DNA from: Pseudomonadota bacterium
GTDB taxonomy: Bacteria; Pseudomonadota; Alphaproteobacteria; SP197
Length of the DNA stretch: 64,000 nucleotides
Reading direction: 5' to 3'
NCBI GenBank assembly: GCA_039028155.1
Contig: JBCCIS010000002.1
Coordinates: 124,001 to 188,000 of the forward strand
In this document: piece by piece, positions 1 to 64,000 of the stretch
Numbering within the stretch: the first letter of the stretch is position 1
Layout of the letters: each line of letters opens with the position of its first letter
The notes under the pieces: model-generated
Told to the model about the DNA's origin: nothing
Database searches by the model: none
The model's input: only the letters and a program-made list of their open reading frames with translations
Made by a program: the position numbers and the translations under genes

Positions 1-522
1 GTAAAGCAGCGTGGGGTCGTACTCGAGCACCTCGGTGTAGGCGTCGAGCGCTTCCTTGGGTTGGCCCATGGCCAGCATGGCATCGGCGCGCGAAATGCGC
101 GCGTCCAGCGCATTGGGCTGCAGCAGGATGACGCGCTCGAAATCGCCGAAGGCGGCTTCCGGCTGACCCAGGACCAGCAGCGTCTCACCCCGGTTATAGA
201 GTGCGTCCGCGTAAGCCGGCGCAAGCGCGATCGCCTGATCGAAGTCATCCACCGCGTCGCCAAGCTGACCCATCAGCTGGCGGGCGACGCCGCGGTTAAA
301 GTACATGATCGCGAGGCGCTCGGACGGCAGTTCGCCGGAGCGGATGATCGCCGTCAGTTTTTCGTGGGCGCCGGTGATGTCCCCGGCCTCGGCGGCGGCG
401 AAGGCCGCGTTGATGTCGGCCTCGATATCGGCGGCGGCCGGCGCCGCCCATGCCAGCCCAACAGCCAAGGCGGCGGCCAAGACCAAGTGATGAAGGTGGC
501 GTCCTGCGGGGCGCATCGGCAT
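1..522 (-). CDS. Exported TPR-repeat protein, 3' part missing (runs off the window)
   Basis: The reading frame is open from ATG at 522 to the window edge, giving 174 residues without a stop, so the C-terminus lies outside. The N-terminus has a charged start, then a hydrophobic segment (LVLAAALAVGLAWA) and an AAA-type cleavage region near residue 30, which indicates export. Residues about 60 to 174 hold at least three 34-residue TPR units with the usual spacing of A, Y, G and P residues (for example AYADALYNRGETLLVLGQ). TPR arrays bind partner proteins or peptides, and no more specific role can be read. A second ATG lies two codons in. Confidence 0.8.
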   Translation of the reverse strand, partial: MPMRPAGRHLHHLVLAAALAVGLAWAAPAAADIEADINAAFAAAEAGDITGAHEKLTAIIRSGELPSERLAIMYFNRGVARQLMGQLGDAVDDFDQAIALAPAYADALYNRGETLLVLGQPEAAFGDFERVILLQPNALDARISRADAMLAMGQPKEALDAYTEVLEYDPTLLY

Positions 523-727
523 CCAGTGGACCTAGGTGTTTTTTGCGGTCATCGCAAGTGTCGGACCGCGCCACCCGCCGGACCACTGCCGGCCGGGGCT
601 TGCCGTGCGTGACGGACAAAGCCCATAATCCGCGCGGCCGCCGCCCGACGGCCAGGGGACCAAAAACCATGCGGATAAAGGCGGAGGCGCCCATCAGGAC
701 GCCCGTTGTTGGCCAGGCTATCCAGCC

Positions 728-2116
728 ATGACGTCATCAACGTCACCGGCACCGGCCAAGCCCACCAAGGGTCGCGAGATCGGCACGCTGATCGCCATCG
801 CCGCGCCGCTGGCGGCCGCCTATCTGGCGGAGTTCGGCATCTACTTGACCGACATGATGTTCGTCGGGCGGCTGGGCACGGTAGAATTGGCGGCGGTCGG
901 CCTTTCCGGCAACTTGATGTGGGACGCGCTGTCGATCTCGATCGGCGTCATTTCCATCGTTGGCGTCCTGGTCGCCCAGGCCCACGGCAAAGGCGACAAG
1001 GCCGAGGCGAGCCTATGCGTGCGCCAGGGCATGTGGATGGCGGCCATGATGTCGGTGGTCGGCATCGGCTTTTGCCTGGCGCTGATCCCGGTGCTGACGT
1101 TGACAGGCCAGGATCCCGCGGTGATGGCGTCGGCGGAAGAGTACGTCTACGCGTTCATGTGGTCGTTCCCGCCGACCATGATTTACGCGGTGCTCGCCAA
1201 CTTCCTGGCCGCACTTGGGCGCGCCCACGTCATCATGGTCGTCGCCATCCTGGCGGTCGGCCTGAATATGGTCGTCAATTACACCCTGGTGTTCGGCAAT
1301 TTCGGTTTCCCGGCACTCGGTGTCGCCGGTGCCGGCTATGGCAGCGTCATTGTCAGTTTCTTCACGTTGGCCTGCCTGTCGGGCTATGTCCGGTGGTCGA
1401 CGGCGATCGAGGACTACATGATCTTCCCCGGCCTGCAGCGACCGGAACCCAAGGTGTGGGGCGACATCCTGCGCCACGGGCTGCCAATCGCCGGCATCAC
1501 GCTGGCCGAAAGTGGCATGTTCTCGGTCGTCGCGATCTTGATGGGCCTGTTCGGCGCTGTTGCGCTGGCGGCGAGCCAAATCGTCTTTGGCGTTATCGAT
1601 ATCGGTTTGGTGCTGGCCTTCGCGATCGCCGAGGCGGCGGCGATCCGGGTCGCCTACGGCATCGGCGCGGGCCGGCCGCAGCAGTCGCGCAATGCTGGCT
1701 TCCTGGCGCTCGCCATGGGCTCGGTCATCATCTTGATCGTCGCCACCATCGTCTGGACGGTGCCGGAACCGATCATCGGTTTGTTCCTCGGCGCGCTGGA
1801 GTATGCGGACGCAGACGTCGCCGCGCTCGCCATCAGCTTGTTCGCGGTCGCCGCCATCTTTCAGATCTTCGACGGCCTGCAGATGATCGCCGTCCAATCC
1901 CTGCGTGGCCTAAAGGACACGCTGGTACCCATGCTGCTCGCCTGCTTCGGCCTGTGGGGTTTCGGTGTCACCGGCGGCTACCTTCTGGGCTTCGTCGCCG
2001 GCTGGGGTCCGCAGGGCCTGTGGTGGGGCCTGGCGCTTGGTCTCGGCGTGTCGGCGCTGCTCTTGATCTGGCGCTTCCATATCAAGACATGGCGGCTAAC
2101 GCGGTCTGTGCGGTAG
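728..2116 (+). CDS. MATE-family multidrug/cation efflux transporter
   Basis: This 462-residue inner-membrane protein has about twelve hydrophobic segments arranged as two related halves, typical of MATE antiporters, which expel organic cations or drugs in exchange for Na+ or H+. Recognisable family features are the early LTDMMFVGRLG stretch in helix 2 and the GVAGAGYGS motif. The length fits the family (about 440-480). No clear ribosome-binding site precedes the ATG. A paralogue lies at 10379. The gene ends at a long palindrome (2119-2198) facing the convergent amidohydrolase gene. Substrate cannot be told from sequence. Confidence 0.9.
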   Translation: MTSSTSPAPAKPTKGREIGTLIAIAAPLAAAYLAEFGIYLTDMMFVGRLGTVELAAVGLSGNLMWDALSISIGVISIVGVLVAQAHGKGDKAEASLCVRQGMWMAAMMSVVGIGFCLALIPVLTLTGQDPAVMASAEEYVYAFMWSFPPTMIYAVLANFLAALGRAHVIMVVAILAVGLNMVVNYTLVFGNFGFPALGVAGAGYGSVIVSFFTLACLSGYVRWSTAIEDYMIFPGLQRPEPKVWGDILRHGLPIAGITLAESGMFSVVAILMGLFGAVALAASQIVFGVIDIGLVLAFAIAEAAAIRVAYGIGAGRPQQSRNAGFLALAMGSVIILIVATIVWTVPEPIIGLFLGALEYADADVAALAISLFAVAAIFQIFDGLQMIAVQSLRGLKDTLVPMLLACFGLWGFGVTGGYLLGFVAGWGPQGLWWGLALGLGVSALLLIWRFHIKTWRLTRSVR

Positions 2117-2118
2117 CT

Positions 2119-2198
2119 GCCACCGCCCGCCCACTCCCCCTCCCGACCACCCATGGCAGCATCCTCGGGGTGGTCGGGAGGGGGAGTGGGCCGGTGCC
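2119..2198. repeat. Palindromic repeat, copy A
   Basis: A perfect 23-bp inverted repeat (2130-2152 and 2168-2190) encloses a 15-nt loop at 2153-2167 that reads ATGGCAGCATCCTCG. The stem outer end is CCCACTCCCCC and is followed by GGCCGGTGCC. The same loop and stem style recur at 5962-6073 and, with the loop inverted, at 56303-56380. The position between two convergent genes suggests it also works as a two-way transcription terminator. Confidence 0.85.
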
Positions 2199-2211
2199 GC
2201 AACCGTCTAAA

Positions 2212-3741
2212 TCAAACCCGCGAGTTCATCGGCTGATAGGCGACGCGGTCCTTGTGGTCCCAGCCGGCGTACCAGGCTTCGATGTGGGGGATCAGCGCGG
2301 CGGCAACCCGTGCGGCGTCGTCGGGATAGGCGGTCTCGGCCATCAGCGCGGCGGCCTCGAGGCCGACCTCGTCGATGTCGAACCGGGTCGGACGGCCGTC
2401 GTCCAGCACCAGCTCGCCTGAGATCAGAACCTTGTCGACATCATCGGCGCGGGCGCGCAGCAGAACGAGGTCGCGCGGATCGGCTTCCGGCGCGATCCAG
2501 GGCCAGGCGATGCGGTCGAGGCGCACCAGCACGATGTCGGCGAGGTAACCTTCGGCCAAACGGCCGAGCTCGTGGTCGCGGCGCATCAGCTTTGCGCCGC
2601 CGGTTGTGGCGAGCGCCAGGACGTCGCCGTTCGAAGGCGCCGGCTCGCGGTAAGTCGGGCTGCGCGCCAGGCGCAGCGCCAAGCGCATTTCCGCGAACAT
2701 ATCGTCGTCGTCGCCGATCGCCGTGTTGTCGAGGCCGATGCCGGTCGTCACCCCTGCGGCCAGATAGGCATTCAGCGGCGCTGTCCCGGCGCGCAGGCGC
2801 AGGTTGGAACTGGGGTTGTGGCTGACCGCGGTGCCGGTCTCGGCCATCAACGCCATCTCGTCCTCGGTGACCCAGACGCCGTGGGCGATCGACACATTTG
2901 GCCCGCTGACGCCCAGGCCGTGCAGGTGCCGCATCATCGGCGCGCCGTGAAACTTTGGCCCCATCAGTCCCTCGTAATAGGACTCCGAGACATGGGTCTG
3001 CAGGCCGGTATCGTGGCGTCGCGCGGCGTCGGCGATATCGCCATAGAAGCGATCGGTGATCCACGGCACACCCGGCGGTCCGTACCAGACGGTGACCCGG
3101 TCATCGTCGCCGACGCCTGCGATCAGATTGTCCATGATGGCCAGATAGTCGTCCGGCATGATGGAGTTTTGATTGGGCAGTTCGGGCCGCACCGCGTTGG
3201 CGAGGTCGCCCGGCAGGGTCTTCAAGAAATCGTCGTCGCACGCGCCGGGACCGACACCGAGCCAGCCCTGATCGTTGGCGCCCGGCGTGAAGGCCGCGCG
3301 GATGCCGGTTTCGCGATAGGCGTCGAGCGCGCGCGACATGGTGTCACGCCAGGCTTCGGGCGTGCCGCGCCCCGACGCCATATCGACGACACTGGTGACG
3401 CCCGATCGTAAGAGGCGCGCGCACGATAGCAGGACGTCCAGGCGTTCATCACCTGCTCGGCCGGCGTCCAGCGCGCGGATCCAGCTTTCCAGCAACATAT
3501 CGGGGACGCCGTGCTGAATGCCGGTGATGCCACCGTGATGATGGTGGGCGTTGATCAGGCCGGGCATTACCGCGTGGTCGCCGGAGCCAATGACCGCAGC
3601 GTCGGGATGGGCGGCCGCCAGATCGTCGAAAGTTCCTGTCGCGGCAATCCGGTCGCCCTCGACCAGAACGGCGCCGTCACTGATCGCCGGGCTCGCGGCA
3701 TCGGTGATCACCCATTTGCCTTTGATCAGCTTGGCCGTCAT
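2212..3741 (-). CDS. Metal-dependent amidohydrolase (ATZ/TRZ or cytosine-deaminase-like)
   Basis: The 509-residue protein has the amidohydrolase TIM-barrel signatures: metal-binding NAHHHH at residues 65-69, a third His at 250 (LQTHVSE), His287 in SIAHGVW and catalytic Asp338 in GIGLDNT. Members remove amino or chloro groups from heterocycles or hydrolyse C-N bonds. The substrate is unknown. The start at 3741 is chosen because GGGGGAGAA sits six bases upstream; the open frame continues further but would overlap the divergent MarR gene. The divergent MarR regulator and the ureohydrolase downstream of it suggest a nitrogen-compound (urea, guanidino or purine-like) degradation locus. Confidence 0.85.
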   Translation of the reverse strand: MTAKLIKGKWVITDAASPAISDGAVLVEGDRIAATGTFDDLAAAHPDAAVIGSGDHAVMPGLINAHHHHGGITGIQHGVPDMLLESWIRALDAGRAGDERLDVLLSCARLLRSGVTSVVDMASGRGTPEAWRDTMSRALDAYRETGIRAAFTPGANDQGWLGVGPGACDDDFLKTLPGDLANAVRPELPNQNSIMPDDYLAIMDNLIAGVGDDDRVTVWYGPPGVPWITDRFYGDIADAARRHDTGLQTHVSESYYEGLMGPKFHGAPMMRHLHGLGVSGPNVSIAHGVWVTEDEMALMAETGTAVSHNPSSNLRLRAGTAPLNAYLAAGVTTGIGLDNTAIGDDDDMFAEMRLALRLARSPTYREPAPSNGDVLALATTGGAKLMRRDHELGRLAEGYLADIVLVRLDRIAWPWIAPEADPRDLVLLRARADDVDKVLISGELVLDDGRPTRFDIDEVGLEAAALMAETAYPDDAARVAAALIPHIEAWYAGWDHKDRVAYQPMNSRV

Positions 3742-3860
3742 GGCGCTTCTCCCCCTTCGCGTTGTCACGAAGTCTATCAACTGCAACGCTGTTTGTGTGG
3801 CGTCATTGCGCGGACCCACGGGGAACGAAAAGGTCGGCCGGGGCCTCTCGGCTGCATGTC

Positions 3861-3880
3861 GCATACATTGTGGTGTAGGC
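3861..3880. promoter_or_regulatory. Candidate MarR operator between divergent genes
   Basis: A 20-bp imperfect palindrome, GCATACA and TGTAGGC (6 of 7 positions pair) around a TTGTGG spacer, lies in the 155-bp gap between the amidohydrolase and the MarR gene, 16 bases before the MarR start. Size and place fit MarR operators. Assignment to this regulator is inference. Confidence 0.4.
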
Positions 3881-3896
3881 TGAACGAAAAGAAGCA

Positions 3897-4445
3897 GTGT
3901 GTGAGGGAGGTATGGCCAAAGGTAGAAAGCGCCGGGTATTGGCGAACCACCTGGGGGTGTTCGCCACACTTGTTCACGAAAGGGTCGACGCCGCATTAAC
4001 GCGCACGTCCGGTCTCGGTCCGTCCGATAATCAGGCCCTGGTGATACTCGGCAGCGCGCCGGGCATGACGGTGCGCGGGCTCGAGCGCCAGCTTGGTCTA
4101 TCCCAGTCGGCGACGGTTCGCCTCGTCGACCGGCTGCAGGCGGCCGGTCACGTTGTGCGCCGACAGGGTCGCGACAAACGCGAGCTCGCCCTCTTCCTCT
4201 CGGCGTTGGGCGAGGATTGCTGCGAACGGTTGTTGACCGCACGACAGAACGTTCTCGCCATGCTGACCGCCAACTTCGACAAAGATGAACGACGCTTGTT
4301 GCAAGACATGATCGATCGATTGTTTCCGCTGCTCGATAACGACGACATGGATGTCGATCAGCGTTGTCGAACCTGGGACCGCGACGAACACCGCCGGCAA
4401 GACGAACTGCTGGGCCACAGAGAAAAGGAAGACGCAACGCCATGA
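3897..4445 (+). CDS. MarR-family transcriptional regulator
   Basis: The 182-residue protein carries a winged helix-turn-helix at about residues 50-115 (TVRGLERQLGLSQSATVRLVDRL followed by the wing GRDKRELALFLS), flanked by dimerisation helices. It ends in a polar, charged tail of about 35 residues. Two starts are possible: GTG at 3897 and ATG at 3912. GAGGGAGG sits only one base before the ATG, so GTG behind AGAAG is kept. The stop overlaps the next gene as ATGA, so the two are translationally coupled. It probably senses a compound handled by the neighbouring amidohydrolase or ureohydrolase. Confidence 0.85.
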   Translation: MCEGGMAKGRKRRVLANHLGVFATLVHERVDAALTRTSGLGPSDNQALVILGSAPGMTVRGLERQLGLSQSATVRLVDRLQAAGHVVRRQGRDKRELALFLSALGEDCCERLLTARQNVLAMLTANFDKDERRLLQDMIDRLFPLLDNDDMDVDQRCRTWDRDEHRRQDELLGHREKEDATP

Positions 4446-5506
4446 CTTATCCGGATTGGAAGACCTTTACCTCGACAAGCTTCGCCGCCGGACGCGACTA
4501 TCCGCTCCTTGCGCCGGAAACACCGAGCTTCATGAGCCAGCCGGTCGCCAAGACGCCGGCGGATCTGAAGGGCGCCGACATCGCGGTGATCGGCGCGCCC
4601 TATGTCGCGGCCTCTGGCGGCACCTATGCGGGCGTGCCGATGGAGGACTGGATCGCCGCGCCGAAACGGGTGCGCCAGCAGTCGGCGCGCTACCCGTCCG
4701 GCTATATCCAGGATTTCGACCTCGACGTCTTCGAGACGATCAAGCTGGTCGACTATGGCGATGCCGATATCCCGGCCGAAGCCATGGAGAACCCGACGGC
4801 GGAGAACGTCCTGGCCGCCCAGGCCGCGGTCGAGGCCAAGGTCAACGACGCGCTTGACGCCGGCGCCGTGCCCATCGTCATCGGCCAGAACAGCCCATGC
4901 GGCAGCTATGCCATCGCCAAGCCGGTCGCCGAGCACACCGACGGTCCAGTCGGCTGCATCAGCCTGGATACGCACTGGGACGCCCACGAACTCGACTACC
5001 TGACCGGCGACCCGCGCATCGCCGGGTCGTCGTCGTGGAAACACAAGATGTACGAGTTCCTGGACAACATGCATCCCAAACATCTGGTCGAGATCGGCGA
5101 GCGCGGCATGCTGGAGGACAAGCGCATCGTCAGGCGCTACCTGAACGATGGCGCGCGGTTCATCAGCTCGTGGGAGCTGCGTTCCGGCCTCGGCATCGAG
5201 GGGTTGGTGAAGGCGCTCGACCAGGCCTATGACGGCACCAAGGGCCAGTACATCCACTTCGACATGGACTGCATCGGCGGCGCCGGTCCCGCACCTGGCG
5301 ACATCCTGGGCGAGCTCGCCGAGCCGGTCGGCATGACCGATTACGAGGTCATCCGCATCGCGCACGAAATCGGCCGGCGCGGCCTGACCGGCATGAGCTT
5401 CATCTGCATTCCGCCGGGCAGTGCTGTGGTCTATCGCGTCATCGTCTACATCATCATGTATCTGGCCGCGGGCCTTGCGCTCCGGAAGCATGGCAGGGTT
5501 GCGTAA
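4442..5506 (+). CDS. Divergent ureohydrolase (arginase/agmatinase superfamily)
   Basis: The 354-residue protein has the arginase fold signatures: the metal-binding DTHWD at residues 176-180 and FDMD at 273-276. Two positions are not canonical. The usual GGDHS loop, which gives the first metal-binding His, reads GQNSP at 148-152. The usual DP after the second Asp pair is replaced by GG (IGGAGPAPGD). The ATG at 4442 overlaps the MarR stop by four bases. Family members hydrolyse guanidino groups to urea using a two-metal centre. With one ligand apparently lost, the metal site or reaction may differ. A canonical relative lies at 48808. Confidence 0.75.
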   Translation: MTYPDWKTFTSTSFAAGRDYPLLAPETPSFMSQPVAKTPADLKGADIAVIGAPYVAASGGTYAGVPMEDWIAAPKRVRQQSARYPSGYIQDFDLDVFETIKLVDYGDADIPAEAMENPTAENVLAAQAAVEAKVNDALDAGAVPIVIGQNSPCGSYAIAKPVAEHTDGPVGCISLDTHWDAHELDYLTGDPRIAGSSSWKHKMYEFLDNMHPKHLVEIGERGMLEDKRIVRRYLNDGARFISSWELRSGLGIEGLVKALDQAYDGTKGQYIHFDMDCIGGAGPAPGDILGELAEPVGMTDYEVIRIAHEIGRRGLTGMSFICIPPGSAVVYRVIVYIIMYLAAGLALRKHGRVA

Positions 5507-5676
5507 AGCGGTTGGATTGCCACGAAAAGACCTTGATCCAGACGATTGAACGGCGGCTTTTCGGTCCCAGATAGGACGCTTGAAACGGCGGGCTGTGGGC
5601 GCCCGCACGAGCGTCTAACCGATTGTCGTCAGGCGGGCCTAGAAACCGCCGATGCGCAGCAAGGATTGAAAAGACC

Positions 5677-5934
5677 ATGCGTGATCTCGTTCTCCCAGCC
5701 GCCTGTTCGGCGTCGCTGGCGGTGTCGTCTTGGGCCTATGCGGGCGAAACGGAAACCGGCACCGTGACGGCCATCGACGTGAAGGCCGGTACCCTTACGC
5801 TGGACACCGGCGTCATCTACCACCTCGCCAGAGGCCTCGATGTTCCGCTCGTCCAGCCCGGTCAATCGGTCGGTCTGACCTGGGCCATGGACAACGGTAG
5901 TCTCATGGTGAATGACCTCACGATCCTGCGCTAG
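5677..5934 (+). CDS. Small periplasmic protein, DUF1344 family
   Basis: This 85-residue protein has a signal peptide (MRDLVLPAACSASLAVSSWA, cleaved after AYA near residue 22). The mature domain of about 60 residues has the DUF1344 pattern: a GTVTAIDVKAGTLTLDTG strand pair, a Tyr-His-Leu segment, a basic or proline turn and PGQSVGLTW. AAGGA lies about ten bases before the ATG; the longer frame from 5623 would bury the signal peptide. Function of the family is unknown; the fold is likely a small beta-barrel. Confidence 0.75.
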   Translation: MRDLVLPAACSASLAVSSWAYAGETETGTVTAIDVKAGTLTLDTGVIYHLARGLDVPLVQPGQSVGLTWAMDNGSLMVNDLTILR

Positions 5935-5961
5935 GCGTCACGGCGCGTTCGCTGTTCGGTT

Positions 5962-6073
5962 GGCATCACCGCCCCACTGCCCCTCCACCGGGGCAAAACG
6001 CCGAGAGGCGTTTTCGCCGAGGCCACCCATGGCAGCATCCTCGGGGTGGCCAGGAGGGGAGTGGGCCGGTGCC
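5962..6073. repeat. Palindromic repeat, copy B, with nested terminator-like hairpin
   Basis: This copy shares the outer arms (CACCGCCCCACT ... AGTGGGCCGGTGCC) and the loop ATGGCAGCATCCTCG (6029-6043) with copy A. The inner arms are GGCCACCC at 6021-6028 and GGGTGGCC at 6044-6051. Inside the left arm is an extra hairpin, AAAACGCC at 5995-6002 and GGCGTTTT at 6007-6014, which ends in a T run like an intrinsic terminator. It lies between two convergent genes. Confidence 0.8.
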
Positions 6074-6096
6074 GTCTCCGCGTAAGCGGACCAGCA

Positions 6097-7041
6097 CTAG
6101 TTCAGCCGTTCCTTCAGTGCGCGGATGTGGTCGGGTGTCAGGCCGCAGCAGCCGCCGACGATCTGGACGCCTTGCTCGGTGATCCAGCCGGCGGCCGCCT
6201 CGGCATAAGGCGCGGGCTCGATAACGCCGCGGAACGTCCAGTCCGGCGGCGTGAACGTGCCACTGTGGGCATAGGCCAGCAGCGGTCCAGACCACACGGT
6301 CTTCAACGCATCCAGGCCTGGCGCCGTGTCCTCGACCTCTGAATGCATGATGCCGGCGGCGGCACCGCCGTTGGCCATGACGCGTTCGGCGAACGGGATG
6401 AATGGCTGACGTTTCCTATCCGCCTCGCGCAGTGGTGTACTAGAAGGGCCCTCCATGCTGCGCTCATTCGGAAAGGTGATCATGCGGCCCGCCTTTTCGT
6501 GGACGCTGAACCCGACCCAAACCGGCAGGCCGGTCGCGCGGGCAGCGTCGACACAAGCCTCCGCGTGGCCGGCCGTCATCATCATCTCGCACAGGATGAC
6601 GTCGCAGCCGCCCTCGGCCAGCGTCTCCGCAAGCCGCCGATAGTCATCCGCTGCTGCCTCGGCCGACGGCGTTTCGTCGACATGGGCTAGCGGCGGCATG
6701 GTCGACATGGAGCCGGCAAGCGCGACGTCGCGACCGGCGTCATCGCGCGCTTTCCGCGCCAGGCTGACGGCGGCGCTGTTGATTTCCTCGAACCGGTCGG
6801 CCAGGCCCGCCGGTTCCAGGGTGTAGCGGTTGGTGCCGAAGGTGTTGGTCGTAATGATATCGGCGCCGGCGGCGATGTAGTCGCGGTGCATGTCGCGCAC
6901 AGCATCGGGGTGCGACAGGTTGGCGCGGCCACACCAGGCGTCGTCATCCATCGGCACACCGCGGCGCTGCAACTCGGTGCCGATCGCGCCATCCAGCAGC
7001 AGAGTGCCGCCTTGCGCCAGCTTCTCGTCGATCCGGGTCAT
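6097..7041 (-). CDS. Homocysteine S-methyltransferase family protein (betaine- or methylmethionine-type)
   Basis: The 314-residue protein has the Pfam S-methyl_trans barrel: LLDGAIGTEL near residue 15, TTNTFGTNRYTLE at 64-76, and the zinc pair Cys298-Cys299 in GGCCG. In known enzymes (BHMT, MmuM) the third zinc ligand is a Cys in a G-x-N-C segment near residue 230; here the matching segment reads GIMHSE, so His233 may replace it. The reaction would move a methyl group from a methylated donor to homocysteine. It is divergent from two Rieske oxygenases, which suggests use of a betaine-type methyl donor, but this is inference. Confidence 0.8.
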   Translation of the reverse strand: MTRIDEKLAQGGTLLLDGAIGTELQRRGVPMDDDAWCGRANLSHPDAVRDMHRDYIAAGADIITTNTFGTNRYTLEPAGLADRFEEINSAAVSLARKARDDAGRDVALAGSMSTMPPLAHVDETPSAEAAADDYRRLAETLAEGGCDVILCEMMMTAGHAEACVDAARATGLPVWVGFSVHEKAGRMITFPNERSMEGPSSTPLREADRKRQPFIPFAERVMANGGAAAGIMHSEVEDTAPGLDALKTVWSGPLLAYAHSGTFTPPDWTFRGVIEPAPYAEAAAGWITEQGVQIVGGCCGLTPDHIRALKERLN

Positions 7042-7108
7042 CGCTCCCTCCCCCTAGGCTACTCGGGCCCACCGGGTCACGGCTCTTGATCGATGGACCC
7101 GATTCCAT

Positions 7109-7133
7109 CGTAGACTTCCCTGACAAGTCTACG
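7109..7133. promoter_or_regulatory. Candidate operator: perfect 9-bp inverted repeat
   Basis: CGTAGACTT (7109-7117) and AAGTCTACG (7125-7133) form a perfect inverted repeat with a 7-nt spacer. It lies in the 114-bp gap between the divergent methyltransferase and Rieske genes, ending 22 bases before the Rieske start. Its position suits a repressor site or a 5' leader hairpin. No regulator gene adjoins it. Confidence 0.5.
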
Positions 7134-7155
7134 CCGCCCGGTCAGGAGAACCAGG

Positions 7156-8364
7156 ATGACGCTTACCACGCCGCCCAGGCCAAAGCGGGCCGAACAGCTG
7201 CTTCCCAAGGACTGCTACATGTCGCCCGAGTGGTTCGAGCGTGAGCAGCAGGAGTTGTTCGGCCGCGCCTGGACCTTCGCCTGCGTCGCTCAGGACGTGC
7301 CGGACGCCGGCGATACCATGCCGGTGCAGATCGGCCGTTATCCGATGCTGGTCGTGCGCGGCAAGGACGGTGCGCTCAAGGCCTATCACAACACCTGCCG
7401 GCATCGCGGCACCAAGATGATCGAGGAAAAGGCGAATGCCCGGCACGGTATCGTCTGTCCCTACCACGCCTGGACCTACAACGTGGACGACGGCGGGTTG
7501 CGCGGTCTGCCGAAGAAGGACCTGTGTTTCCCTGATCTCGACATGGACCAGCTCGGTCTGCACAAGGGCGGCATCGGTCAGATTGGCGATCTCGTTTTCG
7601 TCAATCCCCAGGAGCGACCCGACGAGGACTTCCAGACGTGGTGTGCCGGCGTCGAGAAGACACACATGTGGCCGCACGATATCTCGATGCTTTCGGAGAA
7701 ACGGCCGGTCCGCTACGACATCATGGCGAACTGGAAGGCGTTCTGCGAGAACGCCATGGACGGCTATCACCTGTCGTACCTGCACGACAAAACGCTGATG
7801 GGCCCGGATGTCGAGAACCAGGACTGGGACGATGTCGGCCGCCACTGGGTCTTCATCAGCCATGGCGAATCGCCCAGCCGCGCCAACACGCACTTCACAC
7901 CGATCCCCGGCATCGACACGTCCGGCCGCCATCCGGTCGTCTGGCAGCTCTTCCCCAACAGCGGCATCCTGGCGTCATCGATATTCTTTTCCGCGTACAC
8001 CATCGTGCCGGTCGGGCCCGAGCAGTGTTACCTGGAACTCAGGACCTGGATGATGCCGAAGGAAACCCGGGATTCCAGCAAGGCGCCAACCCGACCATCG
8101 GGCACGTCGGGTCACGGCCACATCATGCCAGACGGTAAGCGCTACATTTCGCTGGAGACACTGGGGTGTCCGGCCATGGAGTCGCTGGACTTCCAGATCG
8201 AGGACATGTGGGTCTGCGAGCAGCAGCAAAAAGCGTTGCAGTCACCGCTGTTCAAGGTCGGTGCGCTCGCCGACAGCGGCGAGACCTCGCTCACCTTCTT
8301 CCAGGCGAACGTGTTGGACTTCGTACCGTTGGAAGGCCCGGGCGTGAAGCTGGCGGCGGAGTAA
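7156..8364 (+). CDS. Rieske non-heme iron oxygenase, alpha subunit type
   Basis: The 402-residue protein has a [2Fe-2S] Rieske motif (Cys81, His83, Cys101, His104: CRH...CPYH) and a catalytic domain with the mononuclear iron ligands His205 and His210 in ENAMDGYHLSYLH. This matches ring-hydroxylating and quaternary-amine demethylating oxygenases. No ferredoxin or reductase partner gene is nearby, so electrons must come from elsewhere. The ATG follows an AGGA site. A second Rieske gene starts 83 bp downstream. The substrate is inferred to be a methylated amine or betaine from the neighbours, with aromatic acids as the alternative. Confidence 0.85.
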   Translation: MTLTTPPRPKRAEQLLPKDCYMSPEWFEREQQELFGRAWTFACVAQDVPDAGDTMPVQIGRYPMLVVRGKDGALKAYHNTCRHRGTKMIEEKANARHGIVCPYHAWTYNVDDGGLRGLPKKDLCFPDLDMDQLGLHKGGIGQIGDLVFVNPQERPDEDFQTWCAGVEKTHMWPHDISMLSEKRPVRYDIMANWKAFCENAMDGYHLSYLHDKTLMGPDVENQDWDDVGRHWVFISHGESPSRANTHFTPIPGIDTSGRHPVVWQLFPNSGILASSIFFSAYTIVPVGPEQCYLELRTWMMPKETRDSSKAPTRPSGTSGHGHIMPDGKRYISLETLGCPAMESLDFQIEDMWVCEQQQKALQSPLFKVGALADSGETSLTFFQANVLDFVPLEGPGVKLAAE

Positions 8365-8398
8365 CCGTGCGTTCGGCGTCTTGACGGCGCTCGGCGGG

Positions 8399-8420
8399 TT
8401 ATTGTACGCTCATTCAATAA
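8399..8420. promoter_or_regulatory. Inverted repeat before second Rieske gene
   Basis: TTATTG (8399-8404) and CAATAA (8415-8420) pair across a 10-nt spacer, in an AT-rich patch 27 bases before the next start codon. It could be an operator or mark a separate promoter for the second oxygenase. Short arms make this tentative. Confidence 0.3.
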
Positions 8421-8447
8421 ACGCCTAGCTGGTGAGGAGACTGGATC

Positions 8448-9572
8448 ATGGCCGCGCTTGCAGCTGAAAAGATCACCGGTTTCGATATCGATCCCGAGCG
8501 GTCGCAAACGCTCGACCGCACGTACTACTTCGATCCCGAGGTCTACGATCGCGAGAAGAAGTCGATCTTCTATAAGACTTGGCAGTATGTCGGCCACGTT
8601 TCGATGGTCGACAAGCCCGGCGCCTATCTGGTGCGCGACATCTTCGATCAAAGCGTGTTGGTGATCCGCGACACCAAGGGCCAGTTGCGCGCGTTCTTCA
8701 ACGTCTGCCAGCACCGCGCCCATCGCCTTTTGGAAGGCGAAGGCCGGGTCGGCGGCGTTATCACCTGTCCCTATCACAGCTGGGCTTATGGCACCGACGG
8801 CTCGTTGCGCCGCGCGCGCGGCAGCGAGAAGGTCGAGTCCTTCGACGCGGACGCACTCTGCCTGGAGCCGGTCAGGCTCGACAGCATTCTGGGCTTCCTG
8901 TTCGTCAACCTGGACGGCTCGGCGCCACCGCTTGCCGACGTCGCCGGACCGCTTGCCGATGAGGTCGCGGCGTTCTCGCCGCACGCCGCCGAACTGAAGT
9001 GCGCGCACCGTGCCGACTATGCACTGAACGCCAACTGGAAGAACTCGGTCGAGAACTACAGTGAGTGCTTCCACTGCCCGAACCAGCACCCGACCCTGAT
9101 GCAAAACGCGATCGACTACGGTTCATACCGCATCACGACGTTCGAGCATCACCACAGCCATTACTCGGTCGGCGTCGGCGAGGCGCAGGGTTACTCGACC
9201 GCGACCGACGGCGCCGAAAAGCAGGATGAGTTCGGCAGCTTCATGCTGTTCCCGAACTGGTGCATCGAAGCCTATCCCGGCGGCAACCTGACCGTCTTCC
9301 ACCACGAGCCGACCGGTCCGGAAACCACCATGCAGCACTGCGAGTACTACTTCGCGGGCGACACGCCGACCAAGGAGGAGATGGAAGTCATCAACTTCGT
9401 CCACGAGGTCAGGTTGGAAGACATCCCGCTATGCGAAAGCGTGCAAAAAGGTCTGCATAGCCTGGGTTACCGCCAGGGCCGCTTCATCGTCGACGGCGAG
9501 AGAAGCGAGATCAGCGAGCACGCGGTGCACGACTTCCAGCACAAGGTGCGCCGGGCGCTCGGCGAAGCCTGA
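8448..9572 (+). CDS. Rieske oxygenase of the GbcA/stachydrine-demethylase (Stc2) type
   Basis: The 374-residue protein has Rieske ligands Cys87, His89, Cys107 and His110 (CQH...CPYH), and iron ligands His209 and His214 in the stretch VENYSECFHCPNQHP at residues 201-215. This E-N-Y-x-E-C-x-H-C-P pattern is characteristic of the quaternary-ammonium demethylases (glycine betaine GbcA, proline betaine Stc2, choline monooxygenase). The likely reaction is oxidative N-demethylation with release of formaldehyde. GGTGAGGAG lies upstream of the ATG. A TMADH-type flavoprotein at 14671 could act on the product. Confidence 0.85.
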   Translation: MAALAAEKITGFDIDPERSQTLDRTYYFDPEVYDREKKSIFYKTWQYVGHVSMVDKPGAYLVRDIFDQSVLVIRDTKGQLRAFFNVCQHRAHRLLEGEGRVGGVITCPYHSWAYGTDGSLRRARGSEKVESFDADALCLEPVRLDSILGFLFVNLDGSAPPLADVAGPLADEVAAFSPHAAELKCAHRADYALNANWKNSVENYSECFHCPNQHPTLMQNAIDYGSYRITTFEHHHSHYSVGVGEAQGYSTATDGAEKQDEFGSFMLFPNWCIEAYPGGNLTVFHHEPTGPETTMQHCEYYFAGDTPTKEEMEVINFVHEVRLEDIPLCESVQKGLHSLGYRQGRFIVDGERSEISEHAVHDFQHKVRRALGEA

Positions 9573-9802
9573 GCGAACACCCGCGCGGCCGGCGCACCGC
9601 CTACGTCAGAACACGCTGGGCGCTGCGAGGATGGTAGCCTAACGCAGTGATGACCGCTGCCTTGCCAACACCGCAAGGCGGCGTATCGTGTCATGCGTTG
9701 CGTTGAGCAGCGAGCGCCCGCCACCAAGGCGTCTCCCCGATTGTGGGGTGCCCGTGTCTCGTGTGTCGGGCGGTAAGCGTCTTAGGAACATGGGAGGCGA
9801 AG

Positions 9803-10087
9803 ATGGCACTGAGACGGTTCATCATCGAACGTGAGATCCCCGACGTCGGGAGTTTTGAACGCGAGCAACTCAAAGGCGCTGCCGCGAAATCCAACGAGGT
9901 GTTGGCCGAGCTCGCGCCCGACATTCAGTGGGTCGAGAGCTTCGTCGCCAACGACAAGACCTTCTGTGTCTACCTCGCCAAGGACGAGGGCGTCATCAAG
10001 AAGCACGCCGAGATGAGCGGCTTTCCGGCCAACACGATCACGGAAGTCCGTAAGATGATTGATCCGACAACCGAGAAGGCAAGGTAG
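9803..10087 (+). CDS. DUF4242 (SCO4226-like) small protein
   Basis: This 94-residue protein begins MALRRFIIEREIPDVG and has the ferredoxin-like alpha+beta pattern of DUF4242: an N-terminal strand, a long helix rich in Ala, Lys and Glu, then WVESFVANDKTFCVYLAKDE and a C-terminal helix. The family member SCO4226 binds nickel; whether this one does is unknown. The start at 9803 is preferred over upstream in-frame codons because GGGAGG stands five bases before it. It follows the Rieske genes after 230 bp, a gap in which nothing else was seen. Confidence 0.75.
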   Translation: MALRRFIIEREIPDVGSFEREQLKGAAAKSNEVLAELAPDIQWVESFVANDKTFCVYLAKDEGVIKKHAEMSGFPANTITEVRKMIDPTTEKAR

Positions 10088-10167
10088 CGAGACCAGCCGC
10101 AGACTTGCCGAGTCTCGTTACGCCAAAACGTTCGCGACAAGCGTGCAAGTGATGGCGCACTTGCGCT

Positions 10168-10229
10168 AGAGCGGATCATGGTTAGGTAGAACCGTCTGAC
10201 TGATCGACCTAACCATGTGAATCCGCTCT
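10168..10229. repeat. Long intergenic palindrome (AGAGCGGAT type)
   Basis: AGAGCGGATCATGGTTAGGT (10168-10187) pairs with 10207-10229, whose complement is identical apart from a 3-nt insertion; the spacer is 19 nt. It lies in the 291-bp gap between the DUF4242 gene and a MATE gene and recalls small palindromic elements common between alphaproteobacterial genes. The rest of the gap holds a TGCTCTAGGG end at about 10297 and no gene. Confidence 0.65.
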
Positions 10230-10378
10230 CTATCTATGCGTAGGGCAGGTTCACCTGCCTTAATGTCATCGCGAAGCGATTCCACCGAGACAGGATCTGC
10301 TCTAGGGTGTGAGACACTTTTGTCCCATCCTGGTCTCAGGTGTCACGCCTGGGCCACGCCAACGCCCAGGTCGGCATT

Positions 10379-11770
10379 ATGAGCGAAGCCACCCAAGCGC
10401 CGCGCGCCGAGCTAGCCGGCAGCCTGAAGGACGAACTCAGGCTGCACCGGCGCATCGCCGTGCCGATCGTGGCCACGTTCCTGGTCGAGCTGGGCATGTG
10501 GTACACCGACGCCATCATCGTCGGGCGTCTGGGCACCACGCCGCTGGCGGCGGTCGGTCTGCTGGGCGGAATTTTCTGGGAGCTTCTGTTCGTCGGCTTC
10601 GCCGTCCTGTCGATCACCGGTGTCTTCATGGGCAGCGGTTATGGCGCCGGCGATTCCGGCCTGATCCAACGGGCCTTCCGCCACGGGCTGTGGCTGGCGA
10701 CGCTGTTCGGCGTGCCGATGATGGCGTTCAGTTGGTACATGGCCGATCTCTTGGCATTAACCGGTCAGGACCCCGGTGTGATCACCGAGGGCAGAGCCTA
10801 TATCCACGCGGTCTTGTGGTCTGTGCTGCCAACCCTTTGGTTCGGCGTCATGCGCAATCTGGTGACGGCGCTCTCCAGGCCGGCCATCATCACGGCCATC
10901 TCGATCGTCATGCTGCCGGTGAACGCCGGTATGACCTGGTGGTTCGTGTTCGGCGGCCTGGGCCTTCCCGCCATGGGCGTCGCCGGCGCCGGCTGGGCAA
11001 CGGCGATCACGACCTGGCTTTCCTTCATCGCGCTGACGCTATGGGTTGCCCGGGTTCACACCTACCGCTTCTACCGGCCGTTCGCAGACCTGATGGTCAT
11101 GGACGCGGTCCTGTGGAAGCGCATTTTCCGCCTCGGCCTGCCGGTTGCCGGTGTACGTCTCATCGAAGGCTCGTCCTATCAGGTGGTGATGATCCTGATG
11201 GGTCTGTTCGGCGCCTCGGCGCTTGCCGCCCACCATGTCGTCTCTGCGATCGCGGGCCTCAGCACCACCCTGGTCATCGCCATCGCGCACACCTCGATCG
11301 TGCGCGTGTCCCAGGAAATCGGCGGCGGCCAACCGGCAAGCGCGCGCCGCGCCGGATGGGTCGCCATGGCCGTGGCACTTTGCCTGGCCGCACCGGTCGC
11401 TCTCTTCCTGTGGCTTGCACCCGATGGCGCGGCGTTCATCTTCCTGGACATCGATGACCCCCAGAATGCGTCGACGCTTGCACTGGTCGGAATCTTGGGG
11501 CTGATCGCCGCGCCGCTTATCTTGCTGGAGGCCGTCCACATCGTCGCCGCGCGCTCGCTGCGCGGGCGCCAAGATACCTGGATCCCCATGTGGATCTCCG
11601 CCGCCGGGGCGTGGCTTATTGCGTTCCCGGCCGCTGTTCTGCTGGCCTTCGCCGCCGATCTGGGCCCGGCCGGCCTGTGGTGGGGCATGATCGCCGGGCT
11701 CGTCGTTTCGGCCTCTTTGCTGACTCGCCGTTGGGCCCATGGGCCTTCGGTGCCGCCACCCGGGCCTTGA
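10379..11770 (+). CDS. MATE-family efflux transporter (second copy)
   Basis: From ATG 10379 the protein has 463 residues and about twelve membrane segments. It is clearly a paralogue of the protein at 728: both have the VELG/EFGI-x-x-TD...VGRLGT entry stretch, LTGQDP after helix 4, GVAGAGW/Y and a final GLWWG segment. A GTG 13 codons upstream (10340) is possible, but AGG spacing favours 10379. It should extrude cationic organic compounds by Na+ or H+ antiport. The neighbouring binding protein and amine-catabolism genes give no firm hint of substrate. Confidence 0.88.
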   Translation: MSEATQAPRAELAGSLKDELRLHRRIAVPIVATFLVELGMWYTDAIIVGRLGTTPLAAVGLLGGIFWELLFVGFAVLSITGVFMGSGYGAGDSGLIQRAFRHGLWLATLFGVPMMAFSWYMADLLALTGQDPGVITEGRAYIHAVLWSVLPTLWFGVMRNLVTALSRPAIITAISIVMLPVNAGMTWWFVFGGLGLPAMGVAGAGWATAITTWLSFIALTLWVARVHTYRFYRPFADLMVMDAVLWKRIFRLGLPVAGVRLIEGSSYQVVMILMGLFGASALAAHHVVSAIAGLSTTLVIAIAHTSIVRVSQEIGGGQPASARRAGWVAMAVALCLAAPVALFLWLAPDGAAFIFLDIDDPQNASTLALVGILGLIAAPLILLEAVHIVAARSLRGRQDTWIPMWISAAGAWLIAFPAAVLLAFAADLGPAGLWWGMIAGLVVSASLLTRRWAHGPSVPPPGP

Positions 11771-11930
11771 TTGCGGTTTGTTCATGCTCCCTTGGGATAG
11801 GCTGACCCACCTATTCTCTGCATGCGTTGTCACACCGATGCGGTAGTCTACTGTGTAGGGCGGCGCGCCGAAGAAGCGATGTCGCCATCATCGCGGCACA
11901 AGACCGCGGGTGAACGGTGAGGATATCAAT

Positions 11931-13106
11931 GTGACACGGCTCAGCCGGCGCCGCTTCCTGGCGTCGTCCACGCTTGCCGCCGGCGGCCTATGTCTGGGCG
12001 CGCCGGCCCATGCCACGGGCGAGGTTATCGAGATAGGCGCGATCCTTCCCCTGTCCGGCGATCTCGCCGTTTTCGGGCGCCAGGCCAAGCTTGGTCTGGA
12101 GCTCGCCGCGAACGAGATCAATGAGAGCGGTGGGCTGCGCGACAGGAGAGTCGCCGTGCTCTACGAGGATGACAAGGGCGATCCGGAACTTGCGGCGGCC
12201 GCGGCCCAGCGTTTGGCAGCCCGCCAGCATGTCCTGGCGATCGCCGGGCCGATCACGTCCGCATCGCGCGATGCCATGGCCGACACCGTGGCCGCTGCCC
12301 AGATCCCGCTGCTCTACGCGACCGACTACGAAGGCGGCGATTGCGGCCGCTATTGGTTCTACTTCAGCACCGTGCCGAACCAGAACGCGGTGCCGTTGAT
12401 CACTTATCTGAACAGCAACATCGGCCAAAGGTTCTATCTGGTCGGTGCCGACTACGCGTGGCCGCGCGGATTGTTCGACGTGGCCGAGGCGACTATCGAG
12501 GCCGAAGGCGGCACCATGCTGGGTAAGCTTTTTGTACCGCTCACGGGTGATGTCGACTTCGCGCCTGTTGTCGAGGCGGTCGCCGCCGTCGGAGCCGATG
12601 TGGTCGTGCTCGCGCTGCCGGGTGCCAAACACTGGGGTTTCGTCGATGCCGCCGACCGTGCCGGGCTGCTCGAGACCTTGACACTGGCCGACCTGGGCGG
12701 TCTGGCGACCTATCTGGACAAGGACCATCGCCAGTACGCCGCCCCACTTTATGGCTGCGTGCCCTTTGTCGAGACCGATCCCGACGTTCAGGACTTCGTC
12801 GAGGCGGTGCGCGGCATCGGTGGCGACGATACGGTCGTCACCTCCTACGCGATGACCCACTACGGTGCGATGACGGCGCTTCGAACGGTTCTGGAGGAGG
12901 GCGGCGCCGTGTCACGCGAGGGGATCGCGGGCGGGCTGCCGGGGCTGACCTATGCGCTTCCCACTGGTCAGGCTGAGATCGGCAGCAATACCCATCACTG
13001 TGCTTTGCCCATGTTCATCGCCCGGATCGATGAGGGCTCCATCGAGGTGATCGAAAACCTGGGCACCCTTCCCGCCGACCCGGGCTGTCTGGTCCTGCCC
13101 AACTGA
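11931..13106 (+). CDS. Tat-exported periplasmic binding protein, urea/amide ABC type
   Basis: The N-terminus LSRRRFLASS followed by a hydrophobic stretch and APAHA is a Tat signal. The mature protein has the type-1 periplasmic binding fold of the Leu/Ile/Val and urea/short-chain-amide group: EIGAILPLSGDLAVFGRQAK, LAIAGPITSASRDA and FYFSTVPNQNAVPLITYL. GTG 11931 is chosen because a GAGG site lies nine bases upstream; GTG 11910 gives seven more residues. No permease or ATPase gene adjoins it, so it is an orphan binding protein or serves sensing. The ligand is probably a small polar amide or amine. Confidence 0.8.
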   Translation: MTRLSRRRFLASSTLAAGGLCLGAPAHATGEVIEIGAILPLSGDLAVFGRQAKLGLELAANEINESGGLRDRRVAVLYEDDKGDPELAAAAAQRLAARQHVLAIAGPITSASRDAMADTVAAAQIPLLYATDYEGGDCGRYWFYFSTVPNQNAVPLITYLNSNIGQRFYLVGADYAWPRGLFDVAEATIEAEGGTMLGKLFVPLTGDVDFAPVVEAVAAVGADVVVLALPGAKHWGFVDAADRAGLLETLTLADLGGLATYLDKDHRQYAAPLYGCVPFVETDPDVQDFVEAVRGIGGDDTVVTSYAMTHYGAMTALRTVLEEGGAVSREGIAGGLPGLTYALPTGQAEIGSNTHHCALPMFIARIDEGSIEVIENLGTLPADPGCLVLPN

Positions 13107-13143
13107 TTGTTTGGCGCTTTTCAGGCGCCGGGCGGCATCACCG

Positions 13144-14541
13144 CTAATCCGCCTGTGGCCATAGGGGATGGTGGCGGTCGATCACATAGGCGTGGCGATG
13201 GCGTATCCGCCCATGGCGATGGGGATGGCTATGCGGCTCCGGTCCTTCCCAGCCCTCGTGCTCGTGCTGATGGTGTTCGTCATGCACGTGCTGATGCTGA
13301 TGGCGGACGGCCTCGTGGTGGTGCCATAGAGCGCCTTGATCACTGACCGGCCATTGGCGCCAGGCGGCAAGGCTTGCGATCAGGGCCAGGCCGCCGAGGA
13401 CGACAAAACAAACGTCCAGTCCCACCGCCACGCCGAGCCATCCGGCAAGCGGATAGGTGATCAGCCAGCAGGCATGGCTCAAGGCAAACTGCGCGGCGAA
13501 GACCGGCGGTCGGTCTTCCGCCTGGGTCGAGCGGCGCAGCAACCGGCCGACTGGTGTCAAGGCGGCGGCGTTGGCCACGCCCAACACGAACCATAGGACA
13601 AGCAGCGCGCTAAACGTCGGCGCGGCCTTTAGGAACAGAAGAAAACCCGCCGCCATGCCGGCGGCCAACAGGAAACAAGCGCCCAGCATGACCGCGCGAT
13701 CGGACCAACGCGCGAGCACGCGCGGCAAGACCAATGCGGCGATCATGGACCCCGCGCCGGCGGCGGCAAGCGCGACCGCGACCTTGACATCGCCGCCGTC
13801 CAGACTTGCGCGAACCAAGACCACCGTGTTGACAATGACCATGGCGCCGGCCGCCGCGACGGCGATGTTGATCCACAGCAGCGCTTTCAGCCGCGGCGTG
13901 TGGCGGAAGATGGCCAGGCCGCGCTTCAGTCTTGAACCGATGGTGTCGTCATCCTTGGGCGCGGCGCCGGGCAGGCGGACCGACAAGACCAGAAGCGCGG
14001 AGGCAAGGAAGCCGATCGCGGTGCCGTCGAACAGCCACGGGAAGCTCACCACCAGCAGCAGCAGCGCGGCGATCGCCGGGCTCAACAGAGCCTCCAGATC
14101 ATAGGCCAGGCGCGACAGCGAGAGCGCGTTGGTATAGGTCGCTTCGTCTTCCAGGACGTCCGGGATGGTCGCCTGGAAGACCGGCGTGAAGACGGCCGAG
14201 GCCGCTTGCAGCACGAAGATCAGGCCGAAGATCTGCCAGACAGCGTCGACAAAGGGCAGCATTAGCGCGGCGGCCAGGCGCACCAGGTCGGCCGCGACCA
14301 GGACGCGCCGGCGCGGCAGGGTGGTCGCGAAGGCGCCGGCGACAGGCGCGATGATCACATAGGCGACCATCTTGATGGCCAGCGCGATACCCAGCACCAG
14401 ACCCGCGTCCGCGCCGGCGAGCTCATAGGCGAGCAGACCAAGCGCCACGGTCGCCAACCCGGTGCCGAACAAGGCGACGATTTGGGCCGCCAGCAATCGG
14501 CGATAGACCGGATGGGCGAGCGGTGTCAGGAGCGAGGTCAT
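13144..14541 (-). CDS. MFS exporter with histidine-rich C-terminal tail (NreB-like)
   Basis: The first 400 or so residues form a twelve-helix major-facilitator protein. The last 59 residues (407-465) contain 19 histidines in clusters such as HQHQHVHDEHHQHEHE and HSHPHRH. The known nickel-resistance exporter NreB has the same design, an MFS body with a cytoplasmic His-rich tail, so export of Ni2+ or a similar metal (Co2+, Zn2+) is likely. The tail should lie in the cytoplasm and bind metal. The gene is convergent with the binding protein. No metal regulator is adjacent. Confidence 0.8.
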   Translation of the reverse strand: MTSLLTPLAHPVYRRLLAAQIVALFGTGLATVALGLLAYELAGADAGLVLGIALAIKMVAYVIIAPVAGAFATTLPRRRVLVAADLVRLAAALMLPFVDAVWQIFGLIFVLQAASAVFTPVFQATIPDVLEDEATYTNALSLSRLAYDLEALLSPAIAALLLLVVSFPWLFDGTAIGFLASALLVLSVRLPGAAPKDDDTIGSRLKRGLAIFRHTPRLKALLWINIAVAAAGAMVIVNTVVLVRASLDGGDVKVAVALAAAGAGSMIAALVLPRVLARWSDRAVMLGACFLLAAGMAAGFLLFLKAAPTFSALLVLWFVLGVANAAALTPVGRLLRRSTQAEDRPPVFAAQFALSHACWLITYPLAGWLGVAVGLDVCFVVLGGLALIASLAAWRQWPVSDQGALWHHHEAVRHQHQHVHDEHHQHEHEGWEGPEPHSHPHRHGRIRHRHAYVIDRHHPLWPQAD

Positions 14542-14670
14542 GGTGGATCCAGATGCTTCAGCAGCCGCTGGGATTGCAACCGCACGGATTGTCCTTTGGC
14601 TGACGCACGCTCGTCCATAAAGATCTTAATGGCCAATCACGAACGTGGGCCGAAGCGCCCACCGTTGCGG

Positions 14671-16662
14671 TTAAAGCGTCAGTGCCAGTTTGCGCGCTTC
14701 GTAGAACGCCATGGATGCCGTGCGCGGTGCCACGGTGTCGCCGATGCTGTGTACCTCGGTGCCGTCGTCGGCGAACGCCGCGGTCAGGCTGTTCACCGGC
14801 CGGTTGGTGGTCGCCAGCACCAGGCTGTCGAAGTCGCGGGTTTCCTGGTCGCCCGTATAGAGATTGATGAGGGTCGCCGTGTTGCCCTGCCACGAAACCA
14901 GCCCGGTCGCGGTCAGCACCTCGACGCCCATCTTCATGAACCGCTCGCGCGCCGTTTCGCCAGTCTGGGAGAGGTCCAGCGCGCCGGCCGCCTTTTCCGC
15001 CGCCGTGACCACGGTGACCATGTGGCGTTGTTCGGCAAGGTGCAGCGCGGTGCCGCTGGCCGGCCACCAGCCATTGAGATCATCGAGCAACAGGACATTG
15101 GTCCCCGGTACTACATCGCCCTCCAGGACATCATGAATTGTGCATACATTGTCCTGGTCGGCGCCTTCCAGGGCCTCGATATGCGGAAAGGCGCGCTGGA
15201 ATCCGCGCCGGTCAGGTTCTGATCCTGTTGCCAAAACGACCGTGTCGGGCTCAAGCCCGCGAATGGCCTCGACGTCCAGATCGGCCCGCAGCATGACGCG
15301 CACCTGAAGCTTCTCGAGCTGACCTTGGTACCAAGTGAGCAGGCCGCCGATCTCACCGCGTTCCGGCTGGCCGGCGGCGAGCCGGAACTGGCCGCCCAAT
15401 TCGTCGCGGCGTTCGGCCAGCGTGACCCGGTGGCCCCGTTCGGCGGCAACGCGCGCCGCCTCCAGACCGGCCGGTCCACCGCCGACAACGACCACATGGC
15501 GCGGCTTCTCGGATGACGGCGGTTTGTCGCCGCCCCATTCGCTCTCGCGCCCGACCGATGGGTTGACGAGGCAGGAGATGTGGTAGTCGCGCATACGCCG
15601 GCCGATGCAAAGCTGGTTGCAGGAGATGCACGGGCGCACGTCCTCGGCGCGGCCTTCGCGCGCTTTGTTGGCCAGATGCGGGTCGGCGATCTGGCCGCGC
15701 ACGATCGAGACCAGGTCCGCCTTGCCGTCGGCAATCACCGCCTCGGCATTGGCCGGTGTCTTGACCCGGGCCTCTGCGGTGACCAGCGCATGCTTGGTGA
15801 CCTCTTTGAACGCCGCGGCATCAGGTGGGCCCAGCAGCATGCCGTAGTGAAAGCTCGGCACGATCTTGGTGAACTGGTTCAGATAGCTGCCGGTGCCGCA
15901 GGAGAAGTAATCGATCAGCCCGCGTTCATCGAGCCAGGCAATGATCTCCTGCTTGTCTTCGATGGTCAGGCCGCCCGGATAGGGCTCGGCGCCGGAGATC
16001 GTCATGCCGATGATGAAGTTGTCGCCGCAGGTCTTGCGGATGCCGTCTGCGATGCGCGCGGCGAAGCGCACGCGGTTCTCCAGGTTGCCGCCCCACTGGT
16101 CGTCACGCTTGTTGGTCAGGGGCGACCAGAACTGATCGATCAGGCAGTTGTAACCGGCGAAGAGGTCGACGCCGTCGAAGCCGCCGTTCTGGTCGCGCTG
16201 GGCTTGCTCGATGAAGGCCGCGATCAGTTCCTCGATCTCCGCCTCGGTCATCGCATGGCTGCCCCAGGGGTCGTGGAAGCTCGGCCCGCCCGACGGCGAC
16301 CAATAGGGTGTCCACGAGTTGTCCTGATCGCCGTGCTGCCCGACATGATAGATCTGGTGGACCATCACGGTGCCGTGGCTGTGGCATTCGTCGGTGATGC
16401 GGCGGAAGTGGGGGATGACGCTGTCGTCGTGGCGCAGGTTGCCGCGGGTCAGGATCGCGGTCTCGTGGGGCGGCGTCGGCTCGACCACGATCATCGCCGC
16501 GCCGCCGCGCGCGCGTTCCCGGTAATAGCCGAAGTGGCGGTCGGACGGCAGGCCGTCCTCGGCCATGTTTGCGGTGTGCGCGCCGAACACGATCCGGCAC
16601 TTCAGCTCCTTGTCGCGCAGCTTGACCGGCGAAAACAGATGCGGAAAGGCCTGCTCGGCCAT
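14671..16662 (-). CDS. TMADH/N-methylproline-demethylase-type flavoprotein (OYE plus 4Fe-4S)
   Basis: This 663-residue protein has an N-terminal Old-Yellow-Enzyme FMN barrel (about 1-340), a [4Fe-4S] motif with Cys345, Cys348, Cys352 and Cys364, and a C-terminal FAD/NAD(P)-like domain starting with VVVGGGPAGLEAA near 391. This layout occurs in trimethylamine, dimethylamine and histamine dehydrogenases, dienoyl-CoA reductase and N-methylproline demethylase. With a GbcA/Stc2-type Rieske enzyme 5 kb away, oxidative N-demethylation of a secondary or tertiary amine is favoured. The start at 16662 has GGGAGG six bases upstream; a nine-residue extension is possible. Confidence 0.8.
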   Translation of the reverse strand: MAEQAFPHLFSPVKLRDKELKCRIVFGAHTANMAEDGLPSDRHFGYYRERARGGAAMIVVEPTPPHETAILTRGNLRHDDSVIPHFRRITDECHSHGTVMVHQIYHVGQHGDQDNSWTPYWSPSGGPSFHDPWGSHAMTEAEIEELIAAFIEQAQRDQNGGFDGVDLFAGYNCLIDQFWSPLTNKRDDQWGGNLENRVRFAARIADGIRKTCGDNFIIGMTISGAEPYPGGLTIEDKQEIIAWLDERGLIDYFSCGTGSYLNQFTKIVPSFHYGMLLGPPDAAAFKEVTKHALVTAEARVKTPANAEAVIADGKADLVSIVRGQIADPHLANKAREGRAEDVRPCISCNQLCIGRRMRDYHISCLVNPSVGRESEWGGDKPPSSEKPRHVVVVGGGPAGLEAARVAAERGHRVTLAERRDELGGQFRLAAGQPERGEIGGLLTWYQGQLEKLQVRVMLRADLDVEAIRGLEPDTVVLATGSEPDRRGFQRAFPHIEALEGADQDNVCTIHDVLEGDVVPGTNVLLLDDLNGWWPASGTALHLAEQRHMVTVVTAAEKAAGALDLSQTGETARERFMKMGVEVLTATGLVSWQGNTATLINLYTGDQETRDFDSLVLATTNRPVNSLTAAFADDGTEVHSIGDTVAPRTASMAFYEARKLALTL

Positions 16663-16812
16663 GGCGTCCTCCCTCGGACTTCCGAACACGGGAGCTTAGG
16701 TGCGCGCCGGCGTCATGAAAAGGCCGCCATGCGCCGCGTGCCGGTTGTCTGACGACCGCTGCCGTGCTGGTGTGTCGGTGAAACCAAAGACAGTCAACAT
16801 GGGGAGACGGTG

Positions 16813-17604
16813 ATGAGCACGGTCGGCAAGGTCGAGAGCCTGTGGCGCTATCCGGTCAAAAGCATGCGCGGTGAGGAGGTCGACGCGGTCTACCTGGGCT
16901 TCGCCGGCGTTTATGGCGACCGTCTTTATGCCATCGGCAGCGACGAGGCGCACAAGGGCTTCCCCTATCTGACCGGCCGCGAACAGCGCAAGATGGTGCT
17001 CTACACACCTCGTTTCCGCCATCCCGACAAGGCCGTCATGCCACCCAACCTGGTGGATGCCGAGAGCATCGCGCCGGGCATGACGGCGGTCTATCCCGAT
17101 CACGATGAATTGGCGGTCGACATCGAAACGCCAGACGGCGAGACCTTCGCCATCGACGATCCCGCTTTGATGGAAAAGCTGAACGAAAACATCGGCCGCA
17201 AGCACGGACTCTCCGTCCTGCGCTCCGACCGCGCCTTCACCGACTGCCGACCGGTTTCGCTGTGTTCGCTGGCGACCGCCGCGCAGCTCGGTGAAGAACT
17301 GGGCAAGGATGTCGACAAGCGCCGGTTCCGCGCGAACGTCTATCTCGATCTGGGGGACGCTGCCGGTTACGCCGAGAACGCCTATGTCGGCAAGAGCTTG
17401 CGCATCGGCGACAAGGTGACGGTTCAGGTGTTGGAGCGCGATCCGCGCTGCGCCATGATCACGCTTGATCCCGATACCGCCGATCGCGATCCCTCGGTGT
17501 TGAAGAAAGTAACCGACGACCACGAGGGGTACACCGGCGTTTATGCCGCGGTTTTGATCGAAGGAACCGTGCGGACCGGCGACACCGTCGAACTGCTCGG
17601 CTAG
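16813..17604 (+). CDS. MOSC-domain protein (N-terminal beta barrel plus MOSC)
   Basis: The 263-residue protein starts with a MOSC N-terminal domain (VESLWRYPVKSMRGEEV, GVYGDRLYAI) and continues with a MOSC domain ending near residue 260, with FRANVYLDL and a Cys in ERDPRCAMITLDPDT. MOSC domains occur in molybdenum cofactor sulfurases and in mARC/YiiM-type enzymes that reduce N-hydroxylated compounds. It lies 38 bp upstream of a sulfite-oxidase-like molybdoenzyme, so a shared molybdenum role is likely. A GTG one codon earlier (16810) is an alternative start. Confidence 0.85.
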   Translation: MSTVGKVESLWRYPVKSMRGEEVDAVYLGFAGVYGDRLYAIGSDEAHKGFPYLTGREQRKMVLYTPRFRHPDKAVMPPNLVDAESIAPGMTAVYPDHDELAVDIETPDGETFAIDDPALMEKLNENIGRKHGLSVLRSDRAFTDCRPVSLCSLATAAQLGEELGKDVDKRRFRANVYLDLGDAAGYAENAYVGKSLRIGDKVTVQVLERDPRCAMITLDPDTADRDPSVLKKVTDDHEGYTGVYAAVLIEGTVRTGDTVELLG

Positions 17605-17642
17605 GGTTCGTCCGCTTTCGGTGAACCGTTCGTCGGGGTCTC

Positions 17643-18728
17643 ATGGGTGACGGCTTCTACAAGGACGTCTCCGGTCTGGTGCACCTGGCCGGCGGCCTGG
17701 AGATGCCGCTGGAAAAGCAGCAGGGCATCATCACGCCCAACGCGGATTTCTTCATCTGCCATGACGCGCCGACGCCGGTCATCGCCGGCGAAGGCTGGAG
17801 CCTGTCGGTCGAAGGCGACGCCGTCACCAGCCCGCTGCGTCTGACGCGCGCCGATCTTGAGGCGATGGAGCAGGTCACCCTGCCAGTGCTGATTGAATGC
17901 GCGGGCAACCATCGCCAGCTCTTCGAGGACGTGATGGGCGAACCGCTCAACCGCCGGCCGCACGTCACCGAACTGCGCTGGCATCTGGGCGGTCTGGGCA
18001 TGGCCGAATGGCAGGGCGTGCGGCTTGCCGATGTCCTGACCATGGCGGGCATCAGCGATGAGGCGCATCACGTCATGCCGGTCGGCCTCGACCGAGGCCG
18101 GGAAGGCGTGGACGGTATTCGTATGCCCATGCCGGTCGCCAAGGCCACGCATCCCGACACGCTGATCGCGCTTCGCATGAACGACGAAACGCTGCCGCCT
18201 GATCACGGCTTTCCCGCGCGCACCATCGTGCCGGGCTGGGTCGGCACCTATTCGATCAAGTGGCTTGACCGCATCGAGGTAACGCGCGAGCACCGCTGGG
18301 TCGAGCGCAACACCGAACGCTATGTCCTGATGGGCGAGGCCTGGGACGCCAATGACTACGCGCCGGCCAAGGGTCCGCTGATCACCAAGCACCCGCTCCG
18401 CAGTTCGCTGGCGTTGCCCTGGCCGGCGACTCTGACGCCGGGACCGCAGCGCCTGCGCGGTTACGCGCGCGGCGCCGAAGAACCGATCGTGCGGGTGACG
18501 TGGAGCGCCGATAAGGGTGCGACATGGCAGGACGCCGAGCTGTTGTCGCCCTGCGATCGTTATGCCTGGGTGGAGTTCGCGTTCACCTGGGACGCCACAC
18601 CCGGCGACCACGCGCTGATGACCCGCGCCTATGACGCCGCCGGCGACAGTCAGGCGCTCGACCAGCCGTTCAACAACGGCGGCTACGTCTACGCCATGGT
18701 TCACCCGCACGCGGTGGCGGTCGCTTAG
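17643..18728 (+). CDS. Sulfite-oxidase-family molybdoenzyme
   Basis: The 361-residue protein has the oxidoreductase molybdopterin-binding domain (about 35-215) with the molybdenum-binding Cys86 in ECAGNHR, then a Mo-co dimerisation domain of immunoglobulin type (about 235-350, with VRVTWSADKGATWQDAEL). No heme domain and no signal peptide are seen, so it is predicted to be cytoplasmic, unlike periplasmic SorA or YedY proteins. The segment HGFPARTIVPGWVGTYSIKW is typical of the family. The natural substrate may be sulfite or another sulfur or nitrogen oxide. It forms a probable operon with the MOSC gene. Confidence 0.85.
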   Translation: MGDGFYKDVSGLVHLAGGLEMPLEKQQGIITPNADFFICHDAPTPVIAGEGWSLSVEGDAVTSPLRLTRADLEAMEQVTLPVLIECAGNHRQLFEDVMGEPLNRRPHVTELRWHLGGLGMAEWQGVRLADVLTMAGISDEAHHVMPVGLDRGREGVDGIRMPMPVAKATHPDTLIALRMNDETLPPDHGFPARTIVPGWVGTYSIKWLDRIEVTREHRWVERNTERYVLMGEAWDANDYAPAKGPLITKHPLRSSLALPWPATLTPGPQRLRGYARGAEEPIVRVTWSADKGATWQDAELLSPCDRYAWVEFAFTWDATPGDHALMTRAYDAAGDSQALDQPFNNGGYVYAMVHPHAVAVA

Positions 18729-18731
18729 GGC

Positions 18732-20258
18732 TCAGGTCCCGCTCACCGCCGTACCGCCGGTGCGCCTGATATCCGCCGCCATCTCGAAGCCGCCGTCAGG
18801 CGAGAAACGCACCGCGCTGACACCGCCGAAGTACATGTCGACATCATCGAAGCGCCGCTGGGGGACGTCCAACTGATCGACCGGCACGCCGGCTTCATAG
18901 GCGACGCACCAGGACTCATCGGCGGACCACTCGACATGCAGGCGCGGATGGTTGACCGCCTCCTGCAAGGGCATACCCAAGTGCACGATGTTGGCAACCG
19001 TCTGCAGAATGGCGGTCGTAATGCGGTCGGCCCCCGGCGAGCCGATGGCCAGGACTGCACCACTACCACTGCGCCCGACAGTCGGCGCCATGTTCGACGA
19101 GACGCGCGTCCCCGGCGTCATCGTGTGAAAGCCGCGCTTATTAAGTTCGACTTCGCCCAGGCTGTTGTTCATCCAGATCCCCGCGCCTGGTGTCATGACG
19201 CCGGAGTTGTAGCCGGATGACGCGGTGACCGCGCAAGCCAAGCCCGCCGCATCGACCGTCGACGCATGGACGGTCGAGGGTGACGTCAGGCCGGTGGGGT
19301 TCGTGGCGGCGATGTCCAGGAACCGCGCGACATCGCTATCGAGATCGTCGGAGATATCGAGCCGACTGCGGCGGTGTCCAATGGCGCGAGCCTGGACGTC
19401 GATCATCTGGCGCGCCATGTCAGGCGTCCAGCTTTCGTGGGTGGTACCGCGCAGCATCAACAACATGGCCGCCAGGACGGCGCCACCGACGCTGGGTATC
19501 GAGACCGTCGCCACGAGCCAATCGTCCAAGGCGACGTCCAGTGCCGGGCAGAGCCTCGCTTCGTAAGCCTCGAGATCGGCAAGGCCGAGCAGACCGTCAT
19601 GGGCCGCCATGTCGTCGGCGATGACCCTGGCGATGTCGCCGCGATAGAACGCGTCGGCACCTTGCTCGGCGATGGTCGCCAGCGTGTCGTCGAGCCCGTC
19701 GACATGAACCACGTCGCCGACATCCTTGATCGACCCATCGTCTCTCTGCAGTGGTTTCAGGCTCGCCGGATTCCAGCCATAGACCCAGTCATGGTTGTTG
19801 GCGATGTACTGGTGCGAGGCCTTGGGCAACGGGAAGCCCGCCCTGACATGCCGCTCGGCCGGCTCGACCAGCACCTTCCAGGGCAGCGACCCGAATCGGC
19901 GCGCGGCAAGGTCATAGGCCGCGAGCATGCCGGGCGTGCCGACCGAGCCATAGCCGACCGTGGTCGGCGCGCCGCCGCCATAGGGCAGCATGACATCGAT
20001 GCCGCCTCGGCCGAATTGCTCCGATGAGGCCGCGCGGCCGGGCATCTCGACCGCGCCGTCGATCATCACGGCTGCTTCTCCTGGTGGCGAAACGACGATA
20101 AAGCCGCCGGCGCCCAGCGAGACGACGCCCGGCTCGGTCACCAGCTGGACGAGATTGGCTGCAATCGCCGCATCGACGGCATTGCCGCCGGCCCTAGCGA
20201 TCTCGGCACCCGCATCGGCGGCAATCTGCGAACTGGCGGCAACGGCGACACGTGTCAT
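18732..20258 (-). CDS. Gamma-glutamyltransferase-family hydrolase
   Basis: The 508-residue protein has Ntn-hydrolase features of the GGT family: ARAGGNAVDAAIAAN near residue 23, the probable autocleavage site in SPSTVHAS with a nucleophilic Thr, then VDAAGLACAVTASSG and MNNSLGE in the small subunit. There is no signal peptide, so it is predicted to be cytoplasmic, unlike classic periplasmic GGT. It may act on glutathione conjugates or gamma-glutamyl amides. The gene is convergent with the molybdoenzyme gene, leaving three bases between stops. Confidence 0.8.
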   Translation of the reverse strand: MTRVAVAASSQIAADAGAEIARAGGNAVDAAIAANLVQLVTEPGVVSLGAGGFIVVSPPGEAAVMIDGAVEMPGRAASSEQFGRGGIDVMLPYGGGAPTTVGYGSVGTPGMLAAYDLAARRFGSLPWKVLVEPAERHVRAGFPLPKASHQYIANNHDWVYGWNPASLKPLQRDDGSIKDVGDVVHVDGLDDTLATIAEQGADAFYRGDIARVIADDMAAHDGLLGLADLEAYEARLCPALDVALDDWLVATVSIPSVGGAVLAAMLLMLRGTTHESWTPDMARQMIDVQARAIGHRRSRLDISDDLDSDVARFLDIAATNPTGLTSPSTVHASTVDAAGLACAVTASSGYNSGVMTPGAGIWMNNSLGEVELNKRGFHTMTPGTRVSSNMAPTVGRSGSGAVLAIGSPGADRITTAILQTVANIVHLGMPLQEAVNHPRLHVEWSADESWCVAYEAGVPVDQLDVPQRRFDDVDMYFGGVSAVRFSPDGGFEMAADIRRTGGTAVSGT

Positions 20259-20335
20259 GGCGGGATCTGGCAGGCGGTGGGAGAGACGATGAACCGGTTT
20301 GACGATCTAGCACAGATCACCGCCATAGGCAGATG

Positions 20336-21136
20336 TCAGTCCGCGCCTTCGCGCTGCTGTCGCCCGGTCTCCAGGAACGGGTAGACCTCCTCCATCACGT
20401 CGGTCGCCATCACCTTGTCCCAGAAGCGGAAGTAAAGCGCGAAGTTTTTGGTGAAGTCGCGGTGGTGGATGTCGTGGTGGGCGGCGGTGATCAGATGATG
20501 GCCGATTGGGCCCTTGAGCCAACGGTCCGGCAGGATCTCCTGGCCGGAATGGTTCAAGACGCTAGCGATGGTCATCAGCGTCAGGATGAACAGTACCGCG
20601 GCGACGTGGATCGGGATGATGAAGACGAGCAGCGGCAGCAGCCAGGCATAGACCAGGCTCTCGTATGGGTGGAACGAGAAGGCGGCGAACGGGCTTGGCG
20701 GGCGCGAGCGGTGGTGCACCAGATGCACGATGCGGAACAGGCGCGGATGGTGCATCAGCCGGTGTGTCCAATAGAACCAGGTATCCTGGACGAACAGGCA
20801 TATGAAGATGCTGACGGGTATCCAGATCCAGTCGATCGGCCGCCAGTCCGTATAAAGCAAGGTACCGCCGTCCTTCCAGGCCTCGATCACAATGACGCCG
20901 GGCAGCGCGTAAATCAGGGCCGAAATGAGCGACCAGCCGATTTCCGCCCTGACCGTCGCCGGGCGGGGCCGGCCGTCGGTCAGGCGCCGGGTCTTAACCC
21001 GTGGCCCCTCGCGCGACCACAAGAGCCAGTGGAACAGACCGGCAATGGCGAAGTACCGGAGCGCGATGATGACCACGAGCGCGACATAGGTGATCGCGAA
21101 ACCCGCCGGGCCACCCAATGCTTGCAGTTCGTCCAT
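20336..21136 (-). CDS. Sterol-desaturase/fatty-acid-hydroxylase family membrane protein
   Basis: The 266-residue protein has four or more membrane helices and the di-iron His clusters of this superfamily: HRLMH, HLVHH, and a later group including HHDIHH. Members hydroxylate or desaturate lipids, sterols or carotenoids. It is divergent from crtY with a 103-bp gap, so a carotenoid ring hydroxylase is one possibility; a lipid hydroxylase is the other. The start at 21136 (MDELQA) is chosen because the upstream frame reads into a region that looks like promoter DNA for crtY. Confidence 0.75.
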   Translation of the reverse strand: MDELQALGGPAGFAITYVALVVIIALRYFAIAGLFHWLLWSREGPRVKTRRLTDGRPRPATVRAEIGWSLISALIYALPGVIVIEAWKDGGTLLYTDWRPIDWIWIPVSIFICLFVQDTWFYWTHRLMHHPRLFRIVHLVHHRSRPPSPFAAFSFHPYESLVYAWLLPLLVFIIPIHVAAVLFILTLMTIASVLNHSGQEILPDRWLKGPIGHHLITAAHHDIHHRDFTKNFALYFRFWDKVMATDVMEEVYPFLETGRQQREGAD

Positions 21137-21239
21137 CGCGTCCAGATGTCCGCCAATCCGTCTCGCCTGTCCGCGCGTAACAGGACGATGAACATGGTAG
21201 GGTCTATCGGTCGGTGTCGACAGCACATACGGAGCCTGG
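21137..21239. promoter_or_regulatory. Divergent promoter region, hydroxylase and crtYIB
   Basis: The 103 bp separate the divergent starts of the hydroxylase and crtY genes. An 8-bp palindrome TGTCGACA (21215-21222) lies 17 bases before the crtY start. No convincing -35/-10 pair could be named. Both operons must start here. Confidence 0.4.
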
Positions 21240-22400
21240 GTGTCAACGGATCTCATTCTGGTCGGGGGCGGGCTGGCCAACAGTCTTGTCGCGTGGCGGC
21301 TCAAGGAGCGGCACCCCGCGCTGCGGCTATTGGTGCTGGAACAGGGCGATCGGCTGGGCGGCAACCATACCTGGTCGTTCTATGAGACGGACCTGGAACC
21401 CGAACAACGCGCCTGGATCGATCCCCTGGTGGCGCACCGCTGGCCGCATTACGACGTGCGATTCCCCGGTCTTGACCGCCGTTTGCCAACCGGATACCGC
21501 TCGATTCCTTCCGAACGCCTTGACGCGGTCATTGGCGGGGACTTGGGCGAGACGGTGCGGCATGGTGTCACCGTGAGCGAGATCGACGCCGGCGGCGTAA
21601 CGCTTGGTGACGGTGAGCGGATTGAGGCCGGTGCGGTCATCGATGGACGGGGCGACCGGGGCGGTGATCACCTGCTGCTCGGCTATCAGAAGTTCCTCGG
21701 GCAGGAGGTCGAACTCGCGGCACCACACGGGCGCAGCGGCCCGGTCATCATGGATGCCACGGTCGATCAGACCGACGGTTATCGTTTCGTCTACACGCTG
21801 CCGTTCGGTGAGCGGCGCATGCTGATCGAGGATACCTATTACAGCGACTGGCCGTCGCTTGATCCCGCGCCCTCGCGCCAGGCCATCGCCGACTATGCGG
21901 CGGCCCAGGGCTGGACGATCGAGCGCGTCGTGCGCGAAGAGACGGGGTCGCTGCCAATCACACTGGCTGGCGATCCCCATGGCCATTGGGCCGATGCGCC
22001 CGACAATGTTGCGCGTTCCGGCATCGCTGCCCTGCTGTTTCACGCGACCACGGGCTACTCCCTGGTCGAGGCGGTGCGTTTCGCCGACGCGGTCGCCGCC
22101 CTGCCCACGCTGGACGCGTCCGCTCTGGCGCAACTGTCACGCCGGACCTCGCTCACCCTTTGGCGCCGACAGGCGTACTTCCGTTTTCTGAACCGCATGC
22201 TGTTTCGTGCGGCATCGCCGGAGCGGCGCTGGGTCGTCCTGCGCCGCTTTTATGGTCTCTCCGAGGGCCTGATCGAGCGGTTTTATGCTGGGCGGCTCAC
22301 GATGGGCGACAAACTGCGCATTCTGATGGGCAAACCGCCGGTGCCGATCCTGCCGGCGCTGGGGTGTTTGAAACCGGCCGCCGCGGAGGCCGCACGATGA
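21240..22400 (+). CDS. crtY: Lycopene beta-cyclase
   Basis: The 386-residue protein opens with an FAD/NAD-binding segment (LILVGGGLANSLVAWRL) and has the CrtY features LGGNHTWSFYETD near residue 40 and YRFVYTLPFGERRMLIEDTYYSD near 180. It cyclises both ends of lycopene to beta-carotene at the membrane. The start is GTG 21240. Its stop overlaps the crtI start as ATGA. This bacterial CrtY type is that of Pantoea, Paracoccus and Brevundimonas rather than the CrtL type. Confidence 0.95.
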   Translation: MSTDLILVGGGLANSLVAWRLKERHPALRLLVLEQGDRLGGNHTWSFYETDLEPEQRAWIDPLVAHRWPHYDVRFPGLDRRLPTGYRSIPSERLDAVIGGDLGETVRHGVTVSEIDAGGVTLGDGERIEAGAVIDGRGDRGGDHLLLGYQKFLGQEVELAAPHGRSGPVIMDATVDQTDGYRFVYTLPFGERRMLIEDTYYSDWPSLDPAPSRQAIADYAAAQGWTIERVVREETGSLPITLAGDPHGHWADAPDNVARSGIAALLFHATTGYSLVEAVRFADAVAALPTLDASALAQLSRRTSLTLWRRQAYFRFLNRMLFRAASPERRWVVLRRFYGLSEGLIERFYAGRLTMGDKLRILMGKPPVPILPALGCLKPAAAEAAR

Positions 22401-23920
22401 ATATGACGGCGACCAAACGCCAGCGCGCGGCGGTGATCGGCAGTGGTTTCGGCGGCCTGGCGCTTGCCATCCGCCTGCAATCGGCGGGCATCGCGACAAC
22501 GCTGTTTGAGGCGCGCGAGCGCCCCGGCGGGCGGGCTTATGTCTATGAAGACGCCGGTTTCACCTTTGACGCCGGGCCCACGGTCATCACCGATCCGACC
22601 TGCCTGGAGGCTCTCTTCGCGCTCTCCGGACGCCAGCTCCGCGACTACGTCACCTTGGTGCCGATCCAGCCGTTCTATCGGCTCTTGTGGCCGGACGGCT
22701 CAAGCTTCGACTACACCAACGACGATGACCGTTTGATGGCGCAGATCGAGGCCATGAGCCCCGCCGATGTCGAGGGTTACCGCCGGTTCCTGGATTACGC
22801 CGAGCGCGTGTTCGAGAAAGGCTATATCGAACTCGGCCACGTGCCATTTCTTGACTTCAAAAGCATGATCAAGGTCGCGCCGGACCTGATCGGCCTGCAA
22901 GCGTTTCGCAGCGTCTATGCGATGGTGTCGCACTTCATCAAGGACGAGCGGCTGCGTCAGGCGATGAGCTTCCATTCGCTCTTGGTCGGCGGTAACCCGT
23001 TTGCCAGTTCGGCGATCTATACCCTCATCCATTCACTGGAGCGACGCTGGGGCGTCCACTTCCCGATTGGCGGCACCGGCGCGCTGGTCCAGGGCCTGGT
23101 GCGCCTGTTCGAGGATCTCGGCGGTAAGGTGCGACTGGCGACCCCGGTCGAGCGCATCCTGGTCGAGGACGACAACGTGTGCGGTGTCGCGACGGCGGCG
23201 GGCGGCGAGGAACGGTTCGATCTGGTTGCCAGCAACGGCGACGTCGTCACGACCTATGACCGCTTGCTCGGTCACCATGCGCGCGGGCGCGAGGTCGCCA
23301 ACAAGCTGAAGCGCCGGCGCTTCAGTCCATCCTTGTTTGTGGCCTATTTTGGCTTGGAGGGCCGGGCGGATGATCTGGCGCACCACACCATCGTCTTCGG
23401 GCCCCGCTACAAGGGTCTGCTGAAGGAGATATATGGCGGAACGCAACTGGCCGATGACTTCTCGCTTTACCTCCACGCGCCCTCCGTGACCGATCCGTCG
23501 TTGGCGCCAGACGGTTGCATGGCCTTCTACGTGCTGTCGCCGGTGCCCCATCTGGGTCATGCGGCGATCAATTGGGAAGAAGAGGGGCCGCGTTATCGCG
23601 ACCGCATCTTCGATCACCTGGAGCGCCATTGTCTGCCGGGGCTGAAACAGCGACTCGTCACCAGCCGGATCTTCACGCCCGCGGATTTCAGGAGCGAACT
23701 CGGCGCCCACCTGGGCTCGGCGTTCTCGCTGGAGCCGGTCTTGACCCAAAGCGCCTGGTTCCGGCCGCATAATCGTGACGACCGGCTAAAGGGGCTCTAT
23801 CTTGTCGGGGCGGGGACGCACCCGGGCGCCGGCATTCCCGGCGTCGTCGGATCGGCCCGCGCAACGGCATCCTTGATGCTGGCTGATGCCGGCATCACGT
23901 TGGATGCGGAGGTAGCGTAG
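22397..23920 (+). CDS. crtI: Phytoene desaturase
   Basis: The 507-residue flavoprotein has an N-terminal dinucleotide motif (AAVIGSGFGGLALAIRLQ) and the CrtI C-terminal signature GLYLVGAGTHPGAGIPGV near residue 470. It performs the desaturations from phytoene to lycopene. ATG 22397 is chosen within a longer frame because of the four-base ATGA overlap with the crtY stop. Its stop shares one base with the crtB start (TAGTG), so crtYIB is translationally coupled. Confidence 0.95.
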   Translation: MNMTATKRQRAAVIGSGFGGLALAIRLQSAGIATTLFEARERPGGRAYVYEDAGFTFDAGPTVITDPTCLEALFALSGRQLRDYVTLVPIQPFYRLLWPDGSSFDYTNDDDRLMAQIEAMSPADVEGYRRFLDYAERVFEKGYIELGHVPFLDFKSMIKVAPDLIGLQAFRSVYAMVSHFIKDERLRQAMSFHSLLVGGNPFASSAIYTLIHSLERRWGVHFPIGGTGALVQGLVRLFEDLGGKVRLATPVERILVEDDNVCGVATAAGGEERFDLVASNGDVVTTYDRLLGHHARGREVANKLKRRRFSPSLFVAYFGLEGRADDLAHHTIVFGPRYKGLLKEIYGGTQLADDFSLYLHAPSVTDPSLAPDGCMAFYVLSPVPHLGHAAINWEEEGPRYRDRIFDHLERHCLPGLKQRLVTSRIFTPADFRSELGAHLGSAFSLEPVLTQSAWFRPHNRDDRLKGLYLVGAGTHPGAGIPGVVGSARATASLMLADAGITLDAEVA

Positions 23921-24882
23921 TGGACCACGTCGTCGAAACCAGCCGGGAGACGATCCAGCAGGGATCGAGCAGTTTTTCATCGGCCGCGCGGCTGTTTCCG
24001 CTCGAGACCCGTGAAAGCGCGTGGATGCTCTACGCCTGGTGCCGCTATTGCGACGATGTGATCGACGGCCAGACGTTGGGTTTCGGCATGAAACCGGCCG
24101 ACGCCAGCACCGCACGCGAACGCCTGGCCACCCTGACACACCTGACCGAGCAGGCGATGGGCGACACGCCGCCTGAGGATCCCGTATTCACGGCGTTCCA
24201 CCGCGTCGTCAGACGCCATGACATTCCCAAGCGATTTCCGCTCGAACTGCTCGAGGGATTCGCGATGGATATCGAAGGGCGCCGCTATGACACGCTGGCC
24301 GACACCCTGAGCTATGGCTACCACGTGGCCGGCGTTGTTGGTGTCATGATGTCGATGGTCATGGGCGTCCGTGATCAGCCGACCCTGAACCGTGCCTCCG
24401 ATCTGGGTATCGGCTTCCAGCTCACCAACATCTGCCGCGACGTGATGGAAGATGCCGGCGCCGGCCGGGTCTATCTGCCGGCCGATTGGCTCGCCGCCGA
24501 AGGCGTGACACCGGAAACAGTCACCGATCCGGCGTCACGCGCCGGCGTCCACCGCGTTGTCTGTAATCTGCTCGACGAAGCCGACGGTTACTACGACTCC
24601 GCCGTCCTGGGTCTGCAGGCGCTCGACTTCCGCTCGGCCTGGGCTATCGCGGCGGCGCGTGGCATCTATCGCGACATCGGGCGGCGGGTGCGCCGCGAAG
24701 GCACGGAAGCGTGGGATCAACGCGCGGTCGTGCCCAAGCCACGCAAGATCTATCTGGCGCTGCGTGGCCTGGCGATCTCGGCGCGCACCAGCGCGCCCAT
24801 GCCGCTCAACCGCGACGCCTCGCGAGCCGGTCTGTGGACCATGCCGGAAGCGCGAAGCGCACAACACCGGCATATCTGCTGA
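23920..24882 (+). CDS. crtB: Phytoene synthase
   Basis: The 320-residue protein has both Asp-rich motifs of squalene/phytoene synthases: YCDDVID near residue 43 and LTNICRDVMED near 168. It joins two geranylgeranyl diphosphates into phytoene. It starts at GTG 23920, which overlaps the crtI stop. It ends 15 bases before the convergent crtZ stop. Confidence 0.95.
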   Translation: MDHVVETSRETIQQGSSSFSSAARLFPLETRESAWMLYAWCRYCDDVIDGQTLGFGMKPADASTARERLATLTHLTEQAMGDTPPEDPVFTAFHRVVRRHDIPKRFPLELLEGFAMDIEGRRYDTLADTLSYGYHVAGVVGVMMSMVMGVRDQPTLNRASDLGIGFQLTNICRDVMEDAGAGRVYLPADWLAAEGVTPETVTDPASRAGVHRVVCNLLDEADGYYDSAVLGLQALDFRSAWAIAAARGIYRDIGRRVRREGTEAWDQRAVVPKPRKIYLALRGLAISARTSAPMPLNRDASRAGLWTMPEARSAQHRHIC

Positions 24883-24897
24883 CGAGAAGAGCTGTGC

Positions 24898-25401
24898 TCA
24901 GTCGCCCGGTTCGCCGACCGTGGTGCCGCTGGCCCGAAGCCGATCCTTCAAGACGCGCACCGGCGGCGCCCACAAGAAGCCGAACGACACCGCGCCCTCT
25001 TTGGTGTGCACTGCGTGGTGCAGACGGTGGGCTTGAATAATGCGTTTCATGTAGGCGCTTTTGCCCCGATAGGGGTGTTTGACGCGGCGGTGCACGATGA
25101 CGTCGTGGAAGACGAAGTAGACAACGCCGTAGCCGGCGATGCCGAGGCCGATCCAGAGCAGATCGGGTTGGCCGCCGTGGACGCCGAACCAGATCAGGAC
25201 GATCGAGGGCAGGCTGAAGATCACCGCGAACAGGTCGTTCCATTCGAACCAGCCCTTGCGCGGCGTGTGATGTGACTTGTGCAGGGACCACAAGAAGCCG
25301 TGCATCACCCAGCGGTGTGTCGCCCAGGCGACCGCCTCCATGCCGATCAGCGCGACCAGGAACAGGGCGGCGTGTCTGAGGATGTCATCCATGGCCGGCA
25401 C
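24898..25401 (-). CDS. crtZ: Beta-carotene hydroxylase
   Basis: The 167-residue membrane protein has the CrtZ His clusters HRWVMH, HKSHH, HDVIVHRR and HRLHH, which bind the di-iron centre. It adds 3-hydroxyls to beta-ionone rings, giving zeaxanthin. GTG 25401 is used because it overlaps the upstream permease stop as TAGTG; ATG 25392, three codons in, is the alternative. It is the last gene of crtE-ABC-ABC-crtZ. No crtW ketolase or crtX glucosyltransferase is present here. Confidence 0.92.
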   Translation of the reverse strand: MPAMDDILRHAALFLVALIGMEAVAWATHRWVMHGFLWSLHKSHHTPRKGWFEWNDLFAVIFSLPSIVLIWFGVHGGQPDLLWIGLGIAGYGVVYFVFHDVIVHRRVKHPYRGKSAYMKRIIQAHRLHHAVHTKEGAVSFGFLWAPPVRVLKDRLRASGTTVGEPGD

Positions 25402-26603
25402 TATACCAACATTCGCTTTGCCGCGGCACCGCGCGCCAGGGCCCAGCCGACAAGGGCGGTCCCGGCCAGAACCCCCCAGGGCAGCCAGAGTTCGTCCAGC
25501 ACGCCGTCGCGCCAGAAGATGACCGTGTAAGCCTCGACCGCCCAGCCATTGGGCGTCAGCCAGCCGAGCTCGCGGATCGCCGGCGGCATCATGAAACGCG
25601 GCACCATGCTTCCGCCGAGAGCGGATAGGATAAGGACCGTGATGGTCGCGACGCCCTGGGCCTGGCGTCGATTTGTCGTTAGCGCCGCCAGCGCCAGACC
25701 GACGCCGCTAGCCGCCGCTGCCGTCGCCACGGTGGTCGCCGCCCACGGCCCCCAATGGCTCGGCAGGTCGACGCCGAAGCCAAGCCAGGCGACGAGAAAG
25801 ATCACCGCGCCTTGAACACAGCCGAGCGCGGTCAGGAACAGAAAGCGCCCGTCGATCAAGGGCGCGATGCCGGCGGGGCCGGCCAGGATGCGCGCCAGGA
25901 TCCCCATCTCGCGCTCCTCGTGGATGGCGACGGCACCGTTGGCGGCCGTGAACAGCAGGAACATCACCATGATGGCGCCGGCATAGTAGGTGACACCGCC
26001 ACCTTCGGGCCGACCGGTACCCGCGACCTCCTCGTGGTCGAACAAGTCGTCGCCCGCCGCCTGGCCACCGCCATCGCGCATCTGCGCCAGGCGCTGTTCG
26101 AGGTCGCGCTGCTGGGTGTCGGAGAGGTCAATCAAATCGGCGCCGACCATCGCCATGAAACGACCGATGGCGACATCGCCCATGGTCCCGGTCCAGACGT
26201 CCTGCACCCGGCCCATCAGCATGCCGGCGGCGACGCCGCGGGCTGGCTCAACGATCAACAACAGCGGCGCGTGCTCGCCGGGAACCGCCGGATCGTCGCG
26301 CAGGATCAGCCCGACATCGGCGTCGCCATCGGCGACCAAAGTCCGAACGTCGTCCGGCTGCAGGGAACCGTCGACGCGCTCAATCGTCGGGTCGGTCTCC
26401 AGCGCCACAACCAGACGGGCGCTCGCCTCGCTGGCCGTGGGATCGGCGATCGCGACCTTCAGCACCAGATCGTCCGATCCGGTATCGGCGAAGATCAGCG
26501 CGAAGATGAGGAAGAATGTCACCGGCAGAACGAAGGCCATGACGAGAGATCCGCGATCGCGCACCAGGGCCTTTAAGAGGGCCATAAAGACCGCGCGGCT
26601 CAC
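25401..26603 (-). CDS. ABC-2 type transporter permease in the carotenoid operon
   Basis: The 400-residue protein has one N-terminal membrane helix (AFVLPVTFFLIFALIF), a large extracytoplasmic domain of about 170 residues, then five or six helices. This is the ABC2_membrane_3 (YhhJ/YbhR-like) layout, typical of exporters of lipids or drugs. It starts at GTG 26603, overlapping the ATPase stop as GTGA, and its stop overlaps crtZ. The tight packing with crtE and crtZ suggests export or membrane placement of a carotenoid-related lipid, but this is inference. Confidence 0.85.
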   Translation of the reverse strand: MSRAVFMALLKALVRDRGSLVMAFVLPVTFFLIFALIFADTGSDDLVLKVAIADPTASEASARLVVALETDPTIERVDGSLQPDDVRTLVADGDADVGLILRDDPAVPGEHAPLLLIVEPARGVAAGMLMGRVQDVWTGTMGDVAIGRFMAMVGADLIDLSDTQQRDLEQRLAQMRDGGGQAAGDDLFDHEEVAGTGRPEGGGVTYYAGAIMVMFLLFTAANGAVAIHEEREMGILARILAGPAGIAPLIDGRFLFLTALGCVQGAVIFLVAWLGFGVDLPSHWGPWAATTVATAAAASGVGLALAALTTNRRQAQGVATITVLILSALGGSMVPRFMMPPAIRELGWLTPNGWAVEAYTVIFWRDGVLDELWLPWGVLAGTALVGWALARGAAAKRMLV

Positions 26604-27547
26604 GCGTCGAACTCGCGTCCGACCACATGCAGGTAGACGCCGGCCAGGCCAGGCTCGCGCAGGCGGGCTTCGTCGACCGCGACGCCCGCCGCGCTCAATT
26701 CATTCGACAGCGCCGCCAGCGCGGCAAGACCACCGTCGATGGTGCCGTACCAGGTCAGCGGGTCTTGGTCACTGGGCGCCAAGCCGGCGCCCACCAGCGC
26801 GGCTGCCGCTGGCTCGTCGGCGGCGGCCGCCAGATGCAGCAGCACGTCCTGGCCGGTCCCGAAGACCTCGGCGGTCAGTGCCTGGGGCGTGCCCTCGGCA
26901 ACCAGTCGTCCGTCGACCATGATGCCGACGCGGTCGGCCAGGGTCTCGGCCTCGGCCATATCGTGGGTGGCGATCAGGACGGTGGCGCCGCGCCCGCGCA
27001 CGCTGATCAGAAGCTCAGCGATCGCGCCACGCGCCGGCGCATCGACACCGACGGTCGGCTCGTCGAGCAGAACGAGTTCGGGGTTGTGAACCAGCGCGGC
27101 GCCGATATTGAGGCGCCGGCACATACCGCCTGACAGCACCGCGATGCGGTCGTCGGCCCGGTCGGCCAAGCCAACCGCCTGCAAGGTCGCGGCGGCCTGT
27201 TGGCGAGCCGGCGCGGCGCCAAGACCGGCGATGCGGCCGAACAGCATCAGGTTCTCCATCGCCGTCAGGTTCTCGTAAAGCGCGATCTCCTGCGGTACCA
27301 CGCCGAGCGAGCGGCGTACGCCGGGGTCTTGGCGCGGGTCGCGGCCGTTTAGCCGTATGGTCCCGGAATCGAGCGCCACGAGACCGGCGATGGCCCTTAC
27401 CAGCGACGATTTGCCGGCGCCGTTGGGGCCCAGAAGGGCATAGATAGATCCGGGCTGAAGTGAGAGATCGATACCGTCGAGCACATGGCGATCGCCCCGG
27501 GTAAGGCGCGCAGAGTCAACGTGAAGCGGTATCGCCTCCGACGCCAT
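26600..27547 (-). CDS. ABC transporter ATP-binding protein in the carotenoid operon
   Basis: The 315-residue protein has a Walker A motif GPNGAGKSS at about 39-47, Q-loop PQEI, the signature LSGGMCRRLNIG, Walker B LVLLDEPTVGVD and the switch His in ATHDMAEAE. A C-terminal extension of about 90 residues resembles the CcmA/DrrA/YbhF group that partners ABC-2 permeases. The start ATG overlaps the crtE stop (TGATG). It supplies energy for the permease encoded next. Confidence 0.9.
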   Translation of the reverse strand: MASEAIPLHVDSARLTRGDRHVLDGIDLSLQPGSIYALLGPNGAGKSSLVRAIAGLVALDSGTIRLNGRDPRQDPGVRRSLGVVPQEIALYENLTAMENLMLFGRIAGLGAAPARQQAAATLQAVGLADRADDRIAVLSGGMCRRLNIGAALVHNPELVLLDEPTVGVDAPARGAIAELLISVRGRGATVLIATHDMAEAETLADRVGIMVDGRLVAEGTPQALTAEVFGTGQDVLLHLAAAADEPAAAALVGAGLAPSDQDPLTWYGTIDGGLAALAALSNELSAAGVAVDEARLREPGLAGVYLHVVGREFDA

Positions 27548-28482
27548 CAGGCGTTGATCGTCGCGGTCGCGCCCGTTGGGGTGGCGCTGCCCAGGCGTTC
27601 ACGGTGGCTGTGCAGCACCATCTCGGCAAGGGCTGCGAACTCCTGACCTTCGGAGCCGAACGGCGCCACGGCGGAAATCGCCGCCGCGACATGGCGTTCG
27701 GCGCGCGCCTGGGCCTCGGCCGGGCGCATGATAGAGGTGAAGGACGCGCGCCCCTCGTCCTTGCCGACATCCTTGCCGATCACCGCCGTCTCGCCCAGCG
27801 TGTCCAGCAGGTCGTCCAGGATCTGGAAGGCCAGACCCAACAAGCGGCTGAACTCGCGCACCGCCGCCAACCTCTCGTCGTCGACGCCGGCGACGATGGC
27901 GCCGAATTCGGCGGCGGCGACGAACAGCGCGCCAGTCTTCAGGTGCTGAAGCTCCTCCAGCCGTTCGACGCCGCTCAGATCCTTGGTGTCGTGCAGGTCC
28001 TGCTCCTGCCCCGCTACCAGGCCTTCGGCGCCGACCGCATCGGCCAGGGTGGTGATCAGCCGCGCCTTGGTCTCGGCCGGCAGGGCCGCCGCGCCAATGA
28101 CGCCATAGGCGCGGTTTAAGAGGCCGATGCCGGCAAGCGTCGCGATATCCTCGCCCCAAACGCAGTGGTTGGCGGCCTGGCCCCGGCGCAGTTGGGCATC
28201 GTCCATGGAAGGCAGATCGTCGATGATCAGCGCGGCGCAATGCACCATTTCGATGACGCAGGCTGGATCCAAGGCCGCATCGTCGTCGCAGCCGAAATTG
28301 GAGGCCGCGATCATGGTGACCGCCGGGCGGATGCGCTTGCCACCGCCCAAGAGACTGTATCGCATGGCCGACTCCAGACGGCTGCCGCCGTCCGGCACGA
28401 GCCTGTCGAGCCGATCATCCACGCGCTGCCGGATCGAGGTCATCACCTGACCGATCTCCGGCTGTTTCTGAATTTTCCCCAT
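27547..28482 (-). CDS. crtE: Geranylgeranyl diphosphate synthase (or farnesyl diphosphate synthase-like)
   Basis: From ATG 28482 the protein has 311 residues. It has the first Asp-rich motif IIDDLPSMDD (86-95), GGGKRIRP near 46 and the second motif DDLLD near 225, the marks of trans-prenyl diphosphate synthases. Position with carotenoid genes makes C20 synthesis for CrtB the likely role; the IspA type cannot be excluded. Alternative starts are 28554 (longer) and 28443 (MTSIRQR, shorter); none has a strong ribosome site. It is the first gene of the minus-strand operon. Confidence 0.88.
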   Translation of the reverse strand: MGKIQKQPEIGQVMTSIRQRVDDRLDRLVPDGGSRLESAMRYSLLGGGKRIRPAVTMIAASNFGCDDDAALDPACVIEMVHCAALIIDDLPSMDDAQLRRGQAANHCVWGEDIATLAGIGLLNRAYGVIGAAALPAETKARLITTLADAVGAEGLVAGQEQDLHDTKDLSGVERLEELQHLKTGALFVAAAEFGAIVAGVDDERLAAVREFSRLLGLAFQILDDLLDTLGETAVIGKDVGKDEGRASFTSIMRPAEAQARAERHVAAAISAVAPFGSEGQEFAALAEMVLHSHRERLGSATPTGATATINA

Positions 28483-28714
28483 CACTGCAATACGCTTTGC
28501 CTGATCCACTGGATCATGGCCTGCACACCCCGTCCCTTGGCGCAATCCCATCACGGCAGATCCATGCCGCCGCGAGTGGCCTGCACGTCCTTATCATGTC
28601 GGAGCCTTCCATCGCGCGCCGCAACGGACGGCGGCGGTGACGGCGGTCTCCTGGTGCGCTCAGGTGACAGTCTAGCGGTTCGGGGCATGGCTGTCGCCGT
28701 CAACACGCGGCGGC
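28483..28714. other. Gene-free gap upstream of crtE
   Basis: This 232-bp gap between the serine hydrolase stop and crtE, both on the minus strand, must hold the crtE promoter. I saw no clear promoter, palindrome or small gene in it. Confidence 0.4.
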
Positions 28715-29833
28715 CTAGAGTGCGCTGTAGACGGAGTCGATCAGGCGGGTGTGCCGGGTGATCGCGTCGTCGCCTGAACCCAGCATGCGGTTCATCACAA
28801 ACGCCACGCCGAGGCTGGCCTCGGGATCGGCAAAAGCGAAGGCGCCGCCCCAGCCGGTATGACCGAAGGCTTTCAGACTGGGTCCAAACGCGCCGGTATC
28901 GTCGCCCAGCCGGAAACCGGCGGCAAACGCGGTCGGCAACCCCATGGAAACGTCGGGGCCGCGATACCGTTCGGCCGTGGCGGCGGCCAAGCCGTCTGCA
29001 GAAATCAAGTCGCCGCCGCCGGTCGCCAGGGCGCCGTAAAGTCTGGCGAGCGACCGCGCATCGGCCTGACCGTTGCCGGCGGGGATGTCGGCGGCCCGCC
29101 AGGCCCGCTCGTTCGGCGTCAACGCGGTGACGGTGGGGTTCTCCATGGCGTGGGGGTAACCGTTTTCCTTGATGTCCGCGAGCCAGTCGCTGGCATCGTC
29201 GCTCGCCACCAGTTCGGCCACGCGGTGGTCTTCGCTCTCCGGCAGGCCGACAAAGAACGCCATCTCCAACGGCCCGGCGATCTCCTCGGCGATGAAACGT
29301 CCGGGCATGCGGCCGTCGGCCCGGCGCAGTACTTCGCCCGCCAGATGTCCATAGGTCATCGCGTGATAGGCGCAACGGCTGCCCGGCGGCCACAAGGGCG
29401 CCATCTCGGCAAGCGCCTCGACCACGGGAAACCAAGCGTAGACACCATCGATATCCATCGCCCGGTCGAGGCCATTGAGACCGGCGCGATGCGACATCAC
29501 GAGGTCGAGGGTGATGTCGTCCTTGCCGTTTGCCGCAAACTCGGGCCAGACGCCAGCAATCGGCGCGTCATAGGCAAGCTGGCCGCGCTCGACCGCCATG
29601 GCGATGGCGAGCGCCATGACGCCCTTGGTGGTCGACCAGACATTGACCAGTGTGTCGCGCGCCCACGGCCGCGTACGCGCCGCGTCGGCATAGCCGCCAT
29701 AGAGATCAACGACCAGGCTTCCATCGTGGACGACCGCAAAGGCAGCACCCAGGTCGTGGCCGTCCGCCAGGTTGACTGCCATCGACTCGCGGCAGGCTTT
29801 GAACGCGTCGTCGCAGGTGCCTTCGACGTTCAT
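28715..29833 (-). CDS. Serine beta-lactamase-like hydrolase (EstB type)
   Basis: The 372-residue protein has the S-x-x-K motif as STTK near residue 68, a Tyr motif in AYHAMTYGH near 160 and a late HTGWGG that stands for the KTG box. There is no signal peptide. Cytoplasmic members such as EstB are esterases rather than antibiotic-degrading lactamases. The start at 29833 has GGGAGA seven bases upstream; a 12-codon extension to 29869 is less likely. It is divergent from the SnoaL gene. Confidence 0.85.
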   Translation of the reverse strand: MNVEGTCDDAFKACRESMAVNLADGHDLGAAFAVVHDGSLVVDLYGGYADAARTRPWARDTLVNVWSTTKGVMALAIAMAVERGQLAYDAPIAGVWPEFAANGKDDITLDLVMSHRAGLNGLDRAMDIDGVYAWFPVVEALAEMAPLWPPGSRCAYHAMTYGHLAGEVLRRADGRMPGRFIAEEIAGPLEMAFFVGLPESEDHRVAELVASDDASDWLADIKENGYPHAMENPTVTALTPNERAWRAADIPAGNGQADARSLARLYGALATGGGDLISADGLAAATAERYRGPDVSMGLPTAFAAGFRLGDDTGAFGPSLKAFGHTGWGGAFAFADPEASLGVAFVMNRMLGSGDDAITRHTRLIDSVYSAL

Positions 29834-29952
29834 CGTAGATGTCTCCCGGTCCGGTTTCGGCGTGCGCAACCCAGTCTCTAGACACTCGATGGCCAGCCCG
29901 GCAAGACGTATTGTCCTTCCGACTCCATACAGGGTTCAGCGGAGATTGCGCC

Positions 29953-30306
29953 ATGACACCGCGTGAGGTCGTCGAAGAGTGGGTGAAACGATTCAATGCT
30001 GCCGATGTGGCTGGCCTAGCGGCGCTCTATCACGATGACGCGGTCAACCATCAGGTCACGCAGGAGCCGGTCGAAGGGCGTCGCGCCATCGAGGCAATGT
30101 TCGCGTGTGAGTTCGCGACGGCCGAGATGACCTGTATCCCCGAGACCCTTCATGAAGCCGGTGACGTGGCCATTCTAGAATGGCGCGATCCCCTGGGTTT
30201 GCGCGGCTGCGGTTTTTTCACCGTTCGCGACGGGCGGATCGACTTTCAGCGTGGCTACTGGGACAAGCTGTCGTTTCTGAAACTCCACAACCTGCCGATC
30301 ACGTAA
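29953..30306 (+). CDS. SnoaL/NTF2-like small protein
   Basis: The 117-residue protein has a cone-like alpha+beta pattern: an N-terminal helix pair (VVEEWVKRFNAADVAGLAAL), YHDDAVNHQV and a C-terminal sheet with GCGFFTVRDGRIDFQRGYWD. Many relatives are annotated as SnoaL-like polyketide cyclases or limonene-epoxide-hydrolase-like, but most have unknown substrates. GGAGA precedes the ATG. A small membrane protein follows after 23 bp. Confidence 0.75.
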   Translation: MTPREVVEEWVKRFNAADVAGLAALYHDDAVNHQVTQEPVEGRRAIEAMFACEFATAEMTCIPETLHEAGDVAILEWRDPLGLRGCGFFTVRDGRIDFQRGYWDKLSFLKLHNLPIT

Positions 30307-30329
30307 CCGGACAGGCCGGAGCCGACGTC

Positions 30330-30551
30330 ATGCCGCTCTTCACCGTCGAAGCCCGTGATGGACGCGCCTATCGCATCGAAGCCGAGACCGCCGAGGCGGC
30401 GCGCCGCGAGGTCGCCGACGCCAAACGTTTGCCGCTTAGAGTGCTCGACGCCCGGCCGGCCGAGCGCCACCGCTCTGAGTGGAGCGTGCGGATCTTCCTG
30501 GCTGTCATCGCTGCATTCACGGCTCTTGGTTTGATCCTGGCGCTGCTTTAG
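30330..30551 (+). CDS. Small single-pass membrane protein
   Basis: The 73-residue protein has a polar N-terminal part (VEARDGRAYRIEAETAEAA) that looks like a short alpha+beta module, then one membrane helix (IFLAVIAAFTALGLILALL) at the C-terminus. No family was recognised. It probably shares a transcript with the SnoaL gene. Confidence 0.55.
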   Translation: MPLFTVEARDGRAYRIEAETAEAARREVADAKRLPLRVLDARPAERHRSEWSVRIFLAVIAAFTALGLILALL

Positions 30552-30613
30552 GGCCCGGGTCTTGTCTGTCGAACGTATGGATGCGTTGTTCGGCACCTCA
30601 TCATGTTTACATC

Positions 30614-30648
30614 GAGCAAGATAGGTTCAATTCGAACCGAACTTGCTC
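30614..30648. repeat. Intergenic palindrome
   Basis: GAGCAAGATAGGTTC (30614-30628) pairs with GAACCGAACTTGCTC (30634-30648) except for a three-base mismatch. It ends in TGCTCTAGGG like the element after the DUF4242 gene. It may terminate the preceding pair of genes or be a dispersed palindrome. Confidence 0.55.
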
Positions 30649-30699
30649 TAGGGCTGGTCGCCGGATCACATCAGGTTCACATCAACCGGGGAGGTAGCG

Positions 30700-31449
30700 A
30701 TGGAGAAGGTCGCCATGGTGACGGGCGCGGGCAGCGGTATTGGCCGCGCCGCCACACGGGCGCTGGCACAGCAGGGGTTCAACATGGTGCTGGTAGGGCG
30801 CCGGCCGGAGGCGCTCGACGCAACCGCCAACGAGATCGAAGCCGCAGGCGTTCGATGCCTGGCGGTGCCCACCGATGTCGGCAAGCCCGACTCCGTCCGC
30901 GCGTTGTTCGATAAAACGCAAGAGACGTTCGGTCGACTTGACGTGCTCTTCAACAATGCCGGCATGGGTGCAGCCGAGGTCGAGTTTGACGAACTCACTG
31001 ATGAGGTCTGGCAAGCCGTCGTCGACGTCAACCTGACAGGTTCGTTCCTGTGCGCGCGCCATGCCTTCGGCATGATGAAACGCCAGACGCCGATGGGCGG
31101 GCGAATCATCAACAACGGCTCGATCTCGGCGGACCGGCCGCGACCCATGTCGGCGGCCTATACAGCGACGAAACACGCGATCACCGGTTTGACCAAATCG
31201 ATCGCGCTGGACGGGCGTCCCTACGATATCGCGTGCGGCCAGATCGATATCGGCAACGCGGCGACCGAGATGACGGACGATATGGTCGCCGGCATGCCGC
31301 AACCCAATGGCGACATCATGCCGGAGCCGCGCATGGACGTGGAGCATGTGGCCCAAGCGGTGGGCTACATGGCCGGCCTGCCCCTGGCTTCCAACGTCCT
31401 CTTCATGACCGTCATGGCGACAAAGATGCCGTTGGTCGGACGGGGCTGA
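30700..31449 (+). CDS. Short-chain dehydrogenase/reductase
   Basis: The 249-residue protein has the Rossmann cofactor motif TGAGSGIG (residues 8-15), the NNAG stretch, a catalytic Ser in [10 protein letters not shown] and Tyr-x-x-x-Lys in [10 protein letters not shown] basic RRPEAL after strand 2 suggests NADP(H). The substrate is unknown. An enoyl-CoA hydratase-like gene follows after 41 bp, which points to acyl or hydroxyacyl metabolism. Confidence 0.88.
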
Positions 31450-31490
31450 CACTGTGTGCCACCAGCAATGACATCCGTTGAGAGGTTCCC

Positions 31491-32309
31491 ATGGCCGAAG
31501 CGTGCGTGACCTATGACACCGATGGTTCGATCGCCGTTATCGCCCTGAACCGGCCGGAGAAGCTGAACGCCATCAACGCGGCGGTGCGCGCGGAAGCGAA
31601 GGAGGCCTTCTTGCGCGCCGACGAGGATGACGCCGTCTCTGTTGTCGTGCTGCGCGGCGAAGGGCGCAGCTTCTGCGTCGGTTACGACATCGGCGCGGAT
31701 GAAGTCGGTGACGACGTATCCGACCAGGACGCCCTGCAATGGCAGGCCCTGCTGGACGAATGCCTGGCCTTTGAGATGCTGCCCTGGCATCTCAGTAAGC
31801 CGGTTGTTGCATCGGTTCAGGGTCACACGCTGGGCGGCGGCTGCCAGTTCGCCATGTTCTGCGACCTCACGATCTCGGCCGATGACTGCTTGTTCGGTGA
31901 GCCGGAGTCGCGCTTCTCCGAACCCGGGCCTGTCGCGGTGATGCCGTGGCTGATCGGCTACAAACGCGCACGCGAGCTGCTCTATTTCGGCGACCTCATT
32001 GATGCGAAACGCGCGCTCGATATCGGCATGGTCAACAAGGTGGTGCCGCTCGATGAACTGCAGGATGCCACCATGGCCTACGCGAAACGCCTGAGCCTGA
32101 TTGGCGCGGAAACGCTCTCGACCATGAAACGCGTGTTGAACCGTGGCGCGGAGGCCGCCGGGTTCGACAATGCCATGCACGGCAGCGTCGAGGGATACGC
32201 ACCGCTTTATGCCATCCACACCGACATTCGCCGCGAGTTCGAAGCGATTACCCAGAAGGACGGCCTGCGGGCGGCGCTCAAGTGGCGCAAGGCGCAGTTT
32301 GACGGTTAG
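31491..32309 (+). CDS. Enoyl-CoA hydratase/isomerase family protein
   Basis: The 272-residue crotonase-fold protein has ALNRPEKLNAIN near residue 17, SFCVGYDI in the oxyanion loop region and HTLGGGCQFAMFCD near 108. In true hydratases this last segment carries a catalytic Glu (GGGCE); here Gln stands there, while a Glu remains in FGEPES. The reaction may therefore be different from simple hydration. It follows the SDR and probably shares its transcript. Confidence 0.85.
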   Translation: MAEACVTYDTDGSIAVIALNRPEKLNAINAAVRAEAKEAFLRADEDDAVSVVVLRGEGRSFCVGYDIGADEVGDDVSDQDALQWQALLDECLAFEMLPWHLSKPVVASVQGHTLGGGCQFAMFCDLTISADDCLFGEPESRFSEPGPVAVMPWLIGYKRARELLYFGDLIDAKRALDIGMVNKVVPLDELQDATMAYAKRLSLIGAETLSTMKRVLNRGAEAAGFDNAMHGSVEGYAPLYAIHTDIRREFEAITQKDGLRAALKWRKAQFDG

Positions 32310-32385
32310 CGTAGATTAGGCCGGCCTGTCCGAAAGGCACTACCTGTCGACATCGCGGGCTCGGTGACAGCGCGACCGAGCGGTG

Positions 32386-33960
32386 TCACGCCGGCAACCC
32401 CGCCTTGCGCAGGCCGCCGCGCAGTAGCTCGACATCCTTCATGCGCCGGTAGACGTGGCGATACTGGAAGTCCCAGTTGATGCGTTCGCTCAGGGCGGTT
32501 GCCGGATCACCGGCCCAAAGTGTTTCGAGTTCGCGAACATAGCGGTCGCGATAGGGCGCGACGCTGGACAATCGGCCGGCATGGGCGAAGGCAGCGACGA
32601 CCACGGTGATGTTCTCGTCGTGCTGATCCTCCGGGATCGACTCGAATGTCGCCGCGGCGGCTTCGGGCTCGCCGGCGAAGAATAGCGCCTCGCCCAGGTC
32701 GAACAGGAAGTAATCGGGAAACGTGGTCAGTCGGCGGATGGTTTGTTGCGCCAGCGCCAGCGCTTCGCCAGGCCGCCCCAGATAAACGAGTGCTGTGACC
32801 CAACCCATGATGACGTCGCCGTCGTGCGGGTTGATGGCGTACGCGCGCTGCAGGCAGCGCTCTGCCTCAGCATAGTCGCGATCCAGGATGTGACACCAGC
32901 CGAGCGCGCGCAGAGTCTGGGCGTCGGTCGGTTCGATGTCGTAGGCCTTCTCGGCAAGCGCATGCGCGCGCCGGAACGTCTCGGTGATCGCTGCGGTGTC
33001 GCCGAAACAGGTCAGCGTGGCAAGCCAGCGCGTTGCGTTGGCCAGCATGCCCAGACCAGGTGCGTAGTGCGGGTCGATCGCGATCGCACGTTCGGCGGCG
33101 GCCTTGACCGTCATCAGGTTCTTCAGGGTGCGTGCCTGCTGCGAGGCGTGGCGCGCGACGAGGTAGTGATCATAGGCACGCCAATCGCCCGGCATCCGCT
33201 GATGCGCCTGGCCGAGTGCCGCGGTCGCGAGTTCGCCCGAGAGCGTGGTGACGATGGTGGCGACGATCTCGTCTTGAATATCGAAGATCTCGGTCAACGT
33301 ACGATCGTAGCGTTCGGCCCACAGATGATGGCCGTTGGCGGCCTCAATCAACTGGACTGTGATACGGATCCGCTCGCCTATGCGGCGCAGGCTGCCTTCG
33401 AGCACGAAGTCGACGCCCAAGGCGTTGCCGACCTCGCTCATGTCGACGTCGTTATCGCGGTAGACGAACGATGCGCCGCGCGACGCAATGGTGATGCACT
33501 GCGATCGCGACAACTCGGTGATCAGGTCTTCGACGATGCCGTCGCTGAAGTAACGTTGCTCGGGGTCACCGCCCATGGTGTCGAACGGCAGAACCGCCAG
33601 CGACGGTTTTTGCACGGGGCTGGCCGGCATGATGGCCGGCCCGTGGGGGACGTCGTTATCGATGGTGCCGACAAAACGGAAACCGCGCCCTTTGATGGTA
33701 CGGATAAAGCGCTGGGTCGTGCCGTCGTCACCGATCGCGCGACGCGCGGACTTGACGCGGCTGGTCAGTGCCGTCTCCGACACCGTGCGGCCGTTCCAGA
33801 CCTTGTCGATGATCTCGCTTTTGCTGACCAGGCGGTCGCGGTTCTCGACCAACAGGATTAGCAGATCCAAGACCTGCGGCTCGACATGGACACGGTCGCC
33901 ATCACGGCGCACTTCGTAGGCGTCCGTGTCGATCACGCATCCGTCAAAAACGAACTTCAT
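32386..33960 (-). CDS. Winged-helix regulator with TolB-like and TPR domains (CadC/adenylate-cyclase-like)
   Basis: The 524-residue protein has an OmpR-type winged helix at 1-100 (VEPQVLDLLILLVENRD, TLKGRGFRF-like end), a linker, a TolB-type segment at about 118-230 beginning SLAVLPFDTMGGDPEQRYFSDG, and a TPR array from about 260 to 480. No membrane helix is seen. This layout is common in alphaproteobacteria and was often named adenylate cyclase by mistake, since no cyclase domain is present. It is divergent from a peroxiredoxin, which may be its target. Confidence 0.88.
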   Translation of the reverse strand: MKFVFDGCVIDTDAYEVRRDGDRVHVEPQVLDLLILLVENRDRLVSKSEIIDKVWNGRTVSETALTSRVKSARRAIGDDGTTQRFIRTIKGRGFRFVGTIDNDVPHGPAIMPASPVQKPSLAVLPFDTMGGDPEQRYFSDGIVEDLITELSRSQCITIASRGASFVYRDNDVDMSEVGNALGVDFVLEGSLRRIGERIRITVQLIEAANGHHLWAERYDRTLTEIFDIQDEIVATIVTTLSGELATAALGQAHQRMPGDWRAYDHYLVARHASQQARTLKNLMTVKAAAERAIAIDPHYAPGLGMLANATRWLATLTCFGDTAAITETFRRAHALAEKAYDIEPTDAQTLRALGWCHILDRDYAEAERCLQRAYAINPHDGDVIMGWVTALVYLGRPGEALALAQQTIRRLTTFPDYFLFDLGEALFFAGEPEAAAATFESIPEDQHDENITVVVAAFAHAGRLSSVAPYRDRYVRELETLWAGDPATALSERINWDFQYRHVYRRMKDVELLRGGLRKAGLPA

Positions 33961-34183
33961 GGCAAATCATCTTTCCGGCGCGCCGCGGCGGCGCTGATCG
34001 AGACCATCTAGCGTCCGATCAGGCGGAATGTGCGGGTTATAGCAAGAATCCACGATTTCTCCATGCAATCTCCAGGTTGCCGCCAAGCGGCCTGGGACAA
34101 GGCTTCCCATCTACCCGCCATTCGACACGAACCGGCGACCACGACCGGTGTCGGGTCCAACCTCTAAACAGGAGTAGATGGAA
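33961..34183. promoter_or_regulatory. Divergent intergenic region, regulator and peroxiredoxin
   Basis: This 223-bp gap holds the promoters of both genes. An imperfect dyad with arms CGACAC (34123-34128) and GTGTCG (34148-34153) lies about 30 bases before the peroxiredoxin start. No further element was seen. Confidence 0.35.
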
Positions 34184-34843
34184 ATGACTCTTAGAATTGG
34201 AAGTTTCGCACCGGACTTTGTTGCCGAGACGACCGAAGGCGAGATCCGCTTTCATGACTGGATCGGCGATTCCTGGGCGGTGCTGTTTTCGCACCCCAAG
34301 GACTTCACGCCGGTCTGCTCGACCGAGCTTGGCCATGTCGCCAGCCACAAGGACGAGTTCGACAAACGCGACTGCAAGATCATCGGTCTCAGCGTCGACA
34401 CGGTCGCCGACCACGAGGGCTGGGCCAACGACATCAAGGATCTAACGGGACATGCGCCGAACTTTCCGATCATCGGAGATCACGGTCTCGATATTGCGAA
34501 GCTCTACGACATGCTGCCCGAAGACGCCGGGAAGTCGTCGAAGGGCCGAACAGCCGCCGACAACCAGACGGTTCGTAACGTTTACGTGATCGGTCCCGAC
34601 AAACGCATCAAACTGATGATCGCCTACCCGATGAGCACAGGCCGCAACTTCGATGAGGTCCTGCGCGTCATCGATTCTCTCCAGCTGACCGCCCGCCATC
34701 AGGTGGCGACGCCGGTGAACTGGCAGCCGGGCGAAGACGTCATCATCGTCCCGGCAGTCTCCGACGAGGAAGCCAAGAAAAAGTTCCCCGAAGGCTGGGA
34801 CGCCAAGAAACCCTACATGCGCGTCGTCGCGCAGCCGGCTTGA
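34184..34843 (+). CDS. 1-Cys peroxiredoxin (Prx6 type)
   Basis: The 219-residue protein has the peroxidatic Cys45 in the motif DFTPVCSTELG and the long C-terminal extension (PVNWQPGEDVIIVP) of the Prx6 group. It reduces peroxides, needing an outside thiol such as glutathione. ATG 34184 is preferred because GGAG stands nine bases upstream; ATG 34178 would leave only three. It is followed by an exported rhodanese after 30 bp and may form an operon with it. Confidence 0.92.
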   Translation: MTLRIGSFAPDFVAETTEGEIRFHDWIGDSWAVLFSHPKDFTPVCSTELGHVASHKDEFDKRDCKIIGLSVDTVADHEGWANDIKDLTGHAPNFPIIGDHGLDIAKLYDMLPEDAGKSSKGRTAADNQTVRNVYVIGPDKRIKLMIAYPMSTGRNFDEVLRVIDSLQLTARHQVATPVNWQPGEDVIIVPAVSDEEAKKKFPEGWDAKKPYMRVVAQPA

Positions 34844-34873
34844 ACCGGCACTTGGGAGAAGGAGGGAAATCCC

Positions 34874-35776
34874 ATGACACCCTATAGACGCGCCTTCGGT
34901 CGTTTGTTCCTTGCCGTCCTTTTGGTGGCGGGCTGGGGCATACGCGCGCCGCTGGCCGACGGCTACGCCAACGGCCACCTGCTGGTCGAGACCGGCGATC
35001 TGGCCATCCTGCTCAACGAGCCGGGTCTTGGCGTTACAGACAATCTACGCATCATCGATGTAAGGCCGGCCGAGGACTATGCCGACGGCCATATCCCAGG
35101 CGCCATCCATCTGAGCGCCGACGATGTCATCGATCCGTCGAGCCATGTCGACGGCGCGCTTTATGACGCGGCGACGCTGGCGGTCATGCTGGGCGCGCGT
35201 GGCATCGACAAAGACAGCCGCGTCATCCTCTATGACGACAACGGCGGTTTTCATGCCTCACGGCTGTTTTGGATGCTGGAATACCTCGGTCACCGCGACG
35301 TCGCCGTCCTCAACGGTGGCTGGCCCAAGTGGTTCGGCGAGGGTTATGCGGTCAGCACCGAGACACCCGACGTCCAAAGCGCAACCTTTGCCGTCACGTT
35401 GACACCGCGCCGCATTGCGACCGCCGACTGGCTCTTGTCCCATCGCGATGATGACGATGTCGTGGTGATCGATGTCAGGCCGGTTTCCGCTTACGCCAAG
35501 GGTCACATTCCCTGGGCGCAGAACATTCCGTGGAAACAGAACCTGACCGACGACGGTGTCATGCGGTCCGCCGACGAGCTGATCGCGCATTTCGCCGCGC
35601 ATGGCGTTACCGAGGACACGGTGGTCGCGGTCCATTGTCAGAATGGCAAGGCGGCCGGTCACACATACTTTACCCTGCGTTTGCTCGGATTCCCCCAGGT
35701 GCGCAGCTACGACCGCTCCTGGGCCGAATGGGGCACGGCGGGCGATCTGCCCGTGGTCGTCGAGGCCGAGGGGTGA
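34874..35776 (+). CDS. Exported tandem-rhodanese sulfurtransferase
   Basis: The 300-residue protein has a signal peptide (hydrophobic LFLAVLLVAGWGI, likely cleaved near residue 29) and two rhodanese domains. The first (about 35-165) has an inactive loop; the second (about 180-290) carries the active Cys255 in HCQNGKAAGH. The overall order is that of thiosulfate and 3-mercaptopyruvate sulfurtransferases, but the loop is not the classical CGSGVTA or CRxGxT. Periplasmic location suggests thiosulfate or sulfane sulfur handling. Confidence 0.85.
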   Translation: MTPYRRAFGRLFLAVLLVAGWGIRAPLADGYANGHLLVETGDLAILLNEPGLGVTDNLRIIDVRPAEDYADGHIPGAIHLSADDVIDPSSHVDGALYDAATLAVMLGARGIDKDSRVILYDDNGGFHASRLFWMLEYLGHRDVAVLNGGWPKWFGEGYAVSTETPDVQSATFAVTLTPRRIATADWLLSHRDDDDVVVIDVRPVSAYAKGHIPWAQNIPWKQNLTDDGVMRSADELIAHFAAHGVTEDTVVAVHCQNGKAAGHTYFTLRLLGFPQVRSYDRSWAEWGTAGDLPVVVEAEG

Positions 35777-35795
35777 CGAACGCCACCGGAAGGGA

Positions 35796-35829
35796 TGGGG
35801 CCCGGTCCTGTCATGGCGGCCGGGCCCCA
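35796..35829. terminator. GC-rich hairpin after rhodanese gene
   Basis: TGGGGCCCGG (35796-35805) and CCGGGCCCCA (35820-35829) form a perfect 10-bp stem with a 14-nt loop, 20 bases after the rhodanese stop and 30 bases before the methyltransferase start. There is no T run. Confidence 0.6.
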
Positions 35830-35858
35830 CCAACCTCGCTCGATAAGAGGACAACACG

Positions 35859-36683
35859 ATGCAGAACCCCTATGAGGCGGCTCGCGCAAGGTCGGCCGCC
35901 ACCTATAACGCCGCCGCCGATCACTTCGATGATACGCCGCTGGCGTTCTGGGACCGTTACGGGCGCCGCACCGTCGATCGGATCAGTTTGAAGCCGGGCG
36001 CTCGCGTGCTCGACGTCGGATGCGGTTCCGGCGCATCAGCCATTCCGGCGGCCGAGAGGGTCGGACCAAGCGGCCGGGTGATCGGCGTCGATGTCGCCGA
36101 TCGGTTGCTGGACAAGGCGCGTACCAAGGCGCGCTGGCGCGGCCTCGGTCAGGCGACGTTTTGTTACGGCGACATGACCTCGCTCGCCTTCGACGACGAG
36201 AGCTTCGATGCGGTCGTCAGTGCCTTCTCGATCTTCTTCGTGCCCGATATCGCGCGCCAGGCAAGCGCGCTATGGCGTCTTGTGCGCCCGGGCGGCACGC
36301 TCGCGATAACGACCTGGGCCAGAGGTTTCGTCGAACCGGGCGCGTCGATCTGGTGGCAGAGCATCAGCGAAGTTCGGCCCGACCTCGCCCGCAGCTTCAA
36401 TCCCTGGGACTCCATCGTCGAGCCGGAGACGCTGCTCGCCATGATGAACAAGGCGGACATCCCCGGTGGCCTGGTCGTCGCCGAAGACGGCCACCAACCG
36501 CTGACCTGCCCAGAGGACTGGTGGACCTTGATACTGGGTGCCGGGTTCCGCTGGACCGTCGAGCAGATGACGGCTGCCGAGGTCGAGCGCGTCAAAGAGG
36601 TCAACCTCAGCAAGATCCGCGAACGCGCCATCGACAAGGTCACCACCGATGTCCTTTACGCGACAGCGCTCAAACCGCTCTAG
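35859..36683 (+). CDS. Class I SAM-dependent methyltransferase
   Basis: The 274-residue protein has motif I VLDVGCGSGAS near residue 50, an acidic residue at the end of strand 2 (VIGVDVADR) and the MENG/UbiE-like order YGDMTSLAFDDESFDAVVS. A C-terminal helical part (PEDWWTLILGAGFRWT) is typical of the Methyltransf_11 group. The substrate is unknown. AAGAGG precedes the ATG. Confidence 0.85.
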   Translation: MQNPYEAARARSAATYNAAADHFDDTPLAFWDRYGRRTVDRISLKPGARVLDVGCGSGASAIPAAERVGPSGRVIGVDVADRLLDKARTKARWRGLGQATFCYGDMTSLAFDDESFDAVVSAFSIFFVPDIARQASALWRLVRPGGTLAITTWARGFVEPGASIWWQSISEVRPDLARSFNPWDSIVEPETLLAMMNKADIPGGLVVAEDGHQPLTCPEDWWTLILGAGFRWTVEQMTAAEVERVKEVNLSKIRERAIDKVTTDVLYATALKPL

Positions 36684-36822
36684 CGTACAAGGAAGGGGTC
36701 GATTTGGTCCGGCGTGGGCTGGTTGCGGGTCTCAGTTGCAACAATCTTTTCATGTGCGCTTAACCGGATCTGCCTGGAGGCGTAGAGTCGGACTGTGACA
36801 TCCGAAAGATTGGGGGGTTCCG

Positions 36823-38682
36823 ATGGCGCAGCAGAAACAACCGACGATGACGGCCGCCAACACGCGGCGCATTCTCAATGTTTATGGCGATCTCCCTGAC
36901 ATTAGGGATCGCATGTATGAGCCGGCCCTGGTGAAACTGGATCCCACGGTCGACAACCGGGAGCCCAGGCTGGTTCTTGATCAAGGTCGCGAAGGCGCCT
37001 GTACGGGTTTCGGGCTTGCCGCGGTGATCAACCTGCTGAACAAGCGCCGCGGCACGCCCAGCTTCAAGGCAAGCGCGCGGATGCTCTACGAAATGGCCAA
37101 GAAGCACGACGCCTGGCCCGGCGAGGACTATGCGGGGTCAAGCTGCCGCGGCGCCATACGCGGCTGGATGAACATGGGCGTGTGCAGCGAACGAAGCTGG
37201 CCCTATGCAGCGGGTACCGCCGACAACCGCTTAACCGTCCAGCGCGCGCGCGAGGCGCGCCACAACACGCTCGGCGCCTATTACCGCCTCAGGCCGGAGA
37301 TCACCGACTACCACGCCGCGATCAATGAAGTCGGTGCCGTCTATGTATCCGCCAAGGTGCACAGCGGCTGGAACCGGCCACGATCGGAGGACGGCAAGAA
37401 ACTGGCGCTGATCAAGCCAAGCCGCAACGAGACCGGCGGCCACGCCTTCGCCATCGTCGGCTACATGGCCGACGGTTTCATCGTACAGAACTCGTGGGGG
37501 CCCGATTGGGGCGATAAGGGGTTTGCGCTCTGGCTCTATGAGGATTGGCTTGCCAGCATCATGGACGGCTGGGTCTTCCGTCTGGCTCTGCCGACGGCGC
37601 AGATCTTCAACCTGCAGCCAAGCCGCGAGCAGCTGCCCGGCGCCGCCGAGGAGGCCAAGAGCCCGGCGCCGGAACGCCACGAGATCGCCGGCCACTTCGT
37701 CCATTTTGACGACGGCCATTACAAGCCCAAAGGCGACTATTGGAGCAACAGTGACGATGTCCGCCAAACCGCGGAACGTCTGGCGTCGGCGGAAAACGAC
37801 AAGTACGGCCACCTGATGATCTATGCCCATGGCGGCCTCAACAGCCCGGAAGCCTCGGCGCGACGGGTGCGCGCGCTGAAGGACGGATTCAAGCGCAACG
37901 GCATCTATCCCTATCACATCATGTACGACACGGGCCTGGTCGAGGAGGTGAAGGACGTGGTGAAGCGGGCCCTGGGTCTTGCCGAGAAACGGGTGGGCGG
38001 CTTCTCCGACTTCTGGGACGGCATCATCGAAGACATGGCGCGAAAGCCGGTCACGCCGATCTGGGAAGAGATGAAGCGCGACGCCCGTTTGCCGTTCGAG
38101 GTCGGCGGCGACGGCAGCGATGCGATCACCGCGTTCGCAACGGCACTCGCGGACACGGGCAAGTCGATCCACCTGGTCGGCCACAGCACCGGCGGTATCC
38201 TACTCGGCCATCTGCTGGACGCCCTAGACCGCCTGGGGCGTCCCGACATCGTCGCCTCGTGCAGCCTGATGGCGCCGGCCTGCACGATCGACTTCTATAA
38301 GGAACACTTCCGGCCGCGGCTCGGCGGCGGCGACGCCGGTCGCGTACGCCTACCGGTCATGAAGGTCTATAACCTGAGCGAGAAGCTGGAAGAGGACGAC
38401 ACGGTCGCCTCGGCCTATCGCAAGTCGTTGCTCTTCCTCGTCTCCCGCGCGCTCGAAAGGTCACGCGAGAAACCGGTCCTGGGCATGCGGGTCTATTCAA
38501 AGAGACTGCGCGGCAAGCGGGTGCCGACGTTCATCTATTCCGATGGCGACGGCAAAAAAAGCGCCAGTACGACCCATGGCGGCTTCGACAACGATGCCAA
38601 CACCATGAACGACATCTTGAAGACGATCGTGGGCGGCAAACCGAAGCAACCGTTCGATGCCGAAGAGTTGACGGGGTTTTAG
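36823..38682 (+). CDS. Papain-like C1 peptidase fused to an alpha/beta hydrolase
   Basis: The 619-residue protein has two parts. Residues about 45-260 match a C1 cysteine peptidase: Gln54 and catalytic Cys60 in DQGREGACTGF, His207 in GGHAFAIVGY and Asn223 in VQNSWGPDWG. Residues about 325-600 look like an alpha/beta hydrolase: HGG oxyanion segment at 336-338, nucleophile Ser455 in VGHSTGG and a possible catalytic His in THGGFDND. No signal peptide or membrane helix is seen, and no prodomain precedes the peptidase. The fusion is unusual and its target is unknown. The gene stands alone, with a hairpin after it. Confidence 0.8.
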   Translation: MAQQKQPTMTAANTRRILNVYGDLPDIRDRMYEPALVKLDPTVDNREPRLVLDQGREGACTGFGLAAVINLLNKRRGTPSFKASARMLYEMAKKHDAWPGEDYAGSSCRGAIRGWMNMGVCSERSWPYAAGTADNRLTVQRAREARHNTLGAYYRLRPEITDYHAAINEVGAVYVSAKVHSGWNRPRSEDGKKLALIKPSRNETGGHAFAIVGYMADGFIVQNSWGPDWGDKGFALWLYEDWLASIMDGWVFRLALPTAQIFNLQPSREQLPGAAEEAKSPAPERHEIAGHFVHFDDGHYKPKGDYWSNSDDVRQTAERLASAENDKYGHLMIYAHGGLNSPEASARRVRALKDGFKRNGIYPYHIMYDTGLVEEVKDVVKRALGLAEKRVGGFSDFWDGIIEDMARKPVTPIWEEMKRDARLPFEVGGDGSDAITAFATALADTGKSIHLVGHSTGGILLGHLLDALDRLGRPDIVASCSLMAPACTIDFYKEHFRPRLGGGDAGRVRLPVMKVYNLSEKLEEDDTVASAYRKSLLFLVSRALERSREKPVLGMRVYSKRLRGKRVPTFIYSDGDGKKSASTTHGGFDNDANTMNDILKTIVGGKPKQPFDAEELTGF

Positions 38683-38694
38683 TCCGCGGTAACC

Positions 38695-38717
38695 AGTGGC
38701 GCGGTTTGGCGCCTACT
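38695..38717 (+). terminator. Hairpin after the peptidase-hydrolase gene
   Basis: AGTGGCGC (38695-38702) and GGCGCCTACT (38708-38717) pair nearly fully around a short loop, followed by GTTTC. It sits 12 bases after the stop codon, as expected for a weak intrinsic terminator. Confidence 0.5.
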
Positions 38718-38748
38718 GTTTCAGCATCATTGGCCGTCAGCCGGGCGC

Positions 38749-38803
38749 TTGACTCGAAAGCTCTTGACTCTCTCTATATCACTAGATATCTAGATACATA
38801 GAG
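38749..38803 (+). promoter_or_regulatory. Promoter with 32-bp palindromic operator upstream of the arsI-like cluster
   Basis: Positions 38772-38803 form a near-perfect 32-bp palindrome centred on TAGATATCTA, with outer arms CTCTAT and ATAGAG; 26 of 32 bases pair. Two TTGACT boxes (38749-38754, 38764-38769) lie just upstream and the AT-rich dyad covers the likely -10 region. The first gene starts 47 bases further on. Binding by the ArsR protein encoded in the same cluster is inferred. Confidence 0.65.
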
Positions 38804-38850
38804 ATCCGGTATTCGGTAACGGCAGACCTGTCATCGCGGGAGAAGCGACC

Positions 38851-39255
38851 ATGAAACTGCACATTTCCATGCAGGTTGAAGAGTTCGACAAGGCCGTCGA
38901 CTTCTATTCGGGACTGTTCGGCCAAGAACCGACCATATCCAAGGACAGCTACGCGAAGTGGGACGTCGACGACCCGAACGTCAACTTCGTCGTCGAAGCC
39001 TTGGGCAACGACGTCCGCGTCGACCATTTGGGCATTCAGGCTGAGTCCGAAGACGAGCTGAAAACCATTGCGAACCGCATGCGCGAGTCGGGGCGCCCCT
39101 ATCTGGATCTGGAAAACACCACCTGCTGCTACGCCAGCATGGAGAAGGCGTGGGTCAAGGGCCCGGCCGGGGAGAAGTGGGAAGCGTTCTTTACGCACGG
39201 CCACGATGAGCAGGACTACGGCGAAGACCGCGAACATCTGCTGGACGTGATGTAG
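38851..39255 (+). CDS. ArsI-like C-As lyase/VOC dioxygenase family protein
   Basis: The 134-residue vicinal-oxygen-chelate protein matches the layout of ArsI, the Fe(II)-dependent C-As lyase that removes aryl or methyl groups from trivalent organoarsenicals: metal ligands His4, His59 and Glu111, and the vicinal pair Cys92-Cys93 in TTCCYA, which in ArsI binds the arsenical. A related family is the cadmium-induced CadI. No arsenic pump or methyltransferase is nearby, so the substrate is uncertain. It is the first gene after the 32-bp palindrome. Confidence 0.8.
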   Translation: MKLHISMQVEEFDKAVDFYSGLFGQEPTISKDSYAKWDVDDPNVNFVVEALGNDVRVDHLGIQAESEDELKTIANRMRESGRPYLDLENTTCCYASMEKAWVKGPAGEKWEAFFTHGHDEQDYGEDREHLLDVM

Positions 39256-39283
39256 GCAAACCCACGACAACCGAGAGCCGGGC

Positions 39284-40072
39284 ATGGCGAACGTTCAAGA
39301 TAATGGAAGACTGGCGGGCAAGAACGCCGTCATCACCGGCGGCGCCGCCGGCATGGGCCGCGCTGCATCCCTGCTGTTCGCGAAGGAGGGCGCTGCAGTG
39401 ACCATCCTTGACGTGCAGGCCGATGACGGTCGCGCGACAGTCGCGGACATCGAGCAGAGCGGCGGCCAGGCCACGTTCGTTGAAGCCGATGTGTCCAATG
39501 CCGACGACGTCACACACGGTTTCGACGCCGCCGTAGCGACGTTTGGTGAGATAGGCGTTCTTTTCAGTCACGCCGGGACGATCATCGTCCAACCGCTCCA
39601 CGAGACCGATGAGGCCGACTATGACCGCCTGATGGCGATAAACGCCAAGTCGTCGTTTCTGAGCTGCCGCGAAGCCATTCGGCACTTCTTACGCACCGGT
39701 ACGCACGGCTCGATCGTTATCACGTCGTCGATCGGTGGCGAGAAGGGGTTCGCCCTGGAGAGCGTCTACTGCGTGTCGAAAGGCGCCGTTCTGCAGCTGG
39801 CGCGATCGATCTCCAGCGAGTACCGCACACAGGGCATTCGTTGCAACGCCGTGTGTCCGGGCTTTGTCGAAACGGCGCACGGTCTGCGCGAGATCAAAGA
39901 ACTGGATGCGCTAGGCGAGACTTGGGAAGACGCGTCGCTTGCTGATTCACAGATTCGAATCTGCGACCCCGATGAAGTGGCAGCTGCTGCCCTGTTCCTG
40001 GCGTCGGACGAGGCCAGTTTTGTCAACGGCACAGCGCTTTATGTCGACAACGGCTGGTTTGCCAAAGGTTAG
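39284..40072 (+). CDS. Short-chain dehydrogenase/reductase in the ArsR cluster
   Basis: The 262-residue protein has the cofactor motif ITGGAAGMGRA (about 17-27), Asp43 (ILDVQADDG) after strand 2 suggesting NAD(H), a catalytic Ser in ITSSIGGEKG and Tyr-x-x-x-Lys in VYCVSKGA. The substrate is unknown. It follows the ArsI-like gene by 28 bp and precedes the Nif11-like gene by 3 bp, so it is part of the operon. SDRs are not usual members of ars operons. Confidence 0.85.
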   Translation: MANVQDNGRLAGKNAVITGGAAGMGRAASLLFAKEGAAVTILDVQADDGRATVADIEQSGGQATFVEADVSNADDVTHGFDAAVATFGEIGVLFSHAGTIIVQPLHETDEADYDRLMAINAKSSFLSCREAIRHFLRTGTHGSIVITSSIGGEKGFALESVYCVSKGAVLQLARSISSEYRTQGIRCNAVCPGFVETAHGLREIKELDALGETWEDASLADSQIRICDPDEVAAAALFLASDEASFVNGTALYVDNGWFAKG

Positions 40073-40075
40073 GCC

Positions 40076-40330
40076 ATGACGGTGGAAAGCTTGAAAGCGT
40101 TTGTCGCGCAGGCCCGCGACGATAATGAGATCAAGGAAGCGATCCGCACCGCAACCTCGCCGGACGACATCGTGGCGCTGGGTGCAAAGGCCGGTCATCA
40201 ATTCTCGACCGACGAGTTGATGTCGACCGAGATCGAATTGGCCAAAGACGATGTCTCGTCGATCACAGTTCGGCGCGTAGGCTTCCGCGTGCATCCGTTC
40301 GGCAGCAAACATTGGTTCGGCTGGAAGTAG
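40076..40330 (+). CDS. Nif11-domain small protein
   Basis: The 84-residue protein matches the Nif11/Nif11-like leader domain in residues 4-50: SLKAFVAQARDDNEIKEAI, then DDIVALGAKAGHQFSTDEL. Such domains form leader peptides of some RiPP precursors, but also occur alone next to nitrogen-fixation or unknown genes. There is no Gly-Gly cleavage site here; the tail ends HPFGSKHWFGWK with a conserved-looking aromatic end. No RiPP-modifying enzyme is adjacent. It starts three bases after the SDR stop. Confidence 0.7.
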   Translation: MTVESLKAFVAQARDDNEIKEAIRTATSPDDIVALGAKAGHQFSTDELMSTEIELAKDDVSSITVRRVGFRVHPFGSKHWFGWK

Positions 40331-40400
40331 GCGTTTGCGCGCTGCACTGCCTGTCCGGGCCGCGATCTTGAACACCATTGATAAGCAGAGGTCTCCACAA

Positions 40401-40721
40401 ATGTCATTTCTGTCCCAGCACTTCCCTGCGTTCACCAGTGCGCTCAGCGAACTCGACAAGGTCTATGACGAACACCGGACTATCGACGACAAGACGGATG
40501 AGCTGATCCGCTTCGCTCTGTCGGTCAAGGCGCGATCGCAGCCTTGTGTGCTCAAGCATTTCAAAGGCGCGATTGATGCCGGCGCGAACGAGTATGACCT
40601 CGCCTATATCCTGGCGCTGGTGATGCGAGAAGCGGCGGGCGCGGACGACTGCTGGACGCATGACGTCATTGGCGATTGGAGCGAGGTTATCTCCGGCAAA
40701 CGCGGCTGTGGCTGCGGTTAG
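40401..40721 (+). CDS. Carboxymuconolactone-decarboxylase/AhpD-like protein
   Basis: The 106-residue all-helical protein matches the CMD family: ELIRFALSVKARSQPCVLKHFKGAIDAGA. Classic AhpD-like members have CxxCxxxH; here only the second Cys remains (PCVLKH). A CxC pair ends the protein (GCGCG), which could bind metal or metalloid. The start at ATG 40401 follows AGAGG; the longer frame to 40335 is unlikely. It stands in the ArsR cluster, and thiol chemistry on an arsenical or peroxide is possible. Confidence 0.75.
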   Translation: MSFLSQHFPAFTSALSELDKVYDEHRTIDDKTDELIRFALSVKARSQPCVLKHFKGAIDAGANEYDLAYILALVMREAAGADDCWTHDVIGDWSEVISGKRGCGCG

Positions 40722-40732
40722 GGACTGAGGCA

Positions 40733-41149
40733 ATGGGTGCTCTGGCTGACCAATGGGCGAAGCTGCGCCACCTGTCGACCCGCGACGACGAGCTCTCCCT
40801 TGAAGAGGCCGCGCAGGCGTTTGCGGCCGCAGGCTCGGAGCCGCGGCTGGAGGTCCTAAGAGACCTTATCCGCGCCGGCGAGGACGGTTTGTCAATCGGC
40901 GTCATCCAAAACCGACTGGGCATGCCAGGCTCGACGCTGTCGCACCACCTGCGCTTCTTAACGTCCGCAGGATTGGTCGAGCAGGAGAAGTCGGGCCGCA
41001 CGGTTGTCAACCGCGCCAACTTCGCCCGTATCGAATCACTCGCCGCGTTTCTGCTTCACGAGTGTTGCTTCGAGGATCCCGCCTACGCGCCCGACGATAC
41101 GGAAGGTGCGCGCTACGGCTGCGCACCGAAAAAATCGAAGAACTCATAG
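40733..41149 (+). CDS. arsR: ArsR-family transcriptional repressor
   Basis: The 138-residue protein has a winged helix at about 28-100 with the recognition helix GMPGSTLSHHLRFLTSAGLV, typical of ArsR/SmtB repressors. The classic ELCVCDL metalloid site in the DNA-binding helix is absent. Instead, Cys111-Cys112 (HECCFED) and Cys130 in the C-terminal part could form the inducer site, as in other ArsR types that place their cysteines outside this helix. GAGG precedes the ATG. It lies in the middle of the cluster and probably represses from the 32-bp palindrome. Confidence 0.85.
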   Translation: MGALADQWAKLRHLSTRDDELSLEEAAQAFAAAGSEPRLEVLRDLIRAGEDGLSIGVIQNRLGMPGSTLSHHLRFLTSAGLVEQEKSGRTVVNRANFARIESLAAFLLHECCFEDPAYAPDDTEGARYGCAPKKSKNS

Positions 41150-41193
41150 ATGGCCTTGCCCGTCGTCATCATCAGCAAAGAGAGGACCGTGAC

Positions 41194-41631
41194 ATGAAAC
41201 GAATCCACATGGGTGTTGTCGTTGAAGACTTCGATAAGTCGCTCAAGTTTTACACCGATTTCTTTGATGCCGAACCGACGCTGCTGAAGGACGGCTACGC
41301 GCGCTGGATGCTTGATGATCCGCGCGTCAACTTTAACATCAATGTGCAGGGTCCTGCCCCGGGGATCGATCATGTCGGTATCCAGGTTGAGAGCGACACC
41401 GATGTTGCTGAAGCCGGCGCGCGTCTGCGCGATGCAGGCTATCTGGCCAAGGACGATAACGAATCCAATTGCGGTTACGCCGAGCAGACCAAGGTTTGGG
41501 TCTCCGATCCGCAAGGCGTCGTGTGGGAGACCTTTCACTCGAAGAAGCCGCTTGAGGATTACGGCGAGAACGATCTGCCGGACGAACTCATCAGCGAACT
41601 GCGCACCGGAGCCGGCGCGACGGCGAGCTAG
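41194..41631 (+). CDS. ArsI/CadI-like VOC protein, second copy
   Basis: The 145-residue protein is a paralogue of the one at 38851: metal ligands at His5, His60 and Glu112 are kept. The vicinal Cys pair is changed to NCGYA, leaving only Cys93, so As(III) binding by two neighbouring thiols is unlikely. A C-terminal tail of about 25 residues has no Cys. It may act on a different substrate or bind metal. AGAGGA precedes the ATG; it closes the operon. Confidence 0.8.
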   Translation: MKRIHMGVVVEDFDKSLKFYTDFFDAEPTLLKDGYARWMLDDPRVNFNINVQGPAPGIDHVGIQVESDTDVAEAGARLRDAGYLAKDDNESNCGYAEQTKVWVSDPQGVVWETFHSKKPLEDYGENDLPDELISELRTGAGATAS

Positions 41632-41728
41632 ACGCCGTCGATGGTTGAACGCGTGGCGTCGACTGCGGCGCCCCCCATGGCCTGACCGCCGCGCGGGGCG
41701 GCGTGACGGCGTACGGGATTTGTGACCC

Positions 41729-42643
41729 GTGAAAGCGCAACGCAGCGGGCCAGCCTCGCTCGCAACCATCGGGTTGCTGCTGTTGATGGGGGCGGCCTGG
41801 GGGCTCGAGTTCTCGATGCTGAAGCTTGCCGCCGAGGCTGGTTTTCCCGGTACCGGCGTGTTGCTGATCACCCTTGCCCTTGTCGCCCTCGTCTTTTCGG
41901 CGATCGTCACGATCCAGCGAACATGGTTTCGGCCGACACGCGAGGTCGTCGTATTTCTGTTCGTGATCGCGATGCTGGGCTACGTGCTGCCGCTCCTGGC
42001 GGCACTGTGGGCTGCGCCCTATGTGCCCGCGGGCATCATGACGTTAATCGCGTCGTTCACACCGGTTGTGTCGGTGGCGTGTGCGCTGGCGTTGCGCAGC
42101 GAGCACGTCTCCTGGCGGCGCGCGACCGCCGTCCTGCTGGGCATGGCCGCCGCCCTGTTGGTTCTGGTGCCGGAGAGCCAGCTGCCGCAATGGGGCAACG
42201 TCATCTGGTTGCTGGTCGTCTTTGTTGTGCCGCTCACCTATGGCATCGAGTCCGTCTACGTCTCGGTCGCATGGCCGAAGAACCTGACACCCATGCAGGT
42301 CGCGGCCGGTCAGTCGGTCGTCGCGCTGCTCACGATGCTGCCGATTCACCTCGTCCTCGGCGAACCCATACCGTGGGACCCCGAATGGCCGATCGGCCAA
42401 CTCGCCATCCTGGTTGTCGCCGCCTGCCTGCTCGTCGAGGTGTTGCTCTACTTCCTCATTATCAGCCGCACCGGCGGCGTGCTTGTGAACTTCAGCCTCT
42501 ATATCTCGCTCTTCGCCGGCATTGCCTGGGGCTGGGTCATCTTCGGCGAGCGGCACGACGCCCATGTCTGGATCGCCGTCGTGGCGCTGGCCGTCGGGCT
42601 CACGTTCACGCTGCCGCCACGCAAGAAGAAGCCTGCGCCGTGA
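41729..42643 (+). CDS. EamA/DMT-family transporter
   Basis: The 304-residue protein has ten predicted membrane helices in two EamA repeats, the second ending GWVIFGERHDAHVWIAVVAL. Members export small metabolites such as amino acids or import nucleotide sugars; the substrate is unknown. It starts at GTG 41729, 97 bp after the ArsR cluster, so it could be read through from it, but nothing proves this. It ends in a basic cytoplasmic tail. It is convergent with comM. Confidence 0.88.
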   Translation: MKAQRSGPASLATIGLLLLMGAAWGLEFSMLKLAAEAGFPGTGVLLITLALVALVFSAIVTIQRTWFRPTREVVVFLFVIAMLGYVLPLLAALWAAPYVPAGIMTLIASFTPVVSVACALALRSEHVSWRRATAVLLGMAAALLVLVPESQLPQWGNVIWLLVVFVVPLTYGIESVYVSVAWPKNLTPMQVAAGQSVVALLTMLPIHLVLGEPIPWDPEWPIGQLAILVVAACLLVEVLLYFLIISRTGGVLVNFSLYISLFAGIAWGWVIFGERHDAHVWIAVVALAVGLTFTLPPRKKKPAP

Positions 42644-42659
42644 CGGCGCCCAAACCGCT

Positions 42660-44159
42660 CTACCGCTCCTGCACAATACGCCGGTAGCTGAGCGCTTCGG
42701 CCAGATGCACGCGGCCGACCCGATCGGCGCCGGCCAGGTCGGCGATGGTGCGCGCGACGCGCAGGACGCGGTGGTAGCCGCGCGCGGATAGGCGCAGGCG
42801 GTCGGTGGCCTCGCTCAAGAGCTGCTGGCCCGCGTCGTCGGGCTTGGCGGCAGCTTCCAACACTTGACCGTCGGCGCGCGCGTTGACGCGGACCTCCGGT
42901 GTGTCGGCGTAACGGCTGGCCTGAATGGCGCGCGCGGCGGCGACGCGGCGGGCGACCTCGGCCGAGCCTTCGGCGGGCGGCGGCAGGGCGAGGTCGGCGG
43001 CGGCGACCTCCGCCACCTCGACATAGAGATCGATGCGGTCGAGCATGGGACCGGAGATGCGCGCCTGATACTCAGCGGCGCAACGCGGCCCGCGCGTGCA
43101 GTTGATGCCGGTGCCGCAGCGGCAGGGGTTCATGGCGGCGATCAGCTGGAACCGCGCGGGGTAGGTGACGTGATGGTTGGCGCGCGCGACCACGCACTGG
43201 CCGGTCTCGACCGGCTGGCGCAGCGCGTCCAGGACCTGGCGCTGGAACTCCGGCAGCTCGTCCAGGAACAAAACGCCGTTATGGGCCAGCGCCGCCTCGC
43301 CCGGCTTGGCCTTCAAGCCGCCGCCGACCAGCGCCGCCATGCTGGCGGAATGGTGGGGATCGCGGAATGGCCGGCGCCGGCTGACACGCCCGCCCGCCAG
43401 TTCACCGGCGACCGAGGCTATCAGGCTGGTTTCCAACGCCTCTTCCGGGGCCAGCGGCGGCAGAATGCCGGCAAGGCGCTGGGCCAGCATCGACTTGCCG
43501 GCGCCCGGCGGGCCGATCATCAAGAGGTTGTGGCCGCCGGCAGCCGCAACCTCCAGCGCCCGCTTGGCCGTCTCCTGGCCTTTGACGTCGATGAGGTCGG
43601 GGACGTCGACCGTGTCGTCGGCAAGCCGGGGTTCCGGCGGCGCCAGAACCTGGTTGCCCTTGAGGTGATTGACCAGGGCCAGCAGGTGATCGGGCGCGAC
43701 GACGTCGACGGCCCCTGCCCAGGCGGCTTCCGAGCCGTTGGCTGCCGGGCAGATCAGGTTCTTCTCGACCCGGCCGGCGGCGATGGCGGCGGGCAGCACG
43801 CCGGCGACTGGGCTGATCCGCCCATCCAAACCCAGTTCGCCGAGGACCAGATGTTCCTCCGCGGCATCGGCGGGCAAGGCGCCCAGGGCGACCATCAGGC
43901 CGACGGCGATGGGCAGATCGTAGTGGCTGCCTTCCTTGACCAGATCGGCCGGCGCCAGGTTGACGGTGATGCGTTTGGGCGGCAGCGCCAACGCGACGGC
44001 GCCAAGCGCGGCGCGCACCCTCTCCCGACTCTCCGCGACCGCCTTATCGGCCAGCCCGACGATGGCAAAGGACGGCATGCCGCCGGCAACGGAGACCTGG
44101 ACCTCCACCGGCACCGCTTGGATGCCCGCCAGGGCCACCGTCGTCACGTGCGCAACCAT
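42660..44159 (-). CDS. comM: YifB/ComM-family Mg-chelatase-like AAA+ ATPase
   Basis: The 499-residue protein has an N-terminal ChlI-like fold (VEVQVSVAGGMPSFAIVGL, DLPIAVGLM), an AAA+ core with Walker A GPPGAGKSM near residue 217 and Walker B VLFLDELPEF, and a C-terminal Mg_chelatase_C domain with a Cys cluster (CRCGTGINCTRGPRC) at about 345. ComM helicases promote branch migration during natural transformation. In alphaproteobacteria it often lies near gshB and yraN, here 13 kb away. It is divergent from the TPR/ATP-grasp pair. Confidence 0.92.
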   Translation of the reverse strand: MVAHVTTVALAGIQAVPVEVQVSVAGGMPSFAIVGLADKAVAESRERVRAALGAVALALPPKRITVNLAPADLVKEGSHYDLPIAVGLMVALGALPADAAEEHLVLGELGLDGRISPVAGVLPAAIAAGRVEKNLICPAANGSEAAWAGAVDVVAPDHLLALVNHLKGNQVLAPPEPRLADDTVDVPDLIDVKGQETAKRALEVAAAGGHNLLMIGPPGAGKSMLAQRLAGILPPLAPEEALETSLIASVAGELAGGRVSRRRPFRDPHHSASMAALVGGGLKAKPGEAALAHNGVLFLDELPEFQRQVLDALRQPVETGQCVVARANHHVTYPARFQLIAAMNPCRCGTGINCTRGPRCAAEYQARISGPMLDRIDLYVEVAEVAAADLALPPPAEGSAEVARRVAAARAIQASRYADTPEVRVNARADGQVLEAAAKPDDAGQQLLSEATDRLRLSARGYHRVLRVARTIADLAGADRVGRVHLAEALSYRRIVQER

Positions 44160-44247
44160 GACGAGAGGCTAGCGGGTTGCGCGCGCGCGTCCAGCGATTT
44201 GATCGCACCCCAGGTCATAGGGGGTAAGCCGACCTTCCTGGGGGAAC

Positions 44248-44270
44248 GGTCACTGAACGTGACCTATAGT
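44248..44270 (+). promoter_or_regulatory. Inverted repeat and -10-like box upstream of the TPR/ATP-grasp pair
   Basis: GGTCAC (44248-44253) and GTGACC (44259-44264) form a perfect 6-bp inverted repeat with a 5-nt spacer, immediately followed by TATAGT (44265-44270), a good -10 hexamer. No clear -35 is seen. The start codon is 75 bases downstream. This would suit a repressor or activator site. Confidence 0.45.
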
Positions 44271-44345
44271 GCGCGGCACGATAGGTCTTCGGTGAGCGGG
44301 CGGCGGCCAACTGGATCGGTGCCGCCGAATAGGGTTGACGCAGAT

Positions 44346-46151
44346 ATGGCCAGAAGACGTGCTGAAAAGGCCAAACCTTCGCCACAGCAAACACTGCAGC
44401 CGCACGAGCTGTTTGCGCGCATGAACGACGTGAGCCGGCTGGAACAGGCAGGTGATGTTACGTCCGCGCTTGCCGCATCGCGCCATCTGGCGTTGCAAGT
44501 CCCAGACCGGGCCGAAGCCGCGCGCCTGGCCATCGACGTCGCACTGCGCGCCAACAGACGTCAAGCCGCCGACACCCTCGTCAAGACACTGCGGGCGAAG
44601 AGCTCCAATAGTCTCGCGGCCGCTTATGCGGCGACCTATGTCCACTTTCGACGTGACCGCGTAACCGCGGCGCGCAAGGCGGCCGCGGATCTTATCGAAC
44701 GTTTTCCGACGAACCTGCGTGGCGCACAGTTGCTGGCGGAGATTGCTACCGCACAGGACGATTGGGCCGGGGCGATCGACGTTCTCAAGGCCGTGCTGCA
44801 GCACCATCGTCAGGATGCTCGGATCCACCAGCAGCTCGCCGGTCTCTGTTGGCGTACCGGCGAGTTCGAGGAGGTTGTCACGTTCGCGCGGCAGGCAAAG
44901 GATCTGGGCCTCGACGCCGCAGCCAACACGCGCCTGCTCGGCGCGGCGCTCAGCCAGCTGAACCGGCACGACGAAGCCGTCGATGTTTTGCGTGAAGCCC
45001 ATGCCGTCGATCCCGACCACTTCGAGACCCTGGCGCTTTTGTCAGTCGCGCGTGTCGGCATGGCCGACGTCGATGGCGCGATGGCGGATGTCGAGCGCGC
45101 GCTGGACCTTCAACCGTTCAGCATCAGGGAAACGCCATCGGCCGATGGCCAGCGACCGTTTACCGTGCTTGCGCTGGAGAACGGTAGCCCGGCGCTCTAT
45201 GTACGCAGCGACTTCGCCAACTACCATCTGCAGAACTTCATCTCCTATCTCGCATCGCCGGGCTTGCGCATCGCGCATACGCCGGTGACGTCGAATAGCG
45301 TGTCGCGCCTGGCAGCGTCGGAACTGCATCCGGATGTCATCGTCAACAATGTTGTCGTCGGCGAGATTTTTGACGACGCGGTGCTTCAGCATCACCGCAA
45401 CATCATGGAGCTCTATGGCGACGTACCTGTCGTCAATCCACCTGAGGCCGTGATCCATTGTGAGCGGGTGGAGAACAGCCGACGGTTCGAAGGTGAGAGC
45501 GGGTTCATCTTTCCGAAGACGCGCCATGTCAATCTCGATGTCATGGCGTTCGACGACGTCTTAACTCTGGTCGAGACAGAGTTTGATTGGCCTATTCTGC
45601 TTCGCCCGCCCTACACGGACGAAGGCATCGGCATGAGTCTCGTTGACAATGCGGACTCCTTGCGCGAACAGATCGAGGCGATCGAGCTCAAGAACTGCCT
45701 CATCATCCAGTACCACGAGTGCCGCAGCCTGGAGGGTGTCGGGCACCAATACCGTGGCCTGGTGATTGGCGATATCGCCTACGTCGATCGCGTGAACAGC
45801 TTTTTGGACTTCCAGTCTCACGACAACCTGCGCCGCGAAGCCGTCTGGCAGAAGCGTGGGTTCGACAAGATCGAACAGGCTTTCCTTGCCGATCCCGACA
45901 GCGCCCTGGGTTTTGATTACAAGACCGTCTTCGCGCCAATCATCGAGCGCACACCACTCGACATCTTCGGGTTCGATTTCAGCATCACGCGCGATGGCCG
46001 TCCCATTGTGTTCGAGGTCAACGCGTCGATGAACTTGTTCAACAAGGCCAACGCCGCGTGGTCGCCCTACCTGCAGGACCACTATCAGTTCTTGAACGAC
46101 GTGGTCGTCGACTATCTGCGCAGCAGAGCGAACGCGGCGTCGACAGACTGA
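44346..46151 (+). CDS. TPR protein with C-terminal ATP-grasp-like domain (copy 1)
   Basis: From ATG 44346 the protein has 601 residues. Residues about 20-270 form a TPR-like helical array (repeats ending ALDLQPFS). Residues about 280-600 look like an ATP-grasp ligase: FIFPKTR, WPILLRPPYTDEGIGM, IQYHECRSLEGVGHQYRG and the C-terminal FGFDFSITRDGRPIVFEVNA, which resembles the metal-binding D-x-N end of the fold. No signal peptide. A close paralogue follows after 46 bp. Peptide or amide ligation is inferred; the substrate is unknown. Longer frames upstream run antisense to comM and are not used. Confidence 0.7.
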   Translation: MARRRAEKAKPSPQQTLQPHELFARMNDVSRLEQAGDVTSALAASRHLALQVPDRAEAARLAIDVALRANRRQAADTLVKTLRAKSSNSLAAAYAATYVHFRRDRVTAARKAAADLIERFPTNLRGAQLLAEIATAQDDWAGAIDVLKAVLQHHRQDARIHQQLAGLCWRTGEFEEVVTFARQAKDLGLDAAANTRLLGAALSQLNRHDEAVDVLREAHAVDPDHFETLALLSVARVGMADVDGAMADVERALDLQPFSIRETPSADGQRPFTVLALENGSPALYVRSDFANYHLQNFISYLASPGLRIAHTPVTSNSVSRLAASELHPDVIVNNVVVGEIFDDAVLQHHRNIMELYGDVPVVNPPEAVIHCERVENSRRFEGESGFIFPKTRHVNLDVMAFDDVLTLVETEFDWPILLRPPYTDEGIGMSLVDNADSLREQIEAIELKNCLIIQYHECRSLEGVGHQYRGLVIGDIAYVDRVNSFLDFQSHDNLRREAVWQKRGFDKIEQAFLADPDSALGFDYKTVFAPIIERTPLDIFGFDFSITRDGRPIVFEVNASMNLFNKANAAWSPYLQDHYQFLNDVVVDYLRSRANAASTD

Positions 46152-46197
46152 AGTCAACGGGCGCAGTATCAAGCACCGGCAACAGAAATCTGCTTAC

Positions 46198-47973
46198 ATG
46201 GCGAAGAAGCGAAGCACGAAACCCATATCATCACCGTCGCCTGCGTTGTTCTTGCGTGTTGACGAGGTCCTGAAGCTTGAGGCCGGTGGCAAGATCGCGG
46301 ATGCGGTGAAGGCCGCGCGGAGTCTCGCGGTTGAGAACCCGGACCGGGCCGAGATCGCGCGTCTAGCCATCGACATGGCATTGCGCGGCAACAAGGAGCA
46401 AGCGGCCGAGACGGTCGTGAAGGCACTGCGTTCGAAGCACGCGGACAGCTTGGCTGCGGGCTATGTGACGGCCTATGTCCATCTTAGACGCGGCCGTCTG
46501 GAGGCCGCCAGGAAAGCGGTCGACAAGCTCTCAGCACGGTTTCCCACGAGCACGTTCGCAGCCCTTTTGTTCGCCGATATCTGCGCTGCTCAATCAGATT
46601 ACGAGAACGCGATCGCGAAGCTTGAGGCTGTGGTGTCACGCCATGGTGGCGACGGTCCTCTGCATCATCGTCTGGCCGGTCTCTATTGGAGGAGCGCCCG
46701 ACTGGAGGAAGCGGCGGAGGCGGCGCAGCAGGCGCGCGATCTCGGCATGACCCAGACAGCGAATGCGCGTCTTCTGGGAGCGGCACTCTGCCAGTTGGAA
46801 AGGTATGGTGAAGCGGTGCCCATACTGCACGAAGCAGATGAATCCGAGCCCGGCCACTTCGATACCATGGCCTTGCTGTCAGTGGCGCGGTGTGGCGCGG
46901 GTGACAGTGCCGGTGCCACGGTCGACGTCGAACGCGCGCTTGACCTCAAGCCGTTCAGCGTCCGCGCGCCCACTGGCCTGGATGACGGATCGGGCCTGAC
47001 CGTGCTGGTGCCCGAATTTGCCAGCGCGGCGTTTTTCATGCGCGCGGACTTTGCTCAGTACCAGGAGCATAACTTCATTGCCTACTTGACGGCGCCGGAC
47101 CTGCGCGTGGTGCACGCCCCTGTTACAGCGGGGACGGCCAAGCGTTTGGCGAGATCCGGACTTCGTCCGGACATCATCGTCAACAACCTGACGGTCAAGG
47201 AACTCGTCCACGACGAGACCCAGGAGCATTACCAAACCGTTATCGACAACTTCGACGGTGTTCCTGTCGTCAATCCGATTGATAGGGTTCTCGAATGCGG
47301 ACGGGAAGAGAACTACCGTAAGTTCGAGAGTGAGACAGACTTCATTTTTCCCAAGACCCGGCCGTTGTCGGCTGACGCCAAGACATTGGACGCAGTCGTG
47401 GAAGAGATCGAAACCCACTTCACGTGGCCGGTACTGTTGCGCCCGACGCACACCAACATCGGTGAAGGCATGGATCTGATCGACGGTCCCGACGGGTTGC
47501 GCGACAGAATGAACCTGATCGGACGCAAGGACCATTTCGTCATTCAATATCACGAATGCCGCAACGAGGATGGGGTGGGTCGCCAATACCGCGCATCGAT
47601 CGTTGACGGCGAGTTCCTGGGCGACAAGGCGAACACCCACGTTGACTACCAGTCCCATAACGACTTCCGCCAGGAGGCGGTCTGGTTCGAACAGGGCTAC
47701 GACAAACCGGAACGGGCGTATCTGGCCGATCCGTCCGGTGCGCTCGGCTTCGACGTCTACGAGAGGTTCGCCAGCCTATTCGCCAAGACACCCTTGGACA
47801 TCTATGGCATCGACTTCGCGATCAATCGCGAGGGCCGGCCGGTCGTCTTCGAGGCCAACGCGGCCATGAACCTCTATGACCTGAAGAACGTCAGGTGGAC
47901 GCCCTATCACAAGGAATACCACGACAACTTTCAACGCACTGTGGCGCGCTATCTGCGCGGCAGAGCCGCGTGA
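46198..47973 (+). CDS. TPR protein with C-terminal ATP-grasp-like domain (copy 2)
   Basis: The 591-residue protein matches copy 1 along its whole length: TPR array in residues about 18-260, then DIIVNNLTVKELV, FIFPKTRPL, WPVLLRPTHTNIGEGM, IQYHECRNEDGVGRQYR and YGIDFAINREGRPVVFEANA. Both copies keep the same acidic and Asn residues at the end, so both are probably active. The start ATG begins a Lys/Arg-rich leader (MAKKRSTKP), as in copy 1. The pair forms an operon that ends eight bases before a convergent gene. Confidence 0.7.
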   Translation: MAKKRSTKPISSPSPALFLRVDEVLKLEAGGKIADAVKAARSLAVENPDRAEIARLAIDMALRGNKEQAAETVVKALRSKHADSLAAGYVTAYVHLRRGRLEAARKAVDKLSARFPTSTFAALLFADICAAQSDYENAIAKLEAVVSRHGGDGPLHHRLAGLYWRSARLEEAAEAAQQARDLGMTQTANARLLGAALCQLERYGEAVPILHEADESEPGHFDTMALLSVARCGAGDSAGATVDVERALDLKPFSVRAPTGLDDGSGLTVLVPEFASAAFFMRADFAQYQEHNFIAYLTAPDLRVVHAPVTAGTAKRLARSGLRPDIIVNNLTVKELVHDETQEHYQTVIDNFDGVPVVNPIDRVLECGREENYRKFESETDFIFPKTRPLSADAKTLDAVVEEIETHFTWPVLLRPTHTNIGEGMDLIDGPDGLRDRMNLIGRKDHFVIQYHECRNEDGVGRQYRASIVDGEFLGDKANTHVDYQSHNDFRQEAVWFEQGYDKPERAYLADPSGALGFDVYERFASLFAKTPLDIYGIDFAINREGRPVVFEANAAMNLYDLKNVRWTPYHKEYHDNFQRTVARYLRGRAA

Positions 47974-47981
47974 TCAATCGA

Positions 47982-48668
47982 TCAGGTCGCCGTGAATGCC
48001 ACCAAAGCGCGATGAGTCGCCTCGTCGACGCCGTCTGACCAAACGGTCCAGGTATCGTCGGAAGGGGTGAAGGCCGATGGGTCACCAACGGCAAGGTCGA
48101 CGGTGACGATGCCGCCATGGGTGTCCAAACGCCCGTAACGTAGCGCGCTTGCGCTATCGTGGCGGGCATGGATGACATGAGGGCCGGCCGCCACCAGGAT
48201 GTCGACCGGATCATCGCCTGAGAACCGCACCTTGCCGCCGGCGGTGGTGAAGGTGCCGCGCGAGGCGGCGAAGCATGATGCGGCCCGGTCAATCCGGTGG
48301 TACTCCTCCATGTAGTTGGTCAGCAGCCCGACCTCGATCATGACGTCGCTGTCCAGGAACATGGCTCCTTTGTCACCGCCTTCCGGCCGGCGATGCAGGT
48401 CGACGGGGCGGTGCCAGGTGAACACCTGGTCGTCAACATCGAGCCATCCGGCGAACCCTTCGTCGCGGGCATGTGGCGATGGATCATCGGGTGCCGCAAC
48501 GCGGATATCGGCATAGAGCGTCGGCGTCTGGATCCAGATCACCGTGGTCGTCGTGTCTTCGCGGCCGGGATAGCGGCCGAACGCGCGCCGCCATACGCCG
48601 CACGCCCAGTCGGGCACACAGAGCGAACGAAGCTCGTTGATGCGTGAGTGGTCGAGGTCGGTGGTCAT
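47982..48668 (-). CDS. Protein of unknown function
   Basis: The 228-residue protein was not assigned to a family. It is rich in beta-strand-like segments with conserved-looking Trp, Asp and His: TTTVIWIQTPTLYADIRVA, DDQVFTWHRPVDL, KGAMFLDSDVMIEVGL and a final DDTWTVWSDGVDE. This suggests a beta-barrel (lipocalin- or Hri1-like) fold, but only by appearance. No signal peptide. ATG 48668 has GGAG eight bases upstream. It is divergent from the agmatinase-family gene, which may be linked in function. Confidence 0.6.
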   Translation of the reverse strand: MTTDLDHSRINELRSLCVPDWACGVWRRAFGRYPGREDTTTTVIWIQTPTLYADIRVAAPDDPSPHARDEGFAGWLDVDDQVFTWHRPVDLHRRPEGGDKGAMFLDSDVMIEVGLLTNYMEEYHRIDRAASCFAASRGTFTTAGGKVRFSGDDPVDILVAAGPHVIHARHDSASALRYGRLDTHGGIVTVDLAVGDPSAFTPSDDTWTVWSDGVDEATHRALVAFTAT

Positions 48669-48807
48669 GGCGAACTCCGGGTTGATCGGCGGGCCCCACG
48701 TTTGATGGTTCGCGCGGGCGGTGCAACCGAATTGCCGCTGATTCAATTCGTGGCGGATATGCTCTAGGTTGGTCGCGGGCCAATAGCCAGCTTCCAGGAC
48801 GCCCGCG

Positions 48808-49731
48808 ATGACCGAAATCGACGCCGACCTACCCGCCTATGAACTCTTCTCGACGTTCCTGGGCTTTCCGTCATGCACCGACATCGCGGCGTCGACTGCC
48901 GATGTCATTGTTCAGGGCATTCCCTTTGACCTTGCGACCGTCGGTCGCGCGGGAACCCGGGAAGGACCCCGCGCGATACGATTGGTCTCGCCCAACCTGG
49001 CGTTTGAGGAGGCGCGCTGGCCCTGGACCTTCGCGCTGAACTCGGCGCTGGCGGTCGAGGACGCCGGCGACATTTACGGTCAGACCGGTGTGCCCGCCAC
49101 GATGGTCGAAGGCGTCGAACGGCGTACCGACGCCATCCTGGCGGCCGGCAAGCGGGTCATGAGTTTCGGCGGCGACCACTATGTCGCCCTGCCGCTGCTG
49201 CGCTCGGTGGCGCGCCATCACGGGCCAGTCTCGTTGCTGCATTTTGACGCCCACACCGACACCTACAAGGGTGAGGACTATAACCACGGCACCATGTTCT
49301 ATCACGCGGTCCAGGAAGGTCTGATCGAACCGGCGCACTCGGTGCAGGTCGGCATTCGCACCGACTATGACCGCAACGGCCACGCCTTTGAGGTGCTGGG
49401 CGCCGACTGGGTGAATAACAACGGCCCGGTCGCGACAGCCCAGTGCATCAAACAGGTGATCGGCGACCGCAAGGTCTATGTCAGCTTCGACATCGACGGT
49501 CTTGACCCCGCCTTTGCGCCGGGCACCGGCACGCCGGTTATCGGCGGCATGACCACCAATGCCGCGCTCCAGATTATCCGCAGTCTGGTCGACCTCGACG
49601 TGGTCGGCATGGACCTTGTCGAGGTCTGTCCGGCCTACGACCAAAGCGAGATCACCGCCTTGGCCGGCGCCACGCTCTGCCTCGACATGCTCTATGTCTG
49701 GGCCGATCGTAACCGCCGCAGCCTGCTATAG
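48808..49731 (+). CDS. speB: Agmatinase-family ureohydrolase (canonical)
   Basis: The 307-residue protein has all arginase-superfamily metal ligands: the His in FGGDHY, FDAHTDTY and FDIDGLDP, followed by APGTGTPVIGG typical of agmatinases. It hydrolyses a guanidino compound such as agmatine, guanidinobutyrate or guanidinopropionate to urea and an amine. The exact substrate is not certain; the symbol is used in the broad family sense. It contrasts with the ligand-poor relative at 4442. Confidence 0.85.
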   Translation: MTEIDADLPAYELFSTFLGFPSCTDIAASTADVIVQGIPFDLATVGRAGTREGPRAIRLVSPNLAFEEARWPWTFALNSALAVEDAGDIYGQTGVPATMVEGVERRTDAILAAGKRVMSFGGDHYVALPLLRSVARHHGPVSLLHFDAHTDTYKGEDYNHGTMFYHAVQEGLIEPAHSVQVGIRTDYDRNGHAFEVLGADWVNNNGPVATAQCIKQVIGDRKVYVSFDIDGLDPAFAPGTGTPVIGGMTTNAALQIIRSLVDLDVVGMDLVEVCPAYDQSEITALAGATLCLDMLYVWADRNRRSLL

Positions 49732-49775
49732 GGGACCACATCGTTGTCTGCGCGGATAATGTCGGCAAATCTAAC

Positions 49776-50921
49776 GTGACCGCACGAGTTTTGGGTCTTG
49801 TTCTCATGCTCGTGGTCATGGCGGTCCAGCCGGCTGCGCCGGCACATGCTCAGCCGGTAACAGTCGACTGTGAGGCGATCTACGACCGTCCAGGTCACGG
49901 CGAGACCTTTTACGAGTCGAACCCGACCTATGTGGATCGCCGCGGTGCATTTGCGTGGGCGAGCGCGTCGCCCCGCGATGTGGGTATGGACGAGACCATC
50001 CTGAACCGGGGGATGGATGATCTCCTAAGCGTGCCCATGGCGTTCAGTGTGCTCGTCGTGCGGGACGGCAAGCTGGTCGCCGAGCGCTACAATGACAACA
50101 GTGCCGCCGACCATGCCAACAACGTTCATTCGGCGTCGAAGAGTATTCTGTCGGCGCTCGTCGGCATCGCCATCCGCGAGGGTTACATCAAGAGCGTCGA
50201 TCAGAAGGTGGCAGAGTTTCTCCCCGCCTATTTTGACGATGGTAATGCCGACAAGGCTCAGATCACGATTGCCCACCTCTTGACCATGAGCGCAGGTCTT
50301 GCGTGGCGAGAGGACCTGACGGAGTTTGCAATCCAAACCGAGGAGGATTGGGTTGCCGCTATCATGGGCCGGGCACTGATGGACACGCCAGGTAGCGCGT
50401 TCCACTACAGCACCGGCCTGACCCACGTACTGTCGGCGGTGCTGAGCGCCGCCACGGGCATGAGTACTTGTGACTTTGCCCACCGCTATCTCTTTGCGCC
50501 CCTCGACATCACCGCCGAACACTGGGGCCGTGATCCCCAAGGCGTCTACTCCGGCGGCTACAACCTCTATCTCACGCCGCGTGAGATGGCCGCGTTCGGT
50601 CAGCTCTATCTTCAGGGCGGGCTCTGGAAGGGTGAACAGGTCGTTCTGTCTGGCTGGGTTGCCGAATCATGGCAGCCTCACCAGACGGAAGATGAGGATT
50701 ACAGCTACGGCTATCTCTGGTGGCTGCGTGCGTTCGGCGGCCACCAGGTCGCCTTTGCCTGGGGCTGGGGCGGACAAATGATTTTTGTCGTGCGCGATCT
50801 CGACATCGTTGTCGTGGTCACCAGCGATAGCGGCGGCGATGCGAGCGCCTTGGAAGGCCGTAACTCTGCGCGCCGGGCCATGGCGTTTCTGCGTGACGGG
50901 GTGATCGCCGCTGTTGAATGA
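49776..50921 (+). CDS. Exported serine beta-lactamase-like hydrolase
   Basis: The 381-residue protein starts at GTG 49776 with a signal peptide (VLGLVLMLVVMAVQPAAPAHA, cleaved near residue 26). The beta-lactamase (class C/DD-peptidase-like) domain has Ser-x-x-Lys in HSASKS near residue 120 and Tyr-Ser in the YSTG that replaces Y-x-N, with WGWGGQ near the KTG place. Such 6-aminohexanoate-hydrolase or esterase-like proteins cut amides or esters in the periplasm. The 44-bp gap to the ureohydrolase suggests co-transcription. Confidence 0.85.
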   Translation: MTARVLGLVLMLVVMAVQPAAPAHAQPVTVDCEAIYDRPGHGETFYESNPTYVDRRGAFAWASASPRDVGMDETILNRGMDDLLSVPMAFSVLVVRDGKLVAERYNDNSAADHANNVHSASKSILSALVGIAIREGYIKSVDQKVAEFLPAYFDDGNADKAQITIAHLLTMSAGLAWREDLTEFAIQTEEDWVAAIMGRALMDTPGSAFHYSTGLTHVLSAVLSAATGMSTCDFAHRYLFAPLDITAEHWGRDPQGVYSGGYNLYLTPREMAAFGQLYLQGGLWKGEQVVLSGWVAESWQPHQTEDEDYSYGYLWWLRAFGGHQVAFAWGWGGQMIFVVRDLDIVVVVTSDSGGDASALEGRNSARRAMAFLRDGVIAAVE

Positions 50922-50961
50922 TGGCGCTCACGCTGCCCTATCTCGCCGACAGGAGCCCGCC

Positions 50962-51738
50962 ATGTCCGAATCCCTTCACCTCGACCGCCAAGGCCAGGTT
51001 CTCGTCATCACACTCGACCGGCCGAAGGCCAACGCCATCGACGCCAAGACCAGCCGCGCCATGGCGGCAGCCTTCGACGAGTTCCAGGCCGATCCCGATC
51101 TGCGCGTCGCGATTTTGACCGGCGCGGGCGAACGCATCTTTTCAGCCGGCTGGGATCTCGGCACCGCCGAGGATCCCGACCAGGACTATGGCCCCGGCGG
51201 CTTCGGCGGACTGATGTCGCGCTTTGATCTGGAAAAGCCGGTGATCGCCGCCATCAACGGCGCGTGCGTCGCCGGCGGGTTCGAGATCGCGCTGGCTGCC
51301 GACTTCATGATCGCCGCCGACAACGCTACCTTTTTCCTGTCGGAAGCGACGCTCGGCCTGACCGTGGCGTCGGCCTCGGTGTCGCGCTTGTGCCAGCGGA
51401 TCCCCCACGCGCTCGCTGTCGATATGCTCTACACGGGCCGTCGCATTGATGCGGCCGAGGCGCTGCACTGCGGCCTGGTCAGCGATGTCGTCGCCCAGGG
51501 TGACCTCATGCCGACGGCTCACGCGCTTGCCGAACGGATCATCGCCTCAGCGCCGCTGTCGGTCGCCGCCATGAAGCAGATGGTGACCAAGGCCGGCGCG
51601 CTCACGCCACAAGCGGCCTTTGAGCTGAGCGAAGCCGGTGGCCTGCCGGCAAAGGCGCGCGCCGACGGAAGCGAAGACGCCAAGGAGGGCCCACGCGCCT
51701 TCACCGAAAAACGCCCGCCGGTCTGGCAGGGACGTTAG
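50962..51738 (+). CDS. caiD: Carnitinyl-CoA dehydratase-like crotonase
   Basis: The 258-residue crotonase-fold protein resembles CaiD: ITLDRPKANAID, RIFSAGWDLGTAE, GGFGGL, GACVAGGFEIALAAD and the C-terminal end EGPRAFTEKRPPVWQGR. CaiD converts L-carnitinyl-CoA and crotonobetainyl-CoA. No other cai gene is nearby, so a different enoyl-CoA substrate is possible. ATG 50962 is chosen because AGGAG lies six bases upstream. It is convergent with the EEP gene. Confidence 0.75.
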   Translation: MSESLHLDRQGQVLVITLDRPKANAIDAKTSRAMAAAFDEFQADPDLRVAILTGAGERIFSAGWDLGTAEDPDQDYGPGGFGGLMSRFDLEKPVIAAINGACVAGGFEIALAADFMIAADNATFFLSEATLGLTVASASVSRLCQRIPHALAVDMLYTGRRIDAAEALHCGLVSDVVAQGDLMPTAHALAERIIASAPLSVAAMKQMVTKAGALTPQAAFELSEAGGLPAKARADGSEDAKEGPRAFTEKRPPVWQGR

Positions 51739-51750
51739 GGCAGCCGCCTA

Positions 51751-52656
51751 TCAGAGATCGAGTTCGGCCCACATGGGCTGATGGTCGGAGCCTTGGGCGG
51801 CGTTATCAATCCAGGCCGCCTTGACCGATGGCGCGAGGGTCGGCGTGACGAAGACATAGTCGAGCCGCCAGCCGACATCCGTGCTGCTGTAACGGTCGTT
51901 GGCCGGATAAGTGATGCCGTCTGCCTCGCTATTGCCTGCCGCGACCCAGGCATCGACCAGCGTGTCGCGAAATCCGATGCGCCCGTAATCGGGATCAAGC
52001 GGTCCGACCAGGCGATGGTACTCCGGGTCCTGCGGTTCACCGCCATGGAAGTTGAAGTCGCCCATGTAGACGGCATCGAACGGCATGGGCGGCGGTGGGG
52101 CGACGTACCAGTCATCATCGCTCGACGACTTTCTGAGTTGATCACTTTTGACACCGCCTTCCAGCCAAACGCGCTTATTCAAGTCGAGAAGCCAATCGGC
52201 TTGAGCGAGTCGTTCTGTCTCGGAGAGGTGCGAGAAATGTAGTGAATAAAATCGGACCGCCCGATCGCCGACGGCGATGACGCCTTCCAATGCCGTCGAC
52301 TGGTGATTGTCGTGGGTCGACGATCCCATGTAGGGCATGAGGTGGTTCCGCGACGACAAGATGGGCCAGCGCGACAGCAGCATGTTACCGAATTGACGCC
52401 GACGGTTTTTAACGTTCCCGTCCTCTTGGACCTCGCTCATATCCAGATCGAAGGCCGGGCCATAGATCCAATAGCGGTCCGGCAGCAGCGCCGCGATGTC
52501 ATGTGGTTGGTCGGCCATGTTCGTTCTGGGCCAGTGCCTATTAACCTCCTGCAGCGCGATGATATCAGCGTCCTTTACGGTGTCGGCAATGCGCGCGACG
52601 TCGTAACGATCATCTTTGCCGCGTGTGTACTGGATGTTGTAGGTGACGACCTTCAT
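51751..52656 (-). CDS. Endonuclease/exonuclease/phosphatase-family protein
   Basis: The 301-residue protein has the EEP signatures: TYNIQY at the start with Asn7, catalytic Glu37 in ALQEVN, MGDFNFHGG near 200 and the final SDHQPMW near 290. Members cleave phosphodiesters in nucleic acids, inositol phosphates or sphingomyelin. There is no signal peptide, so it is cytoplasmic. The substrate is unknown. It lies 51 bp downstream of the DUF2161 gene and probably shares its transcript. Confidence 0.85.
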   Translation of the reverse strand: MKVVTYNIQYTRGKDDRYDVARIADTVKDADIIALQEVNRHWPRTNMADQPHDIAALLPDRYWIYGPAFDLDMSEVQEDGNVKNRRRQFGNMLLSRWPILSSRNHLMPYMGSSTHDNHQSTALEGVIAVGDRAVRFYSLHFSHLSETERLAQADWLLDLNKRVWLEGGVKSDQLRKSSSDDDWYVAPPPPMPFDAVYMGDFNFHGGEPQDPEYHRLVGPLDPDYGRIGFRDTLVDAWVAAGNSEADGITYPANDRYSSTDVGWRLDYVFVTPTLAPSVKAAWIDNAAQGSDHQPMWAELDL

Positions 52657-52707
52657 GCTGAACCCCGCGCTTCGGCAACCATCGCGACAGTAGCACGACC
52701 GCGCCGA

Positions 52708-53430
52708 TCAAGGCGCACGGTCGGAACCAGCCAACTTGGCGACGGCATCGGCATAGGTCTTGAGACCTTCCGTGCCGACCGGGGTGAGGTCGTAGACGCC
52801 GCGCTCGACGCGCTGGAACCAGCCGTAGACATCGCGGTAGAGGATGTCGCGGGCGCGCTCGACGCCGGTCGCCTCGGCGACGGCGCTCGCCTTCGACGGG
52901 CCCGTCGCTTCGAGGTGTATGGCGCAGCGCAAGGCGTCCTGACGATAGGCGGTGACGATGCCGCGCCTCGTGCTGCCGCCGGTATTGGGATCGCCGACCC
53001 GACGCTGGAACTCGCCCAGCAGCATCGCCTGACGCGCCTTGCTTTTGCGCGGCCGGTAGGGGCCGGGGTCCAGATGGACCTCGACCAGGCCGTTGCCTTT
53101 CTTGCCGGCGCCGACGGTCATCAGGCCCAGACCCAGCATGCGGCAGAGTTTGATGATGTCGTTGTAGTGGCGGCCCCATAACGAGCGGTGCGAGACCCGG
53201 CCGGGATCGGGAATGGCGAGGTAGACCTGGTCGGTCAACCGCTGGCGACCGATGCCCTGAAACACCAGGGCCAAGGTGAACCCGGTCTTCAGTTCGACCA
53301 CAACCGGCGGTTCCTCGCCGCGGATCGCGACCACGTCGTTATCGGCGATTTCGGCCTTCACCTCGTATCCCTGGCCCTCCAGAAATTGTTTGACGGGCGG
53401 GTAAAGGTCGGTCTCCCTGAGTTTGGACAT
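52708..53430 (-). CDS. DUF2161 protein, PD-(D/E)XK nuclease-like
   Basis: The 240-residue protein matches DUF2161: it begins with ETDLYPPVKQFLEGQGYEVKAE, then a nuclease-type core D-x-n-(V/E)-x-K as IADNDVVAIRGEEPPVVVELKTG (Asp30, Glu46 and Lys48). A C-terminal winged-helix-like part ends in DLTPVGTEGLKTYADAVAKL. It may cut or bind DNA; no partner is known. It is divergent from the efflux operon. Confidence 0.8.
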   Translation of the reverse strand: MSKLRETDLYPPVKQFLEGQGYEVKAEIADNDVVAIRGEEPPVVVELKTGFTLALVFQGIGRQRLTDQVYLAIPDPGRVSHRSLWGRHYNDIIKLCRMLGLGLMTVGAGKKGNGLVEVHLDPGPYRPRKSKARQAMLLGEFQRRVGDPNTGGSTRRGIVTAYRQDALRCAIHLEATGPSKASAVAEATGVERARDILYRDVYGWFQRVERGVYDLTPVGTEGLKTYADAVAKLAGSDRAP

Positions 53431-53600
53431 GACGTGACGTTAACACGCGGGGCGCCAAACTGGCCCCTCGTAAGGGTCGCGGGCCCTACCTGTAAGGCTG
53501 ATTGCCAAGGGCTGGGCTTCGCGATAGGTAGCAAAAAAGGGCCTCGCCGGCCGGACCGCCAGTCCAGGCGTCCGCCGAGTAGAGGTTGGGCGGAGTGCAC

Positions 53601-54677
53601 ATGTCGTTGGTGGCGCGGACAAAACGTTTTGTCCTTCGCGCGATTCTCATGATCGGCGTGCCCGTGCTGGTATTGGTGGTGGCCGCCTGGCTCTACGCCA
53701 GCGGCGGGCGTTACGTCACCGCCGAAAACGCATACATCAAGGCCGAGATCATCCATATCGGCAGCGAGATCGACGGCCGCGTCGCCGAAGTCTTTGTCAG
53801 GGACTTTCAGTCGGTCGAGGAAGGCCAACTGCTGTTCGAGATCGACCCCGAGCCCTTCGGCATCGCCCTGGCGGCGGCCGAGGCGGATCTGGAGAACATC
53901 AAGCACCGCCTGCAGTCGCTCGCCGCCGAGTACCGCCAGGGCGAGGCCGCGATCAACGTGGCGCGCGAGCGCATCCGGTTTCTGACCCTTGAGTACGAAC
54001 GCCAGGTATCGCTGGAGGCCGACGGCATCGGTGCGCGGGCCAAGCTGGAGGAGGCCGAACACGACCTCGCCATGGCCCGGCGCGAGGTCGATGTCTTGAT
54101 GCAGCAGAACGACATGGTGCTGGCCCAGATGGGCGGCAGCCCCGACCTGCCGCCGGAGGTCCACCCGCTCTACATGAGCGCGCTGGCTGCCCGCGACCGC
54201 GCCGCGCTCGATCTTGCCCATACCCTGGTGACCGCGCCGGTTGGCGGCTTGTTGAGCGATGTCGGTCTGGAAGGCGGTGAGTATGTCGAGGCGGGCGAGC
54301 CGGTGTTTGCGCTGGTCGCCAACGGCGCGCCCTGGGTCGAGGTGAACCTGAAGGAGGTCGACCTGACCCATGTCGAGGCCGGCCAGGAAGCGACGGTTGT
54401 GGTCGATGCCTATCCCGACGTGGAGTGGCGCGCCACGGTCGCCGGCATCAGTCCGGCCACGGGCGCGGAGTTCGCGCTGTTGCCGCCCCAGAACGCCACC
54501 GGCAATTGGGTCAAGGTGGTGCAGCGCGTGCCGCTACGCCTGGAGCTTGAGCCCGACCACGATCTCTCGCGCCTGCGCTCGGGCATGACCGTCACGGTCA
54601 GCATCGACACCGGCCATACCCGCGATCTCGGCAGCATCGTGCAGGGCGTCCTGGCCGACGTCCTGCCGAGTCAGTGA
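53601..54677 (+). CDS. EmrA/HlyD-type efflux periplasmic adaptor
   Basis: The 358-residue protein has a single membrane helix (LMIGVPVLVLVVAAWLYA), the start of a lipoyl domain (AENAYIKAEIIHIGSEIDGRV) and a long coiled-coil hairpin (about 85-200) before the second lipoyl half and beta-barrel (TLVTAPVGGLLSDVGLEGGEYV). It links the inner-membrane pump to an outer-membrane channel. ATG 53601 follows GGAG. The stop overlaps the next start as GTGA. No TolC-type gene is nearby. Confidence 0.9.
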   Translation: MSLVARTKRFVLRAILMIGVPVLVLVVAAWLYASGGRYVTAENAYIKAEIIHIGSEIDGRVAEVFVRDFQSVEEGQLLFEIDPEPFGIALAAAEADLENIKHRLQSLAAEYRQGEAAINVARERIRFLTLEYERQVSLEADGIGARAKLEEAEHDLAMARREVDVLMQQNDMVLAQMGGSPDLPPEVHPLYMSALAARDRAALDLAHTLVTAPVGGLLSDVGLEGGEYVEAGEPVFALVANGAPWVEVNLKEVDLTHVEAGQEATVVVDAYPDVEWRATVAGISPATGAEFALLPPQNATGNWVKVVQRVPLRLELEPDHDLSRLRSGMTVTVSIDTGHTRDLGSIVQGVLADVLPSQ

Positions 54678-56284
54678 GTGCCAGCGATGTAGCCATCGCA
54701 CCGGCGGCGCCCGCGGCGCCGGCGCGTCCAACCGGCATACGTTTTGTCCTGCTGGTCACCTTCGCGACACTGGCGACCACTGCCTATGACTTCACCTGGA
54801 CGGTGGTGGCGGTCGCCTTGCCCCACATGCAGGGCACGTTCTCGACCACAAGCGATCAGATCGCCTGGGTCCTGATCGCCTTCATGGTCGGCTCGGCGGT
54901 AATGACCGCCAGCACCGGTTGGTTCTCGGCACGCTTCGGGCGCAAGAACCTCTTCCTGTTCGCGACCGCCGGTTACACGATCTCGCTGGTCGGTTGCGGC
55001 ATGTCGGAGACGTTGATCGAGGCGTCGGTCTGGCGCTTCGCCCAGGGTCTGGTCGGCGCGTCGCTGATCCCGCTCGGTCAGGCCATCGTGGTCGATGCCT
55101 TCCCGCCGGAACGTCACGGCCAGGCGACCTCGATCTGGGGTATCGGCGTCATGCTGGGCAGTGTCGCCGGTCCGATCGGCGGTGGTTTCCTGTTGGAGTA
55201 CTACAGCTGGCCGTGGGTCTTCTACATCACGATCCCGGTCGGCATTATCGCCCTGATCGGCGCCTGGATTTTTGTACCGTCGACGCCCGCCGACAGAACC
55301 AGACACTTCGACTGGGTCGGCTTCACGACCCTTGTCGTGGGCGCCAGCCTGCTGCAACTGGCGCTGGCGCGCGGCGAACGCCAGGACTGGTTCGATTCCG
55401 CCGAGGTCATCATCGAGATGATGGCGGCCCTTATCCTGCTTTACCTGTTTGCCGTCCACACGGTGTTCGCCAAGAAACCGTTCGTCGACCGCGCGCTGTT
55501 TCTCGACCGCAACTACATGACCGGCATGGTCTTCATCGCGGTGATCGGCGCGCTGATCGTGCTGCCCAATTTCCTGATGCCGCTGATGTTGCAGCAGATC
55601 GGCGGCTACCCGCCGATCGAAACCGGACGGATGATGATGTGGCGCGGCGGCGGCATTCTGCTCGGCCTGATCCTGGTCGGGCGCATCGCGCATAGGATCA
55701 ACCCGCGCTCGATGATCATCTTTGGTCTGGTGCTGATGGCGGTGCCGGCCTGGTACATGGCGCAATGGACCGTCGAGATACGAACCAGCGACGTCATGTG
55801 GACCAACGCCGTCCAAGGGTTTGGTGGCAGCTTCATCTGGGTGCCGCTCAGCACGCTGACGCTCTCCGGCCTTGCCAAACGCAATCAGGACCAGGGTTAC
55901 GCGCTGTTCTATCTGGTCTTCGAGCTGGGCAGTTCGGTCGGCGTCGCGGCGATCGTCGGCAAACACAGCCGGGACTCGCAAACCAATCACGCGATCCTGA
56001 CCGAGGCGATCCATCCGTTTAATCAGTTGTTCGGATACGCCCCGGTCGAGCGTGCCCTGGACCTTGCCGACCCCGCCACGCTCGCCTTGTTGGAGGCGGA
56101 GATCCAGCGTCAGTCGGTGATGATCGCCTACAACAACGCGTTCTTCGCCACCTGCCTGATGGCCGCAGCACTCATCCCCGCTGTGTTCATCTTCCGAAGA
56201 CGCAGTCAAGCGACGCCCGAGGCGGTAACGACGCTTGACGAACCGCCCGCCCCGGAGCCGCTACCGACCGGCGCAGACCGCTAA
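54674..56284 (+). CDS. EmrB/QacA (DHA2) MFS multidrug exporter
   Basis: The 536-residue protein has fourteen predicted membrane helices and the DHA2 motif VVAVALPHMQGTFSTTSDQIAWV near residue 38, followed by GWFSARFGRKNLFL. With the adaptor upstream it forms a tripartite drug or fatty-acid efflux pump driven by protons. It starts at GTG 54674. It is followed by palindromic repeat copy C. Confidence 0.92.
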   Translation: MSASDVAIAPAAPAAPARPTGIRFVLLVTFATLATTAYDFTWTVVAVALPHMQGTFSTTSDQIAWVLIAFMVGSAVMTASTGWFSARFGRKNLFLFATAGYTISLVGCGMSETLIEASVWRFAQGLVGASLIPLGQAIVVDAFPPERHGQATSIWGIGVMLGSVAGPIGGGFLLEYYSWPWVFYITIPVGIIALIGAWIFVPSTPADRTRHFDWVGFTTLVVGASLLQLALARGERQDWFDSAEVIIEMMAALILLYLFAVHTVFAKKPFVDRALFLDRNYMTGMVFIAVIGALIVLPNFLMPLMLQQIGGYPPIETGRMMMWRGGGILLGLILVGRIAHRINPRSMIIFGLVLMAVPAWYMAQWTVEIRTSDVMWTNAVQGFGGSFIWVPLSTLTLSGLAKRNQDQGYALFYLVFELGSSVGVAAIVGKHSRDSQTNHAILTEAIHPFNQLFGYAPVERALDLADPATLALLEAEIQRQSVMIAYNNAFFATCLMAAALIPAVFIFRRRSQATPEAVTTLDEPPAPEPLPTGADR

Positions 56285-56302
56285 GGCTTTCTCGGCTTAG
56301 TT

Positions 56303-56380
56303 GGCATCACCGGCCCACTCCCCCACCCGACCAACCCGAGGATGCTGCCGTGGGTGGTCGGGTGGGGAGTGGGCCGGTCC
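56303..56380. repeat. Palindromic repeat, copy C (loop inverted)
   Basis: Arms at 56314-56337 and 56352-56373 (outer end CCCACTCCCCC, inner end ACCC/GGGT) enclose the loop GAGGATGCTGCCGT (56338-56351), which is the reverse complement of the loop in copies A and B. Flanks GGCATCACC and GGCCGGT(C)CC match those of copy B. It lies after the EmrB stop. Confidence 0.85.
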
Positions 56381-56449
56381 CGGCACCGACACGATCTCAA
56401 GTTTTCATCAACATGTCCCTACTGTGACGACCGTCAATGGTCGCGTAAG

Positions 56450-56917
56450 ATGACCACACCACATGAAAGGGGTGACGCGGTCTTGACCACCAAGAGAACA
56501 ACGGTGACTCACGCCAACCCCCAAACCCAAGTCAAGACCACAGCCGGCGACATGCAGGTATCGGATCCGCCCGTTCTGGACCACGAGACCCTGCGGTCGC
56601 TGGCGGACGCGATCGGCTGGCAGAAGGTCAGCCACTTCATCCGCGACTTCACCGATCACGCCAACAATCACCGCGATGCGATGCGCACCGCGCTTGCCAG
56701 TGGCGACTTCGACGCGCTCTACCGCTCCGCTCATATGCTGGTATCGGTGTCCGGCAGTCTGGGCGCGGTCGCCACCTCCACGCTCTGCGACAAGCTGCAA
56801 AAGGCGGCGCAGGCGGCAGAGGCCGCAGCGGCCAGCACGCTATTTGACGAGGTCGATCACGCGATCGATCTTGCGCTGGGCGAACTCCAGGAACTGGTGG
56901 TCAAGACCAAGTCCTGA
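56450..56917 (+). CDS. Histidine phosphotransfer (Hpt) domain protein
   Basis: From ATG 56450 the protein has 155 residues. Residues about 45-150 form an Hpt four-helix bundle with the phosphorylated His95 in AHMLVSVSGSLGA. It would relay phosphate between a hybrid histidine kinase and a response regulator; neither is nearby. The N-terminus is uncertain: an in-frame TTG at 56482 and ATG 56551 are alternatives, and the upstream frame runs into the repeat. Confidence 0.8.
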   Translation: MTTPHERGDAVLTTKRTTVTHANPQTQVKTTAGDMQVSDPPVLDHETLRSLADAIGWQKVSHFIRDFTDHANNHRDAMRTALASGDFDALYRSAHMLVSVSGSLGAVATSTLCDKLQKAAQAAEAAAASTLFDEVDHAIDLALGELQELVVKTKS

Positions 56918-56929
56918 CCAAGGTTCCGA

Positions 56930-57877
56930 TCAGCGGCCGTTGCGCCGCTTCTCGATCGCATCCCAGATCTGCGCTTCCAGCTTCACACCGTCATAGCGGT
57001 TGATCTCCTGCAAGCCCGTCGGTGACGTCACGTTGATCTCGGTCAAATAGTCGCCGATGACGTCGATGCCGACAAAGATCAGACCGCGCTCGACCAGCGC
57101 CGGGGCGATGGCATCGCAGATCTCCCGTTCGCGTTTGGTCAGGGTCGCTGCCAGGGGTTTGCCACCAGCATGCATGTTCGAGCGGGCTTCGCCTTCCGGC
57201 GGCACCCGGTTGATCGCGCCAGCCGCCTTGCCGTCGATCAGGATGATGCGTTTGTCACCGGCCCGCACTTCCGGAAGATATTGCTGCACGATCACCGGCT
57301 CGCGGTACATCGCCGTAAACATTTCCAGCAGCGCGTTCAGGTTCTCATCTTCCGGCGTCACGTGGAATACACCGGCGCCGCCATTGCCGTAGAGCGGCTT
57401 GACGATGATGTCCTTGTGATCGGCGCGGAAGTCGCGCACCGCCTCGGCGTTCGACGTGATCAGCGTCGGCGGCATCACACCGTCGAAATGGGTGATGAAG
57501 AGTTTCTCCGGCGCGTTGCGCACGTGGACCGGGTCGTTGACCACCAATGTGTCGGGGTGGATGTGCTCCAGCAGGTGGGTTGCGGTGATATAGGACATGT
57601 CGAAGGGCGGGTCCTGGCGCATCAACACCACGTCCATGATCGAGAGGTCGATCAGCTGCCCCTTGCCGAGCGTCGCGTGGTTGCCCTTTTCGCGACGCAC
57701 CACCAGCGGGCGCGCATAGGCCGAGACACGGCCGTCGCGGAACATCAGATCGCTCGGCAGGTAGTGGTAAAGGCCGTGCCCGCGTTCCTGCGCTTCCAAC
57801 GCCAGGACAAAGGTGCTGTCGGCATCGATGTCGATGGTCTCGATGGGATCCATTTGGATCGCGACCGCAAGGCTCAT
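56930..57877 (-). CDS. gshB: Glutathione synthetase
   Basis: The 315-residue protein has the GshB features: [20 protein letters not shown] at the start, [11 protein letters not shown] near 88, [12 protein letters not shown] near 159 and the ATP-grasp end [21 protein letters not shown] near 267. It joins gamma-glutamylcysteine and glycine with ATP. The 1-Cys peroxiredoxin at 34184 would use its product. The Hpt gene is convergent, 12 bases away. Confidence 0.95.
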
Positions 57878-58010
57878 GTCAGTTTCCCGTTAAGGCAGCA
57901 CACGCAGCGAAATGGCCGCAGCTTAGACGGCGACCTTCAGGCAACTTCACAAGCCAATCCAACTGGATCAAGGAGAAACTGCCGTTCCTGCCGCCGCGCC
58001 CACGGCAACG

Positions 58011-58607
58011 TCAAGTCGACTGCGCCGGCGTGATTACGCGAACATAGCTGACGACATCGCGCACCTTCGGGATCGTGCGGGCATGGGCGACCACCCGGTT
58101 CAGCTCGGCCTGGCTCTTGGCGATTCCGGTAAGGTAGATCACGCCGTGGACGGTCTCGACGTTGTAGTTGATCGACGCGATATCCTTGTCCCACAGCAGA
58201 TCGTTGCGCAGCTGGGTCGAGATCCAGACGTCATCGGCGTAGTACGCAAAGCCGCCTTCGGTCACCTGGATCTCGTTTGCGACCTCCTTGACGCCCTTGA
58301 CCTCCCAAGTCAGGCGTACCGCGTCGACCCGGTCTTCAGGCGTGTCGACTACGCCGGCCAGAAGCACCCGGCCTTCCGTGACGTCAACGGATACCTCTTG
58401 GAACAATTCTTCGTTGTAACGAAACAGTCGCTCGCTGATCTCGACGAAGAGGGTGGTGTCCTCGACTTGATCGCCAATCGAGCGTTCCTCGGCGACGGCC
58501 ACACCTGCCGTGGCGCCGGCGCCAATCCACATGCCAGGCCCGCAAGCGCTCAACGAAAGCGCGCTCAGCGTCGAAACCAGGAGTGTGATCAGGCTGCGCA
58601 ACACCAT
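58011..58607 (-). CDS. BON-domain lipoprotein
   Basis: The 198-residue protein has a lipoprotein signal (LLVSTLSALSLSACG, lipobox LSAC with Cys22) and two BON domains, at about 45-115 and 120-190 (VTEGRVLLAGVVDTPEDRVDAV, TVHGVIYLTGIAKSQAELNRVV). Relatives such as DolP act at the outer membrane and protect envelope integrity. The start at 58607 is chosen to place the signal; the longer frame adds unlike sequence. Confidence 0.88.
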   Translation of the reverse strand: MVLRSLITLLVSTLSALSLSACGPGMWIGAGATAGVAVAEERSIGDQVEDTTLFVEISERLFRYNEELFQEVSVDVTEGRVLLAGVVDTPEDRVDAVRLTWEVKGVKEVANEIQVTEGGFAYYADDVWISTQLRNDLLWDKDIASINYNVETVHGVIYLTGIAKSQAELNRVVAHARTIPKVRDVVSYVRVITPAQST

Positions 58608-58687
58608 GGCCGAAGTTTCCGCTGTATCCTCGGACAGTCTATATCTTGGGTATGGTTGAACGCACAACCTACAAGATAACCCAAAAT

Positions 58688-59053
58688 TCATCGATCGTCG
58701 CGCCACGCGTCAACCTCGTGACGGGGCAGGCGCCATGGTCTGACAACGATCAGGTCGATACGCCAAGTAAAGCCCTGGAACTGTGGCCGATATGCGACGT
58801 AGCTCTCCAGCGCGCGGACGACCCGCTGTTGCTGGCGGGTGGTAACGAGCTCTTCGCCCGGCGCGCGGCGCGCCTTGACCTCGACGGCGACCAGAACGCG
58901 GCCGCGACTGGCCAGGATATCGATTTCGCCGGCCGGTGTGCGGGCGCGCCGTTCGACAATCCGATAACCCTTCACACGCAGCAGCCAGACTGCGATCGCC
59001 TCGCCGAAGCGGCCAAAACCTTCCGCGCGCCGGCGCTTGTCGGTCGTGGTCAT
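58688..59053 (-). CDS. yraN: UPF0102 protein, YraN family
   Basis: The 121-residue protein has the YraN nuclease-like core: GEAIAVWLLRVKGYRIVERRAR, GEIDILASRGRVLVAVEVKAR with the D-x-x-(E)-x-K site, then RIDLIVV. It is often linked with rsmI and a LpoA-like gene; here rsmI is missing between them. It is divergent from the LpoA-like gene. Confidence 0.9.
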   Translation of the reverse strand: MTTTDKRRRAEGFGRFGEAIAVWLLRVKGYRIVERRARTPAGEIDILASRGRVLVAVEVKARRAPGEELVTTRQQQRVVRALESYVAYRPQFQGFTWRIDLIVVRPWRLPRHEVDAWRDDR

Positions 59054-59159
59054 GGCGTCTCAAGCCACAGTTCCGCCGATAAACTTGGTATGATGGAACG
59101 GCGATTTACTCCGCCGCGCGCCGCCGTTAGGTTCGCGCAGCAAAGGGATGGTGGGCACC

Positions 59160-60554
59160 ATGGCAGTGTGTTTTGGGGTGGAACGGTTGGATTGGCGGGG
59201 CTGGTCATGGCTTGTGGTCAGTGTGGCACTCTTCATGGCGCTCGCCGCCTGTCAAGCCAAGCCGACCCAGGTCGAGTCCTCGCCCATCGACGAGCGTCCG
59301 GACGTGGTCGAGCCGCTCGAGATCGAGCCGCCGGTCGTGATAGTCGACGAAAACGCGCTGCCGCCTGAAGAGCTGACGCCTTATGGCGTCGCCGCGCCCG
59401 GCGTCAAACGCATTGCGCTGTTGCTGCCGTTGACCGGCCCGCATGCGGACTTGGGCCAGGCAATGGCCGATGCGGCAGCGCTTGCCTTGTTCGATATCAA
59501 CAGTCCCGACCTGGAGCTGATCGTCCGTGATACGGCGGGTACGGCGATGGGCGCCGAAACCGCAGCCCGCGACGTGGTCGCCGCCAACCCGGACCTGATC
59601 GTCGGGCCGCTGTTCGCGACCGATGTCGAGGCCGTGTCTCGGGTCGCCCGGCAGGCAGGCATCAACATGATCTCGTTGTCGTCGGACCGGCGCGCGGCGA
59701 TCAACGGCGCCTACATCATGGGCCTCGACCCGTTCCAGCAAGTCGACCGGGTTGTCAGCTATGCCGCCGAGCAGGGTTACACGCGCTTTGCCACCCTGGC
59801 GCCCGGCGGCTCGTTCGGCTCCCAGATGGTCCAGGCACTCAGGGATTCCGCCCTGGCCCACGGCGTCGAGGTCGTCGGCGTCTCGTTCTATGACCCCGCC
59901 TCCCAGGACCTGGCCGACGTGGTGCGCGGTTTCACCAGCTACGATGGCCGCCGCGCCGCGCTGAACGCGCAGATCGCCGAGCTTCAGGCCCAGAACGACG
60001 AGGTCTCGCGCGCCGCCATCGAACGGCTGAAGACGATGGAGATCGCCGGCACGCTCGATTTTGACGCGCTCTTTCTGCCCGAGTCCGGGGCCGAGCTGCG
60101 CACGCTGGCGGGGTACCTCTCGTTCTATGGCGTCGATCCCGGCAGCGTCCGGATCCTGGGTTTATCGAGCTGGGAGGATCCGACGCTGTTGACCGAGCCC
60201 GGCCTGGCCGGCGCCTGGTTCGCCACCACGCCGTCGGACCGGCGCGAATGGTTCTTCGCGCGGTTCGAAGAGACCTATGGCGAAGAGGCGCCCCGTCTGG
60301 CGACGCTCACCTATGACGCGGTGGCGCTGGCGGCGGCGTTGATGCGCAATGGCGTCTCCGGTGACTTCAGCGATGCCGCCCTGACCGATTGGCGCGGTTT
60401 CGGCGGTGTCGAGGGCCTGTTCCGCTTCAAGACCAACGGCGTGCCCGAACGCGGCCTGGCCGTGGTTGAGATCGAACGGGGCGGTTTCAAAATTGTCAGC
60501 CCAGCGCCGACCAGCTTCCCGGGTCCGGTGGTGTCCTGGCTGGAGCTCAAGTAG
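59160..60554 (+). CDS. LpoA-like lipoprotein, penicillin-binding-protein activator family
   Basis: From ATG 59160 the protein has 464 residues. A lipoprotein signal ends in FMALAACQ (lipobox Cys near 32). The body is a type-1 periplasmic-binding-like domain (ALLLPLTGPHADLGQAMADA, NPDLIVGPLFATDVEAV) as in LpoA/LppC, which bind and activate peptidoglycan synthases from the outer membrane. The ATG at 59148 is an alternative, but AAAGGG directly abuts it. The preceding gene yraN is divergent. Confidence 0.85.
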   Translation: MAVCFGVERLDWRGWSWLVVSVALFMALAACQAKPTQVESSPIDERPDVVEPLEIEPPVVIVDENALPPEELTPYGVAAPGVKRIALLLPLTGPHADLGQAMADAAALALFDINSPDLELIVRDTAGTAMGAETAARDVVAANPDLIVGPLFATDVEAVSRVARQAGINMISLSSDRRAAINGAYIMGLDPFQQVDRVVSYAAEQGYTRFATLAPGGSFGSQMVQALRDSALAHGVEVVGVSFYDPASQDLADVVRGFTSYDGRRAALNAQIAELQAQNDEVSRAAIERLKTMEIAGTLDFDALFLPESGAELRTLAGYLSFYGVDPGSVRILGLSSWEDPTLLTEPGLAGAWFATTPSDRREWFFARFEETYGEEAPRLATLTYDAVALAAALMRNGVSGDFSDAALTDWRGFGGVEGLFRFKTNGVPERGLAVVEIERGGFKIVSPAPTSFPGPVVSWLELK

Positions 60555-60567
60555 GCGTCTTTGGCGC

Positions 60568-61776
60568 CTAGACCAGCAGTTCCCGTAACACGCTGTTGAG
60601 CAGCGGGCGGCCTTGGGGCGTCAGACGGAGTGTGTCGTCCAGCGCTGCCAGATGGCCTGAAGCGACAAGACGCGCGCGGCGCGTTGGTGCGACCGCATCA
60701 TCAAGTCCCACACCGGCCGCCCGGCGCATGGCCGCGTCGGAGAGGCCGTCAGTCAGCCGAAGCCCCATCATCAGGACCTCCTCAATGCGCTCATGCCGTT
60801 CGACCTCCAGGACTTCAGCCGTCCCGTCACCGCGTGTCTCGACGGCGCTCAGCCACGTTTCCGGCGCCTTCTCCTGACGCCGCGCGACGGTGACGCCGCT
60901 ATCGCTCAGGCGGCCGTGGGCGCCCGGTCCGACGCCGACCCAATCGCCGGACAGCCAATAGATGAGATTGTGGCGGCTCTCCGCGCCGGGCCGCGCATGA
61001 TTGGAAACCTCATAGGCCGGCAGATCGGCCGACGCGGTCATTGTCTGGGTGAGCTCGTAGAGATCGGCGGCGTGATCGTCGTCGGGCACCACGAGCTCAC
61101 CGCGTCGCGCGAGCGTCCAGAAGCGCGTGCCCTGCTCCAAACTCAGTTGATAGAGCGATAGATGCTCGGTGCCGAAGTCGAGCGCGCGCGCCAGTTCCGC
61201 CTGCCACTGATCGGGCGTCTGGCCGGGCCGCGCATAGATCAGGTCGAAACTGGTTCGCCCGACGCTTGCGTTAGCGATGTCCAGAGCACGCAGCGCCTCG
61301 GCCACAGTGTGCTGGCGGCCCAGCAGACGTAGCGCATCGTCGTCAAGCGCCTGGATGCCGATCGACAGACGGTTGATGCCGGCCGCGGCATACCCGGCGA
61401 ACCGATCTGCCTCGACCGACCCGGGATTGGCCTCAAGCGTCACCTCGATATCGACGGCAAGCGGCCAGTGTTGCGCGATGCGCTCCAGGACCGCTTCGAC
61501 CGTCGCGACGGTCATCAACGATGGCGTGCCGCCGCCGAAGAAGATGCTGTCGACCGTTCGCTCCGGTGCCAAGGCCGCCATGGTATCGAGTTCGGTCGCC
61601 AAAGCCCGCGCCCAGCGCGCATCATCGATGGTATCCCGCACGTGGCTGTTGAAGTCGCAGTAGGGACACTTGGATTCACAGAACGGCCAATGCACATAGA
61701 TGCCGAAGCCGGGACTATCGGGATCGTGCTGGGGCATGTGGGTCGTTGCGGGCAGGGCCGTCATCGGCGCAACCAT
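60568..61776 (-). CDS. hemW: HemW-like radical SAM heme chaperone
   Basis: The 402-residue protein has the radical-SAM Cys motif Cys33-x3-Cys37-x2-Cys40 in PFCESKCPYCDF, FFGGGTPSLM and the HNLIYW segment of the HemW group. HemW delivers heme to respiratory proteins; it lacks the extra Cys of true HemN, so calling it coproporphyrinogen oxidase would be wrong. M at 61764 is an alternative start. It is convergent with the LpoA-like gene. Confidence 0.9.
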   Translation of the reverse strand: MVAPMTALPATTHMPQHDPDSPGFGIYVHWPFCESKCPYCDFNSHVRDTIDDARWARALATELDTMAALAPERTVDSIFFGGGTPSLMTVATVEAVLERIAQHWPLAVDIEVTLEANPGSVEADRFAGYAAAGINRLSIGIQALDDDALRLLGRQHTVAEALRALDIANASVGRTSFDLIYARPGQTPDQWQAELARALDFGTEHLSLYQLSLEQGTRFWTLARRGELVVPDDDHAADLYELTQTMTASADLPAYEVSNHARPGAESRHNLIYWLSGDWVGVGPGAHGRLSDSGVTVARRQEKAPETWLSAVETRGDGTAEVLEVERHERIEEVLMMGLRLTDGLSDAAMRRAAGVGLDDAVAPTRRARLVASGHLAALDDTLRLTPQGRPLLNSVLRELLV

Positions 61777-61817
61777 AACCGAGCCGGCGGCGCGAACCTA
61801 GATTTGCGAACAAAGGC

Positions 61818-61837
61818 AGAGCGGATTGACGCGCTCT
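61818..61837. repeat. Short palindrome at the end of the PhyH gene
   Basis: AGAGCG (61818-61823) and CGCTCT (61832-61837) form an inverted repeat overlapping the stop codon region of the PhyH gene. The AGAGCGGATT arm resembles that of the long palindrome at 10168-10229. It may act as a weak terminator. Confidence 0.4.
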
Positions 61838-62693
61838 AGACGTTCTGCAGGTCCTGTTCATCGTAGCCGGCGGCCTCGTGATTGGCCTTACGTGGCCCCA
61901 GCAGGAGCTCGGGGTTCCGGTCTTCGGACCAGCCGAGTACGGGCGTGTGGGCGCGATAGCCCAAAAGCTGCTGAACCCGCGGCGGCAGATCGGCGGCCTT
62001 ATCGGGCGGGCATGAGAGATACTGGTTCTCTTCCTGGCGCAGCCAACCGACGGAAAAGCCGGAGACGACGCCGGTGCGCGGCGTCTGCGTCCGGTTGATG
62101 CCGGCGCCGTGCAGAAGCGATCCCAGCCAGACCACGGCCGACCCCTTGGCCATCTCCGCCAACACCACATCGTCCTCGGTCGCCGTGCGATCGTGCGGCC
62201 ACAGATGGCTGCCAGGCACCATCCGTGTTGCGCCGTTCTCGGCGGTGAAATCCGTGCCAGCGACGATGAAGGAGAGCAGGATTTCCTTATCGCCCGGCTC
62301 AAGCTCGACATAGGGCTGGTAGACGCCGGTGTCGCGGTGCAGGGGCTGCAGCTTGCCGCCGGACCAGACCTGCAGAACGCCGAGGACCTGGACCTGATAG
62401 TTCTTGCAGTTCTCCAGCAGGACGGCATCGGCCAGTGCGCCGAGCAGCGGGTCGGCAATGATGTCGCCCGCTGCCGATGATTTGGCCGCCAGGGCGTGCA
62501 CCCGCTTCATCGCGCCGCCGAAGAACGCGCCGCCGGCCGCCGGCGTTCGGTCAAGCTCCGGCTGCACATCATCAATCAGGCGGCCAATGACGTCGTCTGA
62601 AAACAAACGGTCAATAACGACCACGCCGTCGTCGTTGAGCGCGGACAGGATCGTGTCTTGGGATGTGTCAGGGGTAAAGGACCGGATAGCCAT
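61836..62693 (-). CDS. Phytanoyl-CoA dioxygenase (PhyH)-family protein
   Basis: The 285-residue protein has the Fe(II)/2-oxoglutarate facial triad: His-x-Asp in LHRDTGVYQPY and the distal His in LLHGAGINRT, plus an Arg in that segment for 2-oxoglutarate. PhyH members hydroxylate lipids or small molecules such as ectoine. The substrate is unknown. AGGAGG stands ten bases upstream of the ATG. It lies between hemW and rdgB, an insertion in an otherwise housekeeping block. Confidence 0.85.
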   Translation of the reverse strand: MAIRSFTPDTSQDTILSALNDDGVVVIDRLFSDDVIGRLIDDVQPELDRTPAAGGAFFGGAMKRVHALAAKSSAAGDIIADPLLGALADAVLLENCKNYQVQVLGVLQVWSGGKLQPLHRDTGVYQPYVELEPGDKEILLSFIVAGTDFTAENGATRMVPGSHLWPHDRTATEDDVVLAEMAKGSAVVWLGSLLHGAGINRTQTPRTGVVSGFSVGWLRQEENQYLSCPPDKAADLPPRVQQLLGYRAHTPVLGWSEDRNPELLLGPRKANHEAAGYDEQDLQNV

Positions 62694-62742
62694 GGCGCGA
62701 CTGCCTCCTGTCGTGCCGGTCCACTATAGGACGATGCCGGTG

Positions 62743-63342
62743 TCAGGCTACCGTCGCGAATGCGGCGACCAGTTTCGCGAACGCCACCGCCCGGTGGCTG
62801 ATGGCGGCTTTCTCCGTCGGGTCCATCTCGCCGAAGGTGATCGCATAGCCGTCAGGGATGAAGATGGGGTCGTAACCGAAGCCGCGCGCGCCCCGGGGCG
62901 GGAAGGTCAACTCGCCCTCGATACGGCCCTCAAAACTGTGGGACTCGCCGCCGGGCCAGGCCATCGCGAGGACGCACACGAATGCGGCCCGGTGATTGGC
63001 CTGACCGGCAAGCTCGTGTTCGACACGCGTCATCGCGGCGCCGAAGTCACGGCCAGGTCCGGCCCAGCGAGCGCTCTTGATGCCGGGTTCCCCGCCCAGG
63101 GCCTCGACGGCGAGACCGGAATCGTCGGCCAGCACCGGCAGACCGGAGCCTTCGACGGCCGCGTGGGCCTTCAAAAGCGCGTTGGCGACGAAGCTGTCGC
63201 CGGTTTCTTCCGGTTCGTCGAGGCCGAGTTCCGCCGCCGAGACGACATCGCCACCCAGCGCCGCCAACAGTTCCCTTATCTCGGCGACCTTGCCCTCGTT
63301 GTGGCTGGCGATGACCAGCCGGTCGGGCCAGGTGAGCGCCAT
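62743..63342 (-). CDS. rdgB: RdgB/HAM1 non-canonical purine NTP pyrophosphatase
   Basis: The 199-residue protein has the family marks: [12 protein letters not shown] near 12, [15 protein letters not shown] near 73, FGYDPIFIP near 152 and ISHRAVAF at the end. It removes ITP and XTP from the nucleotide pool. It starts four bases after the rph stop, so the two are co-transcribed. Confidence 0.95.
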
Positions 63343-63346
63343 GATC

Positions 63347-64000
63347 TCAGATTCCGAGCGCTTGGCGCTGGATCGTGGTCAGCTCGGCGATGCCTGCGGT
63401 TGCGAGGTCGAGCAGCTCGACAAACGCTTCGCGCGAGAAGGGATCGGCTTCCGCCGTCGCCTGCACCTCGACCAGGCCACTGTCGCCGGTCATGACGAAG
63501 TTGGCGTCGGCTTCGGCCGTGCTGTCTTCCGCATAGTCCAGATCGAGCACGCCCTCGCCTTCCCAGATCCCGCACGAGATGGCGCCAACCTGGCCGATCA
63601 GCGGCAAACTGCTCAACAGACCCTGATCGACCAGGCCCCGCATGGCGATATGGAGCGCGACGTAGCCGCCGGTAATGGCCGCTGTCCGCGTGCCGCCATC
63701 GGCCTGGATAACGTCGCAGTCGAGCCTGACCTGGCGTTCGCCTAGTGCCTTGAGGTCGGTTACCGCGCGCATGCTGCGCCCGATCAGGCGCTGAATCTCC
63801 TGGGTCCGCCCGGATTGTTTGCCACGCGCGGCCTCGCGGTCGGTGCGGGTATTGGTGCTGCGCGGCAGCATACCGTACTCGGCGGTGACCCAGCCGCGGC
63901 CCTGGTCGCGCAGCCACGGCGGCACCCGTTCTTCGACACTGGCCGTGCACAGCACATGGGTGTCGCCAAACCGGGCCAGGCACGAGCCCTCGGCGTGTTT
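63347..64000 (-). CDS. rph: RNase PH, N-terminus cut by the window edge
   Basis: The frame is open from the stop at 63347 to the window end, giving 217 residues. It starts mid-protein with [20 protein letters not shown] and contains the RNase PH features [37 protein letters not shown]-like [20 protein letters not shown] and [10 protein letters not shown]. It trims tRNA 3' ends with phosphate. About twenty N-terminal residues lie outside the window. Confidence 0.95.

Follow-up and report, generated by a model that had tools for sequence, protein, structure and literature searches.

Closest described systems and the layout of the cluster

The closest described systems to the locus considered here are the arsR-arsI-arsC-acr3 operons, as found in Azospirillum thermophilum (L029) and Novosphingobium ES2-1 (L132), together with the ArsI C-As lyases themselves, represented by the proteins of Bacillus MD1, Nostoc and Thermomonospora curvata (5c4p/5d4f). 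The metal- and substrate-binding residues of ArsI are listed in PMC12607644, where activity is also reported to be abolished by loss of the vicinal cysteine and its neighbour. For the repressor the relevant comparisons are AfArsR and SpArsR, the latter responding to MAs(III) and not to As(III) through the lack of a third cysteine, according to PMC13236881.

The present cluster lies in a 64-kb window, which is the whole stretch of DNA that was analysed, and consists of six genes, all on the forward strand and separated in order by 28, 3, 70, 11 and 44 bp (Table 1). This bears out an earlier note, made from the sequence alone, that had described six genes on one strand with gaps of 3-70 bp. With the operons of A. 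thermophilum and Novosphingobium the cluster shares protein families, an ArsR gene placed directly before an ArsI-type gene, and the CC motif in both ArsR and ArsI, but it differs from them in being without ArsC and ACR3, in encoding two ArsI-type proteins and in carrying extra SDR, Nif11 and CMD genes. Profile searches found no arsenite pump, ArsC or ArsM among the six genes, as the earlier note had also claimed, and its SDR, Nif11, CMD and ArsR assignments stand, with scores over the cut-off where one is given and a weak one for CMD. A methyltransferase encoded at 35859-36683 was considered as an ArsM and rejected, since it scores 85.3 bits where 263 are required.

Table 1. Features of the cluster and its flanks, in window positions
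Feature	Position	Strand	Basis
TTGACT, putative -35 box	38764..38769	+	by eye; TTGACTC kept in sister genome
Putative ArsR operator, 30-bp near-perfect palindrome TCTATATnnCTAGATATCTAGnnAnATAGA	38773..38802	.	shuffle test, sister-genome conservation
TATCTA, possible -10	38787-38792	+	17-nt spacer from TTGACT; by eye
VOC1, predicted ArsI-type C-As lyase	38851..39255	+	NF041414, 121.8 vs 116 bits
SDR-family oxidoreductase	39284..40072	+	PF13561, 197.9 bits, 2.6e-58
Nif11-domain small protein, 84 aa	40076..40330	+	PF07862, 47.8 bits; TIGR03798, 47.2 vs 32.3
CMD/AhpD-like thiol protein, 106 aa	40401..40721	+	PF02627, 24.2 vs 23 bits (weak)
ArsR/SmtB repressor	40733..41149	+	NF033788, 57.5 vs 55 bits
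VOC2, divergent ArsI-type protein	41194..41631	+	NF041414, 113.6 vs 116 bits
EamA (DMT) transporter	41729..42643	+	PF00892, 63.9 bits

What might such a combination of genes do? We put at about 0.6 the probability that the cluster is an ArsR-controlled operon for the detoxification of trivalent arsenic, most likely in the form of organoarsenicals. The earlier note had left the choice between a distinct arsenical, another thiol-reactive metal(loid) and an electrophile; an organoarsenical role is now the probable one, with ArsI-type proteins under a metalloid-type ArsR whose nearest relative found stands, together with a VOC1-like protein, in order with ACR3, and with the CC pairs kept. Counting against this reading are the lack of a pump, ArsC or ArsM in the cluster and the absence of ACR3 from the host genome, which leave As(III) without an evident route out of the cell. 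The EamA gene starts 97 bp downstream of VOC2 on the same strand and follows VOC2 in a sister genome of the genus too; it is possibly a seventh gene of the operon and an exit route, its membership being uncertain. This transporter gene, the cysteine loss in VOC2 and the palindromic operator at 38773-38802 are features beyond those that the earlier note had recorded.

The two ArsI-type proteins

VOC1 scores over the curated ArsI/CadI cut-off and VOC2 falls 2.4 bits under it; the VOC1-like protein encoded beside ACR3 in a gammaproteobacterial locus (L065) also scores below it, at 109.1 bits. In alignments VOC1 presents the same iron triad (H4, H59, E111), tyrosine (Y34), lysine (K99) and vicinal cysteines (C92-C93, the only two in the protein) as the three ArsI lyases named above; these residues match those listed in PMC12607644, and the alignment to the crystallised TcArsI (5d4f, E 3e-23) includes the CC. 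VOC2 likewise keeps the triad (H5, H60 and E112, invariant in the alignment), Y35, Q98, K100 and the first cysteine, but differs from those lyases in having glycine in place of the second substrate cysteine, a single C93 being followed by G94 in both species. The pair is found in 34 of the 36 ArsI-like sequences examined, and CG occurs in VOC2 and its orthologue only. In the tree VOC1 falls in a supported clade of six rows (100/99) and VOC2 on a deep separate branch, two long rows (L045 and L049) being unsure in their placement. The idea that the cluster arose when a single ArsI gene was recently duplicated in tandem was rejected, VOC1 and VOC2 lying on separate supported branches.

Since VOC2 lies under the ArsI cut-off and is missing one cysteine of an essential pair, it may be non-catalytic, and could merely hold or pass on substrate. 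As a diverged ArsI with an iron site it might instead act on a differently substituted arsenical, because it has a single substrate cysteine and a dialkyl arsenite can be bound by no more than one thiolate. A more elaborate version of this idea is a two-step aerobic demethylation, in which VOC2 would convert DMAs(III) to MAs(III) and VOC1 would convert MAs(III) to As(III), with thiols from CMD serving to reduce DMA(V) and with an ArsR adjusted to methylated arsenicals; we regard this scheme as improbable. Were it true, VOC2 would be the first dedicated bacterial lyase for DMAs demethylation, the mechanism of which was still called unclear in 2023 in PMC10579292. That source describes dimethylated arsenic as a main arsenic-methylation product in paddy soil and as able to cause straighthead disease of rice, and Nostoc ArsI, on the evidence of PMC6426599, had not been tested on DMA. 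A natural single-cysteine ArsI encoded alongside a normal one allows a direct and inexpensive test of whether the choice of organoarsenical substrate depends on how many thiolates the enzyme offers.

The curated family NF041414 joins ArsI with CadI, and this raises the question of whether the cluster could be a cadmium or general soft-metal stress operon, with CadI-like VOC proteins and with the CGCG tail of CMD and the cysteines of ArsR binding Cd(II) or similar ions. The tail and a cysteine-bearing sensor accord with such a role, as does a weak similarity of ArsR to the Rv2640c family (40.4 against 155 bits). However, VOC1 retains the full C-As lyase site, the nearest ArsR gene, accompanied by a VOC1-like gene, adjoins the arsenite pump gene ACR3, and arsC, ACR3 or arsA/D genes were found near nine of the ten annotated plasmid ArsI loci fetched, such that a cadmium function is distinctly unlikely.

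The repressor and its putative operator

The ArsR protein contains a C111-C112 pair and a third cysteine, C130, at +18. Its best PDB match is 6j05, which we take to be AfArsR, and its CC is aligned there to NCC. The C-terminal CC pair is shared with AfArsR and SpArsR, but the third cysteine lies at +18 rather than at +6 (AfArsR) or being absent (SpArsR), and the cluster protein has an N-terminal extension. That a third cysteine is present was counted against the organoarsenical reading, as the selectivity of the repressor could go either way. The nearest ArsR found outside the genus, at 65%, belongs to the gammaproteobacterial locus L065, where the order is ArsR, VOC1-like (ArsI) and ACR3 (426 against 283 bits for the pump). 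Among the three other loci of the VOC1 clade that have an ArsR, two (L035 and L064), in which the ArsR gene is divergent from the VOC1-like gene, are without a third cysteine and L065 has it at +10; in 14 other ArsI-linked ArsRs it lies at +4 to +9, and the ArsR of a locus outside the clade (L042) likewise has none. A PADLOC search gave nothing but a helix-turn-helix similarity of ArsR to Csa3/CARF regulators.

Upstream of VOC1 is the palindrome that we propose as the operator, which occurs at one site in the window (both strands read) and in none of 100 shuffles. It is conserved upstream of the cluster in the sister genome; its exact 12-bp core is present in 6 of 142 loci, every one a copy of this cluster, and a similar sequence, ACTAGATATATAGT, was seen by eye to precede the ArsR gene of L065. 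A sigma-70 consensus scan reported no promoters, the TTGACT box included, and a terminator scan gave five terminator-like sites against 3.9 expected.

The data show gene content, residues, operator sequence, selection and the arsenic context of the nearest relatives; the inducer and every catalytic step and product of a detoxification pathway are inferred. ArsR would occupy the palindrome, between the putative -35 and -10 boxes, and repress; a trivalent arsenical caught by C111-C112 would release it, allowing VOC1 to VOC2, and perhaps EamA, to be made together. The CMD, as a small thiol protein, could serve to reduce the arsenical, to carry it or to buffer it, and the SDR might act on a released alcohol, aldehyde or quinol. 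For the Nif11 protein, with its conserved tail, a role as a non-enzymatic adaptor is possible.

Accessory proteins, conservation and distribution

Nothing in these data ties the SDR, Nif11 or CMD protein to arsenic in its own right. The literature searched yielded no link of Nif11 with ArsR and arsenic or with carboxymuconolactone decarboxylase, and ArsI, CMD and ArsR were found mentioned together in one paper, in separate contexts. The SDR has the TGxxxGMG and S-YxxxK motifs (by eye) and reaches none of the specific NCBIfam cut-offs among the 25 listed. The CMD has the cysteine layout S46-x-x-C49, C84 and C103-G-C105 and ends in GCGCG, in agreement with the CxC ending noted earlier. It shares with the AhpD/CMD family (7y4r, GSU3128 family) the core and the histidine after the second cysteine, and matches 7y4r at E 2e-6 with SQPC opposite RCDGC; in contrast to that family its first active cysteine is serine, it has an extra C84 and the CGCG tail, and at 106 aa it is short. 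Its AlphaFold2 model is poor (mean pLDDT 47.9).

SDR, CMD and VOC proteins are a common enzyme mix in electrophile and peroxide stress clusters. In an operon of that type ArsR would respond to some thiol-reactive organic compound, and aldehydes, quinones or hydroperoxides would be removed by the VOC, SDR and AhpD-like proteins. It would also fit a VOC2 without the arsenical-binding cysteine pair and the genes for a 1-Cys peroxiredoxin and a rhodanese-type protein that lie, in the same orientation, some 3-5 kb upstream. This is nonetheless unlikely, since the CMD has SxxC and not the CxxC active site of AhpD-type proteins, and VOC1 keeps its CC and clades with the protein of the ACR3 locus.

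The Nif11 protein is free of cysteine and has a conserved aromatic and histidine tail ending in FRVHPFGSKHWFGWK, the last 16 residues being identical in the sister genome. Its AlphaFold2 model shows a helical domain followed by a disordered tail, and amino-acid changes affect 2 of 28 tail codons and 12 of 56 domain codons (p 0.23 for the synonymous/nonsynonymous comparison). Could it be a precursor or carrier peptide tailored by the VOC, SDR and CMD proteins, with ArsR as sensor, in a natural-product or metal-binding-peptide pathway? The Nif11 domain, over the cut-off in TIGR03798 and PF07862, is shared with Nif11-like leader peptides (N11P), the conserved disordered tail stands behind a leader-like helical domain, and the top match of a fold search that returned nothing significant is a Nif11 RiPP leader (9zn4, E 1.8). 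Unlike the N11P class, as described in PMC2887384, the protein has no Gly-Gly-type cleavage site with a Cys/Ser/Gly-rich core and no cysteine, and its tail is not more variable than its domain. Moreover, a scan of nine proteins (the six genes and three neighbours) showed neither a maturation enzyme nor a protease of the relevant type nor an ABC transporter, and we consider a peptide pathway highly improbable.

All six genes are collinear in the one other genome of the genus that was examined, where dN/dS is 0.053 for VOC1, 0.078 for the SDR, 0.167 for Nif11, 0.007 for CMD, 0.040 for ArsR and 0.028 for VOC2. The six genes are under purifying selection, and these low values together with the collinearity argue that the cluster is not a product of chance. 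For joint function, however, the common gene order says little, because the two genomes in which the cluster is known have the entire 20-kb neighbourhood in common.

Conserved co-occurrence of the six families beyond the genus, the lack of which was one half of the refuting condition set in the earlier note, was not supported: orthologues of CMD and Nif11 were found in none of 384 other class genomes and none of 368 other phylum genomes, draws that overlap. The CMD query recovered, besides its own genome, 15 distant matches in 385 class genomes (best about 30% identity) and 36 in 369 phylum genomes (best ten 23-35%); in the seven matches read, the CMDs shown are CxxC proteins without recognised adjoining arsenic genes, and three plasmid matches lie in other contexts. 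The Nif11 query met its own genome and one match at E 0.009 in the class set, and its own only in the phylum set. With the Nif11 family model, 18 of the 385 class genomes gave a match, the host genome among them, and the loci fetched from the others held no relative of the other five genes. Viral contigs gave nothing. Wide conservation of the six-gene set is accordingly rejected on the genomes sampled. No SDR, Nif11 or CMD relatives were seen beside the other ArsI-like loci fetched, most of which reach about 1.5-6 kb on each side, and what had been put forward as a new system is better described as a lineage-specific variant of the ars operon.

Six sister-genus genomes keep comM, with neither the cluster, EamA nor any other cluster-side neighbour beside it, a result compatible with EamA inside the operon or outside it. 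The comparison took in 11 genomes, of which four gave no match for comM within the limit applied and one (G009) a split match. The host is a coral-type marine bacterium. The MAG-name prefixes of the sister genome and of L063 (PL23b, IP29b) are those of samples from a coral-skeleton study.

The six genes and their conservation

Profile scans concur with the family names that the earlier note had given to the six genes, two of which encode ArsI-like (C-As lyase-type) proteins. VOC1 exceeds the ArsI/CadI equivalog cut-off and VOC2 lies 2.4 bits under it, the ArsR exceeds the metalloregulator subfamily cut-off, the CMD is weakly matched by its family profile (24.2 vs 23 bits) and the SDR is by profile a generic family member. 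The G+C content of the cluster is 59.8% vs 64.4% for the window, and an EamA transporter gene begins 97 bp 3' of it.

Coordinates of the cluster, its control region and surrounding genes
Feature	Position	Strand	Description
Cluster	38851-41631	+	VOC1, SDR, Nif11, CMD, ArsR, VOC2 in this order; intergenic gaps 28, 3, 70, 11, 44 bp
Palindrome	38773-38802		30 bp, near-perfect, 5' of VOC1, after TTGACT
Two-domain protein	36823-38682		619 aa, end 168 bp 5' of cluster; N-terminal papain-type peptidase domain and C-terminal alpha/beta-hydrolase-like region, an unusual combination
Gene row 5' of cluster	34178-36683	+	1-Cys peroxiredoxin, rhodanese-type sulfurtransferase (by eye), SAM methyltransferase (closest NCBIfam model ArsM, score far under cut-off)
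Distant genes	6097-9572, 14671-16689		Two Rieske ring-hydroxylase-type, homocysteine-methyltransferase-like and Oxidored_FMN/Pyr_redox genes (by domains); presumably resembling a betaine or methylamine N-demethylation neighbourhood
ArsI-type/ArsR-type gene pair	6785-7586 of L056, a locus in the window's genome		Third such pair; no arsenic genes recognised nearby

How widely is this arrangement shared? In the sister genome, the sole other genus member among 60 relatives drawn, the six genes occur in identical order on a collinear contig of 20 kb, with protein identities of 96% (VOC1), 92% (SDR), 83% (Nif11), 99% (CMD), 95% (ArsR) and 97% (VOC2). Across the six genes dS is 0.45-0.58 and dN/dS 0.007-0.17, and therefore all are under purifying selection, which is strongest on CMD. 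The proposed co-occurrence of the six families in order holds for the sister genome and was not found outside the genus: neither CMD nor Nif11 had an orthologue beyond its own genome when 385 genomes of the class and 369 of the phylum were searched (the two draws overlap, and that genome is counted in both), and a VOC1-alignment scan of 84,980 species genomes, which used two short exact peptide patterns that distant relatives may escape, returned four loci, the sister genome among them, with relatives of SDR, Nif11 and CMD absent at the other three. The cluster is real, functional and lineage-specific, a variant of an ars-type operon with one striking enzyme, and its role is probably the detoxification of trivalent (organo)arsenicals (probability about 0.6).

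Regulation and the link to arsenic

The VOC1 clade (support 100/99) contains the sister copy and loci L063, L035, L064 and L065. The last, a Gammaproteobacterial locus, has the gene order ArsR, VOC1-like, ACR3, with an ArsR 65% identical to that of the window and an ACR3 scoring 426 vs 283 bits. In L035 and L064 an ArsR gene and the VOC1-like gene are divergently oriented, and no ArsR relative was detected at L063. In 9 of the 10 annotated plasmid loci fetched, arsC, ACR3 or arsA/D lay near ArsI, and in one they did not, three additional records without usable annotation standing outside this count. The window's genome has two ArsI-type loci besides the cluster, of which C22 encodes an ArsR, a MIP channel and a low-molecular-weight phosphatase that resembles ArsC but scores under the ArsC cut-offs. 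ACR3 was not found in this genome (0/1), and therefore the MIP channel or EamA might, at a guess, serve as the exit for arsenic.

The palindrome occurs once in the window, both strands being read (0/100 shuffles), and is preserved in the sister genome while adjoining bases drift. Its exact 12-bp core is found in 6/142 loci, all six of them copies of the cluster; by eye, a similar box, ACTAGATATATAGT, follows TTGACA 5' of the nearest ArsR in L065. A repressor bound at the palindrome would occupy the interval between -35 and -10.

The cysteines of the window's ArsR are at positions 111, 112 and 130, with the CC aligned to that of 6j05. According to PMC13236881, AfArsR binds As(III) through Cys95, 96 and 102, and SpArsR, without the third cysteine, responds to MAs(III) and not to As(III); the window's ArsR differs from both in having its third cysteine at +18. 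The ArsRs of 28 ArsI-linked loci were entered into a count that excluded eight without a usable row and L140, where two ArsRs matched and the CC lies elsewhere; sister copy aside, a further cysteine follows the CC at +4 to +9 in 14 and at +10 in L065, with none in L035, L064 and L042. With its third cysteine at +18, the ArsR would have organoarsenicals as somewhat likelier candidate inducers.

VOC2 and its single cysteine

Among 36 ArsI-like sequences (VOC1, VOC2 and 34 from fetched loci, excluding the contig-end fragment L046 and covering 13 of the 120 plasmid records with a match), the substrate site is CC in 34 and CG in two, VOC2 and its orthologue. The retained substrate-site residue is the only cysteine of VOC2, and the CC pair provides both of those in VOC1. 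The iron triad plus Tyr, Gln and Lys are all present in VOC2 as in T. curvata ArsI, where a review calls the latter three essential (PMC12607644). With a dN/dS of 0.028 between window and sister genome, VOC2 is not decaying.

As(III) is bound by three thiolates, MAs(III) by two and DMAs(III) by one, and it is because of this series that we propose a preference of VOC2 for dialkyl arsenite. Counting against such activity, replacement of Cys96 and Cys97 by serine abolished ArsI binding and activity, as given in that review (PMC12607644), and a non-catalytic VOC2 is as easy to believe as the dialkyl arsenite preference. Two-step demethylation by the cluster's enzymes would be improbable.

Companion proteins and habitat

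The AlphaFold2 model of Nif11 has a helical domain to residue 50 (pLDDT about 76-88) and then a disordered tail, whose final 16 residues are 100% the same across both species. Unlike the Nif11 RiPP precursors described in PMC2887384, it has neither a Gly-Gly site nor a Cys-rich variable core, and it is the one Nif11 protein found in its genome. Five loci in other genomes of the class (L066, L067, L068, L091 and L094) encode Nif11 proteins, a number of them arranged in tandem, that carry GGKGHH-type stretches (in part together with runs of His) and V/A/T-rich ends and may form a separate Nif11 precursor family. CMD has SxxC in place of CxxC, with an extra C84 and CGCG, and its AlphaFold2 model was unusable. 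It scores 18.3 vs 510 bits against the curated NCBIfam ArsM-AhpD fusion, a family whose existence hints that the CMD fold could serve arsenic chemistry.

The MAG names of the sister genome and L063 start with PL23b and IP29b, which are sample names from a coral-skeleton study (Porites lutea / Isopora palifera). In coral skeleton, algal methylated arsenicals and arsenosugars are plausible substrates.

Follow-up and report, generated by a model that had tools for sequence, protein, structure and literature searches.

The 64,000-nucleotide stretch of alphaproteobacterial DNA analyzed here (the window) carries two tandem genes on the plus strand, which are separated by 46 bp and encode proteins with a TPR array followed by an ATP-grasp module (Table 1). 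The open reading frames bear out a preliminary description of the window, in which two tandem proteins of about 600 residues had been noticed. The two proteins are paralogs with an overall sequence identity of 50%, which rises to 54% for the TPR part and falls to 47% for the catalytic part. The motif GRPIVFEVNA of the first protein reads GRPVVFEANA in the second. The open frame of gene 1 is longer (42864-46151), and the start at position 44346 is a choice within it; two observations favor this start, namely its alignment with the start of the gene 2 protein and a divergent gene beginning at position 44159.

Table 1. Features of the locus, in positions of the window.
Feature	Position	Strand	Remarks
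comM (Mg-chelatase family)	42660-44159	-	flanks the pair
Variable slot holding the pair	44160-47981		between comM and the gene at 47982-48746
Gene 1 (P0001), TPR array and putative ATP-grasp ligase	44346-46151	+	601 aa
Gene 1, TPR solenoid (aa 19-258)	44400-45119	+	seven helix pairs; AlphaFold2 helices, Foldseek and VIA TPR matches, Pfam TPR
Gene 1, pre-ATP-grasp and ATP-grasp module (aa 271-601)	45156-46148	+	key residues R374, R420, R470, D544, E557, N559
Gene 2 (P0002), paralogous TPR array and putative ATP-grasp ligase	46198-47973	+	591 aa
Gene 2, TPR solenoid	46237-46956	+	limits approximate; alignment with gene 1
Gene 2, ATP-grasp module	46993-47970	+	key residues all kept; alignment
Uncharacterized gene	47982-48746	-	flanks the pair; followed by an arginase-family gene

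The two genes form an accessory unit that occupies a variable slot. In a genome of the same genus (G003), the flanking genes are found in the same order with 62-92% amino acid identity, and the slot holds a mandelate-racemase/enolase-like open reading frame, identified by eye, in place of the pair. The GC content of the pair (0.61) lies inside the local range and gives no compositional sign of recent transfer. No oxygenase, PLP-enzyme, secretion or precursor gene adjoins the pair, and neither the 46 bp between the two genes nor the 186 bp upstream of them contain a convincing small open reading frame for a precursor peptide. A search of the window genome for a dedicated TauD partner yielded only generic TauD relatives.

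A third, distant copy, which had escaped the preliminary description, is located on another contig of the same genome (G000:C25:32706-33689, inside a 581-aa open reading frame).

Fold and active site of the TPR-ATP-grasp proteins

Pfam detects TPRs in both proteins with E-values of 1e-11 to 1e-12 (TPR_19, 1.4e-11 and 7.8e-13). For the catalytic part, a sub-threshold signal of the RimK ATP-grasp family was obtained with the gene 1 protein (E 0.0013); none of the family members tested reaches the cut-off of an ATP-grasp Pfam family, and a search of NCBIfam returned nothing above cut-off. An AlphaFold2 model of the gene 1 protein, built from a 36-sequence alignment (pLDDT 91.0, pTM 0.85), consists of fourteen helices (residues 19-255), which are followed by an alpha/beta module. 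Foldseek matched the front part to consensus TPR structures and to the TPRs of OGT, and the rear part to D-Ala-D-Ala ligases and RimK. Pfam matches, helices and structural matches agree on tandem TPR hairpins that form a solenoid. In VIA-align, RimK was the top match (Z 19.4; 270 aligned residues of model residues 272-595, rmsd 3.6 A), followed by LysX/ArgX and the glutathione synthetase GshB; D-cycloserine synthetase, kinases (ITPK) and synapsin were matched as well. Furthermore, a profile of 37 catalytic domains matches LysX in the PDB by sequence alone (E 8e-8). The model thus has the pre-ATP-grasp and ATP-grasp parts of the superfamily, and the order of a TPR array before an ATP-grasp-like domain, which had been proposed from the letters of the DNA, withstood structure prediction. 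Since the architecture recurs in many genomes, and in view of the quality of the model and its match to RimK, the two genes are not chance open reading frames.

ATP-grasp enzymes possess a basic residue in the linker and another one ending strand 2 of the first subdomain, a glycine loop, an aspartate, an ExN motif and an arginine typical of peptide and amide ligases (PMC4431377). By our reading of the alignment, the corresponding residues in both window proteins are R374, R420, D544, E557-x-N559 and R470, together with a TDEGIGM-like glycine loop. Across 36 members of the family, N364, R374, P416, R470, D544 and G551 do not vary, and R420, E510, D539 and E557 hardly do. Both window proteins retain all metal and phosphate residues. 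Throughout the family, arginine takes the place of the two lysines with which ATP-grasp enzymes usually bind ATP. The third copy carries a histidine in place of R420 and an alanine in place of the first glycine of the loop, and may therefore be inactive. Fold and residues together make a carboxylate-activating ligase the likely chemistry class of the pair, and this is the safest conclusion on its activity; ligation is nevertheless likely rather than certain, because related ATP-grasp folds include kinases such as ITPK and also synapsin.

In the TPR solenoid, the A helices are more conserved between paralogs than the B helices (62% versus 50%, and 43% versus 29%), which could be a weak sign of ligand binding. 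OGT holds its substrates by TPRs, and both RimK and LysX act on proteins. From these analogies, the conservation of the A helices and the secretion-linked relatives described below, we infer a role of the TPR arm in binding a peptide or protein substrate.

Distribution and genomic partners of the family

Homologs were found in two of the 16 genomes of the taxonomic family (the window genome and G008), in 21 of 385 genomes sampled from the class (~5%) and in 31 of 398 genomes of a phylum-wide draw. These homologs came from whole-genome searches; scans of contigs from close relatives, based on a single protein and a two-row alignment, gave none. Searches of phage and plasmid records with the ATP-grasp domain of the pair yielded no relative, and plasmid relatives appear only if derived or fused relatives are used as query. 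The window proteins had no match among phage families and only weak generic matches among anti-phage defense models. The pair belongs to a patchily distributed proteobacterial ATP-grasp family. In Pfam, NCBIfam and the open papers searched, no description was found of the family, of its arginines in place of lysines, of the fusion to TPRs or of the oxygenase-TPR-ATP-grasp fusion described below, and the open papers searched yielded no account of the TPR-ATP-grasp architecture. The statement of the preliminary description that no characterized system has this architecture accordingly holds for these sources and for PDB sequences.

A tree of 46 domains, calculated by maximum likelihood, joins the window pair with the third copy in a separate clade on a long branch (support 100/100). 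The group nearest to this clade comprises six loci (L037, L038, L039, L040, L041 and L079; support 88/94). A large derived clade is made up of proteins with few residues before the catalytic domain, around 50 to 90 in most members. A second, independent tandem pair of TPR-ATP-grasp genes (genome G197, locus L042) is placed in a clade of its own; it lies beside a gene for a TPR-GT41 (OGT-like) protein.

Four of the six nearest relatives have a TauD-type Fe(II)/2-oxoglutarate oxygenase as partner, which keeps the HxD...H iron ligands. At L037 and L038, the oxygenase (TauD/TfdA) is encoded by a separate gene that overlaps the TPR-ATP-grasp gene at its start, and L039 and L040 encode fusion proteins of 767 and 770 aa with the order oxygenase-TPR-ATP-grasp. 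Directly upstream of the L039 fusion, on the same strand, genes are found for HlyD, a type I ABC exporter and a 109-aa repeat protein of the composition (GGDDDDDGGRGRK)n, whose ATG is preceded by a purine-rich stretch. At L038, the upstream gene codes for a cadherin/FG-GAP/RTX repeat protein, a typical cargo of type I secretion; the link to secretion among the relatives is thus formed by two loci, L038 and L039. The pattern coding for DDDDDGGRG was present at the L039 locus only when 385 genomes of the class were searched, so that the idea of an Asp-rich substrate comes from a single locus. At L053, a PhyH-type oxygenase gene is located directly upstream.

A different set of partners is found in the derived clade. 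A PLP decarboxylase (Pyridoxal_deC) is present at 15 of the 44 loci examined, all of them in this clade, either in the same operon or fused (L049), and 13 of these 15 loci also carry an undescribed protein folding like fold-type I PLP enzymes. The decarboxylase of L084 is closest to the diaminobutyrate decarboxylase RhbB, far under the model cut-off, and an aminotransferase-V/SerC-like gene occurs at two other loci. The decarboxylase operons and the short N-terminal part suggest that members of the derived clade use small amines as substrates.

Relation to known enzymes and possible function

The closest structural relative of the pair is RimK, the ribosomal protein S6 glutamate ligase (PDB 5zct, 7qys), which acts on a protein carboxylate. 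Its three-part ATP-grasp fold extends along the entire catalytic module of the pair at 17% identity, and the metal-binding pattern is the same. However, RimK lacks a TPR part, no ribosomal link was seen for the pair, and RimK has a lysine, K141, at the ATP (PMC10092738), where the pair has an arginine. The cut-offs for RimK were missed both in Pfam (PF08443, 18.8 versus 21 bits; 20.5 versus 21 bits with the domain alone) and in NCBIfam (TIGR00768, 19.4 versus 143.4 bits). LysX and ArgX (PDB 3vpd, 5k2m), the best match of the family at the level of sequence profiles, are ligases for the carrier protein LysW, in which a Glu side chain receives an amino acid. They likewise lack a TPR part, and neither a LysW-like carrier gene nor genes for lysine or arginine biosynthesis were noticed at the loci examined. 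A similar TPR part with a different catalytic domain is seen in the O-GlcNAc transferase/SPINDLY family (GT41): a TPR superhelix precedes a protein-modifying catalytic domain, as in the pair, but the catalytic domain is an unrelated glycosyltransferase and not an ATP-grasp enzyme.

Graspetide synthetases are ATP-grasp enzymes which crosslink side chains of a precursor into macrolactones or macrolactams. NCBIfam models of this group (MvdC/MvdD, TIGR04187) gave no match up to an E-value of 1, and the precursor gene expected of a graspetide is missing beside the pair, with a candidate only at L039. The corallotide synthetase CorB is reported to form a complex with the 2OG-Fe(II) oxygenase CorC on a precursor with repeated motifs (PMC13097080), and the account consulted mentions no TPR fusion. 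The pairing resembles the oxygenase-fused relatives of the window proteins and is their closest working precedent, although the corallotide oxygenase belongs to PF13640 and that of the relatives is TauD-type. The R2K clade, which includes CDC123 and bacterial families, contains divergent ATP-grasp enzymes predicted to tag proteins (PMC4431377), and the pair has weak R2K_2/R2K_3 matches in Pfam, all below cut-off. R2K enzymes have lost the basic residue of the linker, which is replaced by a Lys/Arg in the RAGNYA loop, as well as the ssxGbGl loop (PMC4431377); the pair, in contrast, has the invariant linker residue R374 and the G-x-G loop TDEGIGM. The decarboxylase partners also prompted us to consider methylofuran glutamate ligases (PMC8141765), but no link to this pathway was found.

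Both ATP-grasp ligases and modifying enzymes with a TPR arm have been known before. The probable activity of the family is either the modification of peptides or proteins or the synthesis of amides. With about an even chance of being correct, our preferred reading is that the two proteins are ATP-dependent amide or ester ligases like RimK/LysX or the graspetide synthetases, whose TPR arm holds a peptide or protein that would be supplied in trans, since the operon contains neither a precursor nor a partner gene. The TPR solenoid ahead of the catalytic module would hold the substrate, which we infer to be a peptide or protein, and ATP-Mg would be bound in the cleft of the RimK/LysX-like module. 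A carboxylate would then be phosphorylated and joined to an amine or hydroxyl; the most likely carboxylates are those of Asp or Glu side chains and of the C-terminus of the peptide or protein. The two paralogs probably act in succession on one substrate, or on two related ones, in trans. The preliminary description had proposed that a protein or peptide is selected for modification by the TPR part, which is plausible by analogy: the RimK and LysX/ArgX folds and the oxygenase-fused relatives near type I secretion genes speak for it, whereas the relatives with a short N-terminal part and PLP decarboxylases speak against it, so that this part of the proposal stands in qualified form.

The PLP enzymes of the derived clade give reason to consider that the proteins are instead small-molecule amide ligases, which is possible, albeit clearly less probable than ligation to a peptide or protein. 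The amine made by a PLP decarboxylase would be joined to a small acid, for instance in a siderophore-like or signaling metabolite, the pair would carry out two amide-forming steps on this metabolite, and the TPRs would serve for oligomerization or docking. The frequent co-occurrence of decarboxylase and fold-type I PLP enzyme, the RhbB-like decarboxylase, the SerC-like genes and the short segment before the catalytic domain in most derived members all fit this view. However, PLP partners are absent beside the window pair. Its clade is characterized by long TPR arrays, and four of the six nearest relatives are associated with oxygenases.

It is rather unlikely that the proteins are regulatory or pseudo-enzymes, that is, mainly TPR scaffolds with a nucleotide-binding ATP-grasp part, of which one copy is active and one regulatory. 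Synapsin, to which the model was matched, is an ATP-grasp fold that serves without known ligase activity, and the loss of both ATP-binding lysines as well as the substitutions in the third copy would fit such a role; yet every metal and phosphate residue is kept in both window genes, and the near-invariance of the arginines argues for function and against decay. Despite RimK being the best structural match, it is very improbable that the pair are ordinary RimK-type enzymes with added TPRs, which glutamylate a ribosomal protein or some comparable housekeeping target, as the RimK family cut-offs were missed, and the patchy distribution and the replaceable slot are unlike those of a housekeeping gene.

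Returning to ligases with a peptide or protein substrate, it is tempting to speculate, though doubtful, that TPR-ATP-grasp proteins form the core of an undescribed peptide- and protein-modifying system. The oxygenase-fused form would hydroxylate and crosslink or tag Asp-rich repeat proteins prior to type I secretion, and the window pair would be a stripped-down version with two ligases, whose TPR arm selects an unlinked target protein. Should the preferred reading of the pair as ligases be right, it would add a family of ATP-grasp ligases with their own substrate-holding arm and exchangeable partners, namely an oxygenase, a PLP decarboxylase and possibly a protein glycosyltransferase. As the domain libraries searched here fail to detect the ATP-grasp part, such clusters may go unnoticed. 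The L039 fusion, together with its Asp-rich repeat protein and exporter, is a directly testable candidate for a new kind of modified secreted peptide, with a logic close to that of corallotide.

PLP enzymes in ATP-grasp operons

At 13 loci, operons that encode a PLP decarboxylase and the ATP-grasp protein also include a member of a fold-type I PLP enzyme family. Its members carry the motifs SGT, D-SK-G, D-CQ-R and TGSKF, and those tested fall into no Pfam or NCBIfam family. In the structure model (pLDDT 80), the nearest folds are Egt2 and SufS. The family is an undescribed one, predicted to be of fold type I.

Features at loci of relatives; the PLP enzymes are a partial list, as further loci carry the same family
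Feature	Locus	Coordinates	Strand	Remark
Fold-type I PLP enzyme	L049	7481-9067		
Fold-type I PLP enzyme	L054	4036-5799		
Fold-type I PLP enzyme	L087	6399-7712		
Fold-type I PLP enzyme	L093	5895-7514		
Fold-type I PLP enzyme	L095	8488-10119		
Fold-type I PLP enzyme	L096	7766-9091		
Fold-type I PLP enzyme	L098	8478-10235		
Derived family member	L101	7914-9172		Cupriavidus sp. EM10 plasmid p352-3
Repeat protein, 109 aa	L039 (G105:C36)	14381-14707	-	(GGDDDDDGGRGRK)n repeats
Third paralogue	L036 (G000:C25)	8957-10699		Same genome as genes 1 and 2

In one large-genome family, flagellar hook and hook-associated genes directly precede the ATP-grasp/decarboxylase cassette; flgE/flgK/flgL-like genes were identified by eye upstream of the ATP-grasp gene at one locus only (L084, 9129-14881), and ORFs upstream of the cassette at L092 and L098 are similar to them in size.

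Plasmid and exporter contexts

The derived member on the conjugative plasmid apparently comprises two overlapping ORFs, possibly split by a frameshift, and neighbours glycosyltransferase and ABC transporter genes. At L039, the repeat gene precedes genes for an ABC exporter, HlyD and the oxygenase-TPR-ATP-grasp fusion, and its product is a candidate modified secreted peptide.

Third paralogue and variable slot

In the third paralogue, the ATP-binding arginine (R420 of gene 1) is replaced by histidine and one loop glycine by alanine; this protein is possibly inactive. Its C-terminal part (gene 1 residues 400-601) is nearer to gene 1, at 52%, than the same part of gene 2, at 47%, and it may also have recombined. 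The slot between comM and the gene at 47982-48746 holds different cargo in two same-genus genomes (44160-47981 in the window, 5302-6477 at L149).
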